Assembly (NCBI GenBank): GCA_938084555.1
Contig: CALKFR010000013.1
Coordinates: 1-64,000, forward strand
DNA length: 64,000 bases
Origin: an uncultured Flavobacteriaceae bacterium
GTDB taxonomy: Bacteria > Bacteroidota > Bacteroidia > Flavobacteriales > Flavobacteriaceae
Direction of reading: 5' to 3'
In this document: one piece after another, positions 1-64,000 of the stretch
How the letters are laid out: every line of letters begins with the position of its first letter
How positions within the stretch are numbered: the first letter of the stretch is position 1
The notes under the pieces: model-generated
What the model saw: the letters and a program-made list of their open reading frames with translations, nothing else
Databases searched by the model: none
What the model was told of the DNA's origin: nothing
Program-made: the position numbers and the translations under genes

Positions 1-1
1 T

Positions 2-541
2 ATAGATTTTTATAAAAAATCAGTTCATGAAGACCCCTTTTTAGATAAAGGTTGGATTTTACTGACTGAAGCTTATTATGATCAAAAAGACTATCAAAAG
101 GCACTATATTATATTTCCAAAGCTTTAAAAATTGATGATTACAACGTTTTTTATTGGAAAAAGTATTCTGACATTAATATTAAATTAAATTCTTTTGAGG
201 AAGGAGTTAAAGGACTTGAAAAATGCCTAGAGTTAAATGATTGTTCATTAGAAATTTATACTGCTTTATCTGATTTGCTAATGTTTATTGGTGATTTTAA
301 TGCTGCATTTGAGGTATTAACTATAGCCCAAGACTCACATATAAATGCAGCTGAAATTGAATACCGACTTTCTGGAATATCTTTAGTTTTTGATAATGAA
401 AAACAGGGATTAACTCATTTATTAAACGGTTTAAAGATAGATTTTAATATGCACAAAGTTATGAAGGAGCTTTTTCCATCTGTATTAGTTAATACAAAAT
501 TCATAGAATTACTTTCTAATTATAAGAAGGCAATGGAGTAG
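2..541 (+). CDS. Tetratricopeptide-repeat protein, C-terminal part (5' end outside window)
   Basis: Frame open from base 2 (IDFYKKSVHEDPFLDKGWILLTEAYYDQKDYQKALYYISKALKID...) continuing into ORF 275..541; TPR-like helical repeats. Confidence 0.8.
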   Translation: MDFYKKSVHEDPFLDKGWILLTEAYYDQKDYQKALYYISKALKIDDYNVFYWKKYSDINIKLNSFEEGVKGLEKCLELNDCSLEIYTALSDLLMFIGDFNAAFEVLTIAQDSHINAAEIEYRLSGISLVFDNEKQGLTHLLNGLKIDFNMHKVMKELFPSVLVNTKFIELLSNYKKAME

Positions 542-583
542 TGAGCTTAGATTTCAAATATTCCTTTTTAAATTTAAATGATA

Positions 584-613
584 AAAAACTGAAAATATCT
601 TTCAGTTTTTTTT
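584..613 (+). terminator. Rho-independent terminator after TPR gene
   Basis: AAAACTGAAA-ATATC-TTTCAGTTTT followed by T-run. Confidence 0.7.
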
Positions 614-669
614 ATTTGTGGGTATATATTTACTTTTTCAAGTATATTCGTTAAGAAAATAAATTAATT

Positions 670-1593
670 ATGAAAAGATCCTTAAAAGATTATATAATCT
701 TGTCATTGAAAGGAATGGCAATGGGAGCTGCTGATGTTGTTCCGGGAGTTTCAGGAGGAACAATTGCTTTTATCTCCGGCATATATGAAGAATTATTAAA
801 CTCTATTAGTAGTTTTAACTTAAGCCTATTGTCTGTATTGAAAAAAGAGGGGTTCAATAAGGTTTGGAAGATGGTTAATGGTCCTTTTTTGTTAGCGCTT
901 CTTTTAGGAATTAGTATTAGTATTTTATCTTTTGCAAAGCTAATAGAGACCTTATTAGAAAAACATCCAATAGTCATTTGGTCTTTTTTCTTTGGCTTGG
1001 TATTAGCTAGCATAATTTATATAGGTAAGCAAATTACCAATTGGACTAAGCTTGGTGTTTTGTTTTTGATTCTTGGAGCTTTACTAGCTTTCTATATTAC
1101 TACATTAAACCCAATGATATTAGCAAATTCTTCACCTTGGTTTTTATTTTTTGCAGGTATGATAGCTATTTGTGCAATGATTTTACCTGGTATTTCAGGT
1201 TCTTTTATTTTGGTGCTTTTAGGAGCATATAAGCCTGTTTTAAATGCAATTAATACAAAAGATTTTTTCAATATAATTGTTTTTATGGCTGGAGCAGTTA
1301 TAGGATTATTAACTTTTTCTAGAGTTTTAAAATGGTTGTTTTCAACCTACAAAAATTATACTTTGGCAGTATTAATTGGTTTTATAACAGGTTCTTTAAA
1401 TAAAATTTGGCCATGGAAAGAAACCATTTCTTGGAGAACCAACTCTAAAGGAGTTGAGGTTGCATTTAATACATCAAGTATATCCCCTTTCTCATATGAA
1501 GGAGATTCCCAATTAATAATGGCTAGCTTGCTTGCAATAATTGGATTTTGCCTTATCTTATTATTAGAGAAATTAGCAATAAAAAAAGAGTAA
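670..1593 (+). CDS. DUF368 domain-containing membrane protein (copy 1)
   Basis: MGAADVVPGVSGGTIAFISGIYEELL motif and second PGISGSF motif, multiple TM segments. Confidence 0.9.
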   Translation: MKRSLKDYIILSLKGMAMGAADVVPGVSGGTIAFISGIYEELLNSISSFNLSLLSVLKKEGFNKVWKMVNGPFLLALLLGISISILSFAKLIETLLEKHPIVIWSFFFGLVLASIIYIGKQITNWTKLGVLFLILGALLAFYITTLNPMILANSSPWFLFFAGMIAICAMILPGISGSFILVLLGAYKPVLNAINTKDFFNIIVFMAGAVIGLLTFSRVLKWLFSTYKNYTLAVLIGFITGSLNKIWPWKETISWRTNSKGVEVAFNTSSISPFSYEGDSQLIMASLLAIIGFCLILLLEKLAIKKE

Positions 1594-2600
1594 TGCAGCA
1601 AGAAAGAAACTTCACAGAAAAATTAATTCTTTTTTTTAAAGGAATAATTATGGGAGCTGCAAATAAAGTCCCCGGGGTTTCAGGAGGAACGGTGTCTTTT
1701 GTGTTAGGCTTTTATGAGGAGTTAATTTATTCATTTCAAAAAGTAAATTTTAAAGCTTTTAAATTGATTTTTAATGGTAGATTTAGTAGCTTTTTTAAAT
1801 ACACAAATTCTCAGTTCATAGGTATCATTATTTCTGGAAGTGTGTTTAGTTACTTTACTGTTTCTCTTCTTTTAGATTTTTTATTAAAAAACTATGAACT
1901 ATACGTTTGGAGCTGGTTTTTTGGAATGATTATTGGCTCTATATATTATATAGCTAAAGATTTTGGTGTATGGAATTTGAGAAAGATTGTGTTTGTAACA
2001 ATTGGAATTGTTATTGGTTTAGGTATTAGTTTTCTTACACCTGCAAAAGAAAATGACAACCTTTGGTTTGTTTTTATTTGTGGAATTATTGGTGTTTCAG
2101 GAATGACTTTACCTGGGTTATCAGGCTCATTTATACTAATTTTATTAGGAAATTATGTATTATTATTAGTAGATTCCGTGAATGTTTTGTCTGGGGTTAT
2201 CAAAGATATAGTGTCATTTAATTTTGATTTTTTAAAAGACCCAATTAAAATATATTATTTAAAAATTATTGGAGTTTTTACTGGAGGTTCTGCTTTTGGA
2301 TTAGTTACCTTATCTCATGTTTTGGGTTATGTTTTAAAACGATGGCATCAAATTGTTAGTGCCATAATTATTGGTTTTATAACAGGGTCTTTAGGAATTG
2401 TTTGGCCATGGAAGGAAAAAATTTTTAAAATAGAAAATAAACAACTAGTGATAGATCAGAAGGGGAATCAAGTAATTGAAAATTATCATCGTTATCTTCC
2501 AGACATTAATGATTCAACAACTTGGTATGCTGTTTTTTATATTTTAATGGGGGTAAGCTTAATATTAGCAATAGATTATTATGGAAGGAAAATCAAATAA
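1593..2600 (+). CDS. DUF368 domain-containing membrane protein (copy 2)
   Basis: MGAANKVPGVSGGTVSFVLGFYEELI; start codon overlaps stop of copy 1 (TAATG). The ORF track start at 1548 is upstream of this likelier start. Confidence 0.88.
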   Translation: MQQERNFTEKLILFFKGIIMGAANKVPGVSGGTVSFVLGFYEELIYSFQKVNFKAFKLIFNGRFSSFFKYTNSQFIGIIISGSVFSYFTVSLLLDFLLKNYELYVWSWFFGMIIGSIYYIAKDFGVWNLRKIVFVTIGIVIGLGISFLTPAKENDNLWFVFICGIIGVSGMTLPGLSGSFILILLGNYVLLLVDSVNVLSGVIKDIVSFNFDFLKDPIKIYYLKIIGVFTGGSAFGLVTLSHVLGYVLKRWHQIVSAIIIGFITGSLGIVWPWKEKIFKIENKQLVIDQKGNQVIENYHRYLPDINDSTTWYAVFYILMGVSLILAIDYYGRKIK

Positions 2601-3339
2601 CATATTTTTTGGTCTACTAGGGAAGAATATCTCTTATTCTTTTTCTAAAAACTATTTTTCAAAAAAATTTATAAATCTTAAGTTGAACCATCATAAATAT
2701 GTAAATTTTGATATTGAAGATATACAAAATTTTCCCGAAATAGTTAGTAAGTATAAGACTTCTCTTAAAGGGTGTAATGTTACAATTCCTTTTAAGGAAT
2801 CTGTTTTTACCTACTTGGATGAGGTTGATGCTATAGCTAGTGAAATAGGAGCTGTAAATACAATTAAGGTCACAAATAAGGGAAGGTTAGTAGGGTATAA
2901 CACTGATGTTTTTGGTTTTGAAAACTCTTTATCTCCACTTTTAAAAACCCATCATACTAAAGCTTTAATTTTAGGAACTGGAGGGGCCTCCAAAGCTGTT
3001 TCATATGTCTTTGAAAAATTAAATATTGAATATTATAAAGTTTCTAGGAACCCTAATGATTCAAAACAAATATCGTATAGAGATATCACATTTGATTTAT
3101 TAAATAAATACACAATTATAGTTAATTGTTCACCATTAGGAACGTTTCCAAATATTAATGAAAAACCAAATATCCCCTACCAATTTTTGACCCATAATCA
3201 TTTATTGTACGATTTAATATATAATCCTGTTGAAACAGCATTTTTAATTGAAGGTAAAAAACGTGGAACTCAAGTGAAAAACGGGCTTGAAATGTTAGAG
3301 TTACAAGCAGAAGAATCTTGGAAAATATGGAATAAATAG
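2581..3339 (+). CDS. aroE: Shikimate dehydrogenase
   Basis: FGLLGKNISYSFSKNYF, GCNVTIPFKE, GAVNTI, LGTGGASKAV motifs. Confidence 0.93.
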   Translation: MEGKSNNIFFGLLGKNISYSFSKNYFSKKFINLKLNHHKYVNFDIEDIQNFPEIVSKYKTSLKGCNVTIPFKESVFTYLDEVDAIASEIGAVNTIKVTNKGRLVGYNTDVFGFENSLSPLLKTHHTKALILGTGGASKAVSYVFEKLNIEYYKVSRNPNDSKQISYRDITFDLLNKYTIIVNCSPLGTFPNINEKPNIPYQFLTHNHLLYDLIYNPVETAFLIEGKKRGTQVKNGLEMLELQAEESWKIWNK

Positions 3340-3427
3340 TTTTGAATCATTTTACGATTCTTTTGTTGTTTAATGAGACATTGTTATCTTTATACTTAAT
3401 ATTATAGGAACCTTAAACATTGTAGAT

Positions 3428-5446
3428 ATGTTAGAATCTAATGAAGATAAAATTAATGATAAAAAAATAACCAAAACAGATGACGACGCAGCTGAAATAA
3501 TAAATGTAAAAGTTGATGTTTCTGATCAAATCTCCGAAGAAAATAATACAGAATTAGAAATTGATAATGAAGTTTCAAAAGCTATCAGTACTGATAAAGT
3601 AACTGATAATCTAAAAGAGCCTGATACTCAAGAAAAATCCAATATCGAAAAAACTGAAGTAAATCAAGACGATGATGTTGTATTGAAAGAGAATGAAGAT
3701 AAGGATGAAATAAACGCTCAACAAGTTAAGCCTAATAAAGATATTGAAATCATAGCATACGATAGTTTAACTATTGAAGAACTAACAGAAGCTCTAGAAA
3801 AGCTAATAAATACTCAAAAAATACAACATATTAAATCTTCTGTGGAAGCAATTAAAAGTACTTTTAATACGAAGTTTGGATTACTTTTGGCAGAAAAAAA
3901 ATCAGTTTTTCTAGCGGAGGGAGGGAATTCAATTGACTTCCAATATTCTAGCCCAGTAAAGTCTAAATACAACAAGTTACTTTCAGAGTATAAAAAACAA
4001 AAAGATGTTTACTATTCCAACCTAGAAAAACAACTAAAAGATAATTTAGAAAAAAGATCACAGGTAATTGAAGATCTAAAAACTTTGATAGAAACTGCAG
4101 ATACAAAAACCATGTATAAGCACTTCAGAGATTTGCAAAATACATGGAGATCTATTGGTCCTGTTCCTAAAACAAAATACAATGATACCTGGAAAATTTA
4201 CCACCATCATGTAGAGCGCTTTTATGATTTATTACATTTGAGTAATGACTTTAGAGAATTAGATTTTAAGAATAATCTAGAAGAAAAATTGAAAATAATA
4301 GAGAAAGCAGAATTCTTAACTAAAATGCAAGATGTTAATGCTGCATTTAAAGAATTACAGGATTTACATAAAACTTGGAAAGAAGATATTGGTCCTGTAG
4401 CTCGAGAAATGAGAGATGATGTTTGGAATAAGTTTAGTGCAGTTACTAAAATCATACACGATAAAAGACACGAACATTTTAAAAGTATGAAATCTAAATA
4501 TGCTGAAATTATTGATGCAAAAATGTTAGTTATTGATGAAATTCTTTCCTACGACTCCTCCAAAAATAAGACACATAATGATTGGCAGAAAAGCATTAAA
4601 GATATAGATGCACTAAGAAAAAAATATTTTGATGCTGGTAAATTACCCTATTCAAAAAGCGAATCCATTTGGAAAAAGTTTAAAGATGCTACCAAGCAAT
4701 TTAATCAAGAAAAAAATAAGTTTTACAAACAGGAGAAAAAGTCACAACAACAAAATTTACAAGAAAAACTCGATCTGATAAAGTTAGCAGAATCTCTCAA
4801 GGATAGTGAGGAATGGGAGACTACAACTAATACTTTCAAGAAAATTCAATCTGATTGGAAAAAAATAGGACATGTTCCTAGGAAATTTTCAGACGATATT
4901 TGGAATAAATTTAAAACATCTTGTAATCATTATTTTGACCGTTATCACAATCAAAAAAATGCTTTAAGTAATGACCAAAAAGAAGTAATAGTTAAGAAAA
5001 CTGCCTTTTTGGAGAATTTAAAAGTTAATGATTATACAACAAAAGATACTGTAACAGATCTTATGAACAGTTGGAGTCAGTTTGGAGCTACACCAAGAGG
5101 GTCTAAAGCTGTTGATGTTAAATTTAATAAGATTGTAGATAGTATTTTGTCTAAACTTTCTCTAGATAAAAGTGAAATTGTTTTATTAAAATTTAAAAAT
5201 ATCATTAACGGATATCTAGCAAATAATGATATTAGAAAATTAGATTCTGAACTCATATTTATCAGAAAAAAAATTGACGAATCTGTTCGTGAAATTCAGC
5301 AATTAGAAAATAATTTGAGTTTCTTCTCAAATGCATCTGATGACAATCCTATGGTAAAAAGTGTTCATAAAAACATTGATACTTTTAAGAAAGGATTAAA
5401 AATTTGGAAAGCTAAATTAGCGTATTTAAGATCAGTAGATTATTAA
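3428..5446 (+). CDS. DUF349 domain-containing protein
   Basis: Repeated W..IG.VP......W..F segments typical of DUF349; acidic N-terminus. Confidence 0.88.
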   Translation: MLESNEDKINDKKITKTDDDAAEIINVKVDVSDQISEENNTELEIDNEVSKAISTDKVTDNLKEPDTQEKSNIEKTEVNQDDDVVLKENEDKDEINAQQVKPNKDIEIIAYDSLTIEELTEALEKLINTQKIQHIKSSVEAIKSTFNTKFGLLLAEKKSVFLAEGGNSIDFQYSSPVKSKYNKLLSEYKKQKDVYYSNLEKQLKDNLEKRSQVIEDLKTLIETADTKTMYKHFRDLQNTWRSIGPVPKTKYNDTWKIYHHHVERFYDLLHLSNDFRELDFKNNLEEKLKIIEKAEFLTKMQDVNAAFKELQDLHKTWKEDIGPVAREMRDDVWNKFSAVTKIIHDKRHEHFKSMKSKYAEIIDAKMLVIDEILSYDSSKNKTHNDWQKSIKDIDALRKKYFDAGKLPYSKSESIWKKFKDATKQFNQEKNKFYKQEKKSQQQNLQEKLDLIKLAESLKDSEEWETTTNTFKKIQSDWKKIGHVPRKFSDDIWNKFKTSCNHYFDRYHNQKNALSNDQKEVIVKKTAFLENLKVNDYTTKDTVTDLMNSWSQFGATPRGSKAVDVKFNKIVDSILSKLSLDKSEIVLLKFKNIINGYLANNDIRKLDSELIFIRKKIDESVREIQQLENNLSFFSNASDDNPMVKSVHKNIDTFKKGLKIWKAKLAYLRSVDY

Positions 5447-5462
5447 TTTAAATCAAAAAAAA

Positions 5463-5488
5463 ACTCAGACTTTAGTCTGAGTTTTTTT
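5463..5488. terminator. Bidirectional terminator between convergent genes
   Basis: ACTCAGAC-TTTA-GTCTGAGT with A-run 5' and T-run 3'. Confidence 0.8.
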
Positions 5489-5501
5489 AGATTAATAATT
5501 T

Positions 5502-6275
5502 TTAAGCAAAAAGACTATCAATTTTTTCTTTTTCTTCAGCAGCTAAATCTGCATCAATAAGTATACGCCCACTGTGTTCATCAATTGTAATTTTTTTTCT
5601 GTTTGCAATCTCTAACTGAATTTGTGGAGGTATTGTAAAGAATGATCCACCGGAGGCACCACGTTCAATAGATACAACAGCTAATCCGTTTTTTACTTTA
5701 TTTCTGATTCTTGTGTAGGCTGTTAATAAATGATTATCAATAGAAGCTGAAAATTCTTTTGATTTATCTAGCAACAGCTTTTCTTCTTTTTCAGTTTCTT
5801 TCAATATTGAATTTAATTCACCTTTTTTGTGATCTAAGTGAACTTGTTGTTTATCTAATTTTTCTTTAGTTACAGCTATAATTTCATTTTTTTGTTCAAT
5901 TTTAGCTTGAAATTCCTTAATGCGTTTTTCAGATAATTGAATCTCTAATTCTTGATATTCAGTTTCCTTTGCTAAAGAGTCAAATTCTCTATTATTTCTA
6001 ACATTCTTTTGTTGCTCTTCATATTTTTTCATTAAAATAATAGATTCCTCAATGGCTAGTTTCTTATTATTAATGTCTGTTTCTAAGTTTGAAACGTCTT
6101 CAGTTAAGTTAGAAATTCTAGTATTTAAACCTGTTACTTCATCTTGTAAGTCTTCAACCTCCAAAGGTAATTCACCTCTTACATTTCTTATTTCATCTAT
6201 TCTAGAATCAATTAATTGTAAGTCATAGAGTGCTCTTAACTTTTCTTCTACAGTAACTTCTTTCTTCTTTGCCAT
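5502..6275 (-). CDS. Coiled-coil protein of the C4-type zinc-ribbon family (cysteines absent)
   Basis: LYDLQLIDSRIDEI... long coiled coil, C-terminal DEHSGRILID; paired with Nif3 gene. Confidence 0.8.
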   Translation of the reverse strand: MAKKKEVTVEEKLRALYDLQLIDSRIDEIRNVRGELPLEVEDLQDEVTGLNTRISNLTEDVSNLETDINNKKLAIEESIILMKKYEEQQKNVRNNREFDSLAKETEYQELEIQLSEKRIKEFQAKIEQKNEIIAVTKEKLDKQQVHLDHKKGELNSILKETEKEEKLLLDKSKEFSASIDNHLLTAYTRIRNKVKNGLAVVSIERGASGGSFFTIPPQIQLEIANRKKITIDEHSGRILIDADLAAEEKEKIDSLFA

Positions 6276-6277
6276 GT

Positions 6278-7063
6278 TTATAAATAATAAATTGGATTTG
6301 TACTTTTTTCTGATAAAATGATTGCAAAACTAGTGAATTTTTTTGTAAGATACTCAACCAAAAGGTTTTTTGTAAACTGTTCACTTTCATAATGCCCTAC
6401 ATCGATTAATAAGATTTTACCTTCAGCTTTAAAAAAATCATGATACTTAAAATCTGCACTAATATAAACATCTGCTTTTTTTTGTATTGCATTAGAAATA
6501 GCAAAACTTCCAGATCCTCCAAGAACTGCAACTTTTTTCAAAGATTTTCCAATTTTACTAGAAAAACGAATTCCGTTTGTCTTGAAAGTTTTTTTTGTAA
6601 ACTCTAAAAAATTATCCTCTTCCATAGGTTCTGGTAAATCTCCTATCATTCCCATTCCAATATTTTCATCCTCTTTTGGAACTAATATGTTGTAGTTTTT
6701 TAATCCTAATACTTCACACATTTTGGCACTTACACCAACATTACTATTATCTAAAGCAGTATGGGTAGCATAAATAGCAATGTTGTTTTGTATGGCTTTT
6801 AATACAACCTTTTCAACATAGGAGTTTCCATTTATTTTTTTCAAACCACTAAAAATTATAGGATGAAAGCTTACAATTAAATTGCATTTTTTATTAATAG
6901 CTTCATCAACGGTCTCTTCTAAGGTATCTAGAGTAACTAAAACTCCCTTAACAACAGTAGTTTCATTTCCAATCAATAAACCTACATTGTCAAAATCTTC
7001 CGCTTGGTGTAATGGAGCTATTTTTTCTATATAGTCAGTCACGTTTTTTATGGTCATATTCAT
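6278..7063 (-). CDS. Nif3-like dinuclear metal centre protein (YbgI/NIF3 family)
   Basis: HQAEDFDNVGLLIGN, SFHPIIFSGLKKI, YATHTALDN, DVGHYESEQ motifs. Confidence 0.9.
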   Translation of the reverse strand: MNMTIKNVTDYIEKIAPLHQAEDFDNVGLLIGNETTVVKGVLVTLDTLEETVDEAINKKCNLIVSFHPIIFSGLKKINGNSYVEKVVLKAIQNNIAIYATHTALDNSNVGVSAKMCEVLGLKNYNILVPKEDENIGMGMIGDLPEPMEEDNFLEFTKKTFKTNGIRFSSKIGKSLKKVAVLGGSGSFAISNAIQKKADVYISADFKYHDFFKAEGKILLIDVGHYESEQFTKNLLVEYLTKKFTSFAIILSEKSTNPIYYL

Positions 7064-7290
7064 CTTATTAATTAAGGATATTTCGTTGAAATTTTTATTT
7101 TTAAAAATAAAATACTATTGTAAACTTATGAAAGTTAAATTAACATTCTCAAAGTTACTATTTTAATTGAAAAATGTTTGAAATACTTTTCTTACTTTTT
7201 CTGATAAGCTGAATAAAAACTGAAGAAAAATTTTATTGTATTTTCGTGCTAATATCACATTTTCAAAATTTATCATTTAAAAAATAAGTT

Positions 7291-8307
7291 GTGGGTATAC
7301 TTCGTTTTTTATTATTTCCATTATCACTCTTATATAATTTAGTTACGCATGTTCGTAATTATTTTTATGACCTTGGATTCTTTAAATCAGTAAATTTTGA
7401 TATTCCAATCATTGCAGTTGGAAACTTAAGTGTTGGAGGAACAGGAAAAACACCTCAGATAGAATATTTGATTAGACTTTTGCAAAACAATTATAAAACA
7501 GCAGTACTAAGTAGAGGTTATAAAAGAAATACTAAGGGTTTTATTTTGTTAAATAATACTCATACTTCAGATGATGTTGGTGATGAACCGTTACAGTTTT
7601 TTAAAAAGTTTCCAAAAATACATGTAGCAGTTGATGAAAATCGTGTGAATGGTATTCAAGAGTTGAAGCAAAAAAAATCTATTGATCTTGTTTTGTTGGA
7701 TGATGCATTTCAACATAGGAAAGTTAAGGCAGATTGTTATATTTTATTGACCAAATATGAAGATTTATATACAGATGATTTTGTACTCCCTACCGGTAAT
7801 CTTCGTGAAAATAAAAAAGGAGCAAAAAGAGCCCATATTATTGTAGTGACCAAGTGCCCAACTAATCTATCAAAAGAAAAAAAACAGGAAGTAAAAAGAA
7901 AATTAAATGCAAGTTCAGAACAATATGTATTTTTTTCTAACATTAGCTACCATAAAAAAACATTGGGAAAACTTAATATTCCTACTGAGGCATTAAGTGA
8001 TTATGAAATACTATTACTTACAGGTATTGCTAATCCAACACCGTTAGTTTCATTCTTAAAAGAAAAGGGAAGTAAAACTCATCACCTAAAATATTCTGAT
8101 CATCATCACTTTACTAAAAAAGAAATTGATACCATAACCGCAAAGTATGATTCGATAAGCACCGAGAAGAAAATACTTTTAACTACTGAAAAAGATTATA
8201 TGAGATTGTCTGCCAAGATTTCTCCTCTGAGTTATCTAGAGATGTCTACCAAGTTTGAAGATGGCGATAATCAGTTTAATACTGTAGTAAAATCCTTTTT
8301 TAAATAA
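7291..8307 (+). CDS. lpxK: Tetraacyldisaccharide 4'-kinase (GTG start)
   Basis: VGNLSVGGTGKTPQIEYLI P-loop, LLDDAFQHRKV motif. Confidence 0.93.
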   Translation: MGILRFLLFPLSLLYNLVTHVRNYFYDLGFFKSVNFDIPIIAVGNLSVGGTGKTPQIEYLIRLLQNNYKTAVLSRGYKRNTKGFILLNNTHTSDDVGDEPLQFFKKFPKIHVAVDENRVNGIQELKQKKSIDLVLLDDAFQHRKVKADCYILLTKYEDLYTDDFVLPTGNLRENKKGAKRAHIIVVTKCPTNLSKEKKQEVKRKLNASSEQYVFFSNISYHKKTLGKLNIPTEALSDYEILLLTGIANPTPLVSFLKEKGSKTHHLKYSDHHHFTKKEIDTITAKYDSISTEKKILLTTEKDYMRLSAKISPLSYLEMSTKFEDGDNQFNTVVKSFFK

Positions 8308-8380
8308 TAATTATTTATTTGTAAAAGGATCCTTGAGTGAATTTTAAGATCTAGAAAAGTAAGGCCTATTCACCTTTTTG

Positions 8381-8869
8381 CTACTTGTGGTTTTTAGGGA
8401 ATTCAACTAATATTGTAGCTCCTTTTTTTATGTCTTTCCAGTTCTTTTCATTAAATTGAATACCAATTACACCACTTGTACTAACATGATTGATTGGTTT
8501 ACTTCCAAATTTATTAACAAAAGTATTAATGCCATGGTCATGACTAAAAATTATAGCTGAATCAAAACTGTTATCGAGAGCCTTTACAGTTTTCACCAGG
8601 TATCCATCACTGAAGCTGTACAATTCTTTTTTAATTTTAAGGTTAGAAAGTGGATAATTGAAATTCTGACAAAATATAACGCTAGTGTGGAGTGCTCTGT
8701 TAGCTACACTAGAAATAAATACATCAGGTTTGTTAATTTCTTTAGACAGAAACTTAGACATCAAATGGGCATCTTTGATTCCCCTTTTCTTGAGAGGTCT
8801 ATCTATATCATCTACACCTTGATATTCCCAAGAGGATTTTGCATGTCTAACTATGTATAATGTTTTCAC
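8381..8869 (-). CDS. SixA-like histidine phosphatase family protein
   Basis: MKTLYIVRHAKSSWE (RHAKS) and FSHDHGIN motifs. Confidence 0.88.
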   Translation of the reverse strand: MKTLYIVRHAKSSWEYQGVDDIDRPLKKRGIKDAHLMSKFLSKEINKPDVFISSVANRALHTSVIFCQNFNYPLSNLKIKKELYSFSDGYLVKTVKALDNSFDSAIIFSHDHGINTFVNKFGSKPINHVSTSGVIGIQFNEKNWKDIKKGATILVEFPKNHK

Positions 8870-8901
8870 ACAGTGATTGTTTAGTTAAGTAAATATAAAA
8901 A

Positions 8902-9549
8902 TTAAGGTTCTAATCTCTCAATTTTCCATGATAAATCTTCTTTTAAAGAGTAAAGAATTCGATCGTGCATTCTATTGGGTCTTCCTTGCCAAAATTCAAT
9001 AGTTATTGGTTTTACCATGAAACCACCCCAATGAGGAGGTCTAGTTATTTTTTTTCCTTTAAACTTTTCTTCAAATTTTTTAAGATTTTTTTCTAAAATA
9101 TCTCTTGATTTTACAACAGTGCTTTGATTAGATGCCCATGCTCCAAGCTTACTTCCATCAGGTCTAGATTCAAAATATTCATCAGATAAATTTTCTGGTA
9201 GTTTTTTAGCGTTACCCTTAATAATAATTTGTTGTTCTAAAGCTGGCCAAAAAAAAGATAAACAGACATGATTATTTTCCTGAATAGCTTTTCCTTTCTC
9301 AGAATTATAATTAGTATAAAAAATAAAACCCTCCAAGGTGTATTTCTTTAGGAGTACGATTCTACTTTTTGGATAATTATCTTTATCAATGGTACTCAGA
9401 GATACTGCATTTGTTTCCTCTACAGTATTTGATGCATCGGCATTTAAAAACCACTTCTGAAATAATTCTAAGGGGTTTTCTGGGCAATTACTTTCTAACA
9501 ACTGATGTTTCTCATAGGATTTTCTGTAGTAACTTAGATCTTTTGACAT
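8902..9549 (-). CDS. pdxH: Pyridoxamine 5'-phosphate oxidase
   Basis: SRIVLLKKYTLEGFIFYTNYNSEKG, WGGFMVKPITIEFWQGRPNRMHDR, WKIERLEP C-terminus. Confidence 0.95.
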   Translation of the reverse strand: MSKDLSYYRKSYEKHQLLESNCPENPLELFQKWFLNADASNTVEETNAVSLSTIDKDNYPKSRIVLLKKYTLEGFIFYTNYNSEKGKAIQENNHVCLSFFWPALEQQIIIKGNAKKLPENLSDEYFESRPDGSKLGAWASNQSTVVKSRDILEKNLKKFEEKFKGKKITRPPHWGGFMVKPITIEFWQGRPNRMHDRILYSLKEDLSWKIERLEP

Positions 9550-9628
9550 TAGATAATATTTATGTAGGTAAAAATACGAAGGATTTTATGACTCAAAAGA
9601 AAATAATAATAAAAGATTTTAAAGGATC

Positions 9629-10243
9629 TCAGACTTTCTTTTGCTGAATTCCAAAATATAAAATGATATACCCAATCAAAACAATAGTATGAAACAACGT
9701 ACTATTGTTTATTAAATCTGATGCACTTATTTTGGTTACTTGAACAATTGTTCCAAGAGTCATTATTAGAAAGAAAAGTGAAAAATATTGTTCTCTTTTT
9801 CCGTTTTTTAAGTTGAGTACATTCATAATAAAAAAGAAAAATAAAATTGGGGCATAATTTCCAATTACCAACATAAAATTATTAACATAACAAGTGGCTA
9901 ATACAAAACCAACAAGCTGAATATAACTAATAATAGTTAGTACGTATGCGGTTTTACCTTTAGTAAATACTTTGATGGTATAATTAAAAATACAAAAAGT
10001 TCCACCTGCAGCAAATATGAAGGTTAAAAGCCTTGGGTAATAACTTTGATTTAAAGGCTCAAAAAAACCATGATTAAGACCTCCCATAAAAGCAGATAGG
10101 CCTATAAATAAAATAAAAAAACCTAGTGAGTTATCTGGAGATTTATTGGTCTTACCGTTTCCCAATGTTAATCCAGCAAGAAATAAACAAACGATGGAAA
10201 GTGCAAAATCTGATATTGAAACTAATTCTAATGCATTAATCAT
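9629..10243 (-). CDS. Multi-TM hypothetical membrane protein (DUF6962-like)
   Basis: About six hydrophobic segments; GLNHGFF and LFHTIVLIGY motifs; 4-nt overlap with upstream symporter gene. Confidence 0.65.
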   Translation of the reverse strand: MINALELVSISDFALSIVCLFLAGLTLGNGKTNKSPDNSLGFFILFIGLSAFMGGLNHGFFEPLNQSYYPRLLTFIFAAGGTFCIFNYTIKVFTKGKTAYVLTIISYIQLVGFVLATCYVNNFMLVIGNYAPILFFFFIMNVLNLKNGKREQYFSLFFLIMTLGTIVQVTKISASDLINNSTLFHTIVLIGYIILYFGIQQKKV

Positions 10244-11676
10244 AGTGATTTTTTAAATAAAATTAACCCGGTAAATGTATAAGCTCCATTTAATATTAAA
10301 ACAAAAAACTCAAAATCAAATTTAAAATAATTTATTGTTAAGTAATTAGTTGCTAGAGTTAGTATAGGTGCAATAACACAAATGAAGGGAACAGCTTTAT
10401 CCTTTACTTTAAATTTGGTGAAAAGTCCGAAAGAATACAAGCCTAATAGAGGACCATAAGTATATCCAGCAAATGTGAATATTTTTGCAATAACACTTTC
10501 ATCTGCAATAAAATATTTAAAAATTAGAATAACAGCAATGAGTATAACTGAAAATAAGATATGTATTCTTTTTCTAATATTTTCTTGCTTTTGAGTATTT
10601 TTTTTCTTGTCAATTTCTAAAATATCTATACTAAATGATGTGGTTAAAGAGGTTAATGCTGAATCTGCACTTGAGTAGGCCGCAGCTATTAACCCTAATA
10701 GAAAAAACATCCCAGTGGCCAATCCTAGAGACCCTTTAGTAGCAATAATAGGAAAGAGTTGGTCTTTATGAGCGTCGATTCCATTTTGCTGAGCATAATC
10801 TGTTAGTAAAACTCCAAGTGCCAAAAAGAAAAAATTAACAATCACTAAAACAATTGTAAACCAAAACATATTTTTTTGGGCATCTTTTAAGTTCCTACAG
10901 CTAAGATTTTTTTGCATCATATCTTGATCTAAACCTGTCATTACAATAGCTATGAAAGCTCCAGAAAAGAACCTTTTCCAAAAATAACTTCCAGCTTTAT
11001 AGTCTTCAAAAAAGAAAGTTTTAGATAGTTCACTGTCAGCAACATAGGTGAATATATTTGAAATGTTCATTTCATTAGAAATGGTATAAATACAAACACC
11101 AACGGCTATAAGCATAAACAATGTTTGTAATGTGTCAGTCCATACAATAGTTTTGATACCTCCCTTAAAAGTGTATAACCAAATTAATAATATAGTAATG
11201 GTTACAGTTAACCAAAATGGAATTCCAAATTCATCAAATAATAGTAACTGTAATACATTAGCAACTAAAAATAAACGGAATGCTGCACCAATAGTTCTAG
11301 ACAATAAAAAAAATGATGCCCCTGTTTTGTATGAATACTTACCAAATCTATCTTTAAGATAAGTATAAATAGATGTTAGATTCAATTGGTAATATAAGGG
11401 CAGTAAAATTAATCCAATGATTGCATATCCAACAATATAACCCAACACCATCTGCATATAACTCATACTTTGATCCTCAACCCAGCCAGGTACAGAGATA
11501 AAGGTAACACCTGATAGGGATGCACCAATCATCCCAAAAGCTACCAAATACCATGGAGATGAATTGTTAGCTTTAAAAAATGTATTGTTGTTTGCCTTTC
11601 TACCTGTAATAAATGAAATAAATAGGAGTACACTAAAATATCCAACAATCAGTAGCAGTATATGTAATGGTTTCAT
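10240..11676 (-). CDS. Sodium:solute symporter family (SSF) transporter
   Basis: About 13 TM segments, FGMIGASLSGVTFISVPGWV, AAAYSSADSALTSLTTSF motif. Confidence 0.9.
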   Translation of the reverse strand: MKPLHILLLIVGYFSVLLFISFITGRKANNNTFFKANNSSPWYLVAFGMIGASLSGVTFISVPGWVEDQSMSYMQMVLGYIVGYAIIGLILLPLYYQLNLTSIYTYLKDRFGKYSYKTGASFFLLSRTIGAAFRLFLVANVLQLLLFDEFGIPFWLTVTITILLIWLYTFKGGIKTIVWTDTLQTLFMLIAVGVCIYTISNEMNISNIFTYVADSELSKTFFFEDYKAGSYFWKRFFSGAFIAIVMTGLDQDMMQKNLSCRNLKDAQKNMFWFTIVLVIVNFFFLALGVLLTDYAQQNGIDAHKDQLFPIIATKGSLGLATGMFFLLGLIAAAYSSADSALTSLTTSFSIDILEIDKKKNTQKQENIRKRIHILFSVILIAVILIFKYFIADESVIAKIFTFAGYTYGPLLGLYSFGLFTKFKVKDKAVPFICVIAPILTLATNYLTINYFKFDFEFFVLILNGAYTFTGLILFKKSL

Positions 11677-11750
11677 GGTTATTACAATTCAATTTACAAA
11701 TACGAATATATATGTTTTAGATTATAGATTGTGAAAAATAATAGAAAGAC

Positions 11751-11781
11751 TGAAAAGATAAATTATGTAATTATCTTTTCA
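11751..11781. repeat. 11-bp perfect inverted repeat, 9-nt spacer, in a divergent intergenic region
   Basis: TGAAAAGATAA ... TTATCTTTTCA. Confidence 0.6.
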
Positions 11782-11824
11782 ATTTTTCATCAATTCGTCA
11801 TTCATAATTCGTAATTTTACTTTC

Positions 11825-12442
11825 ATGGAATTTTCATCAAAACTTCTTGAAAATGCAGTAAATGAAGTAGCACGTTTACCAGGTATAGGTAAAAGAACTG
11901 CCTTACGACTAGTGCTACACCTTTTAAAACAGCCTGCAGAAAACACCAATTATTTAACAGAATCTCTCAAGATATTAAGAACGGAAGTTAAAACTTGTGA
12001 AAAATGTCATAATATTTCTGACACTGTATTGTGTGAAATTTGTAATAATCCTAAAAGAGATTCTTCTATTGTATGTGTTGTTGAGGATATACGCGATGTT
12101 ATGGCCATTGAAAACACCTCCCAATTTAGAGGTTTGTATCATGTTTTAGGAGGTAAAATTTCACCTATTGAAGGTATAGGCCCTCAAAACTTAGAGATAG
12201 ATAGCTTGATAGAAAAAGTTAAAAATAATGAAGTAAAAGAATTGATCTTTGCATTGAGTTCAACCATGGAAGGTGACACAACTAATTTTTACATATTCAA
12301 ACAAATTGAAAAGTTTGGTGTGGCAACCTCAACTATTGCACGTGGAATATCTGTAGGAGATGAGTTAGAATATGCAGATGAAGTTACTTTAGGAAGAAGT
12401 ATTGTAAATAGGATTCCTTTTGAACAAAGTATAAAATTATAA
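11825..12442 (+). CDS. recR: Recombination mediator RecR
   Basis: [18 protein letters not shown]-x2-C...C-x2-C zinc finger ([16 protein letters not shown]), Toprim VVEDIRD. Confidence 0.96.
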
Positions 12443-12444
12443 AA

Positions 12445-12462
12445 ATTAACACTTGTGTTAAT
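12445..12462. repeat. Inverted repeat 3' of recR (ATTAACAC-TT-GTGTTAAT)
   Basis: 8-bp perfect arms, no T-run. Confidence 0.4.
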
Positions 12463-12489
12463 CAAATATTAATAGCATTACTAAAAATA

Positions 12490-13038
12490 TTAATTTTCCC
12501 AGTTATTTTTTTTTCGAATATTCTTGTAAAGCTTAATTCCTAACATCATTAATATTCCAAATAAAATAATTCCAACAACTCCCCATATCCAAGAAATTGA
12601 ACTTTTTAAAACAACTAAGAACACTATTGCAAACAATAAAATGGTAGCTACTTCATTCCATATCCTTAATTTAAAAGAAGTAAATTTCACTATTCCCTTT
12701 TGTTGTTGAATAAACACCTTATGGCATCCAGCATGGTAAAAATATAAAGCTAAAACAAATGATAATTTAATATGCATCCAAGGCATTAGTAAATATGAAG
12801 GTTCTAAATAGAGCATCCAAAAAGCAAATAAACTCGCCAGAACTGCTGATGGCCAGGTAATGATATACCAAAGGCGTTTACTCATTAACTTGTATTGTGT
12901 TTGTAAAATAGATTTTGCTGTTTCTTCTTTTTGTTCAGCTTCTGCGAAATAAATAAATAATCTAACGATGTAGAATAAGCCAGCAAACCAGGTGACAACA
13001 AAGATAATGTGTAAAGCTTTTATATAGGCAAGATCCAT
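12490..13038 (-). CDS. hemJ: HemJ/CopD-like membrane protein, probable protoporphyrinogen oxidase
   Basis: MDLAYIKALHIIFVVTWFAGLFYIVRLFIY; adjacent to hemH; start trimmed from ORF-track 13071 to avoid overlap. Confidence 0.8.
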   Translation of the reverse strand: MDLAYIKALHIIFVVTWFAGLFYIVRLFIYFAEAEQKEETAKSILQTQYKLMSKRLWYIITWPSAVLASLFAFWMLYLEPSYLLMPWMHIKLSFVLALYFYHAGCHKVFIQQQKGIVKFTSFKLRIWNEVATILLFAIVFLVVLKSSISWIWGVVGIILFGILMMLGIKLYKNIRKKNNWEN

Positions 13039-13043
13039 AACTG

Positions 13044-14072
13044 TTAATTTTGAATAGCTTTCTTTTCCCAATTATTAATCCAATTTACCATGACATCTAC
13101 CCAATCATCATTATCATTCATACATGGTATGTGTTTGTAATCTGTTCCACCTGCTTCTAAGAAGTCTTCCTTTCCTTCCATGGCTATTTCTTCCAGTGTT
13201 TCCAGACAGTCAGAAACAAAAGCTGGAGTAATCACAGCTACTTTTTTCTTACCCATTTCAGGGAATTTTTCCAATTCAAAATCTGTGTAGGGTTTTAACC
13301 AAGGATCTTTTAGTAATCGAGATTGAAAAGAGTTACTATAAGTTCCTTCTTTTAAGCCTAATGTTTTTACAATTCCTTTGGTAGTTTCAAAACATTGATG
13401 TCTATAACATGTATGATGAGCAACAGAATTACGTTCACAACATTTACCATCTAATTTACAATGATTATTTGTTGGGTCTGATTTTCTGATATGTCTTTCT
13501 GGGATTCCATGATAAGAGAACAACACATGATCATACTCAAAATCACTTAAGTGATATTTAATGTTATCGCTCATCGCTTTGATATAGTCTGGTTTGTTGT
13601 AAAAAGGAGGTAAAATATCCATGGTTATATTTGGATATTTTTTAGCTACAATTTGTTCCGCTTTAACGGTTACTGTCTCATAAGAAGACATGGCATAGTG
13701 AGGGTATAGTGGTACTAATAAAATTTCATCTACACCTTGATCGATTAATTCTTTAAAGCCTTTTTCCATACTCATTGAACCATATCTCATAGCTAAAGTA
13801 ATAGGGATCTCAACTTTATTAGTAACTTTTTTAGAAAACCTTTCTGATATTACTACTAGAGGTGATCCTTCATCCCACCATATTTTTTTATAAGCTGCTC
13901 CAGATTTTTTTGGTCTAATTTGTAAAATTATTCCCTTTATGAGTAAAAAACGCTTCCAATAAGCAACATCTATTACACGTTCATCCATTAAAAACTCACC
14001 TAAGTAGCGTTTAACGTCTTTTGTTTTTGTAGTATCTGGTGAACCTAAGTTAATAAGTAAAACTCCTTTCAT
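13044..14072 (-). CDS. hemH: Ferrochelatase
   Basis: MKGVLLINLGSPD, LFSYHGIPERHI, FQSRLLKDPWLKPYTD, FVSDCLETLEEI. Confidence 0.96.
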   Translation of the reverse strand: MKGVLLINLGSPDTTKTKDVKRYLGEFLMDERVIDVAYWKRFLLIKGIILQIRPKKSGAAYKKIWWDEGSPLVVISERFSKKVTNKVEIPITLAMRYGSMSMEKGFKELIDQGVDEILLVPLYPHYAMSSYETVTVKAEQIVAKKYPNITMDILPPFYNKPDYIKAMSDNIKYHLSDFEYDHVLFSYHGIPERHIRKSDPTNNHCKLDGKCCERNSVAHHTCYRHQCFETTKGIVKTLGLKEGTYSNSFQSRLLKDPWLKPYTDFELEKFPEMGKKKVAVITPAFVSDCLETLEEIAMEGKEDFLEAGGTDYKHIPCMNDNDDWVDVMVNWINNWEKKAIQN

Positions 14073-14110
14073 TTTTTTGCTGAATTTATTTCAGTGAATT
14101 GTTATTAATT

Positions 14111-14611
14111 CTAATTTAATTGATTGGTTACTTCATACAAAGCTATACTTAAACTATGAATTACATTCATAGAAGAATTTTTTCCAAACATGGGTATAGC
14201 AATGCTATAATCTAATATATTTATATTTTTTATACCATTTCTTTCGCTTCCCAAAAGTAACACGATTTTTTTATGATTTTTAAAATTAAAATTCTGAATA
14301 TCGATACTTTTATCAGTAATTTCTATGCCTATAATTGTATTTCCTTCATCTTTTAATTGTTGAATGGTGTTTTCAAAATTAGTGTAAGTACAGTATTCTA
14401 TTTGTTTAATGGTATTTCTTGCAGTTCTTCTAACAATACTATTTTCAATGGTTGGAGAATTTTCATGTAAATAAATTTTTGAAACCCCAAAACTTTCAGA
14501 AATACGAAAACACATTCCAATATTCTCAGGAGTTCTAATGGCATCGCAAACAATAGTAATGGGAAATTGTTTTCGTTTATTTTTAATATCGTAATGACTT
14601 AACTGTTTCAA
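14111..14611 (-). CDS. TrmH/SpoU family RNA methyltransferase
   Basis: RTPENIGMCFR, LLLGSERNGI, IPMFGKNSSMNVIHSLSIALYE. Confidence 0.9.
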   Translation of the reverse strand: MKQLSHYDIKNKRKQFPITIVCDAIRTPENIGMCFRISESFGVSKIYLHENSPTIENSIVRRTARNTIKQIEYCTYTNFENTIQQLKDEGNTIIGIEITDKSIDIQNFNFKNHKKIVLLLGSERNGIKNINILDYSIAIPMFGKNSSMNVIHSLSIALYEVTNQLN

Positions 14612-14648
14612 AACTTATCATGTTTGCTGTTAAAAAAACCTACTGCAA

Positions 14649-15533
14649 TTAATTATTAAGAGACATTACATATTTCTTAGGAGTGGTTCCAAATTTTTTC
14701 TTGAATGCTGCTATAAAATGACTAGATGAACTATACCCAACTTTAACTCCTACTTCATTTACATTAAGCTGATTACTCTCTAAAAGGCGTCTTGCATGTT
14801 CCATCTTATAATCAAATAAAAAACTAAAAACAGTATCTCCATAAATTTGCTTGAAGCCCTCTTTTAATTTTTTAATATTAAGTCCTATTTCATTAGCTAA
14901 TTCTTGTAAACTTGGCGGCTCTGCCATATTAGAAATTATAATATCTTTTGCTTTTCTAATTTTTAATACATTTTGTTCATCCACTAAAAATGGGCAATAC
15001 TCTCCTAAATTAGATTCATCCTGTTGAAAGTGAAGACTCAATAACTCGTATATTTTTCCTTTGATATATAAATCTCTTATAGAGCTATGAATACTTGAGT
15101 TAATAATTTGATTTAAAACAAGTAAAACCATTGGTTTAATTTCTACATCATCATAATATTTTTTATTGCTATTTTCTTTACTCAAAAAAGGGATGTAGCT
15201 AGCTTCTTTAGAAAATAAGGAGTGAAATTTTTCTATCGAAATTAATAAAGAAATCAGAATAGTTTTTGGGTAAATTTCTAAATTTATGGGTAAATCTCTT
15301 TGTGGATTGTAGAGAATAATCGAATGCTTATCCAAGACATCGAAAGAATAATTTCCATTATTAAATAGAAATTTTGAATTCCCTTTTACACAAAAGTGAA
15401 TTTGTATGAATGTACTGTCTATATTTCTCTCAAATCGCAGCGTTTCATCACTACTATTTTGGAATTCAAGTATACGAAACCCATTTTCTAAATTAATTTC
15501 ATCGAAAGAACTTCCAGCGACATTTTTTAACAT
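14649..15533 (-). CDS. AraC-family transcriptional regulator (PchR-like)
   Basis: C-terminal double HTH: SLQELANEIGLNIKKLKEGFKQIYG ... VGVKVGYSSSSHFIAAFKKKFGTTPKKY. Confidence 0.88.
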   Translation of the reverse strand: MLKNVAGSSFDEINLENGFRILEFQNSSDETLRFERNIDSTFIQIHFCVKGNSKFLFNNGNYSFDVLDKHSIILYNPQRDLPINLEIYPKTILISLLISIEKFHSLFSKEASYIPFLSKENSNKKYYDDVEIKPMVLLVLNQIINSSIHSSIRDLYIKGKIYELLSLHFQQDESNLGEYCPFLVDEQNVLKIRKAKDIIISNMAEPPSLQELANEIGLNIKKLKEGFKQIYGDTVFSFLFDYKMEHARRLLESNQLNVNEVGVKVGYSSSSHFIAAFKKKFGTTPKKYVMSLNN

Positions 15534-15564
15534 TTTCTAATATTTTTTTAAAACCGTCTTTATT

Positions 15565-15577
15565 TAGAATGATTCTA
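15565..15577. promoter_or_regulatory. 13-nt palindrome in araC-hemA intergenic region
   Basis: TAGAAT-G-ATTCTA, perfect 6-bp half sites. Confidence 0.35.
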
Positions 15578-15712
15578 CACAATCTGGTTTGAATGTACTG
15601 ATTTTACTACAAAAATACAATATTATTGATGTTTTTAAAATAAAATACATTTAAAAATCAAAGAACGATATAAAAAGTACTTTTAGCGACATTTTTATCT
15701 GTAATAACTTTA

Positions 15713-15720
15713 TACTTTTG
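15713..15720 (+). promoter_or_regulatory. Bacteroidetes-type -7 promoter element for hemA
   Basis: TACTTTTG matches TAnnTTTG, 22 nt before ATG. Confidence 0.5.
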
Positions 15721-15741
15721 AACTTTCTTTTAATTGTTTGA

Positions 15742-16983
15742 ATGAAATTAGATTATCACCAAAGAAATTTATACAATATAGGAGTAAGTTATAGAAAAGC
15801 TGATGCCCACACCCGTGGTCGCTACAGCTTGTCTAAACAAAATCAAATAGAATTATTAAAAGAAGCCAAATACATCGGTCTTGAGGGTATTTTTGTACTT
15901 TCTACTTGTAACAGGACTGAAATTACAGGTTTTGCAGAACATCCTTTTCAACTTATACAATTGTTATGTAAATATTCAGGGGGTAATGTAGAAGAGTTTG
16001 CTCAAATTTCTTATGTTTTTAAGTCTAATGAAGCTGTAAATCAATTATTTAGAATAGGTACAGGTTTAGAAAGTCAAATTTTAGGTGATTATGAAATTGT
16101 TGGTCAATTAAAATTAGCCTATAAGTTAGCTAAGAAATACCAAACTATTAATGCACATTTAGAAAGACTTTTAAATTTAGTGTTACAAGCTAGTAAGAAA
16201 GTTAAAAACACAACTCAATTAAGTTCTGGAACAACTTCTGTTTCTTATGCTGCCGTTCAATATATTATTGATAATGTTCCTTGTTATAATCAAAAAAATA
16301 TTTTGGTATTTGGACTTGGAAAAATGGGAAAGCATACCTGTAAGAATTTAGCACAGTATACTAAAAATAAATCTGTGTGTCTAATAAATAGAACCGAAGA
16401 AAAAGCAATTTCTTTTGTTAAAGAACATTCTATGATAAGGAACTCATCAATAACTAACCTTTCACAAGAAATTGCTAATTCCGATATTTTGATTGTATCT
16501 ACAGGTTCAGATACTCCAACAATTACTAAAAAACATATTTCACCTGAAAAGGAAATTTTAATTTTGGATTTATCTATGCCGGAGAATGTAGATTCCTCTG
16601 TTAACCAGTTAAAAAATGTATCTCTAGTAAACGTAGATAAATTATCTAAAATAACATTAGAAACTTTGTCTACAAGACAAAAAGAGGTTCCAAAAGCTGA
16701 GGAAATTATTGAAGTTTACAAAGAAGAGTTTAACGATTGGTTAAACAATAGGAAATTAGTACCTGCTATAAATGCTTTAAAAGAATCCCTAGAAATAATA
16801 AAAAAGGACGAAATTAATTTTCATAAGAAGAAAATTAAAAATTTTAATGAAACCCAAGCAGAGATACTTACCAATAGATTTATACAAAAAATTACAACTC
16901 AGTTTGTAAAACACTTAAAAGAGGAAGAGACATCAGTGAATGATAGTATTCAAATCATGTCTAAAGTTTTCGGAAATTCATAA
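15742..16983 (+). CDS. hemA: Glutamyl-tRNA reductase
   Basis: LSTCNRTEI, GLESQILGDYEIVGQLK, VFGLGKMGKHTCKNL, VSTGSDTP. Confidence 0.95.
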   Translation: MKLDYHQRNLYNIGVSYRKADAHTRGRYSLSKQNQIELLKEAKYIGLEGIFVLSTCNRTEITGFAEHPFQLIQLLCKYSGGNVEEFAQISYVFKSNEAVNQLFRIGTGLESQILGDYEIVGQLKLAYKLAKKYQTINAHLERLLNLVLQASKKVKNTTQLSSGTTSVSYAAVQYIIDNVPCYNQKNILVFGLGKMGKHTCKNLAQYTKNKSVCLINRTEEKAISFVKEHSMIRNSSITNLSQEIANSDILIVSTGSDTPTITKKHISPEKEILILDLSMPENVDSSVNQLKNVSLVNVDKLSKITLETLSTRQKEVPKAEEIIEVYKEEFNDWLNNRKLVPAINALKESLEIIKKDEINFHKKKIKNFNETQAEILTNRFIQKITTQFVKHLKEEETSVNDSIQIMSKVFGNS

Positions 16984-16992
16984 TAATACCCT

Positions 16993-18579
16993 ATGCGGAA
17001 AATCATTAAAATAGGTACACGCGATAGCGAATTAGCGTTATGGCAGGCCAATAAAGTTCAAGGAATGTTGAATGAATTGGGGTATGAAACAGAAATTATT
17101 TCTATTAAATCTACAGGAGATATTATTCTCAATACACCCATTTATGAACTGGGAGTTACTGGAGTTTTTACAAGAAATTTAGACATTGCATTACTAAATA
17201 ATGAAATAGATATAGCCGTACATTCTATGAAAGATGTTCCAACTATTTTACCAGAAGGAATAATTCAAGCTGCGGTTTTAAAAAGAGCAAATTACAGCGA
17301 TATTATAGTTTTAAAGGATACTGAAGAATTTTTTGCACGTAAAGAAGCTATAATAGCAACAGGTAGCTTGAGAAGAAAGGCAATGTGGTTAAATCGTTAT
17401 CCAACACATACTATTGTTGATTTAAGAGGAAATGTAAATACTCGTCTTAAAAAGTTAGAAGTTAATAACTGGAATGGTGCTGTTTTCGCAGCTGCTGGTT
17501 TAGAAAGAATAGGGAAACGTCCAGCAGGTGCAGTTAACCTTTCTTGGATGATTTCAGCTCCAGCTCAGGGAGCAATTATGGTTGCATCATTAGCAGAAGA
17601 CGATTTTATAAAAGATGCATGTGAGCAACTTAATCACTATGAAACCGAAGTTTGTGTGACTATAGAACGAGAATTTTTACATCGTTTAGAAGGTGGATGT
17701 ACAGCCCCAATTGGAGCAATTGCTTATGTAAACGAGAAAACACAAGAAGTTAATTTTAAAGGAGTGTTACTCAGTAAGGATGGAAAAAAGAAAATTGAGG
17801 TTGCAAAAATTGCGCCTTTAAACAAACATCGTTATTTGGCTAAAGATTGTGCAGATTATATTATTAATCGTGGTGGAAAACAATTGATTCTTGATGATAT
17901 AGATATTCAAGAAGAAATAACTACACGAGTATTCTCAACAAAATCACTTGCTGTGAGTCAGACAAAATTATTTCATAAGAATATTGTTTCAGAAAGTTCT
18001 GATTTTATTAAAGTAAGATCAAATAGAATAGCCTCGAAAGTGATTAAAGAAGTTATAGAAAATGTAATTATTACTAGCAAAAACGGTGTAGAAGCCTTGC
18101 TAGATAATTTTACAAAAGAAGAATTAAACTTTAAAAATATTTTTTGTGTTGGTAGAAGAACCAAAAAGATGATCCAAGATAAAATAGGACCTGTAAATCA
18201 TGCTGAAAAGAATGCTGAAAAGCTAGCAGAGTACCTTTCTAAAGAAATGAAAGGAAACAGCGTTACTTATTTTTGTAGTGATCTCCGTTTAGATACTTTA
18301 ACTAGAATATTAACTGAAAATAAAATTAATGTTAATGAAGTTGAAGCCTATAAGACGATGTATAGTCCGGAGGTAGTTTCTGAAAATATTAATGGAGTTT
18401 TATTCTTTAGTCCATCAGCTATTGAAAGTTATCTTCAAAAAAACACTCCAGATAAAGTGGCTTTTTGTATTGGAACATCAACGGCCACTGAGGCAAACAA
18501 GTATTTTGAAAAAGTTGAAATTGCACAAATACCAACAGTAGAAAGTGTAATTGAATTAGTGAATTTATATTATGTATAA
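16993..18579 (+). CDS. hemC: Hydroxymethylbilane synthase / uroporphyrinogen-III synthase fusion
   Basis: N-terminus [13 protein letters not shown] ... HSMKDVPT ... [14 protein letters not shown] (HemC); residues ~310-528 HemD-like ([15 protein letters not shown] ... [11 protein letters not shown] ... [14 protein letters not shown]). Confidence 0.9.
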
Positions 18580-19534
18580 TAGAACCAGAAGATTAAGGAA
18601 ATCACCGGGCATAAGAAGATTAGTTCAAGAAACTAAACTTTCCGTAGATGATTTTGTATATCCTTTATTCATAGAAGAAGGGATTGGTATTAGCTCTGAA
18701 ATTCCATCAATGCCAGGAATTAATAGATATTCATTAGATAGAGTTTCAAAGGAATTAGATGAGGTTGTTAAGCTAAACATTCCCGCAGTATTATTATTTG
18801 GTATCCCATCAAATAAAGACGATGTAGGAACAGAAACTTGGAATGATAACGGGATTATTCAAAAAGCTATTCGTTTTATTAAAAAAAACTATCCAACATT
18901 ATACGTGATAACAGATGTTTGCTTTTGTGAATACACAACTCATGGTCATTGTGGAATTATACACGATAATGACTTAGATAATGATGCAACACTTATAAAT
19001 ATTGCCAAACAAGTAGTTTCTCATGCAAAGGCAGGAGTTGATATGGTGGCCCCATCTGGTATGATGGATGGAACTATTCAAATGGTTCGTGAAGCTCTTG
19101 ATAATACAGGGTTTATAAATCTACCAATTATGGCATATTCAGTCAAATATGCATCAGCATTTTATGGTCCATTTAGAGATGCAGCAGACTCTGCACCAAC
19201 TTTTGGTGATCGAAAAACATATCAAATGAATCCTGCGAATAGAGATGAAGGAATTCGCGAAGCCAATTTTGATGATCAAGAAGGGGCTGATATTTTAATG
19301 GTTAAACCTGCATTGTCTTATCTGGATATTATTAGTGATTTAAAAAATAACTTTGATAGACCAATAGCTTGTTATAATGTAAGTGGAGAATATGCAATGA
19401 TCAAAGCTGCTGAAGAAAAAGGTTGGATAGATGGTGAAAAAGTAATGATGGAAAGTTTACTGTCTATGAAGAGAGCAGGAGCTAGTATTATCATTACTTA
19501 TTTCGCAAAAGAGGCAGCTAGATTGTTGTCTTAA
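18572..19534 (+). CDS. hemB: Delta-aminolevulinic acid dehydratase (porphobilinogen synthase)
   Basis: [56 protein letters not shown]. Confidence 0.97.
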
Positions 19535-19615
19535 TAAGTAATAAATTTTGTCTGATAACCTTACTAATCTAACCAATAAAATGGATGTTTAGTAAGTTAA
19601 ACAACAACTAAAAAA

Positions 19616-20908
19616 ATGAACTTTAAAAAGTCTCAAAAGCTTTACGAAAAAGGATTGGTGAATCTTGTGGGTGCTGTTAATTCGCCAGTAAGAGCATTTT
19701 CATCAGTAGGAGGAAACCCTTTGTTTATAAAAAGGGGAAGAGGGTCTCAAATTATAGATGTAGATGGCAATAAGTATGTAGATTTAGTTTTATCATATGG
19801 GCCAATGATTTTAGGTCATCGTCATAAAAAAGTTCAGAAAGCTGTTCATAAAGCACTAAAAAATGGGTACTCATTTGGAGCTTCAACAGAAAATGAAATA
19901 ACACTTGCAAAAATAGTATGTGATGCATTTCCAGGAATGGATAAGGTAAGGTTTGTAAATTCTGGAACAGAAGCTGTTTTAAGTGGTGTCCGTCTGGCTA
20001 GAGCCTATACAGGTAAAGATAAAATTATTAAATTTTCAGGTTGTTATCATGGACATCAAGACTCATTATTGGTTGCTGCGGGTTCTGGATTAGCTACTTT
20101 AAGTATTCCTGGAAGTAAAGGAGTTCCAAAAGAGGCTGTAAAGAATACCTTAATAGCAACTTATAATGATTTAGACAGTGTAAAAAAACATTTTGAGGAT
20201 CATTCTGATATAGCAGCTGTTATCATTGAACCAGTAGGAGGAAACATGGGAGTTGTTATTCCACAGAATGGTTTTCTCAAAGAGTTAAAAGACTTTTTAC
20301 ACACTAAAGGTGCGCTTTTAATTGCAGATGAAGTAATGACAGGTTTCCGCTCTAAGTTTGGAGGTGCGCAAGAACTTTTGGGAGCAGAAGCAGACATTAC
20401 TTGTTTGGGAAAGGTAATTGGAGGTGGTTTTCCTGTTGGAGCTTATGGGGCTAGAAATGAAATAATGGAATATGTTGCTCCATTAGGTGGAATGTATCAG
20501 GCAGGAACATTAAGTGGAAATCCAATTGCAATGGCAGGTGGAATATCAACTTTAAAAGAGTTGAAAAGACAAAACCCTTATGAGAAATTTATTCATATTG
20601 GTGAGAGAATAGAGACACTTTTATTAAAAGCAGGGAAAAAATACGATGTTGATGTAACTGTTAATAGGTTTGGATCTATGATGAATCCATTTTTCACAAA
20701 AGTTAAAGTTACAAACTTTGCCCAAGCTCAAACTTCAGACACTAGCAAATTTGCTATTTTCTTTTGGGAAATGATTAAAAATGGAGTCTTTCTTCCGCCT
20801 TCTCAATTTGAAGCGTGGTTTTTATCCTCTGCTATTTCTGAGGAGGATCTTTATAAAATTGATAGAGCAGTAGATAAATCATTTCAGAAAATTCAGAAAA
20901 GCCAATGA
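19616..20908 (+). CDS. hemL: Glutamate-1-semialdehyde 2,1-aminomutase
   Basis: VNSPVRAFSSVGGNPLFIKRG, VNSGTEAVLSGVRLARAYTGKDKIIKFSGCYHGHQD, CLGKVIGGGFPVGAYG. Confidence 0.96.
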   Translation: MNFKKSQKLYEKGLVNLVGAVNSPVRAFSSVGGNPLFIKRGRGSQIIDVDGNKYVDLVLSYGPMILGHRHKKVQKAVHKALKNGYSFGASTENEITLAKIVCDAFPGMDKVRFVNSGTEAVLSGVRLARAYTGKDKIIKFSGCYHGHQDSLLVAAGSGLATLSIPGSKGVPKEAVKNTLIATYNDLDSVKKHFEDHSDIAAVIIEPVGGNMGVVIPQNGFLKELKDFLHTKGALLIADEVMTGFRSKFGGAQELLGAEADITCLGKVIGGGFPVGAYGARNEIMEYVAPLGGMYQAGTLSGNPIAMAGGISTLKELKRQNPYEKFIHIGERIETLLLKAGKKYDVDVTVNRFGSMMNPFFTKVKVTNFAQAQTSDTSKFAIFFWEMIKNGVFLPPSQFEAWFLSSAISEEDLYKIDRAVDKSFQKIQKSQ

Positions 20909-21363
20909 GAATCTATGTGAGCATATTTTTATTAATAATGTTTGGCTGTAAATCAACCACTATAAAAACTAATGAAGTTTTTTTTCAAACCGCATCCAAA
21001 GGAGTCCTTTTTGGAGATGAAGATGAGCTGGTTTCCCAAAGCAATATTAGTTTTACTAATGCTAAAGATTGGAAATCTTTTATAGAAAAAATTAATGTTC
21101 CTAATACCTTTTCAAAAGTTACCATTGATTTTTCTAAACAACAACTTTTATGTGTTTTTGATACCATTAGAAATACTTCAGGATTTATAATAGAAATTGA
21201 AAATATATTTGTTAAAAAAAATGGTTTAAAAATTATTTATAATTCCATTAAACCCTCAGCTAAAGAAAGAGTAAATATGGTTGTTACTCAACCTTACCAT
21301 ATAGTGATAGCAAATAATAGAGAAAAAACAGTCACCTTTATACATAAAGATAACTTACAATAA
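20905..21363 (+). CDS. Small putative lipoprotein of unknown function
   Basis: [19 protein letters not shown] lipobox-like N-terminus; 4-nt overlap with hemL stop. Confidence 0.65.
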
Positions 21364-21364
21364 A

Positions 21365-22390
21365 ATGATAAAAAACGATTTATTTTTAAGAGCCTTGAGA
21401 GGTGAAACAGTAGATAGGCCACCAGTATGGATGATGCGTCAAGCTGGTCGTTATTTACCAGAGTTTATGGAAATTAAAAAGAAATATGATTTCTTTACAC
21501 GTTGTAGAACTCCAGAATTAGCCTCTGAAATTACCGTACAACCCATTCGGAGATACGGTATGGATGCTGCTATATTATTTTCGGATATTTTAGTGATTCC
21601 ACAAGCTATGAATATCGAAGTTGAAATGAAACCAGATTTTGGACCTTATCTTCCTAATCCAGTAAGAGATCAAAAAGGAGTAGACAATGTTATTATTCCT
21701 GATGTGAATACTGAATTGGGTTATGTGATGGAAGCAATTAAAGCTACTAAAGAAAAATTGAATGATGAAATTCCATTAATTGGTTTTGCAGGGTCTCCCT
21801 GGACAATATTATGTTATGTAGTTCAAGGGCAGGGTTCTAAGAATTTCGACAAAGCAAAAGAGTTCTGTTTTACAAACCCTAAAGCAGCTCATCAATTGTT
21901 ACAAAAAATTACAAATACAACTATTGCTTACTTAAAAGCAAAAGTAATGTCAGGAGTAAATGCTGTTCAGGTTTTTGATTCATGGGGGGGGATGTTATCT
22001 CCCACAGATTACCAAGAATTTTCTTGGAGATATATTCAACAAATAATAGATGCATTAAAAGATTTTGCTCCAGTAATTGCTTTTGGTAAAGGTTGTTGGT
22101 TTGCCCTTAATGAAATGTCTAAATCTGGAGCAGCAGCTTTGGGAGTAGATTGGACTTGTTCGGCCAGAAATGCTCGATATCTGTCTGGAGGAAATATTAC
22201 ACTTCAAGGTAATTTTGATCCCTCTAGATTATTATCACCACCAGCCGAGATAAAAAAAATGGTACATCAAATGATTCGTGAGTTTGGAAAAGATAAATAT
22301 ATTGTAAACTTAGGCCATGGAATTTTACCAAATATTCCTCTAGAAAATGCCAAAGCATTTGTAGATGCAGTAAAAGAATATAAAGTTTAA
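21365..22390 (+). CDS. hemE: Uroporphyrinogen decarboxylase
   Basis: [52 protein letters not shown]. Confidence 0.97.
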
Positions 22391-22391
22391 C

Positions 22392-22880
22392 ATGCAGGCA
22401 TGGGATGTCATAAAAGGAGTTCGTTTTAGTCAACTAAAAAGTTTATTGCTGTTTTTAATTAAGCATCCATTTTTTTTCATTTCTACTGTAAAAGCTACTT
22501 TTGATGTTCTAAGAATTTCTCAAAAAGAGTTTCCTAACACTCATGGATTTCATAATAAAGCTAATGCCTTTCGTCATGCCCTATGGAATATTTTTATTGC
22601 GAAGCAGTGTAGTTTGTTTTCTAGAAAAAGGCACAAAATAATTTCGTGGACTAAGGAGTTTACAGATTGGCATGAAGATTTTTCACCTAATGAGGAACTT
22701 CCAAGAATAATGGATCTCCATAATAATTGTATTGGAAGGGAACTGTTTCTTAAAACACCGAAGAGCACTCAAAAGCAATGGGTAATTCTTTTAAAGGAAC
22801 AATTAAAAGATGCTGTTCTAATAGTTTCAGTTGATGATGTTTTAAATTATCCAAGACAATTAGTGTATCTTGAAAGCTGA
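22392..22880 (+). CDS. DUF6973-like conserved protein
   Basis: NTHGFHNKANAFRHALWNIFIAKQ ... EFTDWHEDFSPNEELPRIMDLHNNCIGRELF, His-rich conserved core. Confidence 0.65.
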   Translation: MQAWDVIKGVRFSQLKSLLLFLIKHPFFFISTVKATFDVLRISQKEFPNTHGFHNKANAFRHALWNIFIAKQCSLFSRKRHKIISWTKEFTDWHEDFSPNEELPRIMDLHNNCIGRELFLKTPKSTQKQWVILLKEQLKDAVLIVSVDDVLNYPRQLVYLES

Positions 22881-22915
22881 TAGAAAAGATTAAGAATTAT
22901 TTTTAAAATAAAAAA

Positions 22916-23260
22916 ATGCCTCACTTTATAGTAGATTGTTCAGAAAACATATTAGAATTAAAAGATCCTAAGGAAATTTTAAATGAGGTTTTCGAGACGG
23001 CTTTTTCTTCAGGTCTCTTTTCAAGAGATGCTATTAAAGTTCGTTTAAACCCTTTTAAATACTCTTTGGTTTTGGAAGGAAGTTCAGATTTTATTCATGT
23101 TTTTGGAAATATCATGGAAGGAAGAACAGCGGATCAAAAAGCACATCTCTCAAGAAAAATTGTTTCAAAATTAAATCAATTATTTCCAGAGGTACCAATT
23201 ATTTCTATAAATATTAGAGATTTTGAGAAATCTTCATACATTAACAAAACAATGCTTTGA
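22916..23260 (+). CDS. 5-carboxymethyl-2-hydroxymuconate isomerase-like (tautomerase superfamily) protein
   Basis: MPHFIVDCSENI start with P2, IMEGRTADQKAHLSRKIV; CHMI family. Confidence 0.75.
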   Translation: MPHFIVDCSENILELKDPKEILNEVFETAFSSGLFSRDAIKVRLNPFKYSLVLEGSSDFIHVFGNIMEGRTADQKAHLSRKIVSKLNQLFPEVPIISINIRDFEKSSYINKTML

Positions 23261-24000
23261 AACAGATGTTAAAACAAGTTTACGAGGGCTGTTCAGCTTA
23301 TTTTGAGGTTTACGAGATTATTTCTCGTTTAAAGTTATGGAAATTCTTTGCGATTCCAATGCTAATAAGCTTTATAGTCTTTTCAATGATTTTGTTAATT
23401 TCTTTCTCTTTTTCTGATGCTATTGGGAATTATATTTCTAGTTTTTGGACTTGGGATTTCGGTAAAGAAACCATTAATACTTTAAGTAAAATTTTTGGCA
23501 GTTTATTAATTGTACTCATTGGTTTTATTAGCTTTAAGCATATCACTATGGCACTTTCAGCCCCTTTTATGGGTCCAATATCCAAGAAAATTGAAGATGA
23601 TTTTAATGGAATAACATCACAGATAAAAACATCTACACCATCTGGATTATTATTTAGAGGAATTAGAATTAGCTTAAGAAATTTAATTAGAGAATTAGTA
23701 TTGTCTATACCAATCTTACTGTTAGGGTTAATTCCCATAATTGGATTTTTCTCAGTTATTTTATTGTTTTTGATGCAATCCTACTTTGCAGGTTTTGGCA
23801 ACATGGATTACACCCTAGAAAGACATTTTAGTTATCAAAAAAGTATTTTTTTTGTAAAAAAGAATAGAGGTTTAGCTATAGGTAACGGAATTGTATTTAT
23901 GCTGTTTTTATTGATTCCTTTTATTGGTGTAATTTTAGTACATCCTTTTTCTGTTACAGCAGCAACAATAGTAACTGTTAAGTTAATGAACAAAGAGTGA
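23257..24000 (+). CDS. EI24 domain-containing membrane protein
   Basis: Four to five TMs, LSAPFMGPISKKIEDDF, FFSVILLFLMQSYFAGFGNMDYTLERH (EI24/CysZ-like). Confidence 0.82.
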   Translation: MKQMLKQVYEGCSAYFEVYEIISRLKLWKFFAIPMLISFIVFSMILLISFSFSDAIGNYISSFWTWDFGKETINTLSKIFGSLLIVLIGFISFKHITMALSAPFMGPISKKIEDDFNGITSQIKTSTPSGLLFRGIRISLRNLIRELVLSIPILLLGLIPIIGFFSVILLFLMQSYFAGFGNMDYTLERHFSYQKSIFFVKKNRGLAIGNGIVFMLFLLIPFIGVILVHPFSVTAATIVTVKLMNKE

Positions 24001-24007
24001 ATTAGTT

Positions 24008-24910
24008 ATGAAAGATCAATTTTACAAGTATATAGAGAATTTACAAGATAGTATTACTTCTAAAATAGAGGGAATAGATGGTGTATCAAAATTTAAAGAA
24101 GATATTTGGAAACGAAGTGAAGGAGGAGGAGGAAGAACTCGTGTTATAGAAAATGGTGAAGTTTTTGAAAAAGGGGGTGTTAATATATCAGCTGTTCATG
24201 GTGAATTGCCGGAAGTATTAAGAAGACAATTTAACGTAGATGAAGGTAATTTTTATGCCTGCGGATTAAGTCTTGTCTTACATCCTAAGAATCCGTTTGT
24301 GCCAACAGTTCATGCAAATTGGCGTTATTTTGAAATGTACGATTCAAAGGGTGAAATTGTAACTCAATGGTTTGGTGGAGGGCAAGATTTAACACCTTAT
24401 TATTTGTTCAACACAGATGCAGTCCATTTTCATACAATTTGTAAAAATGTTTGTGATCTTCATAACAAGGAATTTTACCCAATGTTTAAAAAGAACTGTG
24501 ATGAGTATTTTTGGAATACCCACAGAAACGAGGCACGTGGTATAGGAGGTTTGTTTTTTGATTATTTAAAGGAAACAAATGTGTTTTCAATTCAAGACAG
24601 ATTTAATTTTGTAACAGCTGTAGGAAATAGTTTTTTAGACAGTTATGTTCCAATAGTAGAAAAGAGAAAAATTATGACGTATGAAAAATCCCATAGAAGC
24701 TGGCAAGAAATACGAAGAGGACGTTATGTAGAATTTAATTTAGTTCACGATAGGGGTACGTTATTTGGTTTAAAAACTAAGGGTAGAATAGAAAGTATTT
24801 TAATGAGTTTACCGCCAATAGTTCAGTGGAAATATAATTATAGTCCTGATGTAAATTCTGAAGAAGAAAAATTAATTAAAGTTTTAACAAATCCAATAGA
24901 TTGGGTCTAA
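24008..24910 (+). CDS. hemF: Oxygen-dependent coproporphyrinogen III oxidase
   Basis: GGGGRTRVIENGEVFEKGGVNISAVHGELP, WFGGGQDLTPYY, RRGRYVEFNLVHDRGTLFGL. Confidence 0.97.
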   Translation: MKDQFYKYIENLQDSITSKIEGIDGVSKFKEDIWKRSEGGGGRTRVIENGEVFEKGGVNISAVHGELPEVLRRQFNVDEGNFYACGLSLVLHPKNPFVPTVHANWRYFEMYDSKGEIVTQWFGGGQDLTPYYLFNTDAVHFHTICKNVCDLHNKEFYPMFKKNCDEYFWNTHRNEARGIGGLFFDYLKETNVFSIQDRFNFVTAVGNSFLDSYVPIVEKRKIMTYEKSHRSWQEIRRGRYVEFNLVHDRGTLFGLKTKGRIESILMSLPPIVQWKYNYSPDVNSEEEKLIKVLTNPIDWV

Positions 24911-24939
24911 AGATTAATTTCTAAATTTATTGAAAAAAC

Positions 24940-27087
24940 ATGAAAAAACATTTATTACTTCTAATTGCTATTTCAATTTCTCTCTCTGTTAGTTCTCAGG
25001 AAATTATTAAAAAAGTAACGTTATTATGGGACACTTCTTATAGTATGATAGACAGAAATCTGGATAATGATTTAAATTATTTGGATGAGTTTTTTTTAAA
25101 AAACACAAATTCAGACGTTACTCTTGTTAAATTTAGTAATGACATTATTTTAAACGAGACTTACAGTATTAAAAATAGTAATTGGTTAGATTTAAAAAAA
25201 GAACTTCAAAACACAACGTATGACGGTTCAACAAACTATAATAAATTAAAAGTTACAGAAACAGATCATGTTTTGTTATTTTCAGATGGATATTCTTTCC
25301 ATAAAAAGTTTCCAAAAATTAAATCTCTTCTTACAATTATCTCCAGTAATAAAGAATATAATTCAGATTTTTTTAATTCAATTACAAAAGACTCCGGAAA
25401 AGAGTTTATTGATTTAAAAACTATTGAAACTAATAAATCTAAAGCCTCAGAATTTAAGACTGTTAAGGGGAGGGTTAGTGATGAAAATGGATACCTTTCA
25501 AATGTTGTTGTTATTTCAAGAGATAACAATTTAAAGACCGTAACAGATAGTTTAGGTAATTTTTCTATTAAGGCACAGATGAGAGGAATTCTAGAATTTA
25601 GATACATAGGAAAAAACACGATTTTATCTAGAGTTTCAGAAAGTGCTGTAAAAAATATCTATATGACTGACGGTAATATGGTTCTTGATGAGTTAGTCCT
25701 TGAAAGTAAGAAAGAAGAAGTAATAGATAATGGGTACGGTAAACTAGATAAAAAAAGATTAGGGTACTCTATTGAGACATTAGATGGAAATAAAATAATA
25801 CCTTCAAATACTGATGTAAAAGATGCTGTAGCAGGTAAATTCGCAGGTATAAAAATAGGAAATAATGATGATTTAAGTCAGTTTGTAGGAAGAGGTAGAT
25901 ACACTACTATTTTAGGAAATCAATACGGTCTTGTAGTTGTTGATGGCTTGGTAATTAAACAAAGTAACTCTTCTAGAGATGCTGGTTTTATTGCTGACAC
26001 AGGTTTTATTGATCCAGCAAATATAGAGAGTGTTACTTATTTAAAAGGTTTAGCAGCGACTAATATATACGGAAGTGATGGTAGTAATGGAGTATTGCTT
26101 ATAAAAACAAAAACAGGAACTTCGAGCTATAAAAAGAAAAAGAAAAGACAATTAGGGAATACCCCAATTTATATAGATGATACAGAAATTAAAGAAGTTG
26201 TTGATAAACCCTACATAAAACAAGTATCTCAAACTAATACTATTGAGGACGCCTATAAAATGTACCTCTCTCAAAGAAAATTATATGGAAAAGATATCAA
26301 TTTCTTTTTTGACATAGCATCTTACTTTAAAAATTGGAATAATCCATATTTAATGAAGCGAGTATTGTCTAACGTTCTAGAAATAAATAAAGAAACAAAT
26401 CTTGAAACATTAAGGATATTGGCTTATAAATATGATCAATATAATATGTTTGATGAATCTATTAAAGCTTATGAACAAATAATCTCCATAAAACCATCAG
26501 AATCTCAGGCCTATAGAAATTTAGCTTTAAGTTATCAACTCAACAAGCAATTTACAAAAGCCCAGGAAGTTCATAATAAAATATACAATAATAAATATAC
26601 TGAGGTCAGTTCATTTTCTGGATTAAAGCAAACCATTAATTCAGAATATAAAAATTTAGTAGCCTTGCACAACTCAACTTTAGTTGCTGCCGATATTCCT
26701 GATTTTTATAAAAAAAATACAGAGTATGATACACGTATAGTGTTCGAATGGAGTTATTTTGATGCCCAATTTGATTTGCAAATTGTAAATCCTCAGCAAA
26801 GATATTATACTTGGTCACATACACAAAATGAGGAGCGTTCTAGAATTATAAAAGAAACCGCTCAAGGTTATGGATTAGAAGAGTTTTTTATCACTAAAAA
26901 AGATAAAGGAGAATGGTTATTTAATTTAACCTATTATGGTAAAAAGACAGGTGATAATTCTATCCCTACTTACCTTAAAATAACAGTTTATAATAATTTT
27001 GGAAGACCTAATCAAACAAAAAAAGTAACTGTTAAAGAGTTGAATGATTTGAATAAAAAAGAAACTATTTTAAAACTCAAAATTTAA
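24940..27087 (+). CDS. Exported multidomain protein: vWA-like + CarboxypepD_reg-like + TonB-plug-like + TPR + DUF2135-like, no beta-barrel
   Basis: Signal peptide; WDTSYSM (DxSxS) and YDGSTNY and LLFSDG; VKGRVSDENGYLSNVVV...TDSLGNFSI; VVVDGLVIKQ...DPANIESVTYLKGLAATNIYGSDGSNGVLLIKTK; TPR helices; C-terminal FEWSYFDAQFDLQIVNPQ...GLEEFFI...GEWLFNLTYYG. Confidence 0.75.
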   Translation: MKKHLLLLIAISISLSVSSQEIIKKVTLLWDTSYSMIDRNLDNDLNYLDEFFLKNTNSDVTLVKFSNDIILNETYSIKNSNWLDLKKELQNTTYDGSTNYNKLKVTETDHVLLFSDGYSFHKKFPKIKSLLTIISSNKEYNSDFFNSITKDSGKEFIDLKTIETNKSKASEFKTVKGRVSDENGYLSNVVVISRDNNLKTVTDSLGNFSIKAQMRGILEFRYIGKNTILSRVSESAVKNIYMTDGNMVLDELVLESKKEEVIDNGYGKLDKKRLGYSIETLDGNKIIPSNTDVKDAVAGKFAGIKIGNNDDLSQFVGRGRYTTILGNQYGLVVVDGLVIKQSNSSRDAGFIADTGFIDPANIESVTYLKGLAATNIYGSDGSNGVLLIKTKTGTSSYKKKKKRQLGNTPIYIDDTEIKEVVDKPYIKQVSQTNTIEDAYKMYLSQRKLYGKDINFFFDIASYFKNWNNPYLMKRVLSNVLEINKETNLETLRILAYKYDQYNMFDESIKAYEQIISIKPSESQAYRNLALSYQLNKQFTKAQEVHNKIYNNKYTEVSSFSGLKQTINSEYKNLVALHNSTLVAADIPDFYKKNTEYDTRIVFEWSYFDAQFDLQIVNPQQRYYTWSHTQNEERSRIIKETAQGYGLEEFFITKKDKGEWLFNLTYYGKKTGDNSIPTYLKITVYNNFGRPNQTKKVTVKELNDLNKKETILKLKI

Positions 27088-27243
27088 TTATTTTAGTGAA
27101 TAATTATCATATTATTAACAAAAGCTTCAATATGGTAAATTATTTATTCAAAATTTAATTAAAATAGAATATTTATTGAATTTAATTTATTTTAAACATC
27201 TTTTTTCAATTCTAATAGTTATTCTTTTATCACTCATTTTTCG

Positions 27244-27251
27244 TATTTTTG
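27244..27251 (+). promoter_or_regulatory. Bacteroidetes-type -7 element upstream of E2 gene
   Basis: TATTTTTG matches TAnnTTTG. Confidence 0.45.
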
Positions 27252-27272
27252 CAATCTCAAAACCAATGTACA

Positions 27273-28583
27273 ATGGCTAAGTTCGAGTTAAAATTACCTA
27301 AGATGGGAGAAAGTGTTGCTGAAGCAACAATTACATCCTGGTTAAAGGAAGTTGGAGATACCGTAGAATTAGATGAAGCAATTGTTGAGATAGCCACAGA
27401 TAAAGTTGACTCTGAAGTACCTAGTGAGGTTGAAGGAACACTTGTTGAAATTTTATTTGAAAAAGATGCTATTGTTGCTGTAGGTCAAACTATAGCTGTT
27501 ATTGAAACTAATGGTGGTGAGGAAACTTCAAATCAATCTTTTGAAGAAAATGAAGAGGTAATTGAACAAGTTGTTCAGTTACAGAAAACCGTTGAATACG
27601 CCTCAGAAATAAAAAATTCACCGATAACTAAGACTTCAGATTCAGGAAAATTCTTTTCACCTTTAGTGAGAAAGATTGCAGAAACCGAAGGTTTGTCTAT
27701 GGAAGAATTAAATACACTTTCAGGCTCAGGAAAAGACGGAAGAGTTACTAAAAATGACATACTTTCTTACATTGAAGATAGAAAAAATTTACAGCCAGAA
27801 AAAGCCATAAAAACTGAAACCATACCATTGGAGACTAGTAATTTTATCAAATCTGTTCCAACTTCGTTTAATGGTGAAGATGAAATTATAGAAATGACTC
27901 GTATGGGTAAATTAGTTTCTAAACATATGGTGGCCTCTGTTCAAACCTCCGCACATGTTCAATCCTTCATTGAAATAGATGTTACTAATATTGTAAAGTG
28001 GAGAGCTAAAGTCAAAGATGCATACTTTACAAGAGAAGGTGAAAAATTAACTTTTACCCCTATCTTAATGCATGCTGTAGCAGCTACAATCAAAAAATTT
28101 CCTATGATAAATATTGCTGTACAAGGTGATACTATTATAAAGAAGAAAAATATTAACCTTGGTATGGCCGCTGCACTGCCTGATGGTAATTTAATAGTAC
28201 CAGTTATTAAAAATGCAGATCAATTAAACCTAGTTGGTATGACTAGGCAAGTAAATGATTTAGCATTAAGGGCAAGAAATAATAAATTAAAACCCGATGA
28301 AATCCAAGACGGAACCTATACAGTAACTAATGTGGGAAGTTTTGGATCTGTAATGGGTACACCAATAATTAATCAACCCCAGGTTGCGATATTAGCTCTT
28401 GGAGCTATTCGTAAAGTTCCAGCAGTCATAGAAACTTCTGAAGGAGATTTTATTGGGATTAGACAAAAGATGTTTGTATCTCATTCTTATGACCATAGAG
28501 TTGTTAATGGAGCATTAGGAGGAATGTTTATCAAGACCTTAAAAGAAACCCTTGAAGCTTGGGATATAAATCAAGAATTTTAA
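27273..28583 (+). CDS. 2-oxo acid dehydrogenase E2 (dihydrolipoamide acyltransferase), single lipoyl domain
   Basis: KFELKLPKMGESVAEATITSWLKEVGD...EIATDKVDSEVPSE lipoyl domain; E3-binding domain; DHRVVNGALGGMF catalytic motif. Confidence 0.92.
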   Translation: MAKFELKLPKMGESVAEATITSWLKEVGDTVELDEAIVEIATDKVDSEVPSEVEGTLVEILFEKDAIVAVGQTIAVIETNGGEETSNQSFEENEEVIEQVVQLQKTVEYASEIKNSPITKTSDSGKFFSPLVRKIAETEGLSMEELNTLSGSGKDGRVTKNDILSYIEDRKNLQPEKAIKTETIPLETSNFIKSVPTSFNGEDEIIEMTRMGKLVSKHMVASVQTSAHVQSFIEIDVTNIVKWRAKVKDAYFTREGEKLTFTPILMHAVAATIKKFPMINIAVQGDTIIKKKNINLGMAAALPDGNLIVPVIKNADQLNLVGMTRQVNDLALRARNNKLKPDEIQDGTYTVTNVGSFGSVMGTPIINQPQVAILALGAIRKVPAVIETSEGDFIGIRQKMFVSHSYDHRVVNGALGGMFIKTLKETLEAWDINQEF

Positions 28584-28601
28584 TAAATAAAATAAAAAAA
28601 A

Positions 28602-29339
28602 ATGAAAAAAGTACTTATTGCATTATTAGTTATTACAACATTATCAGCAACAGCTCAAGAATCTGTTTTATTACGTTTAAACTATACTAAAGGAGATAGT
28701 TTCTTAGTAACTACCGAAAGTAATCAAAGCATGGGAAATCAAGGGGGTATGAATATGAAAATGACTATGGGAATGATAGTTACCGATGTATCAGAAGAAA
28801 ATATTAAAACTGAGTCTCAAATAACAGCTGTTGTAATGGATATGATGCAAGGTGGTATGACTATGAGTTATGATTCTAATAAAAATGATGAAGAATTAGA
28901 TCAGATGGGTCAAATGTTAAAATCACAATTTGAACCAATGATGAAAGTAATCATCTACAATACTTTAGATTCTCAAGGTAATGTGATTGATACCAAACTA
29001 GATCCTGCGATACCAGGTATGGAGCAAATGACTAACAGGGCAATGAACACCATCAATTACCCTAAAGAAAAAGTTTCTGTTGGCTCTTCTTGGATCTCTG
29101 AAAATGAAATTCAAGGAATGAAAATGACGATGAACTATACAGTAAGTAGCATTGCAGATGGTCTTGTTACTTTAGATATTTCAGGGGATACGAGTGGGGC
29201 AGTAACTGGAAAAATGAAAGGAAAAACAACCATTGATTCAAGTACTGGTATTTCAAACAGTTCAGAAATTGAGATGACTATTACTACTCAAGGAATGAAT
29301 GTTAGTGGAAAAACCAAGACAACGATATCTAAAATATAA
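28602..29339 (+). CDS. Exported Met-rich DUF6263-like protein
   Basis: Signal peptide MKKVLIALLVITTLSATAQ; conserved VGSSWISENEI; 25 Met in 245 aa. Confidence 0.65.
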   Translation: MKKVLIALLVITTLSATAQESVLLRLNYTKGDSFLVTTESNQSMGNQGGMNMKMTMGMIVTDVSEENIKTESQITAVVMDMMQGGMTMSYDSNKNDEELDQMGQMLKSQFEPMMKVIIYNTLDSQGNVIDTKLDPAIPGMEQMTNRAMNTINYPKEKVSVGSSWISENEIQGMKMTMNYTVSSIADGLVTLDISGDTSGAVTGKMKGKTTIDSSTGISNSSEIEMTITTQGMNVSGKTKTTISKI

Positions 29340-29356
29340 TTATTTTTAAACATTAA

Positions 29357-29389
29357 AAAAACCTCTAGAATTTCTAGAGGTTTTTTTTG
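29357..29389. terminator. Bidirectional terminator between convergent genes
   Basis: AACCTCTAGAA-T-TTCTAGAGGTT flanked by A-run and T-run. Confidence 0.82.
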
Positions 29390-29406
29390 TATATTTTTTA
29401 AAAATT

Positions 29407-31011
29407 CTAAGCTAACATCGTAACAGGGTTTTCAATATAAGCTCTTACAGTTTGTAAGAATTGAGCTCCTGTAGCACCATCTACGGTTCTATGATCACAA
29501 GCTAAAGTTACTTTCATGGTGTTTCCAACAACAATAAGACCGTCTTTTACTACTGGTTTTTGCTCAATAGCTCCTACGGATAAAATGGCTGAATTAGGCT
29601 GATTAATAATAGATGTAAATTCTTGAATACCAAACATTCCTAAATTAGAAATTGTAAACGTACTGCCTTCCATCTCATTAGGAGCAATTTTTTTATTTCT
29701 TGCTTTTCCTGCTAAATCTCTAACGTTTTCACCAATTTGAGTTAAACTCATTTGGTCTGTAAATTTTAATACAGGAACTAAAAGCCCATCGTCTACAGCA
29801 ACCGCAACCCCTACATGAATATGTTGGTTGTATCTAGTTGTATCTCCATTCCAAGAAGTATTTACTTGGGGATGCTTTTTTAATGCCATTGCACAAGCTT
29901 TTACTACCATATCATTAAACGATACTTTGGTTTCTGGCAATGCGTTAATTGTTTTACGAGACGAAATTGCATTGTCCATGTCTAACTCAATAGTGAGGTA
30001 GTAATGTGGAGCAGTAAATTTAGACTCTCCTAAACGCTTTGCTATAACTTTACGCATTTGAGAGTTTTTTACTTCTTCGTAAGACTCTTCACCAACAGGA
30101 GTATAGGTAGCTAATGGTGATACAGTTTGTGTTGTTAGACTTGGTGTTGTTTCAACTGCAACAGAATCAGGAGTGTAGTTTTCTACATCCTTTTTTACAA
30201 TTCTACCATTTTCTCCAGAACCTTTCACTTCTACTAAGTTTATACCTTTATCTTTTGCGATTTTCTTGGCAAGAGGAGAAGCAAAGATTCTACCTCCAGT
30301 ATTATTAGACTGAGAAATTACAGCTGTTTGTTCTTCAATTTGTTTTGTTTCAGGAGTAGAAGTCTTTTTTTTAGCTTCAATAGTATCAGTAGAGATATTA
30401 CCTTCTTTATGAGCAGTTATGAGTGAAGACACATCTGTTCCTTCAGGTCCAATAATGGTTAATAAACTATCTACTTTTGCACTTTCTCCTTCTTGAACAC
30501 CAATATGTAATAAAACACCTTCATAAAAGGATTCAAATTCCATAGTAGCTTTATCTGTTTCAATTTCAGCTAAAATATCTCCTTCTTCAACTTTGTCACC
30601 TACTTGTTTTAACCACGAAGCTACTGTTCCTTCTTCCATGGTATCACTTAACCTCGGCATAGAGATTATTTGAACTCCATCAGGAATTGATAAAGAGGTA
30701 GTTTTTGTTGTTGTTTCTTCTTGAGGTGTCTCCTCTGAAGGAGCACTATTTAAAATCCCTGAAATATCTTCTCCTTCATCACCAATAATAGCTAAAAGAA
30801 CATCTACTGGAGATGTTTCTCCTTCTTGAACTCCTATATGAAGTAAGGTTCCTTCATTAAAAGATTCAAATTCCATGGTTGCTTTATCAGTTTCAATTTC
30901 AGCAAGAATGTCTCCTTCTTCAATTTTATCACCTACTTTTTTTAACCATTTAGCCACAACACCTTCTTCCATGGTGTCACTTAAGCGAGGCATGTTTACT
31001 ACTATTGCCAT
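29407..31011 (-). CDS. Pyruvate dehydrogenase E2 (dihydrolipoamide acetyltransferase) with two tandem lipoyl domains
   Basis: Two copies of MPRLSDTMEEG...ILAEIETDKATMEFESF; E3-binding domain; CDHRTVDGATGAQFL. Confidence 0.94.
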   Translation of the reverse strand: MAIVVNMPRLSDTMEEGVVAKWLKKVGDKIEEGDILAEIETDKATMEFESFNEGTLLHIGVQEGETSPVDVLLAIIGDEGEDISGILNSAPSEETPQEETTTKTTSLSIPDGVQIISMPRLSDTMEEGTVASWLKQVGDKVEEGDILAEIETDKATMEFESFYEGVLLHIGVQEGESAKVDSLLTIIGPEGTDVSSLITAHKEGNISTDTIEAKKKTSTPETKQIEEQTAVISQSNNTGGRIFASPLAKKIAKDKGINLVEVKGSGENGRIVKKDVENYTPDSVAVETTPSLTTQTVSPLATYTPVGEESYEEVKNSQMRKVIAKRLGESKFTAPHYYLTIELDMDNAISSRKTINALPETKVSFNDMVVKACAMALKKHPQVNTSWNGDTTRYNQHIHVGVAVAVDDGLLVPVLKFTDQMSLTQIGENVRDLAGKARNKKIAPNEMEGSTFTISNLGMFGIQEFTSIINQPNSAILSVGAIEQKPVVKDGLIVVGNTMKVTLACDHRTVDGATGAQFLQTVRAYIENPVTMLA

Positions 31012-31099
31012 ATGTTATCCTAAATTATTTTTTAATCTTGCTCTTTTAATTTTTGAAAACTAAAATTATAAGAGTTATTCTTTTTTTATCCTTACTATG

Positions 31100-32089
31100 C
31101 TATTTGATAAAAGGGTAATCTTCTTGTTCGTAAACCACATCATGTAATTGACTGACTTCAGGATATGGAGATTCTTCAGCAAATTTTTCACATGCTTTAA
31201 CCATATCTTTAACCTCCACATTTATTTTTTCGATTTCTTCATCTGTAGCATACTTTTTTTCTTTTATGACATCAAGTATCTGAGTAATTGGATCAATTTT
31301 TTTGTATTCAGCAACTTCATCTTTAGTTCTATAATGTTGAGCATCTGACATTGAGTGCCCACGATAACGATAGGTTTTCATTTCTAAGAATGTTGGCCCT
31401 TCACCTCGTCTTGCTCTTTGTATTGCTTCATCAACAGCTTCGGCTACTTTAATAGGATTCATTCCATCTACTGGTCCACATGGCATTTCATAGCCTAAAC
31501 CTAATTTCCAAATATCAGTATGGTTTGCAGTTCTTTCTACTGAAGTTCCCATTGCATATCCATTATTTTCAACAATAAATACTACAGGTAATTTCCAAAG
31601 CATAGCCATATTAAATGTTTCATGAAGTGAACCTTGTCTTGCGGCACCATCTCCAAAACAAGTAAGGGTAACCCCATCATTTCCTTTATACTTATCACCA
31701 AATGCAATTCCTGCACCTAAAGGAATTTGACCACCAACAATTCCGTGGCCACCATAAAAACCGTGTTCTTTTGAAAAAATATGCATTGAACCTCCCATAC
31801 CTTTTGAAGTTCCAGTTACTTTACCATATAATTCTGCCATTACTTTTTTTGGGTCAACTCCCATACCAATGGGTTGAACATGATTTCTGTAGGCAGTAAT
31901 CATTTTATCTTTAGACAAGTCCATGGCATGTAAAGCACCAGCTAAAACAGCTTCTTGGCCATTATATAAGTGAAGAAAACCTCTAACTTTTTGTTGGATA
32001 TATACCGAAGCTAATTTGTCTTCAAATTTTCTCCAAAATAACATGTCTTTATACCAGTTAATATAGGTTTGCTTAGTGACTTTTTTCAT
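31100..32089 (-). CDS. pdhA: Pyruvate dehydrogenase E1 component, alpha subunit
   Basis: MKMITAYRNH, GKVTGTSKGMGGSMHIFSKE, GDGAARQGSLHETFNMAMLWKLPVVFIVENNGYAMGTS. Confidence 0.95.
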   Translation of the reverse strand: MKKVTKQTYINWYKDMLFWRKFEDKLASVYIQQKVRGFLHLYNGQEAVLAGALHAMDLSKDKMITAYRNHVQPIGMGVDPKKVMAELYGKVTGTSKGMGGSMHIFSKEHGFYGGHGIVGGQIPLGAGIAFGDKYKGNDGVTLTCFGDGAARQGSLHETFNMAMLWKLPVVFIVENNGYAMGTSVERTANHTDIWKLGLGYEMPCGPVDGMNPIKVAEAVDEAIQRARRGEGPTFLEMKTYRYRGHSMSDAQHYRTKDEVAEYKKIDPITQILDVIKEKKYATDEEIEKINVEVKDMVKACEKFAEESPYPEVSQLHDVVYEQEDYPFIK

Positions 32090-32185
32090 TCTTTTTTATT
32101 GTTTTTTTTCAAATTAGAACTCCCAAAAAATTAATGGATTCCTAGTACAAAAATAAATGAATTAAATAGAATAAAAAAAGTAGTG

Positions 32186-32202
32186 GTAATTAAATTAATT
32201 AC
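32186..32202. repeat. 17-nt palindrome GTAATTAA-A-TTAATTAC between 32223-gene 3' end and pdhA
   Basis: Perfect 8-bp arms. Confidence 0.35.
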
Positions 32203-32222
32203 AACGATTTCGTTTGGTAGAA

Positions 32223-32888
32223 TTATTTGTCTTTTGCTATGATAACAGTGGCTTTAGCACCTGTAGCAAGATTCCATTCATTGGAAGAAATAACGTTTCC
32301 AGCATCATCAAAAACTGTAAAACCAGCTGTGTTTGGTCCAGAAGTTCCTTGGTTTAATGCAATAAAAGCAATTTTATTGATTCCTACCTCTAATGGCAGA
32401 TCAAAACTTTGGTAAGAACTATATAAGGTGATGTTTCTAATTACAGGAATGTCATTGATGGTAATTGATACTCTATCTCCATCTGGATATTGAAAATCTC
32501 TACAAATAATTCTTACAGATTTAGATTGTGTTCTGAAGCTTCCAAGATCTTGATCAATCTTAGGAAAAGGCGCATTTATTTTTTTCCATGATTTTAAAAA
32601 ACGTTCTTCAGATATTTTAGCTTCTGAAAGAATTCCCTTATCCTTGAGGTCATCTTCTTTTTTCTTTTTAGCGTCTTTTTTCTTTTTATTATCGTATGCT
32701 TTCTTAAAACCATTATTATTTCCAATTTCTAAAGACATTGGTTTTTTAACTGTTTTTTGAGGGATTCCTATAATAACTCTATTTCCTGAACTTTTCTTAT
32801 TTGAATCATAGATTGTATCTGTCTGACTGAAAACAGACAGAGAAAAAAATAAAAAAAGGTAAATAAAAATGTTTAAGAATAATTTCAA
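32223..32888 (-). CDS. Exported hypothetical protein
   Basis: N-terminal signal peptide; Lys-rich linker; C-terminal beta-rich domain (RIICRDFQYPDGDRVSITIND...). Confidence 0.6.
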   Translation of the reverse strand: MKLFLNIFIYLFLFFSLSVFSQTDTIYDSNKKSSGNRVIIGIPQKTVKKPMSLEIGNNNGFKKAYDNKKKKDAKKKKEDDLKDKGILSEAKISEERFLKSWKKINAPFPKIDQDLGSFRTQSKSVRIICRDFQYPDGDRVSITINDIPVIRNITLYSSYQSFDLPLEVGINKIAFIALNQGTSGPNTAGFTVFDDAGNVISSNEWNLATGAKATVIIAKDK

Positions 32889-32970
32889 ATTAAATAATAT
32901 TTTTATAAAATATATTTTACAAATATAATGCCGTTATTAAAGCATCACCATTAGATTTTGTTAAAACTTG

Positions 32971-33639
32971 TTATTCTACATCAAAATTGAAGTAGGTGTT
33001 AGGAAATGGTTCATCTACCAATGTAAAATGCCACCATTCATTGTCATAGGGTTTAAAACCGTTTTTGATCATAATATTTCGTAAAAGCATTCTATTTTTT
33101 TCTTGTTTGTTAGATAGATTTTTATGGAATACATCTGATGTAGCTCCAAAAAAGTCATAAGAACTCCCCATGTCTAGCTCTTTATTGGTTTTTATATCTA
33201 TGAGAGATAGGTCTACGGTACTTCCTCTGGTATGACTAGATTTTGAGGCGATGAAACCTAGTTTAAATAAATTTGATTTTTTAACATCTGGATAATACAA
33301 TGACTTCATTAGTGTGTCTTTCATAACCCTAGCCCACCTGACAAAGTGATTTACAGCTTGTTGAGGTCTGTAGGCATCAAAAATTTTAAGACTCAGCCCA
33401 GAATCTAATAATTTAGTTTGAATTTTTTTTAGCGCCTTAGCTGTAGGTATTGAGATAATTACCTTATTTTCTTTATACCCATCTATAGGTATTCCAACAA
33501 AATTTTTTGAAGTGTAGTATCTAAGCTCTTTTTTTATAGTAGAATCAATTTCCAATAAATAAGTAAACCCATTAGGTAGTTTTTGACCTTTACCCTCATA
33601 GCAAAATAAAATAATAAAAAAAATAATATATCTTTTCAT
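32971..33639 (-). CDS. M15 family D-Ala-D-Ala dipeptidase-like (VanX/DdpX-type) peptidase
   Basis: IFDAYRPQQAVNHFVRWA, SSHTRGSTVDLSLID, EWWHFTL metal and active-site motifs; signal peptide. Confidence 0.88.
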   Translation of the reverse strand: MKRYIIFFIILFCYEGKGQKLPNGFTYLLEIDSTIKKELRYYTSKNFVGIPIDGYKENKVIISIPTAKALKKIQTKLLDSGLSLKIFDAYRPQQAVNHFVRWARVMKDTLMKSLYYPDVKKSNLFKLGFIASKSSHTRGSTVDLSLIDIKTNKELDMGSSYDFFGATSDVFHKNLSNKQEKNRMLLRNIMIKNGFKPYDNEWWHFTLVDEPFPNTYFNFDVE

Positions 33640-33662
33640 GTGCTAAAAGTATAGAAAATATT

Positions 33663-33670
33663 TAATTTTG
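33663..33670 (+). promoter_or_regulatory. -7 promoter element abutting DUF2721 gene
   Basis: TAATTTTG only 7 nt before ATG. Confidence 0.45.
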
Positions 33671-33677
33671 CACCCCT

Positions 33678-34085
33678 ATGGAAGCATTAACATTAACTAC
33701 ACCAGCACTCTTATTTTCGGCAATTTCTTTAATTATGTTAGCCTATACAAACAGATTTTTAGCCTATGCAGCAGTAATTAGAAATTTACATGCTGTTTAT
33801 TTAGATAAAAAAGATGAATCACTATTAAGACAGATCAAAAACTTAAAACTTAGGTTAACACTAACGCGATGGATGCAAATATTCGGGATAGGAAGTTTAT
33901 TGTTATGCGTTTTAACCATGTTTTTAATTTATATAGAGTATAAAATCGTAGCTATATGGTTATTTGGTATAGCACTATTGTTATTGCTTGTTTCTCTTGC
34001 CTTATTAATTAGAGAAATACAGATTTCATCGGAAGCATTAGAACATCATCTAGCCGACATAGAAGAACATTTGAAAAGAAAATAA
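33678..34085 (+). CDS. DUF2721-like small membrane protein
   Basis: LLFSAISLIMLAYTNRFLAYAAVIRNL, three TMs, C-terminal amphipathic helix. Confidence 0.75.
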   Translation: MEALTLTTPALLFSAISLIMLAYTNRFLAYAAVIRNLHAVYLDKKDESLLRQIKNLKLRLTLTRWMQIFGIGSLLLCVLTMFLIYIEYKIVAIWLFGIALLLLLVSLALLIREIQISSEALEHHLADIEEHLKRK

Positions 34086-34170
34086 GAGTTATCATATTTC
34101 AAACAACTCTTATTAAATGGTATAACTAAACTTTACACTATTTTTTCTTTCTCATTTAATTATTATGTTG

Positions 34171-34950
34171 TTAGATACTCGAAATACTACCACCAGAGGA
34201 TGTTTTTTTTGTTATTGTCTCTGGGTTTCCATCAAAGGAAATACTTCCGCCACTACTTGCTTTTCCATCTATAGTACTTGAAGCATGTACACTTATGCTA
34301 GCACCACTACTTACTTTGGCAGTAACGTTTTGAGATACTAATTTATAAGCATTTATTGAGCTTCCACTTGAAGAATTAGTTGTATGAATAGTGGTTTCAC
34401 CTTTAATTTTCATGTTTGAGCCACTACTAGAACTTGATACCACACTGGTAGCATTTACATCTATATTGGCACTTGCGCCACTACTAGTACTCGAAGTAAA
34501 ATTAACTGCTGTGACCTCAATAGCTACTTGAGCTCCACTACTAGAACTAACATTAAGATCTGTGGCTTTTAATACATTACTAGTTGTCAGATTACTTCCA
34601 CTGGAAGCTTTTAATTCTTCTATAGTATTTACTGTTAAGTACACTTTTTTAGATGCAGACCTCCAAATATTTTTTTCAGTGTAAATTTTCAATTTTCCAT
34701 CTTCAACTTCAGTGATAATGATGTCATGTAAATTTTCATCAGCTTCTACAGTTAGTGATACTTCATTCCCTTGGTCTATTATTAATTCTATACCTGTACT
34801 TACTTTTACTTTAGTAAAATCCTCATTAATATCTCTTTTAATGGAGATTACATTATTGTTACCTTCAATTCTATTGAGCATATCTATACCACATGACGAA
34901 ATGGTAGTAAGGAACAAGAAGGCTGTAAATTTAATCATTATTAGTCTCAT
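34171..34950 (-). CDS. Head GIN domain (DUF2807) putative lipoprotein
   Basis: VKVSTGIELIIDQGNEVSLTVEADENL; repeated SSG/SSS beta-helix strands. Confidence 0.85.
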   Translation of the reverse strand: MRLIMIKFTAFLFLTTISSCGIDMLNRIEGNNNVISIKRDINEDFTKVKVSTGIELIIDQGNEVSLTVEADENLHDIIITEVEDGKLKIYTEKNIWRSASKKVYLTVNTIEELKASSGSNLTTSNVLKATDLNVSSSSGAQVAIEVTAVNFTSSTSSGASANIDVNATSVVSSSSSGSNMKIKGETTIHTTNSSSGSSINAYKLVSQNVTAKVSSGASISVHASSTIDGKASSGGSISFDGNPETITKKTSSGGSISSI

Positions 34951-35121
34951 ATTTTTTTTTGGTAAATTTATAATTTTATTTATATTTAATTAAATACTGA
35001 TTACTCAATTGTTGTTTTTTTTAGATGAACTGTTTTAAATATTAGATTTTTATCTATTTGATAAAAATTGAGATTATAATACTACTTTAACAACTTGTAT
35101 GTTAACTATTATACTACCATC

Positions 35122-36168
35122 ATGAAAAAATATTTATTACTAGTATCTCTACTATTTTCATTGTTTGCTCTTTCGCAAGAACAAATTGAAACTATAGATG
35201 ACATTCAATTAGAACAAATAAAACCCAATCAAATAAAAAAATATTGGTTAAAAATGATAGATAATGGGTTGGCTCAGCCTGTTTATATTCCTATTATTGT
35301 TGCTAAAGGTACTGTAGAAAAACCAGTCTTAGGTCTTACCGCTGCAATTCATGGAAATGAAGTAAATGGAGTAGCAGTTATTCAAAGAGTATTGGCAGAT
35401 ATTACTATAGATTCTCTACAAGGAACCATTATAGCCGTTCCAGGATTAAACGGTATTAGCTTGCCTTTACATCAAAGAAGATATATAGACAATGAAGATT
35501 TAAACAGAAATTTTCCAGGAAAAGAAAACGGAAATAGAACCCAGCAGTATGTCTGGAATATAAAAACTAAAATACTCTCAAAAATAGACTATCTTATAGA
35601 CATGCACACTGCTAGTTTTGGTAGAGAAAATAGTTTGTATGTAAGGGCAGCTCTGGAAGATCCAGAAATTAAAAAAATGGCAACACTACAAGATGCAGAT
35701 ATTATTCTAAAAAATAAAGGAGTTCCTAGTGCTTCAAATCAAGCTTCTACAACTCGAACAATGAGGGCAGAAGCTATGCTTATGGGAATACCAACTATTA
35801 CCGTAGAATATGGAAACCCTCAAGTATTTCAGCCAGAAATGATAGAAAGAGGAAAGGTAGGAGTTACAAATATTATGAGTTGGCTACATATGATTCCTCA
35901 AAAAAAATCTGTAGTTTCAGCCCCTATTTATTGTAAAAAATCATATTGGATTTATTTAGACCAAGGCGGTTATTTAGAACTTACAGTAGCTCTCAATCAA
36001 ATTGTTGAAGCACAAGAATTAATTGCCATTTTAAGAAACCCTTTTGGAGACATCATAAAAAAATATTACGCACCAGAAAAAGGCATTGTAATAGGAAAAA
36101 CGAGCAATCCAATTAATATGTCTGGAGGAAGAATTATTCACTTAGGAATTGTTGAAAATAACAACTAA
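35122..36168 (+). CDS. Exported succinylglutamate desuccinylase/aspartoacylase-family (M14-like) hydrolase
   Basis: Signal peptide MKKYLLLVSLLFSLFALSQ; LTAAIHGNEVNGVAVIQR, NRNFPG, DMHTA, TVEYGNPQ zinc-hydrolase motifs. Confidence 0.85.
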   Translation: MKKYLLLVSLLFSLFALSQEQIETIDDIQLEQIKPNQIKKYWLKMIDNGLAQPVYIPIIVAKGTVEKPVLGLTAAIHGNEVNGVAVIQRVLADITIDSLQGTIIAVPGLNGISLPLHQRRYIDNEDLNRNFPGKENGNRTQQYVWNIKTKILSKIDYLIDMHTASFGRENSLYVRAALEDPEIKKMATLQDADIILKNKGVPSASNQASTTRTMRAEAMLMGIPTITVEYGNPQVFQPEMIERGKVGVTNIMSWLHMIPQKKSVVSAPIYCKKSYWIYLDQGGYLELTVALNQIVEAQELIAILRNPFGDIIKKYYAPEKGIVIGKTSNPINMSGGRIIHLGIVENNN

Positions 36169-37292
36169 TGATTCCGGTACTTATTATATCTTTTACAGTT
36201 ATTAGTGTTTTCTTTCTAGATAGATGGGAAAACAAACATTGTAAAGCAATTTTTAATTGGGTTCCGGCTATCTTATTAGCTTATTTAATACCTGCAGCAA
36301 TTTCTATGCTTATAGGAGAAGATTTTGCAAATGCAGACATACATTGGTTTAGTAAAACCTATTTTATACCTTTTGCTATAGTTGCTGTTATGAGTAGTTT
36401 GTCTATAAATCAATTAAAATCAATTGGTTGGAAACCCATAGCTGTTTTTGTGATTGGCTCTTTTTGGATTGCAGTATTTCCTATTATGCTAGCATTTGTA
36501 TTGTTAGACACTTCTTTCGTAGCCAATTTGTTAATACATCAAGAGTATTGGAAAGGACTTCCACCAATTGTTGGAAGTTGGATAGGAGGAAGTACAAGCC
36601 AACTAGTGCTAAAAGAGTTGGTAGAATGTCCTGAAAATATTTTTTTAACAGTACTTGTTATAGACAATATACTTGTAAATATTTGGACTATTTTAATGTT
36701 TCAGGGAATTAAAAAGACAGACCGTTTAAATCACTTTTTTAAGATTTCAAATTTAACTATGCCTGAAAATATAGATGAACAAAAAGAAAAAAAAACACAT
36801 CCTGTACTTACATTTATAGTACTACTTTCTAGTATTTTACTTGTAAATAACTTTATTGATAGTTTTATTGTAAAGGTAATTGTAGTATCTATTATCGGGT
36901 TGTTATTTAGTAATCTTATTAAAAAATGGAATATTAATTTCGCCCTTCGTATAGGAAGTATTTTAATCTTGCTAGTAATGGCAATTTTAGGCTTAAAATT
37001 AAAATTTAGTACAATAGAATTTGATATTGCTTTTCTTGGTTTTTTAGTGGCTTGGTTATTTAGTCATTTGGTAATTATGCTCTTAGCTGCTAAATTTTTA
37101 AATGTAAGTATTGCATGGGTTCCTATAGCTAGCATGGCCAATGTTGGTGGTATTGCAACCGCACCAGCAGTAACAGCTGCCTACGAAAAAAAATGGATGC
37201 CCCATGCCATACTTTTAGCCATTCTTAGCATGGCCACCGGAACTTTATGGGGCTTACTAACCATATTTTTATTTAAAACATTCTTACTTTAA
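36168..37292 (+). CDS. DUF819 family membrane protein (copy A)
   Basis: WIGGSTSQLVLKE, ASMANVGGIATAPAVTAAYEKKW, about ten TM segments; ATG overlaps stop of upstream gene by 1 nt. Confidence 0.87.
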   Translation: MIPVLIISFTVISVFFLDRWENKHCKAIFNWVPAILLAYLIPAAISMLIGEDFANADIHWFSKTYFIPFAIVAVMSSLSINQLKSIGWKPIAVFVIGSFWIAVFPIMLAFVLLDTSFVANLLIHQEYWKGLPPIVGSWIGGSTSQLVLKELVECPENIFLTVLVIDNILVNIWTILMFQGIKKTDRLNHFFKISNLTMPENIDEQKEKKTHPVLTFIVLLSSILLVNNFIDSFIVKVIVVSIIGLLFSNLIKKWNINFALRIGSILILLVMAILGLKLKFSTIEFDIAFLGFLVAWLFSHLVIMLLAAKFLNVSIAWVPIASMANVGGIATAPAVTAAYEKKWMPHAILLAILSMATGTLWGLLTIFLFKTFLL

Positions 37293-37317
37293 CCAGAGGC
37301 ATTGTTTTGTTAAAAGC

Positions 37318-37536
37318 ATGTACCAAAATTTTTTTATTAGGGGGGTCCCTCAAAAACAAAGAGTAAATAATTCACTAGTTCTGGGAATTTCCAAACCTGT
37401 GAAACTTTCTCATATTCATATAAAACTCCAACTATTAAAAAAGAATAAAATTAAAATACTGATTTCTTTATTATTTGTAATTACTAATTTATTAGCTCAA
37501 AATATTGAAATACCTAGGGGTTTAAAACTTCAATAA
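37318..37536 (+). pseudogene. Possible truncated exported-protein remnant
   Basis: Contains a signal-peptide-like stretch KNKIKILISLLFVITNLLAQNIEIPRGLKLQ then stop; no mature domain follows. Confidence 0.3.
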
Positions 37537-37616
37537 TCATCTCTAATTATTCTTTCTGTTCACCCTAGTTTTTATGCTCATAAATTATAAGTATCTTTCG
37601 CAACAAATTACAGGGT

Positions 37617-38069
37617 ATGAACATTACGCCTAAAAGAATTAACAGATTTATGTTATTTAAATTACCTCTTGCATATTTGGCAGGGGTTCGTGTAATTTCT
37701 ATACAAAAAGAAACAGCCATAGTTCATATTACCCATAAATGGATGAATCAAAATCCTTTTAAATCTATGTTTTGGGCAGCACAAGGTATGGCTGCAGAAA
37801 TGGCTACAGGGGTATTGGTAATGAGAGGTATAGAGAACATTGAAAAAAAAGTTTCTATGTTGGTCATCAATCAACGAGGTAATTTCACAAAAAAAGCTAC
37901 TGGTAAAATAAGATTTGAATGCCATCACGGAGGGTTAGTAGCCAACGCTCTTGAGGAATCAGCTAAAACTGGAGAAGGTAAACTAATTACTATGAAGGCA
38001 GAGGGCTTTAATACAGAAGGGGTATCTGTATGTAACTTTCATTTTGAATGGAGCCTAAAAGTAAAATAA
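37617..38069 (+). CDS. DUF4442 (hotdog-fold thioesterase-like) protein
   Basis: FKLPLAYLAGVRVISIQKETAIVHITHKWMNQNPFKSMFWAAQGMAAEMATG. Confidence 0.8.
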   Translation: MNITPKRINRFMLFKLPLAYLAGVRVISIQKETAIVHITHKWMNQNPFKSMFWAAQGMAAEMATGVLVMRGIENIEKKVSMLVINQRGNFTKKATGKIRFECHHGGLVANALEESAKTGEGKLITMKAEGFNTEGVSVCNFHFEWSLKVK

Positions 38070-38082
38070 TAAGGTCCTATTT

Positions 38083-38778
38083 TTATTTTTCTGTTTCCTT
38101 AATATCAGTAATAAACTTCTTTAGTTTCTCGCCATAGAAAGATTGCTGTACTTTTTTTGTTAATGAATTATTGATACTATCTAAGTATTTTACGTTAGCA
38201 TTAACTAACTCAGTTAAAGTAATGTATGCAGCAGCTTCTTTATCTGCGTTATTTAAAGCAAAATTAATCGTGTAGATGTATTTTTTTAAATTTTGTTTTT
38301 CAGCCTGTTTTCGTAAAGATTGAGAGGTCTCAAGATCATTTTCCTTTTGTGCTTGCATGTTAGCAGCTAAAAGATCTAATTGTTTCGCTTGAAACTTACT
38401 GGCAGTTTCTTTATATTTTTCTAGAACTTTTTGGTTACTAGAGCCTTCTATTACTGGTGAAACACCAAATTTTTCTACTTGATCGTTTATAGAGATTACT
38501 CCTTCTTCACCAAAAAAAGAAAGTATACTTTTGTTTTGATCTAAACTTAAGAAATACATTTCAGGAGAGTTAATATTATCTGTTAGCGTGAAGGTGTCTT
38601 TTCCAAATAAACGAATAGAATCTACAGAAACTATAACGGTATCTCTCATTTTTTTAAGATATAAAGTTCCTTTTTTAACTCCTTTAATTTTTCCTTGAAC
38701 TATCATGTTGCCCAACTCTTTTTCTTGAGAGCAAGCAATTATTAAAAGCAATAAACAAATCAGTAATATTTTCTTCAT
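38083..38778 (-). CDS. DUF4369-type lipoprotein without thioredoxin domain
   Basis: MKKILLICLLLLIIACSQEKE lipobox; IVQGKIKGVKKGTLYLKKMRD. Confidence 0.75.
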   Translation of the reverse strand: MKKILLICLLLLIIACSQEKELGNMIVQGKIKGVKKGTLYLKKMRDTVIVSVDSIRLFGKDTFTLTDNINSPEMYFLSLDQNKSILSFFGEEGVISINDQVEKFGVSPVIEGSSNQKVLEKYKETASKFQAKQLDLLAANMQAQKENDLETSQSLRKQAEKQNLKKYIYTINFALNNADKEAAAYITLTELVNANVKYLDSINNSLTKKVQQSFYGEKLKKFITDIKETEK

Positions 38779-38819
38779 AATATTATAAAACTTTAGGCTG
38801 CAAATATGCAGATTTCTAA

Positions 38820-40127
38820 TTAAAAAGACGCTGCTAATTCTAATAAAATAGTACATCCAATAGCAGCTATTGTACCTATAGCATACCCAAAAACAGCTAA
38901 TAACACACCTACAGTTGCTAATGAGGGGTGAAATGCTGAAGCTACAATAGGAGCTGATGCCGCACCTCCTACATTGGCCTGGCTACCAACTGCTAAAAAG
39001 AAGTAAGGTGCTTTAATTAGCTTGGCTACTAAAATTAAAAGCCCAGCATGAACAGACATCCAAACAATTCCAATAATAATTAAACCCCAGTTATCAAAAA
39101 TCATGGTTAAATCCATTTTCATTCCAATAGTGGCAACAAGCATATAAATAAAAATACTTCCAATTTTACTGGCTCCTGCTCCCTCATAATTTTTTGCTTT
39201 AGTGTAGGATAGTAATACAGCAATGATTGTAGAGATACTAACTAACCAGAAAAATTGAGATCCTAAGAATGTAAATATATTTCTTGTAATTTCAGATGAA
39301 ATACTACCAATAAGATCTTTGAAAAACCCTGAAAGAAAACTTGCTGTAAAGTGTCCAAAACCAACCGTACCAAATGCAATGGCTAGAATAATCATATAAT
39401 CTGTAAGGGTTGGGTTCTTTTTTATTTTTTGAGTAAAAGAAATTACTTTTTCTTTTAATTCCTCAATAGCAGAAGTATCTGCTTTAAGCCATTTATTGAT
39501 GGTGTCTTTTTTTCCAATACCGATTAGTAAAATTGCCATCCAAACATTTGCAACAACAATATCAACAAAAATCATTCCTCCATATTTTGCTGGATTGTAC
39601 TGATAAATTTCTAACATAGCAGTTTGGTTAGCACCTCCACCAATCCAACTACCTGCTAGGGTTGAAAGACCACGCCAAACAGCATCAAAATCTGCTCCAC
39701 CAACAGTTTCTGGAGATACTAAAGAAATAAGCAATATGGCAATAGGGCCTCCAATAATAATACCCACAGTACCCGTAAAAAACATAATTAAAGCTTTAGA
39801 GCCCAAATTAAAAATAGCCTTTAAATCTATACTTAACGTCATTAATACTAGGGCTGCGGGCAACAAAAACCTACTGGCTACATAGTATAATTGAGAACTT
39901 TCTTTTACAATTTCACCACTAGTATTTGTAGTTTTCCATTCTGGAGCTATTGCGCCTATGGTAGTGAAGATAGCTGGTATAAAGTAGGCCATAAATAGCC
40001 CAGGTACAATTTTGTAAAATTTATGCCAAAAGCCACTTTTTTTTGATTCTGAATAAAATACAAAACCAAGTGATATCATTAAGATTCCAAATACGATTGC
40101 ATCATTAGTAAATAGTGGTTGGTTCAT
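38820..40127 (-). CDS. DUF819 family membrane protein (copy B)
   Basis: LAGSWIGGGANQTAMLEIY, VGSQANVGGAASAPIVASAFHPSL, multiple TMs. Confidence 0.88.
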   Translation of the reverse strand: MNQPLFTNDAIVFGILMISLGFVFYSESKKSGFWHKFYKIVPGLFMAYFIPAIFTTIGAIAPEWKTTNTSGEIVKESSQLYYVASRFLLPAALVLMTLSIDLKAIFNLGSKALIMFFTGTVGIIIGGPIAILLISLVSPETVGGADFDAVWRGLSTLAGSWIGGGANQTAMLEIYQYNPAKYGGMIFVDIVVANVWMAILLIGIGKKDTINKWLKADTSAIEELKEKVISFTQKIKKNPTLTDYMIILAIAFGTVGFGHFTASFLSGFFKDLIGSISSEITRNIFTFLGSQFFWLVSISTIIAVLLSYTKAKNYEGAGASKIGSIFIYMLVATIGMKMDLTMIFDNWGLIIIGIVWMSVHAGLLILVAKLIKAPYFFLAVGSQANVGGAASAPIVASAFHPSLATVGVLLAVFGYAIGTIAAIGCTILLELAASF

Positions 40128-40161
40128 AATTTTGATTTAAGCTAAAGTACTAAAATAGTAG

Positions 40162-40196
40162 CATAAAAAAAGCGAAGTTATTAAACTTCGCTTTAA
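40162..40196 (-). terminator. Terminator for the BNR-repeat gene
   Basis: AAAGCGAAGTT-ATTA-AACTTCGCTTT; minus-strand T-run follows. Confidence 0.75.
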
Positions 40197-40199
40197 ATA

Positions 40200-43100
40200 T
40201 TAAAACTTCTTAACTTCCTTAAAAGGAGAAATACGAATAGTTTCTAATGTTGTTTTATATGTCTTCCAATCTGTTTCAAAAAAAGAATTAGTTTTTTCAA
40301 TAGCATCTTTAAAGGCTTTTTTGAATTGGCTTATCAATCGTTCTTCAGTGGAGGTTAAATCTCCGAATCTACTACCAACGTATCTTCTTGCAGAAAAGTA
40401 ACGTCTGTTAATAGTAACCTCTGGGTTTCTTGTAATTCCTTGACGTTTATCAATTTTTCCTATAAAGACTGCAATAAGATCATCTATCTTGGTTATGATC
40501 TCTTTAGATAACGTTATTTGATCTTTATATTTCTTTTTGTCTTTTTTGCTAAGGTCTTTTTTAAATGCTGTAGCGGTTTGTTTACTCTCAACTAATTGCT
40601 TAACAATATCTGCCATTAATTGCTGATCTTTCTCTAAATCTTTACTCGTATTATAAATTTCAGTGATGGCTTCTGCAGACATTTCTAATCTGGGATCAAA
40701 TTCAACTTTTATAGTGCTTTCAGATGTTTGATTTCCAAAAGACATTTTTAAATTATAGGTACCTGGCTTCACTGAAACTCCTCCAGGTTCAAAATTTCTT
40801 TTTCTTATTTTTCGGGAAGGTCTGTCTGCACCTTTTTCTTTCATAGACCAATAAATTCTATGAATTCCACTCTCTTTTGGTGCTTTTTGGTGTAAGGTTC
40901 TAATTAAACGCTCACCCTCAAAAATTTCTAATTTTATAGAATCAAATTTTACTTTAGAAGCTAGCTCTTTTTTAATAACAGGTGCTTCCATTTTTTTAGT
41001 TCCTTTTCGTTTCTTTTTTCTTGTAGTACTATTTTCAACTTTTTTTTCCGAAGCAATATCTGATCTATTAATATAGTATGATATCATAGCTCCAGATTTT
41101 TTGTTTTCACCATTAAATAAGGCATCACCTCCAAACCTGCTTCCTGTGGGTTGTTGATAAGCTGCTTGATAGGCTGTAGGTGGAGTAAATAATTGAAGCT
41201 TTTTTTGTAATACATTTCCATTGGCTATGGCGCGTAATGGTCTTATATCATCTAAAACCCAAGCTGCCCTTCCAAATGTACCTATTACTAAATCATGTTC
41301 TCTAGGTTGTATCACTAAATCTTTAGTTGAAACTGTTGGAAATCCAGCAGTCCATTTGGTCCATTGGTTACCGGCATCCATAGAAATATATAAACCATCA
41401 TCTGTTCCCAAGAATAGTAAATTAGCATTGATAGGATCTTCAACAATACTAAGTGTGTAACTTTTTACATCATTTTCATCAACAATTCGAGACCAACTAG
41501 CACCATAGTCTTTTGTTCTGTAGGCATAAGGAGTATAGTTAAATCGTCTATAATCATTAGCAATTAACAAAGCTTCACCTTTATTTTTATTGGAAGCTTT
41601 AATTTGTGCTATCCAACTCCCAGATGGTAAATCTGGAATATTAGCACTAACATCTGTCCAAGTTGAACCACCATTATTGGTTACGTGAACTCTACCATCA
41701 TCTGAACCAGTCCATAGTAAATCTTTTTCAACTTTTGAAGGTTCTATAACCAGAATAGTAGTATGGTTTTCTGCACCAGTTGCATCCATGGTTAACCCCC
41801 CACTTTCTCCTTGCTTTTGTTTTTCTTTATCATTAGTGGTTAAATCATCTGAGATAATAGTCCAAGTAAGTCCTTTGTCTGTAGATTTATGAACAAATTG
41901 GCTTCCAAAATATAAAGTACTACTATCGAATGGATCTATATTAATGGCAGCATTCCAATTAAAACGAAGGGCTACATTAGGGTCTGGATGAGTAGGTTTT
42001 ACAGAATAATTATTTCCTGTAATGTAGTCGTATCTAACAACAGAGCCCTGCTGACTCATAGACCATCCGTATCGAGAATCATCTTTATCTGGAACCACAT
42101 CAAAACCGTCTCCAAAACTAATTTCTTGCCAATATGAATTTCTAATTCCTTGAGCTTTCCATACATATGCAGGACCTCTCCAAGAGCCGTTGTCTTGCAT
42201 TCCACCATAAACGTTGTAAGGATACTCATTATCAACATTAATGTGATAAAATTGTGCTACAGGTAAATTACCAATAAAACGCCAAGTATCTCCTTTATCT
42301 TTGGTAATATTCATTCCCCCATCATTTCCATCAATCATAAAAGAGCCATCATCAGGATGAATCCACCAGGCATGATGATCTGGATGTACACCGTTTGAAA
42401 CTCCATAGGCTGGCATTAATTCTTTAAAGTTTTTTCCACCGTCATCAGAAACATTCACATAAGTAAATACTGTGTAAATTCTATTTTCATTTTGAGGATC
42501 AACATAAATTTCTGAATAATAAAAAGGCCTGTTACCAATACCTGGTTTATCATTTATTTTTTTCCAATTAAATCCACCATCTTCACTTTTATAAAGTGCA
42601 TTTTTTTTTGCTTCTACCAAGGCATAAATAACATTTGGATTGCTCCTTGAAATGGCTACCCCAATTCTCCCTAGTTCTCCCTCAGGAAACCCCTCTTTTT
42701 CCGTAATTTTTTTCCAAGTATTACCTCCATCATGGGTAATATATAGTCCACTGCCTTCCCCACCAGATTTAAAAAACCAAGGGTCGCGCTTATGTTCCCA
42801 CATGGCAGCAATTAATTTGTTTGGATTAGAGGGATCCATAACCAAATCTGCAACACCAGTTTTAATATTATTGTATAGTATCTGTTTCCATGTTTTTCCA
42901 CCATCTATGGTTTTGTATACACCTCTTTCTTTGTGTTCTCCCCATGGAGATCCAATGGCGCCGACATATACTGTATTAGGGTTAGTTGGGTCAATAATTA
43001 TTCTGTGAATATGACGGGTTTTTTGAAGCCCCATGGCCATCCAGTTTTTACCGCCATCTAAAGATTTATAAATACCAAAACCACCATTTAAACTATTTCT

Positions 43101-43427
43101 TGGATTTCCTTCACCAGTTCCTGCCCAAATAACACTTGGGTTAGATTGCTGAATGGCTACAGCACCAATAGAAGCAGTTATTTCTTTGTCAAAAATTGGA
43201 TCCCATTTAATACCTCCAGAAGTAGATTTCCAGAGACCCCCAGAAGCTGTTCCAACATACATAATGTCTGGGTTAGAGTTTACTACATCTATAGAGGTTA
43301 CTCGACCACTCATACCACCTGGACCTATATTTCTTGGTGTCATATTTTTAACTAAATCCATGGAGAATTCTTGTGAGAATAAAGAAAATGATGCTATTGT
43401 AAATAGTATAGTAAAGATTTTTTTCAT
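40200..43427 (-). CDS. Large exported BNR/VPS10-like (sortilin-fold, YTN-type) beta-propeller protein
   Basis: Repeated GG..W..I and DPxNPxxxY/W motifs; signal peptide. Confidence 0.87.
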   Translation of the reverse strand: MKKIFTILFTIASFSLFSQEFSMDLVKNMTPRNIGPGGMSGRVTSIDVVNSNPDIMYVGTASGGLWKSTSGGIKWDPIFDKEITASIGAVAIQQSNPSVIWAGTGEGNPRNSLNGGFGIYKSLDGGKNWMAMGLQKTRHIHRIIIDPTNPNTVYVGAIGSPWGEHKERGVYKTIDGGKTWKQILYNNIKTGVADLVMDPSNPNKLIAAMWEHKRDPWFFKSGGEGSGLYITHDGGNTWKKITEKEGFPEGELGRIGVAISRSNPNVIYALVEAKKNALYKSEDGGFNWKKINDKPGIGNRPFYYSEIYVDPQNENRIYTVFTYVNVSDDGGKNFKELMPAYGVSNGVHPDHHAWWIHPDDGSFMIDGNDGGMNITKDKGDTWRFIGNLPVAQFYHINVDNEYPYNVYGGMQDNGSWRGPAYVWKAQGIRNSYWQEISFGDGFDVVPDKDDSRYGWSMSQQGSVVRYDYITGNNYSVKPTHPDPNVALRFNWNAAINIDPFDSSTLYFGSQFVHKSTDKGLTWTIISDDLTTNDKEKQKQGESGGLTMDATGAENHTTILVIEPSKVEKDLLWTGSDDGRVHVTNNGGSTWTDVSANIPDLPSGSWIAQIKASNKNKGEALLIANDYRRFNYTPYAYRTKDYGASWSRIVDENDVKSYTLSIVEDPINANLLFLGTDDGLYISMDAGNQWTKWTAGFPTVSTKDLVIQPREHDLVIGTFGRAAWVLDDIRPLRAIANGNVLQKKLQLFTPPTAYQAAYQQPTGSRFGGDALFNGENKKSGAMISYYINRSDIASEKKVENSTTRKKKRKGTKKMEAPVIKKELASKVKFDSIKLEIFEGERLIRTLHQKAPKESGIHRIYWSMKEKGADRPSRKIRKRNFEPGGVSVKPGTYNLKMSFGNQTSESTIKVEFDPRLEMSAEAITEIYNTSKDLEKDQQLMADIVKQLVESKQTATAFKKDLSKKDKKKYKDQITLSKEIITKIDDLIAVFIGKIDKRQGITRNPEVTINRRYFSARRYVGSRFGDLTSTEERLISQFKKAFKDAIEKTNSFFETDWKTYKTTLETIRISPFKEVKKF

Positions 43428-43550
43428 GACTAGTGGTTTAATTGATGTATTATAAATTAAAGGTACGAGTTCTCATTTTTAAAAAATCTTAAAGAAATGT
43501 TAATGGAATTCTTTGGAAAAGAAAAATCTAAAGTTAAAGTTGAACATTTT

Positions 43551-43763
43551 TTACAGACGAACAACAACATAGCCCCTTCTTGTTTTTCTATAGTATTTAC
43601 CACCCCATCTATAATATTTTTTATTTTTTATAATTACTACTTGATGATTTCTTGGAGCTTTTTTTACAAGGATAAGGTTTGGTTTTGAAGCTACTTGCCT
43701 TACTACACAAGATTCTAAACTAAATGATGCAATGAATAGGATTAATAAGATGATTTTTTTCAT
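43551..43763 (-). CDS. Small basic lipoprotein-like protein
   Basis: MKKIILLILFIASFSLESCVVRQ signal/lipobox; KKYYRWGGKYYRKTRRGYVVV. Confidence 0.55.
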   Translation of the reverse strand: MKKIILLILFIASFSLESCVVRQVASKPNLILVKKAPRNHQVVIIKNKKYYRWGGKYYRKTRRGYVVVRL

Positions 43764-43907
43764 TTTTTTTGGGGTTTTTGAATTTATCTTATTATAAGAC
43801 CGTCAAAACCGATAAAGGTTTAATAGCTTCATATATTAATATGTTTGTTTTTTTAAAAATTTACTTCTACAATTTTTTACCTTAGCTATATGATAATACA
43901 AAACATT

Positions 43908-44693
43908 ATGTTAAGAGATAAGATATTAGTTTTTTTTCTGTTTTTAGGAATAGCATCTTTTGCAACAAATAATAAGCCATTCTGGGGGCAAACGGGGCAT
44001 AGAGTTGTTGGAGAAATAGCCTATAACCATCTAACAAAAAAAGCCAAAAAAAATATAGAAAAATTATTGAAAGGAGAAGGCTTAGCTACGATATCTACTT
44101 ACGCAGATGAAATTAAATCTGATAATTCATTCAGAAAGTACAGTTCCTGGCATTATGTAAATTTTAAAGTTGGAGAAACCTACGAATCATCAGAGAAAAA
44201 CCCAAAAGGAGATCTAGTCCAAGGAATTAAAATATGTCAACAGATAATCTTAGATCCTAAATCTAAAGATGAAGATAAAATATTTCACTTGAAACTATTA
44301 GTTCACTTGTTAGGAGATTTACATCAACCTTTACATACTGGAAGGGCAGAAGATAGAGGAGGAAATAATATAAAAGTTAAATGGTTTAGAGGGAAAACAA
44401 ATCTACATTCTGTTTGGGATACAAAAATGATTGAGTCTTATAATATGACCTATACCGAGTTGTCAACGAATTTAGATTATTTTTCAAAAAATCAAAAAGA
44501 AGCTATTCAAAAAGGAACTGTTATCGATTGGGTTAATGAATCTAGAGAGCTTGCAATGCTAGTTTATGACTCTGCAAAAATTGACCAAAATTTAAGCTAT
44601 AGATATATGTATGATCATTTTTCAATAGTGAAAACTCAACTAAAAAAAGGAGGCTTACGTTTGGCTAAAATTTTAAACAAGTTATTCGGTTAG
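43908..44693 (+). CDS. S1/P1 nuclease family protein
   Basis: WGQTGHRVVGEIAYNHL, YSSWHYVNF, HLLGDLHQPLHTGRAEDRGGN, NLHSVWD zinc ligands. Confidence 0.92.
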   Translation: MLRDKILVFFLFLGIASFATNNKPFWGQTGHRVVGEIAYNHLTKKAKKNIEKLLKGEGLATISTYADEIKSDNSFRKYSSWHYVNFKVGETYESSEKNPKGDLVQGIKICQQIILDPKSKDEDKIFHLKLLVHLLGDLHQPLHTGRAEDRGGNNIKVKWFRGKTNLHSVWDTKMIESYNMTYTELSTNLDYFSKNQKEAIQKGTVIDWVNESRELAMLVYDSAKIDQNLSYRYMYDHFSIVKTQLKKGGLRLAKILNKLFG

Positions 44694-44720
44694 AAGAAAT
44701 ATGTAGAACAGTTAATTATT

Positions 44721-45749
44721 CTATTCTGACACTGCTAGTCTTGCTTGAGCTTTTACAGAAATGTCTGCATAAAGTTTCTTTTTATATTTTAAGTATCCTG
44801 TGATTGCTATCATAGCCGCATTGTCTGTTGTATACTCGAATTTTGGAACATACGTTGTCCATCCCCAGTGTTTTTGTGCTAGTTGCAGCCTTTTTCTAAT
44901 TTCAGAGTTTGCCGAAACTCCACCAGCAATGGCTACATGCTTAATGCCTGTTTTTTTAACAGTGTTTTTTAGTTTTTCTATTAAAATTTCTACGATAGTA
45001 TGTTGAATTGATGCACAAATATCATATAGGTTTTCTTCAATAAATTTTGGATTTTCTTTTAAATTCTTTTGAATAAAATATAGAATCCCTGTTTTCAAAC
45101 CACTAAAGCTAAATTCTAAATCACCTACTTTTGGTTTTGTGAACGAAAATTTATTTGAGTTTCCTAGTTGTGCATATTTATCCACAAGTGGGCCTCCTGG
45201 ATAAGGTAAACCTAAAATTTTAGCAGATTTATCAAAAGCTTCACCAACAGCATCGTCTATAGTTTCTCCTAAGACCTCAAATGAGAAGTGATCAGTTACT
45301 TTAACAATTTGAGTATGACCACCACTAATGGTAAGACAAACAAAAGGAAAAGGTGGTATCTCGGTGTTTTCTTCTTTAATAAAGTGAGCTAAAATGTGAG
45401 CCTGCATATGATTTACATCTATCAAAGGGATGTCTAAACCTAAAGCCAATGATTTTGCAAACGAAGTACCCACTAATAAAGATCCCATAAGCCCCGGTCC
45501 TTTAGTAAAAGAAATGGCATGTAGATCTTCCTTAGTTATTCCCGCTTGTTTTATGGCTTGATGAACAACAGGAACTATATGTTGTTGATGGGCTCTTGAA
45601 GCTAGTTCAGGAACCACACCTCCGTATTTTGCATGTATTTCTTGATTGGCAATGATATTACTTAAAACTTTACCATCACATATTACTGAAGCGCTAGTAT
45701 CATCACAAGATGATTCAATTCCTAAAATATATTTTTTGTGTGTACTCAT
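44721..45749 (-). CDS. tsaD: tRNA N6-adenosine threonylcarbamoyltransferase
   Basis: ILGIESSCDDTSAS, HMQAHILAHF, LTISGGHTQIV, AIAGGVSANSEIR. Confidence 0.97.
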   Translation of the reverse strand: MSTHKKYILGIESSCDDTSASVICDGKVLSNIIANQEIHAKYGGVVPELASRAHQQHIVPVVHQAIKQAGITKEDLHAISFTKGPGLMGSLLVGTSFAKSLALGLDIPLIDVNHMQAHILAHFIKEENTEIPPFPFVCLTISGGHTQIVKVTDHFSFEVLGETIDDAVGEAFDKSAKILGLPYPGGPLVDKYAQLGNSNKFSFTKPKVGDLEFSFSGLKTGILYFIQKNLKENPKFIEENLYDICASIQHTIVEILIEKLKNTVKKTGIKHVAIAGGVSANSEIRKRLQLAQKHWGWTTYVPKFEYTTDNAAMIAITGYLKYKKKLYADISVKAQARLAVSE

Positions 45750-45918
45750 ATTTATGAGTACAAAATTAACCAATAAATGATAGTCTGTTTCTTTTTTAAA
45801 TAAGAAATTTATTAGTTTGTTAATTTTATCGTTCTTTGTATAGAAAGTCTTTTTTTTACGTTACATGACTATAGTTTAAACATTTAATACTACAGAAATC
45901 AAAAAAACCGGAAAAATA

Positions 45919-48900
45919 TTGTTTAAATTGTTGAAGTACCTTATGGTTTTCCTGGTATTTCTTGTCTTAATTTTTTCAATTCCAGCTGTTCAAACAAAAT
46001 TAGCCAGAATTGTAACAAATGATTTAAATAAAGATTTTGGAACTAATCTAGAGATAAAAAAAGTAGATCTTTCATTGCTCGGAGCTGTTTCTTTAAGAGG
46101 AATAGAGATAAAAGATCATCATCAAGATACTTTAATTTATGTAGAAAGATTGAGGTCTTCTTTATTAGACGTAAAAAGAATTTTAGAAAATAACATTCAA
46201 CTAAAAAATACATCACTTAAAGGTGTATATGTTAATGTTAAAAATTATGAGGGTGAAGAAATAGACAACTTAACTGTTTTTGTCGATAAATTTGAAGACG
46301 ATAATCCCAGAGACCCAAAGTCAAATCCTTTTATGTTAAGTTCTTCAAATATTTATTTTGAGGATATAAATTACAAACAAATAAACGAAAACAAGGAAGT
46401 TTCTCTAGATTTTTCGGCGCATCATGGTGGAGGTAGTTTACAAGATTTTTCTATCATTGGGCCTAATGTTTCTATTAAAATTAAAGGGCTTTATTTTACA
46501 GATAATAGAGGACTTAAAATAACTAATCTCACTACGGATTTTACTTATAGTAAGACTCAAATGAAGTTTTACAATACAATTCTTCAAACAAATTCTTCAA
46601 CAATTAAAGCAGAAATAGATTTTAATTATGATAGGAAAAACTTGAGTAACTTTAATGAATTAGTATATATAAATGCAGATTTTAAGAATAGTTTTTTGTC
46701 AACTAAAGACTTGAATAAACTTTACAAAGAGATTAAAGGAGATGATATCTTTAGGTTTGACACATCTTTGAAAGGTTCTTTAAATAATTTTTCTTTAGAA
46801 AATTTTAAACTTAATTCTGATAATGGAATTAAAATTGTTGGAGATTTAAATTTAATTAATGCTGTAAAACAAGATGAGTTTTATTTATCCTCCAATTTTG
46901 AAGAATTCTCATTAGACTATTTTAAGCTAAAAAATTTACTACCCAATCTTTTGGAAAACAACCTGCCTAAAGAATTAATTAAATTGGGTGAGTTTTCAGC
47001 CTCAGGATATACAAAAATCACACCTAGCACTATAGAGGCAACACTAGGGATTACCTCAGAAACAGGAAAGATAGTCTCAGATTTGGAATTAAATAATTTT
47101 AACAGTATAGACGAGGCTGTTTACAAAGGTGAGGTTGTCCTAGACGATTTTGATTTAGGGGAATTTTTTGAAGATAGTTCATTTGAAAGTGTTTCTTTTA
47201 AGGGTGAAGTTGATGGAATAGGGTTTAGAGCAGGAAATATAAACACCAAACTTATAGGAGAGATTTATGAAATAAAGTTTAATGAATATAATTATAAAAA
47301 TATTAGTGTAAATGGATTGTATCAAAACAACTTATTTAATGGCAAGTTAACATCCGACGATATTAATTTAAAAGGAACTTTTGAAGGTTTAGCAGATTTA
47401 TCTGATGAGATTAATAAGTTTGATTTTAAAGCCACTATCAACTATGCAAATTTAAGAGCGTTAAATCTTTTTAAAAGAGATAGTATATCAGAACTGAAAG
47501 GATTGATAGATTTAGATTTAACAGGAGATAAGTTAGAGAATATTGTAGGAATTGCAAATTTTAAAAATATTATTTATACAAATGAAAGGGATATTTATCC
47601 ATTCAAGCAATTTTTAATTTTTTCAAAAGTAAATGAAAATACTAGACAAATTAGAATTGATTCTGAGGATATCATTAAAGGAGAGTTAATAGGAGACTTT
47701 AAGTTTGAACAAATGCTATCTATTGCTCAAAATGCATTAGGAGGCATCTATTCAAATTATACTCCCTATAAAGTTTCCTTGGATCAGTTTTTAAATTTTG
47801 ATTTTGTTATTTATAATCAAATAGTTGATTTGTTTTTTCCTGAGATTTCAGTAGCCCCTAATACTAAAATTAATGGAAGTATAAAGGCCAATAAAAATCA
47901 GTTGAAATTAAAAGTCACCTCTCCAAAAATAACTGCTTATGGAACTACAATAGACTCTTTGTTTTTAGACACAGATAATAAAAGGGATTTATATGATTCT
48001 TCTCTGCGAGCAGCGAGTATAAAAACTCCCCACTATACTTTATCAAAATTATTACTGTTTAATAAAACTGTAAATGATACATTATTTTTTAAATCAATCT
48101 TTAAAGGGGGTACTTCAGAAAAAGAGAAATTTAATTTAGATTTTTATTACACGATAGACAACAATAAAAAATCAGTTGTAGGAATTGAAAAATCAACATT
48201 TAATTACTTGGAAAATATTTGGGATTTGAATCCTGAAAACAACACCAATAATAAACTTACTTTTGATTTCAAGTCTAATGAATATGTTTTTTCTCCTTTT
48301 ACATTAAAATCTAAAGAACAGGAAATTAATTTTAAAGGAATTTTAAGAGACTCTACCTACAAAGAAATTAATGTTGATTTCTCAAATGTGTATTTAAAAA
48401 GTTTTTTACCAGAAATAGATAGTTTAAAACTACAAGGTCAATTAGATGGTGTTATAAATATTTCTCAAGTAGACGGTATATACGGGCCAAAAGGAAATTT
48501 GTCAGTTAAAAATTTTGAAATTAACAACTTTTATCAAGGTGACTTAAAGTTAAATATTGAAGGTGAAAGTTCTTATAAAAAATATGGTGTTAATTTTTCT
48601 TTAGATAGGGAAGAAGTAAAAAGTATTTCTGCATTAGGTTCTCTAGATTTTACAAAAACTAGACCAAAAATTGATGTTGCAGTTAATTTAGAAGAGTTTG
48701 AATTAAATGCATTCAGTCCACTAGGAGAAAATGTTTTATCAAAAATAAGAGGTATAGCTTCTGGTAATTTTACTTTGAAAGGTTTTTTAAGAAATCCAGA
48801 TATGGATGGTAATTTAATACTAGAAAATGCAGGATTACAATTTCCATACTTAAATACAGATTATGATTTTGATGGTAATGCAAGTATTGGTTTGAATGGC

Positions 48901-50346
48901 CAATCTTTTGAGTTTAAAAATATAAATTTAATTGATACTAAGTACCAATCTAAAGGATTTTTAGAAGGTACAATCACGCATCAGAATTTTGATTTATGGT
49001 CATTAGATATAGATGTTGACACCCCAAATTTACTAATACTAGACACTCAAAATTCTGATGAAGCATTGTATTATGGTACTGGATTTATTAAGGGTAATGC
49101 TAGTATAACTGGTCTCACTAACAACATAACCATTGATGTAAATGCCAAAACAATGCCTAACACTAACTTTGTAATTCCTCTAAAAGACATTGCTGCAATA
49201 GATACTTACCGATTAATACATTTTAAATCAGAAAAAACATTAGAGGAATTACAAGAGAAACTTGCTATTGATGCCATTGAAGGGGTTTCATTAAATATTG
49301 ATTTAGAGGTCACCAAAGATGCAAAAGCACAGATTGTTATCGATGAAGTAAATGGGAGTGAGCTCAGTGGACGTGGTTTAGGGGATTTAAAAATTGAAAT
49401 CAATACAAATGGTAAATTTGCCATGTTTGGAGATTATACGATAGATAATGGCGTTTATAATTTTAAGTATGGAGGTATAATTAATAAGCCTTTTGTTATT
49501 TCAAAGGGAGGAACAATCTCCTGGAGTGGAAATCCCTATGAAGCGAATTTAAATGTTACAGCTGTATACACAACTAATGCAAATCCGGCAGTTTTACTCG
49601 AGAATTTTAATACAAATAGAAAAATACCTGTAGATTTAATTACAAATATTTCAGGAAGCTTATTTAATTCAAAACAAGATTTTGATATTGAAATTCAAAA
49701 CTCAAACTCAACAATAGCATCAGAATTAGATTTCGTATTAAATGATAATGACATAAATTCAAAAATGCGTCAGTTTTTAACCTTACTAGCAGCTGGAACT
49801 TTTGCAAACCCAAATGGTGGAAATATAAATGGAACTGAACTATTAACGGGAACTACATCTAATGCTGTTGGTTCTATTCTTTCTGATATTATAAGTAGTA
49901 ATAAAGTTAGATTAGATCTAGGATATTCTTCAGGAGGAATTCAAAATCCTCAAGATGATTTAATTAATGATGACCAATTTGATGTTTCATTAACAACTCA
50001 AATAAGTAAAAATGTTATTGTAAATGGTAAAGTTGGAGTTCCAGTTGGTGCTCAGACTCAATCAAGTGTGGTAGGTGAGGTAAAAGTTGAGGTTTTATTA
50101 AATGATGCCGGAAACTTTAGAAGTGTTATTTTTAATAGACAAAATGAAATTCAATATTCTGCCCAAGAAGAAGGTTATACACAAGGAATAGGTTTGTCTT
50201 ATCAGGTGAACTTTAATTCTTTATCAGATTTATTAAAAAAGATTGGTTTAAAAAAGAAGACCAAAGGAAAGAAAAAAGTGATTCAAAAGAAAGACTCCAT
50301 AAGTTCCTCTCATCAAAGACTTTTAAACTTTAAGAAAAATAATTAA
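45919..50346 (+). CDS. tamB: Translocation/assembly module TamB (TTG start)
   Basis: 1475 aa; N-terminal TM, AsmA-like beta repeats, C-terminal DUF490-like FGDYTIDNGVYNFKYGGIINKPFVISKGGTISWSGNPYEANLNVTAVY. Confidence 0.88.
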   Translation: MFKLLKYLMVFLVFLVLIFSIPAVQTKLARIVTNDLNKDFGTNLEIKKVDLSLLGAVSLRGIEIKDHHQDTLIYVERLRSSLLDVKRILENNIQLKNTSLKGVYVNVKNYEGEEIDNLTVFVDKFEDDNPRDPKSNPFMLSSSNIYFEDINYKQINENKEVSLDFSAHHGGGSLQDFSIIGPNVSIKIKGLYFTDNRGLKITNLTTDFTYSKTQMKFYNTILQTNSSTIKAEIDFNYDRKNLSNFNELVYINADFKNSFLSTKDLNKLYKEIKGDDIFRFDTSLKGSLNNFSLENFKLNSDNGIKIVGDLNLINAVKQDEFYLSSNFEEFSLDYFKLKNLLPNLLENNLPKELIKLGEFSASGYTKITPSTIEATLGITSETGKIVSDLELNNFNSIDEAVYKGEVVLDDFDLGEFFEDSSFESVSFKGEVDGIGFRAGNINTKLIGEIYEIKFNEYNYKNISVNGLYQNNLFNGKLTSDDINLKGTFEGLADLSDEINKFDFKATINYANLRALNLFKRDSISELKGLIDLDLTGDKLENIVGIANFKNIIYTNERDIYPFKQFLIFSKVNENTRQIRIDSEDIIKGELIGDFKFEQMLSIAQNALGGIYSNYTPYKVSLDQFLNFDFVIYNQIVDLFFPEISVAPNTKINGSIKANKNQLKLKVTSPKITAYGTTIDSLFLDTDNKRDLYDSSLRAASIKTPHYTLSKLLLFNKTVNDTLFFKSIFKGGTSEKEKFNLDFYYTIDNNKKSVVGIEKSTFNYLENIWDLNPENNTNNKLTFDFKSNEYVFSPFTLKSKEQEINFKGILRDSTYKEINVDFSNVYLKSFLPEIDSLKLQGQLDGVINISQVDGIYGPKGNLSVKNFEINNFYQGDLKLNIEGESSYKKYGVNFSLDREEVKSISALGSLDFTKTRPKIDVAVNLEEFELNAFSPLGENVLSKIRGIASGNFTLKGFLRNPDMDGNLILENAGLQFPYLNTDYDFDGNASIGLNGQSFEFKNINLIDTKYQSKGFLEGTITHQNFDLWSLDIDVDTPNLLILDTQNSDEALYYGTGFIKGNASITGLTNNITIDVNAKTMPNTNFVIPLKDIAAIDTYRLIHFKSEKTLEELQEKLAIDAIEGVSLNIDLEVTKDAKAQIVIDEVNGSELSGRGLGDLKIEINTNGKFAMFGDYTIDNGVYNFKYGGIINKPFVISKGGTISWSGNPYEANLNVTAVYTTNANPAVLLENFNTNRKIPVDLITNISGSLFNSKQDFDIEIQNSNSTIASELDFVLNDNDINSKMRQFLTLLAAGTFANPNGGNINGTELLTGTTSNAVGSILSDIISSNKVRLDLGYSSGGIQNPQDDLINDDQFDVSLTTQISKNVIVNGKVGVPVGAQTQSSVVGEVKVEVLLNDAGNFRSVIFNRQNEIQYSAQEEGYTQGIGLSYQVNFNSLSDLLKKIGLKKKTKGKKKVIQKKDSISSSHQRLLNFKKNN

Positions 50347-50428
50347 TTAAAATATTTTCCCTTAATTTAGTGGGCTATTTAGAACTTATAAAACAAATGA
50401 TTTGTTGCTATTTTTAAGATAAATTAAT

Positions 50429-50442
50429 CGAAATCGATTTCG
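50429..50442. promoter_or_regulatory. 14-bp perfect palindrome upstream of pfkA-gap
   Basis: CGAAATCGATTTCG followed by a T-run, 50 bp upstream of pfkA ATG. Confidence 0.5.
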
Positions 50443-50492
50443 TTTTTTTTTTATTCTAAGTAACTATTAATAAGTATTTTTACAATGAAATT

Positions 50493-51476
50493 ATGAAAAA
50501 AATCAACAAGTTGGCTGTTATGACATCTGGGGGAGATTCTCCCGGAATGAATGCTGCAATTCGATCAGTGGTAAGAACTTGTGCATACTATAAAATAGAG
50601 TGTATAGGTATTTACAGAGGGTATCAGGGAATGATTGAAGGAGATTTCACGGTACTTACAGCAAGGAATGTTAATAATATCATTAACAAAGGGGGTACGA
50701 TTTTAAAATCAGCTAGATCTGATAAGTTTAGAACCTCAGAAGGAAGAAAAAAAGCACATGAAAATTTAATTAAGCAAAATATTGATGGACTTGTTATCAT
50801 TGGAGGTGATGGATCCTTTACTGGTGCAGTGATCTTTAATAAAGAATATAATTTTCCTGTAATAGGAATACCAGGAACAATTGATAATGATATTTTTGGT
50901 ACTTCACACACCTTAGGTTACGATACTGCTTTAAATACTGCTGTTGAAGCTATTGATAAAATTAGAGATACCGCCTCCTCTCACAATAGATTATTTTTTG
51001 TGGAAGTTATGGGTAGAGATGCCGGTTTTATTGCTTTAAATGCCGGAATTGGTGCAGGTGCTGAAGAAATATTAATTCCAGAAGAAAATCTTGGTTTAGA
51101 TAGATTATTAGAATCTTTAATAAAAAGTAGAAAGTCTGGAAAATCATCAAGTATAGTTGTAGTAGCTGAAGGAGACAAGTCTGGAAAGAATGTTTTTGAA
51201 TTGGCTAAATATATTGAAGACAATATGCCAGAATATGATGTGAGAGTTTCTGTTTTAGGTCACATGCAAAGAGGTGGTGCACCCTCTTGTTTTGACAGAG
51301 TTTTAGCAAGTAGACTTGGTGTAAAAGCAGTAGAATTATTAATATATAATAAAACCAATCTTATGGTTGGTCTTAAAAATAACACAGTAATAACAACAGA
51401 TTTAGAAGAAGCAATAACTGGAGGACATTCTATAAATAATGAACTCTTAAGAGTATCTGACATCATGTCAACATAA
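50493..51476 (+). CDS. pfkA: ATP-dependent 6-phosphofructokinase
   Basis: AVMTSGGDSPGMNAAIRSVVR, IGGDGSFTGA, PGTIDNDIFGTSHTLGYDTALNT, VLGHMQRGGAPSCFDR. Confidence 0.97.
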   Translation: MKKINKLAVMTSGGDSPGMNAAIRSVVRTCAYYKIECIGIYRGYQGMIEGDFTVLTARNVNNIINKGGTILKSARSDKFRTSEGRKKAHENLIKQNIDGLVIIGGDGSFTGAVIFNKEYNFPVIGIPGTIDNDIFGTSHTLGYDTALNTAVEAIDKIRDTASSHNRLFFVEVMGRDAGFIALNAGIGAGAEEILIPEENLGLDRLLESLIKSRKSGKSSSIVVVAEGDKSGKNVFELAKYIEDNMPEYDVRVSVLGHMQRGGAPSCFDRVLASRLGVKAVELLIYNKTNLMVGLKNNTVITTDLEEAITGGHSINNELLRVSDIMST

Positions 51477-51488
51477 TTAAATAATTAA

Positions 51489-52499
<1,011 letters not shown>

Positions 52500-52526
52500 A
52501 AGCTATTAAATACTAAAATATTTAAA

Positions 52527-52557
52527 GGCTGTCTTTTTAATAGACAGTCTTTTTTAT
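52527..52557. terminator. Terminator between gap and RidA gene (convergent)
   Basis: GGCTGTCT ... AGACAGTC followed by T-run. Confidence 0.7.
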
Positions 52558-52934
52558 TTAACTGCAATCATACTAATTTCTACATTCACATATTTTGGAA
52601 GATTAGCAACCTCTACAGTTTCTCTAGCAGGAGCAGTATCTTCATTGAAATATCTTCCATAAACTTCATTTATCTCAGAAAAATTTTCCATATCTGAGAT
52701 AAAAATTGAGGTTTTAATCACATGGTCAAAAGTCATCTCAGCTGCAGCTAAAACAGCTTTCATATTTTCCATTACTAAGGTAGTTTCCTCCTCAATAGTA
52801 GCAATATTTAACTCTCCAGTTCTTGGATTGATTGCGATTTGTCCAGAAGTGTATAAAGTGTTTCCTGATAATATGGCCTGGTTATATGGACCTATTGGCG
52901 CAGGTGCTTTTGAAGTTTTAATTATTTTTTTCAT
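52554..52934 (-). CDS. RidA family protein
   Basis: APAPIGPYNQAILSGNTLYTSGQIAINPRTGE, PARETVEVANLP. Confidence 0.95.
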   Translation of the reverse strand: MKKIIKTSKAPAPIGPYNQAILSGNTLYTSGQIAINPRTGELNIATIEEETTLVMENMKAVLAAAEMTFDHVIKTSIFISDMENFSEINEVYGRYFNEDTAPARETVEVANLPKYVNVEISMIAVK

Positions 52935-52947
52935 AAAGTAAATTGTT

Positions 52948-55647
52948 TTAAAATAATACTCTGTCGGGTGGATTATTTTGTTCGTATTTTAAATCATTTA
53001 ATATGCCACTCTTAACCCCAATAAAGAAAACATAGGATTGGTTGTTGCCAAAAGGTACCCAATTAAAAGTCATTTTCCAGCTATCTAAATCTCTAGAAAA
53101 ATTCATTCTAGTGAATGAAAATCCTCCATTTGCGATGTCATATCCAGAAGAAAAACCAACTTTCCATTTTGGTGTTAACTCAAAATCACCACCAAACATT
53201 AATGAGTGTGATTGAATTCCAGTATTTCCTCTTCCACTATTACTATAAGCTGCGGAATAGGCAAAGTTTATATTCCAAGGTATAGTTGATTTATATAATT
53301 CTGTAATTTCTTCCTCATTATTTTGACTAACAGAGGAGTTTGATGCAAAGCTATTTGCAGGGGTTAAATTTTTTCCTAAAACATCTGGTGTGACTTGATT
53401 CCCATTTCCTGAATTTTCATTACTACTTCCACTAAGATCTCTGCTTGAAAGCGTATAATTAGCAGTTAAATTAGCTCTAGTTAATCTAAATAATCCCTTT
53501 GTAAACTTATTTATTCTTAAGCCAGCCTCATTAACTTGGTAAGGATCTAAGGTGGCATTTAGATTAAGGGCTAATTTATCTTTTAAAAGTCTTGTTCCAG
53601 CAGATGCATTAACAGGAGACCAACGTAAACTGTCTGCAGCAATATTGTAGGATGAGCTGAAATTTAAATTATTTAGAATTGTTATTTTTCTATCTTCTTC
53701 ATCACTATCAGGATCTTTGGGAGCTAACTTTCCTTCTATAACATTATTTAATGTTATTCCGATAGAATTACTTAAACCTGTACCTGGTTTTCCATAAATA
53801 CTAGTTCCATTATCAAAAGGCGAATAGGTTTCAAACTCCGTTCCCTCCATATTAGTGTTAACAGTTTCGTTATATCTTTGCGCAAAATCAGGTCTATATG
53901 AAAATGAAACCGAGGGTCTGATGGTATGTCTGATGGCTTTTAAACGTCCTTTTTTAAAATTAAAGGTTCCATAAATATTAGTAGATAGACTTAAGCTTGA
54001 GCTATACTCTCTAAAGTTACTAAAGCTACTTATGGTATCTGACACAACAGTTCCAAAAGATCCATCGGTGTTTTGTATTGAAGGATCATATTCTTTGTTA
54101 ATTTTTTTAAAACTCCAAACCTCACGATAGTTTATACTAGGCGATAAAGTAAAATAATTTAACATGGTAATATTGGTGCTTGCATCTGCTCTATGTTGAA
54201 CACCTGCATTTGCAGTTTCAAACATTTTGGCGGTAAAGAATTCGTCTTCTGTTGTATTAATTCTGTATTCTCCTTGCATATTATAGGTTAGTCCAATTTT
54301 TTGTAGTGGATTTTTTTTAATTCCACCTTTACCAGCAAATGGATAAATTCTACTCATAGATACCTGAAGAGATGGAAGAGACATTGTAACTGTTCCTGTA
54401 TTTGTATTTTGAGAATGAGTAGCATTAGCGCTCATATTAAATGGAGTACCAGTAAATGTTTTTTGATAAGAAATAGAGGAGTTAAACGTATTTGTTAAAA
54501 AATTTGAGTTGTTAAATTCATTCAAGGATTGTCTAAAATATTGACTACTTCCTAAATTAACAGAGGCACCAAAATTAGAATTTGGATTTGATTTAGGATC
54601 TTGTCTATGACTCCATCTTAAGTTAAAATTAGTAGCTTCAGAGTAATCGTCAAAACCTCTAGTACTTCTAATTAATTTTTCAAAACTTAAATTAAAACCA
54701 CCAGAAAACTTATATCGAACATAATATTGAGAACGAGCTCTGAACCCCCAACTACCATTAGAATAAACATCACCTAATAATTCAAGATCTACATAATCAT
54801 TTACCGCAAAATAATATCCTCCATTTTGTATTCCAATTCCTCTATTAGATGTACTAGTTTGAATGGCCGGAAAAATAAATCCTGAAGTTCTGTTTTTTCC
54901 CATTGGAAAATAAGCGAAAGGAAGAAAAACAGGGGTGGGTACATCAGCAATAACGAGATTACTTAAACCAGCTACAATTTTTTTATTTGGTACTACTTTC
55001 GCTTTTTTTACGCCAATGTAGTAATCTGGGTTATCTTTATCTGAGGTAGTAAACCTTATATTACGCATATAAATTGTAGAATCGTTTACGCGTTTTGCTT
55101 TTTCACCTAAAACATACATCCCCGGTTCTTGTCTAGTTTTTATACCATAAATGATAGCTTTTTTTGTCTTGAAATTGTATAACATAGAATCCTGAACTGA
55201 TTCTTGACCCCCTTGTTTAAATACAGGTTTTTGAATATACCCTGTACTATCTTTTATACCTTTCGCAAATAAGGTGTTTTTTATATAATCAATAATAATT
55301 ATACCAGCTTTTAAATCAATGTCTGTGTAAACGATATGTGCTTCATTATACAAAGTAACTGTTTTGTCTTTTGCATTTTGTATAGTATAATCTTTTGCAA
55401 CATGGGTTATTAGATCCGTAATAGCCTCTTTTGGTTTTAATGTATCTATTTGAATGCTATCTTGTTTTTTTAACAGCAAAGTATCATTTTTTATATTTTT
55501 TTTTGGTAAGGGTATTGCCTCTTGAGATCTACCATTGTTAACTATAGGAATTGGTTTAGCTTTTGGCTTTATATCCTGAGATTTTATTTTTGTTAGAGAA
55601 CAAAATAAAAGTAAAAATAAAAGTATGTAAGTCAGATTTGATTGCAA
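52948..55647 (-). CDS. LptD-like outer-membrane protein (putative LPS assembly protein)
   Basis: OstA-like N-terminal segment (YNEAHIVYTDIDLKAGIIIIDYIKNTLFAKG), PVFLPFAYFPMGKNRTSGFIFP, long beta-barrel. Confidence 0.87.
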   Translation of the reverse strand: MQSNLTYILLFLLLFCSLTKIKSQDIKPKAKPIPIVNNGRSQEAIPLPKKNIKNDTLLLKKQDSIQIDTLKPKEAITDLITHVAKDYTIQNAKDKTVTLYNEAHIVYTDIDLKAGIIIIDYIKNTLFAKGIKDSTGYIQKPVFKQGGQESVQDSMLYNFKTKKAIIYGIKTRQEPGMYVLGEKAKRVNDSTIYMRNIRFTTSDKDNPDYYIGVKKAKVVPNKKIVAGLSNLVIADVPTPVFLPFAYFPMGKNRTSGFIFPAIQTSTSNRGIGIQNGGYYFAVNDYVDLELLGDVYSNGSWGFRARSQYYVRYKFSGGFNLSFEKLIRSTRGFDDYSEATNFNLRWSHRQDPKSNPNSNFGASVNLGSSQYFRQSLNEFNNSNFLTNTFNSSISYQKTFTGTPFNMSANATHSQNTNTGTVTMSLPSLQVSMSRIYPFAGKGGIKKNPLQKIGLTYNMQGEYRINTTEDEFFTAKMFETANAGVQHRADASTNITMLNYFTLSPSINYREVWSFKKINKEYDPSIQNTDGSFGTVVSDTISSFSNFREYSSSLSLSTNIYGTFNFKKGRLKAIRHTIRPSVSFSYRPDFAQRYNETVNTNMEGTEFETYSPFDNGTSIYGKPGTGLSNSIGITLNNVIEGKLAPKDPDSDEEDRKITILNNLNFSSSYNIAADSLRWSPVNASAGTRLLKDKLALNLNATLDPYQVNEAGLRINKFTKGLFRLTRANLTANYTLSSRDLSGSSNENSGNGNQVTPDVLGKNLTPANSFASNSSVSQNNEEEITELYKSTIPWNINFAYSAAYSNSGRGNTGIQSHSLMFGGDFELTPKWKVGFSSGYDIANGGFSFTRMNFSRDLDSWKMTFNWVPFGNNQSYVFFIGVKSGILNDLKYEQNNPPDRVLF

Positions 55648-55772
55648 TATTTAATATGCTATTTTTGTATAGGAGTAAAAATATGCTTCAATAACTGAAG
55701 CACCAAATTTGAAAAGCCAAAATTAGTTAAATTTTGAACAAAGAACTTATATATAACAGCAAATTTGTTCCC

Positions 55773-56873
55773 ATGAAATATTTGGTATTCTTTTTAGTTT
55801 TATATCTTCTTTTTGTTAATCCATTCGAATCTGTTTCTCAGAATGGTAAATTTATTGTTGTTTTAGATGCTGGGCATGGAGGTAATGATCCTGGTAATAT
55901 TGGAAATGGATACAGAGAGAAAAATATAGCTTTAAAAGTTGTTAAAGAAATACAACAAGAATTACAAAAAACAGAGGGTATAAAAGTTATTTTGACAAGA
56001 GATAAGGATGTTTTAATTGATCTTTGGAAAAGAGGTGATATTGCTAATAAAGCGAAGGCAAATTTATTTGTTTCTGTTCATTGTGATTCTCACACGTCTA
56101 ATGCATTTGGTGCAGGTACTTTTGTCCTAGGTTTGCATGCCAATAAAAGAAATTTTGAAGTTGCTAAACGTGAAAATGCAGTAATTTCTCTTGAGGAAAA
56201 TTTTAGAGAAAGATATGAAGGCTTTGATCCCAATTCTCAAGAATCTGTATTGGGCTTGACTCTACTTCAAGAGGAAAATCTTGATAAAAGTTTTTCTTTG
56301 GCAGCAGACATTCAACAAAATTTTTCACAGAATTTAAAGAGGAAAAATAGAGGTGTGAAACAAGCAGGCTTTGTTGTTTTACATCAAACCTTTATGCCTA
56401 GTGTTCTGATTGAATTAGGATTTCTCACAAATAAAAATGAAGGAAAATTTTTAAATTCTAAAGTAGGTCAGCAGAATATGGCCAAAGAAATAGCAAGATC
56501 TATTACAAAATATTACCATCGATTAAAAGCAAATACAGTTGTTGTTAAACCGGAGGAAAATAATGAAGAATCATCGATAAAATCTGCTTATACTAAAGGA
56601 AATGAAGAGAAATTTAATGATCAAGTAATTTTTAAAATTCAAATTGCATCTAGTAAAAATAAAATAAAAGTTAAATCATACAATTTTAAAGGACTAAAAA
56701 ATATTGAGAGAGTAAAGGTTGGTTCCTATTATAAATATTATTACGGAATTACTTCTAATTATAATGAAGTTAAAAGAGCATTATCAAAAGCTAAGAAGAA
56801 AGGATATTCAGATGCCTATATCGCTGCCTTTAAGAATGGTGAAAAAACATCGCTTTCAAAGGTTTTGAAATAA
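55773..56873 (+). CDS. N-acetylmuramoyl-L-alanine amidase
   Basis: VVLDAGHGGNDPGNIGNGYREKNIALKVV, FVSVHCDSH, VLIELGFLTNKNE; a TTG start at 55734 is possible, ATG 55773 precedes the signal peptide. Confidence 0.93.
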   Translation: MKYLVFFLVLYLLFVNPFESVSQNGKFIVVLDAGHGGNDPGNIGNGYREKNIALKVVKEIQQELQKTEGIKVILTRDKDVLIDLWKRGDIANKAKANLFVSVHCDSHTSNAFGAGTFVLGLHANKRNFEVAKRENAVISLEENFRERYEGFDPNSQESVLGLTLLQEENLDKSFSLAADIQQNFSQNLKRKNRGVKQAGFVVLHQTFMPSVLIELGFLTNKNEGKFLNSKVGQQNMAKEIARSITKYYHRLKANTVVVKPEENNEESSIKSAYTKGNEEKFNDQVIFKIQIASSKNKIKVKSYNFKGLKNIERVKVGSYYKYYYGITSNYNEVKRALSKAKKKGYSDAYIAAFKNGEKTSLSKVLK

Positions 56874-56932
56874 CTACTTTTACTGCTAACTAACAGAAAA
56901 TAATAGTATTATTGTAAATAAAATTTAAAAAA

Positions 56933-57895
56933 ATGTCTAAAGAGTTAAAAACAGGTATTGCTGCAGTTCTAATTTTATGTCTAGGTTATTGGGGCTTTAA
57001 TTTTCTTAAAGGTCAAAACTTATTAGAACCTGCCTCAAGAGTTTTCTACATTGAATACGACAATATACAAGGACTTAATAAAACGAGTACGGTTAGTATT
57101 AATGGTTTGCAAGTTGGCAAAGTGACAGAAATAAATTTTAATTCAGATGTCAAAAAAAGAGGGAAGTTAGTTGTAAAAATAGCTTTGGATAATGATTTTG
57201 AATTTTCAAAAAATAGCATTGCTAAGATTTACTCAACGAGTATTATTGGAGGCGAGTCTTTAGCAATTATCCCAAGTTATGACGGTGAACCAGCAGTCTC
57301 AGGAGATTATTTAAAGGGTGAAGTTGAATCAGACATCTTTACTTCTGTTGGTGAAACATTAAATCCATTAAAAACAAAAGTAGAACGGGTAATTATTGGA
57401 GCAGATTCACTTTTAATAGCATTAAATGATGTTTTAGATCTAAAATCTAGAGATAGCTTTAAGAAAACTATTCTAGGAGTAGAAACAACTGTGAGTTCTT
57501 TAAACGAGACTCTGAGCTCATTTAATACCATGATGGATTCTACAAAGTTAGATATAGATATAGCACTAGAGAACACCAAAAAAATTACTGAAAATTTTGT
57601 AAAAGTTTCTGATACTTTGGCGAAAGTAAATTTCGGACAGACAGTAAAAACACTTCAATTAACACTTGGAAATATTAACGGACTACTTTCTGGTTTAGAA
57701 AAAGGTAGGGGTTCATTAGGTAAATTAACAACAGATGATACCATGTATAACAATTTAACTAAAGCCTCAGAAGAGCTAGCAGCTTTACTAAAAGAAATGA
57801 AGTTAAATCCCAAAAGATTTGTTCACTTTTCTTTATTTGGTAAAAAAGCGAAACCATATATTGAGGAAGGCACTGAAAATAATACCTCTAACTAA
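56933..57895 (+). CDS. MlaD/MCE family protein
   Basis: N-terminal TM; YIEYDNIQGLNKTSTVSINGLQVGKV MCE domain. Confidence 0.92.
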   Translation: MSKELKTGIAAVLILCLGYWGFNFLKGQNLLEPASRVFYIEYDNIQGLNKTSTVSINGLQVGKVTEINFNSDVKKRGKLVVKIALDNDFEFSKNSIAKIYSTSIIGGESLAIIPSYDGEPAVSGDYLKGEVESDIFTSVGETLNPLKTKVERVIIGADSLLIALNDVLDLKSRDSFKKTILGVETTVSSLNETLSSFNTMMDSTKLDIDIALENTKKITENFVKVSDTLAKVNFGQTVKTLQLTLGNINGLLSGLEKGRGSLGKLTTDDTMYNNLTKASEELAALLKEMKLNPKRFVHFSLFGKKAKPYIEEGTENNTSN

Positions 57896-57940
57896 TTAGA
57901 AATTGTATCGCTACCCTAAATATTAAAATTTATTTCTCAT

Positions 57941-59254
57941 ATGAATTATTTACCAAATATATCTTTTGCAATTGCACTTATTATTGGGATTGGATTTTTT
58001 GTCATGAATGTTCTTAAGCTAGTTAGAAATATTAAACTTGGTAAAGAAGTAGATAGATCTGATCGTAAAATTGAACGATGGAAAAATATGGCTAGAATTG
58101 CCTTGGGTCAATCTAAAATGGTAAGTAGACCAATAGCTGGATTTCTTCATATTGTTGTTTATGTTGGCTTCATAGTTATTAATATTGAAGTTTTAGAAAT
58201 TATTATTGATGGATTGTTTGGTACGCACAGGATTTTTCAGCCCTTTCTTGGGAATTCTATTTATGGTTTTCTGATAGGTACATTTGAAATTTTAGCATTT
58301 CTGGTTTTAGTGGCAGTTATTTTGTTTTGGTTAAGAAGGAATTTTGTTCAGCTAAAAAGATTTATGAGCAAAGAAATGAAAGGTTGGCCAAAAAATGATG
58401 GTAACTTAATTCTTTACTTTGAAATTGTTTTGATGTCTTTATTCATCCTTATGAATGCAACAGATTATTCATTTCAAGAGGCAGGTTTTGGTAACCCTAT
58501 AAGTCAATTTGTAGCGCCTTGGTTTTCAGAGTATCCTCTTGAAACTCTATCTAGTATAGAGCATATAGCCTGGTGGGCTCATATTATTGGTATCTTAATT
58601 TTTTTAAATTATTTATATTATTCAAAACATCTACACATTTTATTAGCTTTTCCGAATACGTTTTATGCAAATCTTCAGCCTAAAGGCCAATTTAATAATC
58701 TATCATCAGTAACCAAGGAAGTTAGAATGATGATGGACCCTGACGCAGATCCTTATGCGATGCCAGAGGAAGGTGCAGAGGAGGAAGTTCCTGAAAAATT
58801 TGGAGCTAGCGATGTTACTGATTTAAATTGGGTACAATTACTCAATGCATATACCTGTACAGAATGTGGCAGATGTACGTCTTCTTGTCCAGCAAATATG
58901 ACAGGTAAAGAACTATCACCAAGAGCTATCATGATGAAAACCAGAGACCGATTAGAGGAAGTAGGTAGAAATATAGACAGTAATAAAGGTACATTTAAAG
59001 ATGATGGTAAACAATTACTTAATGATTATATTACACCCGAGGAATTGTGGGCATGTACAAGTTGTAATGCTTGTGTAGAGGAATGTCCAATAGATATAGA
59101 TCCATTGTCTATAATCATGGATATGCGTAGATATTTGGTGATGGAGCAATCTGCTGCACCACAAGAATTGAATATGATGATGACTAATATTGAAAATAAC
59201 GGTGCTCCCTGGCAGTACAATCAACAAGATAGATTAAACTGGAAAGACGAATAA
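57941..59254 (+). CDS. Membrane-anchored 4Fe-4S dicluster protein (HdrC/LutB-like)
   Basis: CTECGRCTSSCPAN and CTSCNACVEECPIDIDP; N-terminal TM helices. Confidence 0.9.
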   Translation: MNYLPNISFAIALIIGIGFFVMNVLKLVRNIKLGKEVDRSDRKIERWKNMARIALGQSKMVSRPIAGFLHIVVYVGFIVINIEVLEIIIDGLFGTHRIFQPFLGNSIYGFLIGTFEILAFLVLVAVILFWLRRNFVQLKRFMSKEMKGWPKNDGNLILYFEIVLMSLFILMNATDYSFQEAGFGNPISQFVAPWFSEYPLETLSSIEHIAWWAHIIGILIFLNYLYYSKHLHILLAFPNTFYANLQPKGQFNNLSSVTKEVRMMMDPDADPYAMPEEGAEEEVPEKFGASDVTDLNWVQLLNAYTCTECGRCTSSCPANMTGKELSPRAIMMKTRDRLEEVGRNIDSNKGTFKDDGKQLLNDYITPEELWACTSCNACVEECPIDIDPLSIIMDMRRYLVMEQSAAPQELNMMMTNIENNGAPWQYNQQDRLNWKDE

Positions 59255-59265
59255 AAGTAATAAAT

Positions 59266-60042
59266 ATGAATGTACCAACAATGGCAGAAATGCTGTCTCA
59301 AGGCAAAGAACCGGAAGTTTTATTTTGGGTAGGTGCCGCAGGCAGTTATGATGATAGAGCAAAAAAAATCACAAGAGCTTTTGTTAAGTTATTACATAAA
59401 GCAAATGTTGATTTTGCTGTTTTAGGAACAGAAGAGAGTTCAACAGGAGATGCTGCCAAAAGAGCTGGAAATGAATTTCTATTTCAAATGCAAGCCATTT
59501 CAAATATTGAAATATTAAACTCATATAATGTTAAAACAATTGTTTGTACAGATCCACATTCATTTAACACATTAAAAAATGAATATCCAGAATTGGGAGG
59601 GAATTATGAGGTTTACCATCATACACAATACATAAAAAAATTAGTTGAACAAGGTAGGTTAGAAATTAAAAAATCTTTAAAAGGTAAGCAAGTTACCTAT
59701 CATGACCCATGTTATTTAGGTAGAGGAAATGGTGTGTATGAATCTCCAAGAGATATCATAAGAAAATTAGGGGTAAATCTAAAGGAAATGAAACAACACA
59801 AAAACAGGGCTTTGTGTTGTGGAGCAGGAGGAGCTCAAATGTTTAAAGATGCAGAAAAAGGTGACAAGGAAATTAATATTTTAAGAACAGAGCAAGCATT
59901 GGAAACCAATGCAAAAATAATTGCTACAGGATGTCCTTATTGTAACACAATGATGACTGATGGAGTTAAGTTTCATGAGAAGGAATCTCAAATTATTGTT
60001 AAAGATATTGCTGAATTAATTGCAGAGGCTGATAATCTATAA
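59266..60042 (+). CDS. Heterodisulfide-reductase-like CCG-domain Fe-S protein
   Basis: YHDPCYLGRGNGVYESPRDIIRKLG, ALCCGAGGAQMF, ATGCPYCNTMM. Confidence 0.9.
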   Translation: MNVPTMAEMLSQGKEPEVLFWVGAAGSYDDRAKKITRAFVKLLHKANVDFAVLGTEESSTGDAAKRAGNEFLFQMQAISNIEILNSYNVKTIVCTDPHSFNTLKNEYPELGGNYEVYHHTQYIKKLVEQGRLEIKKSLKGKQVTYHDPCYLGRGNGVYESPRDIIRKLGVNLKEMKQHKNRALCCGAGGAQMFKDAEKGDKEINILRTEQALETNAKIIATGCPYCNTMMTDGVKFHEKESQIIVKDIAELIAEADNL

Positions 60043-60066
60043 TTTTATTTCCAGAATCTATATGTA

Positions 60067-60966
60067 TTGATGACTATAAAAAATTTTATTAAAGCTGCAA
60101 GATTTAGAACATTACCATTATCAATTTCTGGTATTATTGTTGGAAGTTTTTTAGCAATCTCTGCTGGCTTTTTTGATTGGAGTATTTTCATCCTTTCCAT
60201 ATTTACAACAATTGGATTCCAGGTTATTTCTAATTTTGCAAACGATTATGGCGATGGAGTCAAAGGAACAGATACTATAAGAACAGGTGAGGAAAGAATG
60301 GTGAGTTCAGGAAAGATTTCTCCCAAACAAATGAAATCAGCAATTGTCTATACAGCTATTTTAACAATTCTCATTGCTGTCTTATTAATCTATAAAGCCT
60401 TTGGGGCTAGTAACTTTGTATATTCTTTATTATTTTTCTGTTTAGGGATTATCTCTGTTATCGCAGCTATAAAATATACTATTGGCAACTCTGCTTACGG
60501 ATATAGTGGTTTTGGAGATGTATTTGTATTTGTTTTTTTTGGTTTATTAAGTGTGTTGGGAAGTTATTTCTTATTTACAAAACAAGTTCATCTAACAATC
60601 CTATTACCTGCATTTTCAATTGGTTTATTGAGTACAGCAGTATTGAACCTGAATAATATGAGAGATCATAAAAATGATAAAATATCTAATAAAAATACTA
60701 TAGTTGTTAAAATTGGGAGTAAGGCTGCCAAAAGGTATCACTTTAGCTTACTCTCTTTATCGCTCACCTTTGCCATCATTTTTGTTGTGTTGAAATATAC
60801 AAACCCAGTTCAACTAATATTCTTATTAGCCTACATTCCTTTGGTTATTCATAGTATATTTGTTTATAAGAATGAGGATGAATCTAATTTAGATGGTGAA
60901 CTAAAAAAAGTTGCTTTAAGTACTTTTTTATTCGCAATTCTTTTTGGCCTAGGGCAAGTTTTGTAA
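60067..60966 (+). CDS. menA: 1,4-dihydroxy-2-naphthoate octaprenyltransferase
   Basis: RFRTLPLSISGIIVGS, QVISNFANDYGDGVKGTD, LNLNNMRDHKND. Confidence 0.94.
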   Translation: MMTIKNFIKAARFRTLPLSISGIIVGSFLAISAGFFDWSIFILSIFTTIGFQVISNFANDYGDGVKGTDTIRTGEERMVSSGKISPKQMKSAIVYTAILTILIAVLLIYKAFGASNFVYSLLFFCLGIISVIAAIKYTIGNSAYGYSGFGDVFVFVFFGLLSVLGSYFLFTKQVHLTILLPAFSIGLLSTAVLNLNNMRDHKNDKISNKNTIVVKIGSKAAKRYHFSLLSLSLTFAIIFVVLKYTNPVQLIFLLAYIPLVIHSIFVYKNEDESNLDGELKKVALSTFLFAILFGLGQVL

Positions 60967-60990
60967 TTTCACCATCTGAAAAACTATTTT

Positions 60991-61503
60991 ATGAAAACAG
61001 TAAAAATTATCATTACATTCTTAATTATTCTTACTGTATTTTTTTTGGGGACCGGACTCATAATCAAAGAGAGTAGTTATACCTCAACAATTACCATAAA
61101 TGAGCCATTAGAAAAAACATTTGCAACCTTTACAGACCTTTCTTCAATTTCAAAGTGGAATCCAGAATATAATGCAATTGAAATTATAGATTTAAAACCA
61201 GGTATTACTGGGAGCATATTCGATATTAAAGTAATCCATAATAATCAAACAACTATTATTAGAGAAAAAGTATTGGCTTATGTTAAGAATGAAAAATACA
61301 CATTGTATATTGATAAAGAGGGTGTTATTGAGAGAGATGATTATACTTTTAGAAGTGAAGGACCTTATACTGTAATTAATTTAAGTTCAAGTTATCAAGC
61401 TAAAAGTTATCTTTTAAGTTGTGTATTGCCTTTTTTTAAATCGAAATTTAAAAAGATTGATGAGGTTTTCTTAAATAATTTAAAAACGTTTGTTGAAAAA
61501 TAA
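60991..61503 (+). CDS. SRPBCC-fold polyketide cyclase-like membrane-anchored protein
   Basis: N-terminal TM; ITINEPLEKTFATFTDLSSISKWNPEY. Confidence 0.8.
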   Translation: MKTVKIIITFLIILTVFFLGTGLIIKESSYTSTITINEPLEKTFATFTDLSSISKWNPEYNAIEIIDLKPGITGSIFDIKVIHNNQTTIIREKVLAYVKNEKYTLYIDKEGVIERDDYTFRSEGPYTVINLSSSYQAKSYLLSCVLPFFKSKFKKIDEVFLNNLKTFVEK

Positions 61504-61508
61504 TTATT

Positions 61509-62549
61509 TTGATAAAAGCAACATACCACAAATATATTTTACATTTTAAAGTGCCAAGTGGAACTTCCAGAGGTATTTTAAAAACAAAAGAAACCTGGTT
61601 TTTACATCTTAATAAAGATGGTAAATTTGGAATAGGTGAATGTGGTCTTTTTAGAGGTTTAAGTATTGATGATAGGCCAGATTATGAGGACAAGCTAAAA
61701 TGGGTGTGTAATAACATAGGGATAGGCTTAGAAAGGCTATTAGAAAAAACATATGATTTCCCTAGTATCCAAATCGGAATTGAACAAGCATTTTTATCGC
61801 TTCAATCATCATTTCCTTTCAAATTATTCGCTTCTGACTTTACAGAGTCAAATAAGGGTTTAGCTATTAATGGTCTTATTTGGATGGGAGATCGTCAATT
61901 TATGAAAGATCAAATAAAGGATAGGATAGCGCAAGGGTTTCACTGTATAAAAATGAAAATTGGAGCTATTAATTTTCAATCGGAAATTGAACTTTTAGCA
62001 TCAATTAGAAAAGAATTTTCAATTAAAGATATAGAGTTAAGAGTAGATGCAAATGGTGCTTTTCAAAGTTCTGAAGCCCTAGATAAGTTAAAGATACTTT
62101 CTTCATATGATATACATTCAATTGAACAACCCATAAAACAAGGTCAAATAGAAGAAATGGCTTTACTTTGTGAACAATCTCCTCTACCAATAGCTTTAGA
62201 TGAGGAATTAATAGGAGTATTTGATGTAACAAAAAAGAAAGAATTACTACAAATAATAAATCCCCAATACATCATTTTGAAACCTAGTTTAATTGGCGGT
62301 TTTAAAGGTAGTTTGGAATGGATAGATTTAGCAAATGATTCTGGAATTGAGTGGTGGGTTACCAGTGCTTTGGAAAGTAATGTTGGTTTGAATGCAATAG
62401 CTCAATGGACTGCTACTTTAAAAAGTAGTATGCCCCAAGGCTTGGGAACAGGAAGTTTATTTACTAATAACTTTGACTGCCCTTTAAAAGTTAATAATGG
62501 AATGCTTCATTATGAAAAAAATAAAAACTGGAATTTTAATTTAATATGA
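61509..62549 (+). CDS. menC: o-succinylbenzoate synthase (enolase superfamily), TTG start
   Basis: GIGECGLFRGLS, IKMKIGAINFQSEIELL, LRVDANGAF, SIEQPIKQG, LDEELIG, TSALESNVGLNAIAQW. Confidence 0.9.
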   Translation: MIKATYHKYILHFKVPSGTSRGILKTKETWFLHLNKDGKFGIGECGLFRGLSIDDRPDYEDKLKWVCNNIGIGLERLLEKTYDFPSIQIGIEQAFLSLQSSFPFKLFASDFTESNKGLAINGLIWMGDRQFMKDQIKDRIAQGFHCIKMKIGAINFQSEIELLASIRKEFSIKDIELRVDANGAFQSSEALDKLKILSSYDIHSIEQPIKQGQIEEMALLCEQSPLPIALDEELIGVFDVTKKKELLQIINPQYIILKPSLIGGFKGSLEWIDLANDSGIEWWVTSALESNVGLNAIAQWTATLKSSMPQGLGTGSLFTNNFDCPLKVNNGMLHYEKNKNWNFNLI

Positions 62550-63493
62550 ATTTTTTACAGACAGGTTATAAGGGTAAAAATGAGTCATGGATGTATGTAA
62601 TCATGTTTTTCATTGTTTTTTTTGGGAGCATGTTAGGTCAAATTCCCATTACAATAAAAGCTTTTTTTGCTTCAGGAAAAGACATGCAAAGATGGGCAGA
62701 AAGTGGTCAGAAATCATTTGCTGATTTAGGAATTGATTCAAATTTGTATCTTTTTTTGATACTACTATCATTTATAACTCCATTATTATTTTTTATACCA
62801 TTAGTAAGAAAAATTCATAAGAAAAAAATTAGATGGATAGTAACTTCAAGAAAAAAAATAGATTGGAGTCGATTCTTTTTTGGTGTTTTGGTGTGGGGAG
62901 GGATTACTTTTCTTCTTTTAGGATCGGATATTTTATTTTCACCAGAGAAATATGTTTGGAATTTTAAACCCATTCCGTTTTTCACACTATGTTTCATTGC
63001 TATTGTATTTATACCCTTACAAACAAGTCTAGAGGAATTATTATTTAGAGGTTATTATATGCAAGGCTTAGCTTTGTGGATAAAAAATAAATGGGCACCG
63101 TTACTTATTATGTCTGTTGTTTTTGGTTTATTACATGGGTTAAATCCTGAGATAGAAAAACTAGGATATATCGCTTTGGTATTTTACATCGGGACTGGTT
63201 TATTTTTTGGTATAGTTTCACTAATGGATGAAGGAATTGAGTTGGCCATGGGAATGCATGCAGTAAATAATATATTAGCAGCTTTGTTTGTTACAACTGA
63301 TTGGACTGTTTTTCAAACTGAAGCCTTATATATTGATATTTCTGAGCCTTCACTTGGTGCAGAAATGTTCCTGCCAGTATTTGTATTATACCCTGTTGTC
63401 TTTTTAATTTTTTCTAAAAAGTATGGATGGTCTAATTGGAAAGATAAAATTTTTGGAAAGCTTGAAAAACCCTCACTTATTGAAATCGAATAG
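62546..63493 (+). CDS. CPBP family intramembrane metalloprotease
   Basis: TSLEELLFRGYYMQG (EExxxR), VFGLLHGLNPE, MHAVNNILA. Confidence 0.92.
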   Translation: MNFLQTGYKGKNESWMYVIMFFIVFFGSMLGQIPITIKAFFASGKDMQRWAESGQKSFADLGIDSNLYLFLILLSFITPLLFFIPLVRKIHKKKIRWIVTSRKKIDWSRFFFGVLVWGGITFLLLGSDILFSPEKYVWNFKPIPFFTLCFIAIVFIPLQTSLEELLFRGYYMQGLALWIKNKWAPLLIMSVVFGLLHGLNPEIEKLGYIALVFYIGTGLFFGIVSLMDEGIELAMGMHAVNNILAALFVTTDWTVFQTEALYIDISEPSLGAEMFLPVFVLYPVVFLIFSKKYGWSNWKDKIFGKLEKPSLIEIE

Positions 63494-64000
63494 CTTCCAT
63501 ACAAGTTTCCAAATTAATGGAAAAACATTTTCAAATTCTGAGGAACTTATTAAGTATTCTCAATCAATTTCAAAAGAAATCAATCAGTTTTTGAGAGAGT
63601 GGTTTTCTCTTGCCCACTATGTGTTAGTTAATACTTCTGGATCTACGGGTATTCCTAAAACTATTCAACTTCGTAAGGATTTTATGATAAATTCGGCTTT
63701 AGCTACTGGTCGTTATTTTCAATTAGGTGAGAATACAAAAGCATTATGTTGCTTACCTATCAAATTTATTGCTGGAAAAATGATGTTGGTTAGAGCGCTA
63801 ACCCTTGGTTGGCATATAGATGTAATAGAATCTACATCTAATCCATTACAAGAAATCATAAAAGAATATGACTTTTCTGCAATGGTACCCTTACAGCTTA
63901 GAAATTCAATTTCAAAAATTGGCCAAATAAAAACATTGATTGTTGGAGGAGGAGTGGTTTCTAAAGATTTAGAAAAATCCATTCAATTTGTTGATACTTC
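63480..64000 (+). CDS. menE: o-succinylbenzoate-CoA ligase / AMP-binding protein, N-terminal part (truncated by window end)
   Basis: Read manually from an open frame not in the ORF track: SLAHYVLVNTSGSTGIPKTIQL (P-loop), CCLPIKFIAGKMMLVRAL, FSAMVPLQLRNS, KTLIVGGGVVS; likely TTG start overlapping the CPBP gene. Confidence 0.85.
   Translation, partial: MKSNSFHTSFQINGKTFSNSEELIKYSQSISKEINQFLREWFSLAHYVLVNTSGSTGIPKTIQLRKDFMINSALATGRYFQLGENTKALCCLPIKFIAGKMMLVRALTLGWHIDVIESTSNPLQEIIKEYDFSAMVPLQLRNSISKIGQIKTLIVGGGVVSKDLEKSIQFVDT

Follow-up and report, generated by a model that had tools for sequence, protein, structure and literature searches.

An exported and apparently soluble protein of 715 amino acids, encoded in the window (the whole 64,000-nucleotide stretch of DNA analysed here), joins a vWA domain, a SusC-type NTE and TonB-receptor plug, TPR helices and a DUF2135-like β-sandwich. 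Sequence comparison and structure prediction together establish these domains and their order, a MIDAS, purifying selection on the gene, descent from a longer protein family and the recurrence of Ton-system modules in one slot of that family. The best explanation, which we hold tentatively and at slightly under even chances, is that this reduced member of a VIT-vWA-TPR-DUF2135 family is a periplasmic adaptor that offers a SusC-like face to TonB.

Domain anatomy of the 715-amino-acid protein

The open reading frame is intact and begins with ATG (Table 1). In Pfam, the plug exceeded the curated cut-off of PF07715 (E=2.2e-9, residues 275–385), and it also matched a plug HMM made only from SusC proteins (E=2.7e-23). 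The NTE matched CarbopepD_reg_2 (PF13715, E=2.5e-6, residues 175–253) slightly below cut-off, TPR matches (residues 490–550) were also sub-cut-off, the vWA match was weak (VWA_2, E=0.08) and PF09906 (DUF2135) gave no Pfam match. The vWA and C terminus, weak or absent in Pfam, were yet firm against profiles made from long relatives only (57-sequence set): E=1e-34 for the vWA region (residues 22–167) and 1e-21 for the DUF2135 region (595–714), with 3e-38 for the TPR region (424–586). By sequence, homology of the C terminus to DUF2135 is established solely through these long members, whose acidic DTDIDLW motif is degenerate (DAQFDLQ) in the window protein.

Table 1. Positions of the gene, its encoded domains, its neighbours and two long relatives
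Feature	Position	Strand	Evidence
Gene of the barrel-less vWA-NTE-plug-TPR-DUF2135-like protein	24940..27087	+	Same-length syntenic orthologues; overall dN/dS 0.16–0.25
Signal peptide, residues 1–20 (...SVSSQ), without lipobox Cys	24940..24999	+	Inspection; AF2 helix 2–15 only
vWA domain, residues 21–172, MIDAS D31/S33/S35/T98/D116	25000..25455	+	Class-A-only HMM, AF2, Foldseek
SusC-type NTE (CarboxypepD_reg_2, PF13715), residues 173–244	25456..25671	+	Pfam, NCBIfam, Foldseek
TonB-box-like stretch LDELVL, residues 249–254	25684..25701	+	SusC alignment
TonB-receptor plug domain, residues 269–393	25744..26118	+	PF07715, SusC-only plug HMM, Foldseek
Lys-rich disordered linker, residues 394–423	26119..26208	+	AF2 pLDDT 25–41 over most of linker
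TPR-type helical domain, residues 424–590	26209..26709	+	Pfam, AF2, Foldseek, class-A-only profile
DUF2135-like C-terminal β-sandwich, residues 595–715	26722..27084	+	Long-member profile E=1e-21; alignment
hemF, upstream neighbour	24008..24910	+	Context only
2-oxo acid dehydrogenase E2 (odhB-like), downstream neighbour	27249..28583	+	Context only
Long relatives with TonB C-terminal domain in slot	L044:4130-7396; L092:1044-4280		

In the full-length AlphaFold2 model, built on an alignment of 23 relatives, pLDDT was about 80–97 for the vWA (about 80–94), NTE, TPR and C-terminal sandwich, and low (33–72) for the plug. Residues 170–401 were remodelled with SusC relatives in the alignment, which steered the model, although the modelled sequence was the window's own. 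A plug fold with moderate pLDDT only was produced, and its top Foldseek match was SusC (5fq6; 33% identity over 130 columns, E=1.7e-7). The NTE matched that of SusCdex (9hfj) with a TMt of 0.87 in the full-length model and 0.86 in the model of residues 170–401; the TPR part of the full-length model matched TPRs and its vWA those of integrin β3, ITIH1 and CLCA1. Only TPR proteins were found among the best 60 PDB matches to the TPR/C-terminal profile, so no structural relative is named here for the β-sandwich. The vWA was tested for a Rossmann-like fold with a MIDAS (DxSxS...T...D), and both are present. The site is complete (D31-x-S33-x-S35, T98, D116), with D31, S33 and S35 invariant in all aligned sequences, T/S98 kept in nearly all and D116 in most.

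A vWA with a MIDAS would also suit an adhesin, secreted or displayed on the cell surface, in the manner of other VIT/vWA proteins; some VIT-vWA relatives elsewhere are sortase targets, and long members match TIGR03788 weakly. However, no lipobox cysteine was seen by inspection of the N terminus, Pfam and NCBIfam found no T9SS sorting domain or sortase signal in the 715-aa protein, and in SusC the NTE and TonB box are turned towards the periplasm, all of which makes an adhesin improbable. The signal peptide and SusC-type module together point to the periplasm.

NCBIfam searches gave a match to SusC/RagA proteins (TIGR04056, E=3.6e-29), which scored 101.7 against a cut-off of 368, and to the SusC signature (TIGR04057, E=2.9e-10, residues 362–391). 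The 322 residues that follow the plug are taken up by the TPR and β-sandwich in place of the 22-strand barrel of SusC/RagA receptors, leaving no room for an outer-membrane barrel and supporting the view that the protein is not a transporter; that it is an adaptor of some kind is, overall, very probable. Profile searches, AlphaFold2 and Foldseek thus agree with the original prediction, which had placed the same five domains in the same order, with boundaries correct to within about 10–20 residues, and had called the protein barrel-less and unlikely to be a transporter. Structure prediction recovered both the vWA and the plug fold, the plug with the SusC-guided alignment.

A reduced branch of a VIT-vWA-TPR-DUF2135 family

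Full-length relatives of the window type were found at six loci (80–87% and ~49% identity). All six keep the length and domain order, with the architecture whole, and the neighbourhood hemL-x-hemE-...-hemF-[gene]-odhB-like is shared as far as the contigs extend, one or two small genes being uncalled in L004 and L005. A divergent window-type relative, L110, occurs in another genus. Overall dN/dS was 0.16–0.25, and about 0.1–0.3 for most domains and comparisons, indicating that the gene is under purifying selection. The plug value against L001 (0.58) comes from almost no changes because the stretch was recently exchanged. Positions ~25500–28600 of the window are mostly 94–100% identical to L001 (one 300-nt bin is at 80%), whereas the flanks are at about 80–92%, a pattern that points to recent homologous exchange with this genus-mate, with a breakpoint inside the 715-aa gene. 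The source genome is 63% complete.

The NTE-plug match enters the SusC profile and then stops, as it would in a truncated or decaying SusC-type receptor, a pseudogene or a fusion artefact. Against this, several assemblies carry the ORF intact and with the same architecture and synteny, the downstream TPR and β-sandwich are conserved and dN/dS is well under 1; conservation and dN/dS rule this explanation out, and we give it almost no credence.

The gene follows hemF by 29 nt, close behind it as originally predicted. In seven genus-mates odhB follows hemF with no such gene between, so the locus is a site of insertion or loss and the heme context is probably incidental, the linkage being no functional evidence. 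A role in heme synthesis, considered on the basis of this linkage, was rejected as unsupported. No conserved partner gene is common to the window type and long members. Promoter-like sites were only at chance level and no + strand terminator-like site was found. The downstream E2 gene probably starts later than the listed TTG, at MAKFELKLPK...

With the TPR/C-terminal part as query, long relatives of 935–1220 aa were found in Flavobacteriales and other Bacteroidota classes, composed of VIT, vWA, linker, slot, TPR and DUF2135. Counting matches of every kind at the chosen thresholds, 33 of 298 genomes were positive in the order and 42 of 297 in the phylum; the phylum figure includes weak partial matches. 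Domain maps of 72 family proteins resolved three classes: A (VIT-vWA-slot-TPR-DUF2135), W, the window type (vWA-NTE-plug-TPR-DUF2135-like), and B (NTE-degenerate plug-TPR-DUF2135-like, 542–629 aa), which has no vWA. The VIT domain (PF08487) was matched at E<1e-35 in all complete long members, and long members matched PF09906; Pfam searches and domain maps found no VIT in the window type. The vWA, TPR and C-terminal sandwich that define the family are found in the window protein in the same order.

Classes W and B form one clade (support 100/100). In a tree rooted with distant members as outgroup, this clade lies inside class A, adjoining L044 and L092 (99/97); no single branch sets all the outgroup rows apart, which leaves the deepest splits uncertain. 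Nesting within class A implies that the VIT domain and linker were lost and, most simply, class B would then have lost the vWA. The window protein can therefore be placed, on sequence grounds, as a reduced branch of a phylum-wide VIT-vWA-[variable slot]-TPR-DUF2135 family of ~1000–1200 aa. The architecture survey suggested by the original prediction yielded the six same-architecture relatives, but this wider family had been missed. The family is apparently undescribed, and no family name was found; in the open-licence literature there was no DUF2135 paper, none on the plug domain with "barrel-less" and nothing relevant on VIT with TonB, and a description elsewhere could exist.

Class B has features of its own. 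Four tandem copies occur in one genome (L111, 2029-9331), and the loci L048–L054 share a conserved neighbourhood peculiar to this class, which includes a gene of ~780–820 aa.

Ton-system pieces in the variable slot

The slot of class A lies between the linker and the TPR. In Flavobacteriales, 11 of 31 slots hold an NTE and 11 of 31 a whole or partial plug, and some contain nothing recognised; in many long members the slot has no Ton piece at all, and the core function therefore does without them. The slots of L044 and L092 matched the TonB C-terminal domain (PF03544) at 22.3 and 25.0 bits, respectively, and only L092 exceeds the cut-off of 24.6. The motif [DEN]E[VI][VI][VIT] was found in 17 of 45 class A slots, compared with 0.8 expected from shuffled slots. 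Fifteen of the 17 are SusC-like, and L044 and L092 match only within acidic EEEVVV/EEIIV stretches. Box examples are LDEVVVT in L037 and LNEVVVVGY in L128; a slightly stricter pattern was never matched across 98,790 aa of unrelated ORFs taken from these loci. Six members (L042, L090, L091, L097, L128 and L129) carry a box with no NTE or plug detected, a count that depends on the search threshold, and L128 shows a weak partial plug (2e-4). In the plug tree, those of the window type make up a single group (95/80) and long-member plugs lie with SusC, L110 and L130 being long-branched. Pieces of the Ton system have repeatedly entered the slot, as an NTE, a TonB box, a plug in whole or in part, or a TonB C-terminal domain. 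Two distant long members, L134 and L138, have in their slot a short fragment that resembles the plug of another receptor type (VVR[GA]SR...LVDG...FTGGL).

In the window protein, LDELVL lies between NTE and plug and aligns column for column with LDEVVVT/LDEIVVT of SusC proteins, to whose N termini the NTE-plug module is 33–38% identical. The NTE, TonB box and plug that mark SusC/RagA proteins are thus all present, but the box is imperfect and the module sits after the vWA. Boxes of the window clade read LDELVL, LDEVVL or LDDIVI, and the strict pattern fails in the window, L001, L002, L004, L006 and L055. Among the vWA-less paralogues, most have a degenerate box and plug or none that could be detected. 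The TonB box of Bt1763 (VDEVVV) is required for transport; the SusC NTE is important, its function was called unknown and TonB specificity was suggested (PMC7782687).

A Ton link is favoured by the recurrence of boxes and by the swap for a TonB domain in the closest long relatives, whereas the imperfect window-clade box and the decay in class B advise caution; we think that the window protein may engage TonB, but would not quite bet on it. The boxes that are kept may be remnants of inserts in the course of decay. The main rival, somewhat less probable than our preferred reading, is that the NTE-plug is a domesticated spacer, a stable periplasmic fold taken from SusC genes, with function residing in the vWA, TPR and sandwich and TonB uninvolved. 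SusC-type genes are abundant donors, many long members lack the module or have only fragments of it, in class B it has decayed, and the window's imperfect box also fits. A mere spacer accounts poorly for the box-only long members, for the strong enrichment of boxes over background, for the TonB C-terminal domain that fills this slot in L044 and L092 and for a plug that is whole and constrained in the window clade.

The nearly complete, SusC-like NTE and plug might alternatively act in trans, docking into or competing for SusC-type barrels or partners (for example, SusC NTE partners or BAM) and not TonB. Foldseek matched the NTE fold to chain E of the extended F. johnsoniae BAM complex (9n2d), and the sole match to BamP (NF053692) was the NTE region of a class B paralogue (E=1e-7), at 31.5 bits against a cut-off of 230. 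Both likenesses reflect only a shared NTE fold, however, and no receptor gene adjoins the window-type loci, making action in trans a minor possibility.

Proposed role and comparison with known systems

The adaptor offering a SusC-like face to TonB would have arisen by loss of the VIT domain and post-vWA linker, the middle slot keeping a complete periplasm-facing SusC module without its barrel. The vWA, in a metal-dependent way, and the TPR/β-sandwich may bind other envelope proteins, and the NTE, TonB-box-like stretch and plug would form a face for the TonB C-terminal domain, through which the Ton motor or TonB occupancy could act on a non-transport client. A scaffold or adaptor reusing the plug had been predicted and is still the best reading; the phylum-wide family, the TonB-box-like stretch and the recurrent plug pieces had gone unnoticed. 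That the family and its reduced forms are, across the phylum, barrel-less clients of the Ton motor, presenting a box or carrying a TonB C-terminal domain and letting TonB pull on, or send signals to, a non-transporter, is a broader idea that we consider unlikely. The repeated gain of transporter pieces in this family hints that the TonB motor may act on proteins other than transporters. Bacteroidota have many SusC receptors and several TonBs, which raises the question of what the NTE and the multiple TonBs do; a barrel-less protein that keeps the TonB-facing part, along with slot-swapping relatives, provides a soluble system for studying NTE/plug binding and non-transporter TonB clients.

The window protein shares the NTE, TonB box position and plug of SusC/RagA receptors (TIGR04056, PF07715, PF13715), but lacks their β-barrel and has extra vWA, TPR and DUF2135-like modules. 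Its vWA, TPR and C-terminal sandwich are homologous to those of the long VIT-vWA-TPR-DUF2135 proteins (PF08487, VWA and PF09906), which often carry NTE, plug or TonB box in the same slot; it differs in having no VIT or ~200-aa post-vWA linker, a complete plug and a degenerate DUF2135 acidic motif. vWA-fold proteins were proposed in a 2025 study as force transducers of Tol/Ton-like motors (PMC12204202). They place a vWA fold in a motor setting, a parallel and not evidence for the window protein, and are tethered to the inner membrane, whereas the window protein is soluble with a receptor-like module.

YfbK-type proteins (PF12450; L173, L175 and L178) of the same bacterial family are likewise exported vWA proteins with an NTE, SusC-like TonB box and plug pieces. 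Their vWA belongs to a different family, the module is N-terminal and TPR and DUF2135 are missing, so they represent an independent case, and two different vWA families show barrel-less reuse of plug parts. M56/BlaR1-type peptidases of this bacterial family (L143, L147, L167 and others) also reuse barrel-less plug fragments, in the form of half-plug units at the C terminus, one or two per protein (PLYIL(D/N)G...YG..G.(N/H)GV(I/V)(I/L)IT), but are membrane peptidases without a vWA. Together, the YfbK-type and M56 cases show that these bacteria have reused parts of the plug without a barrel time and again.
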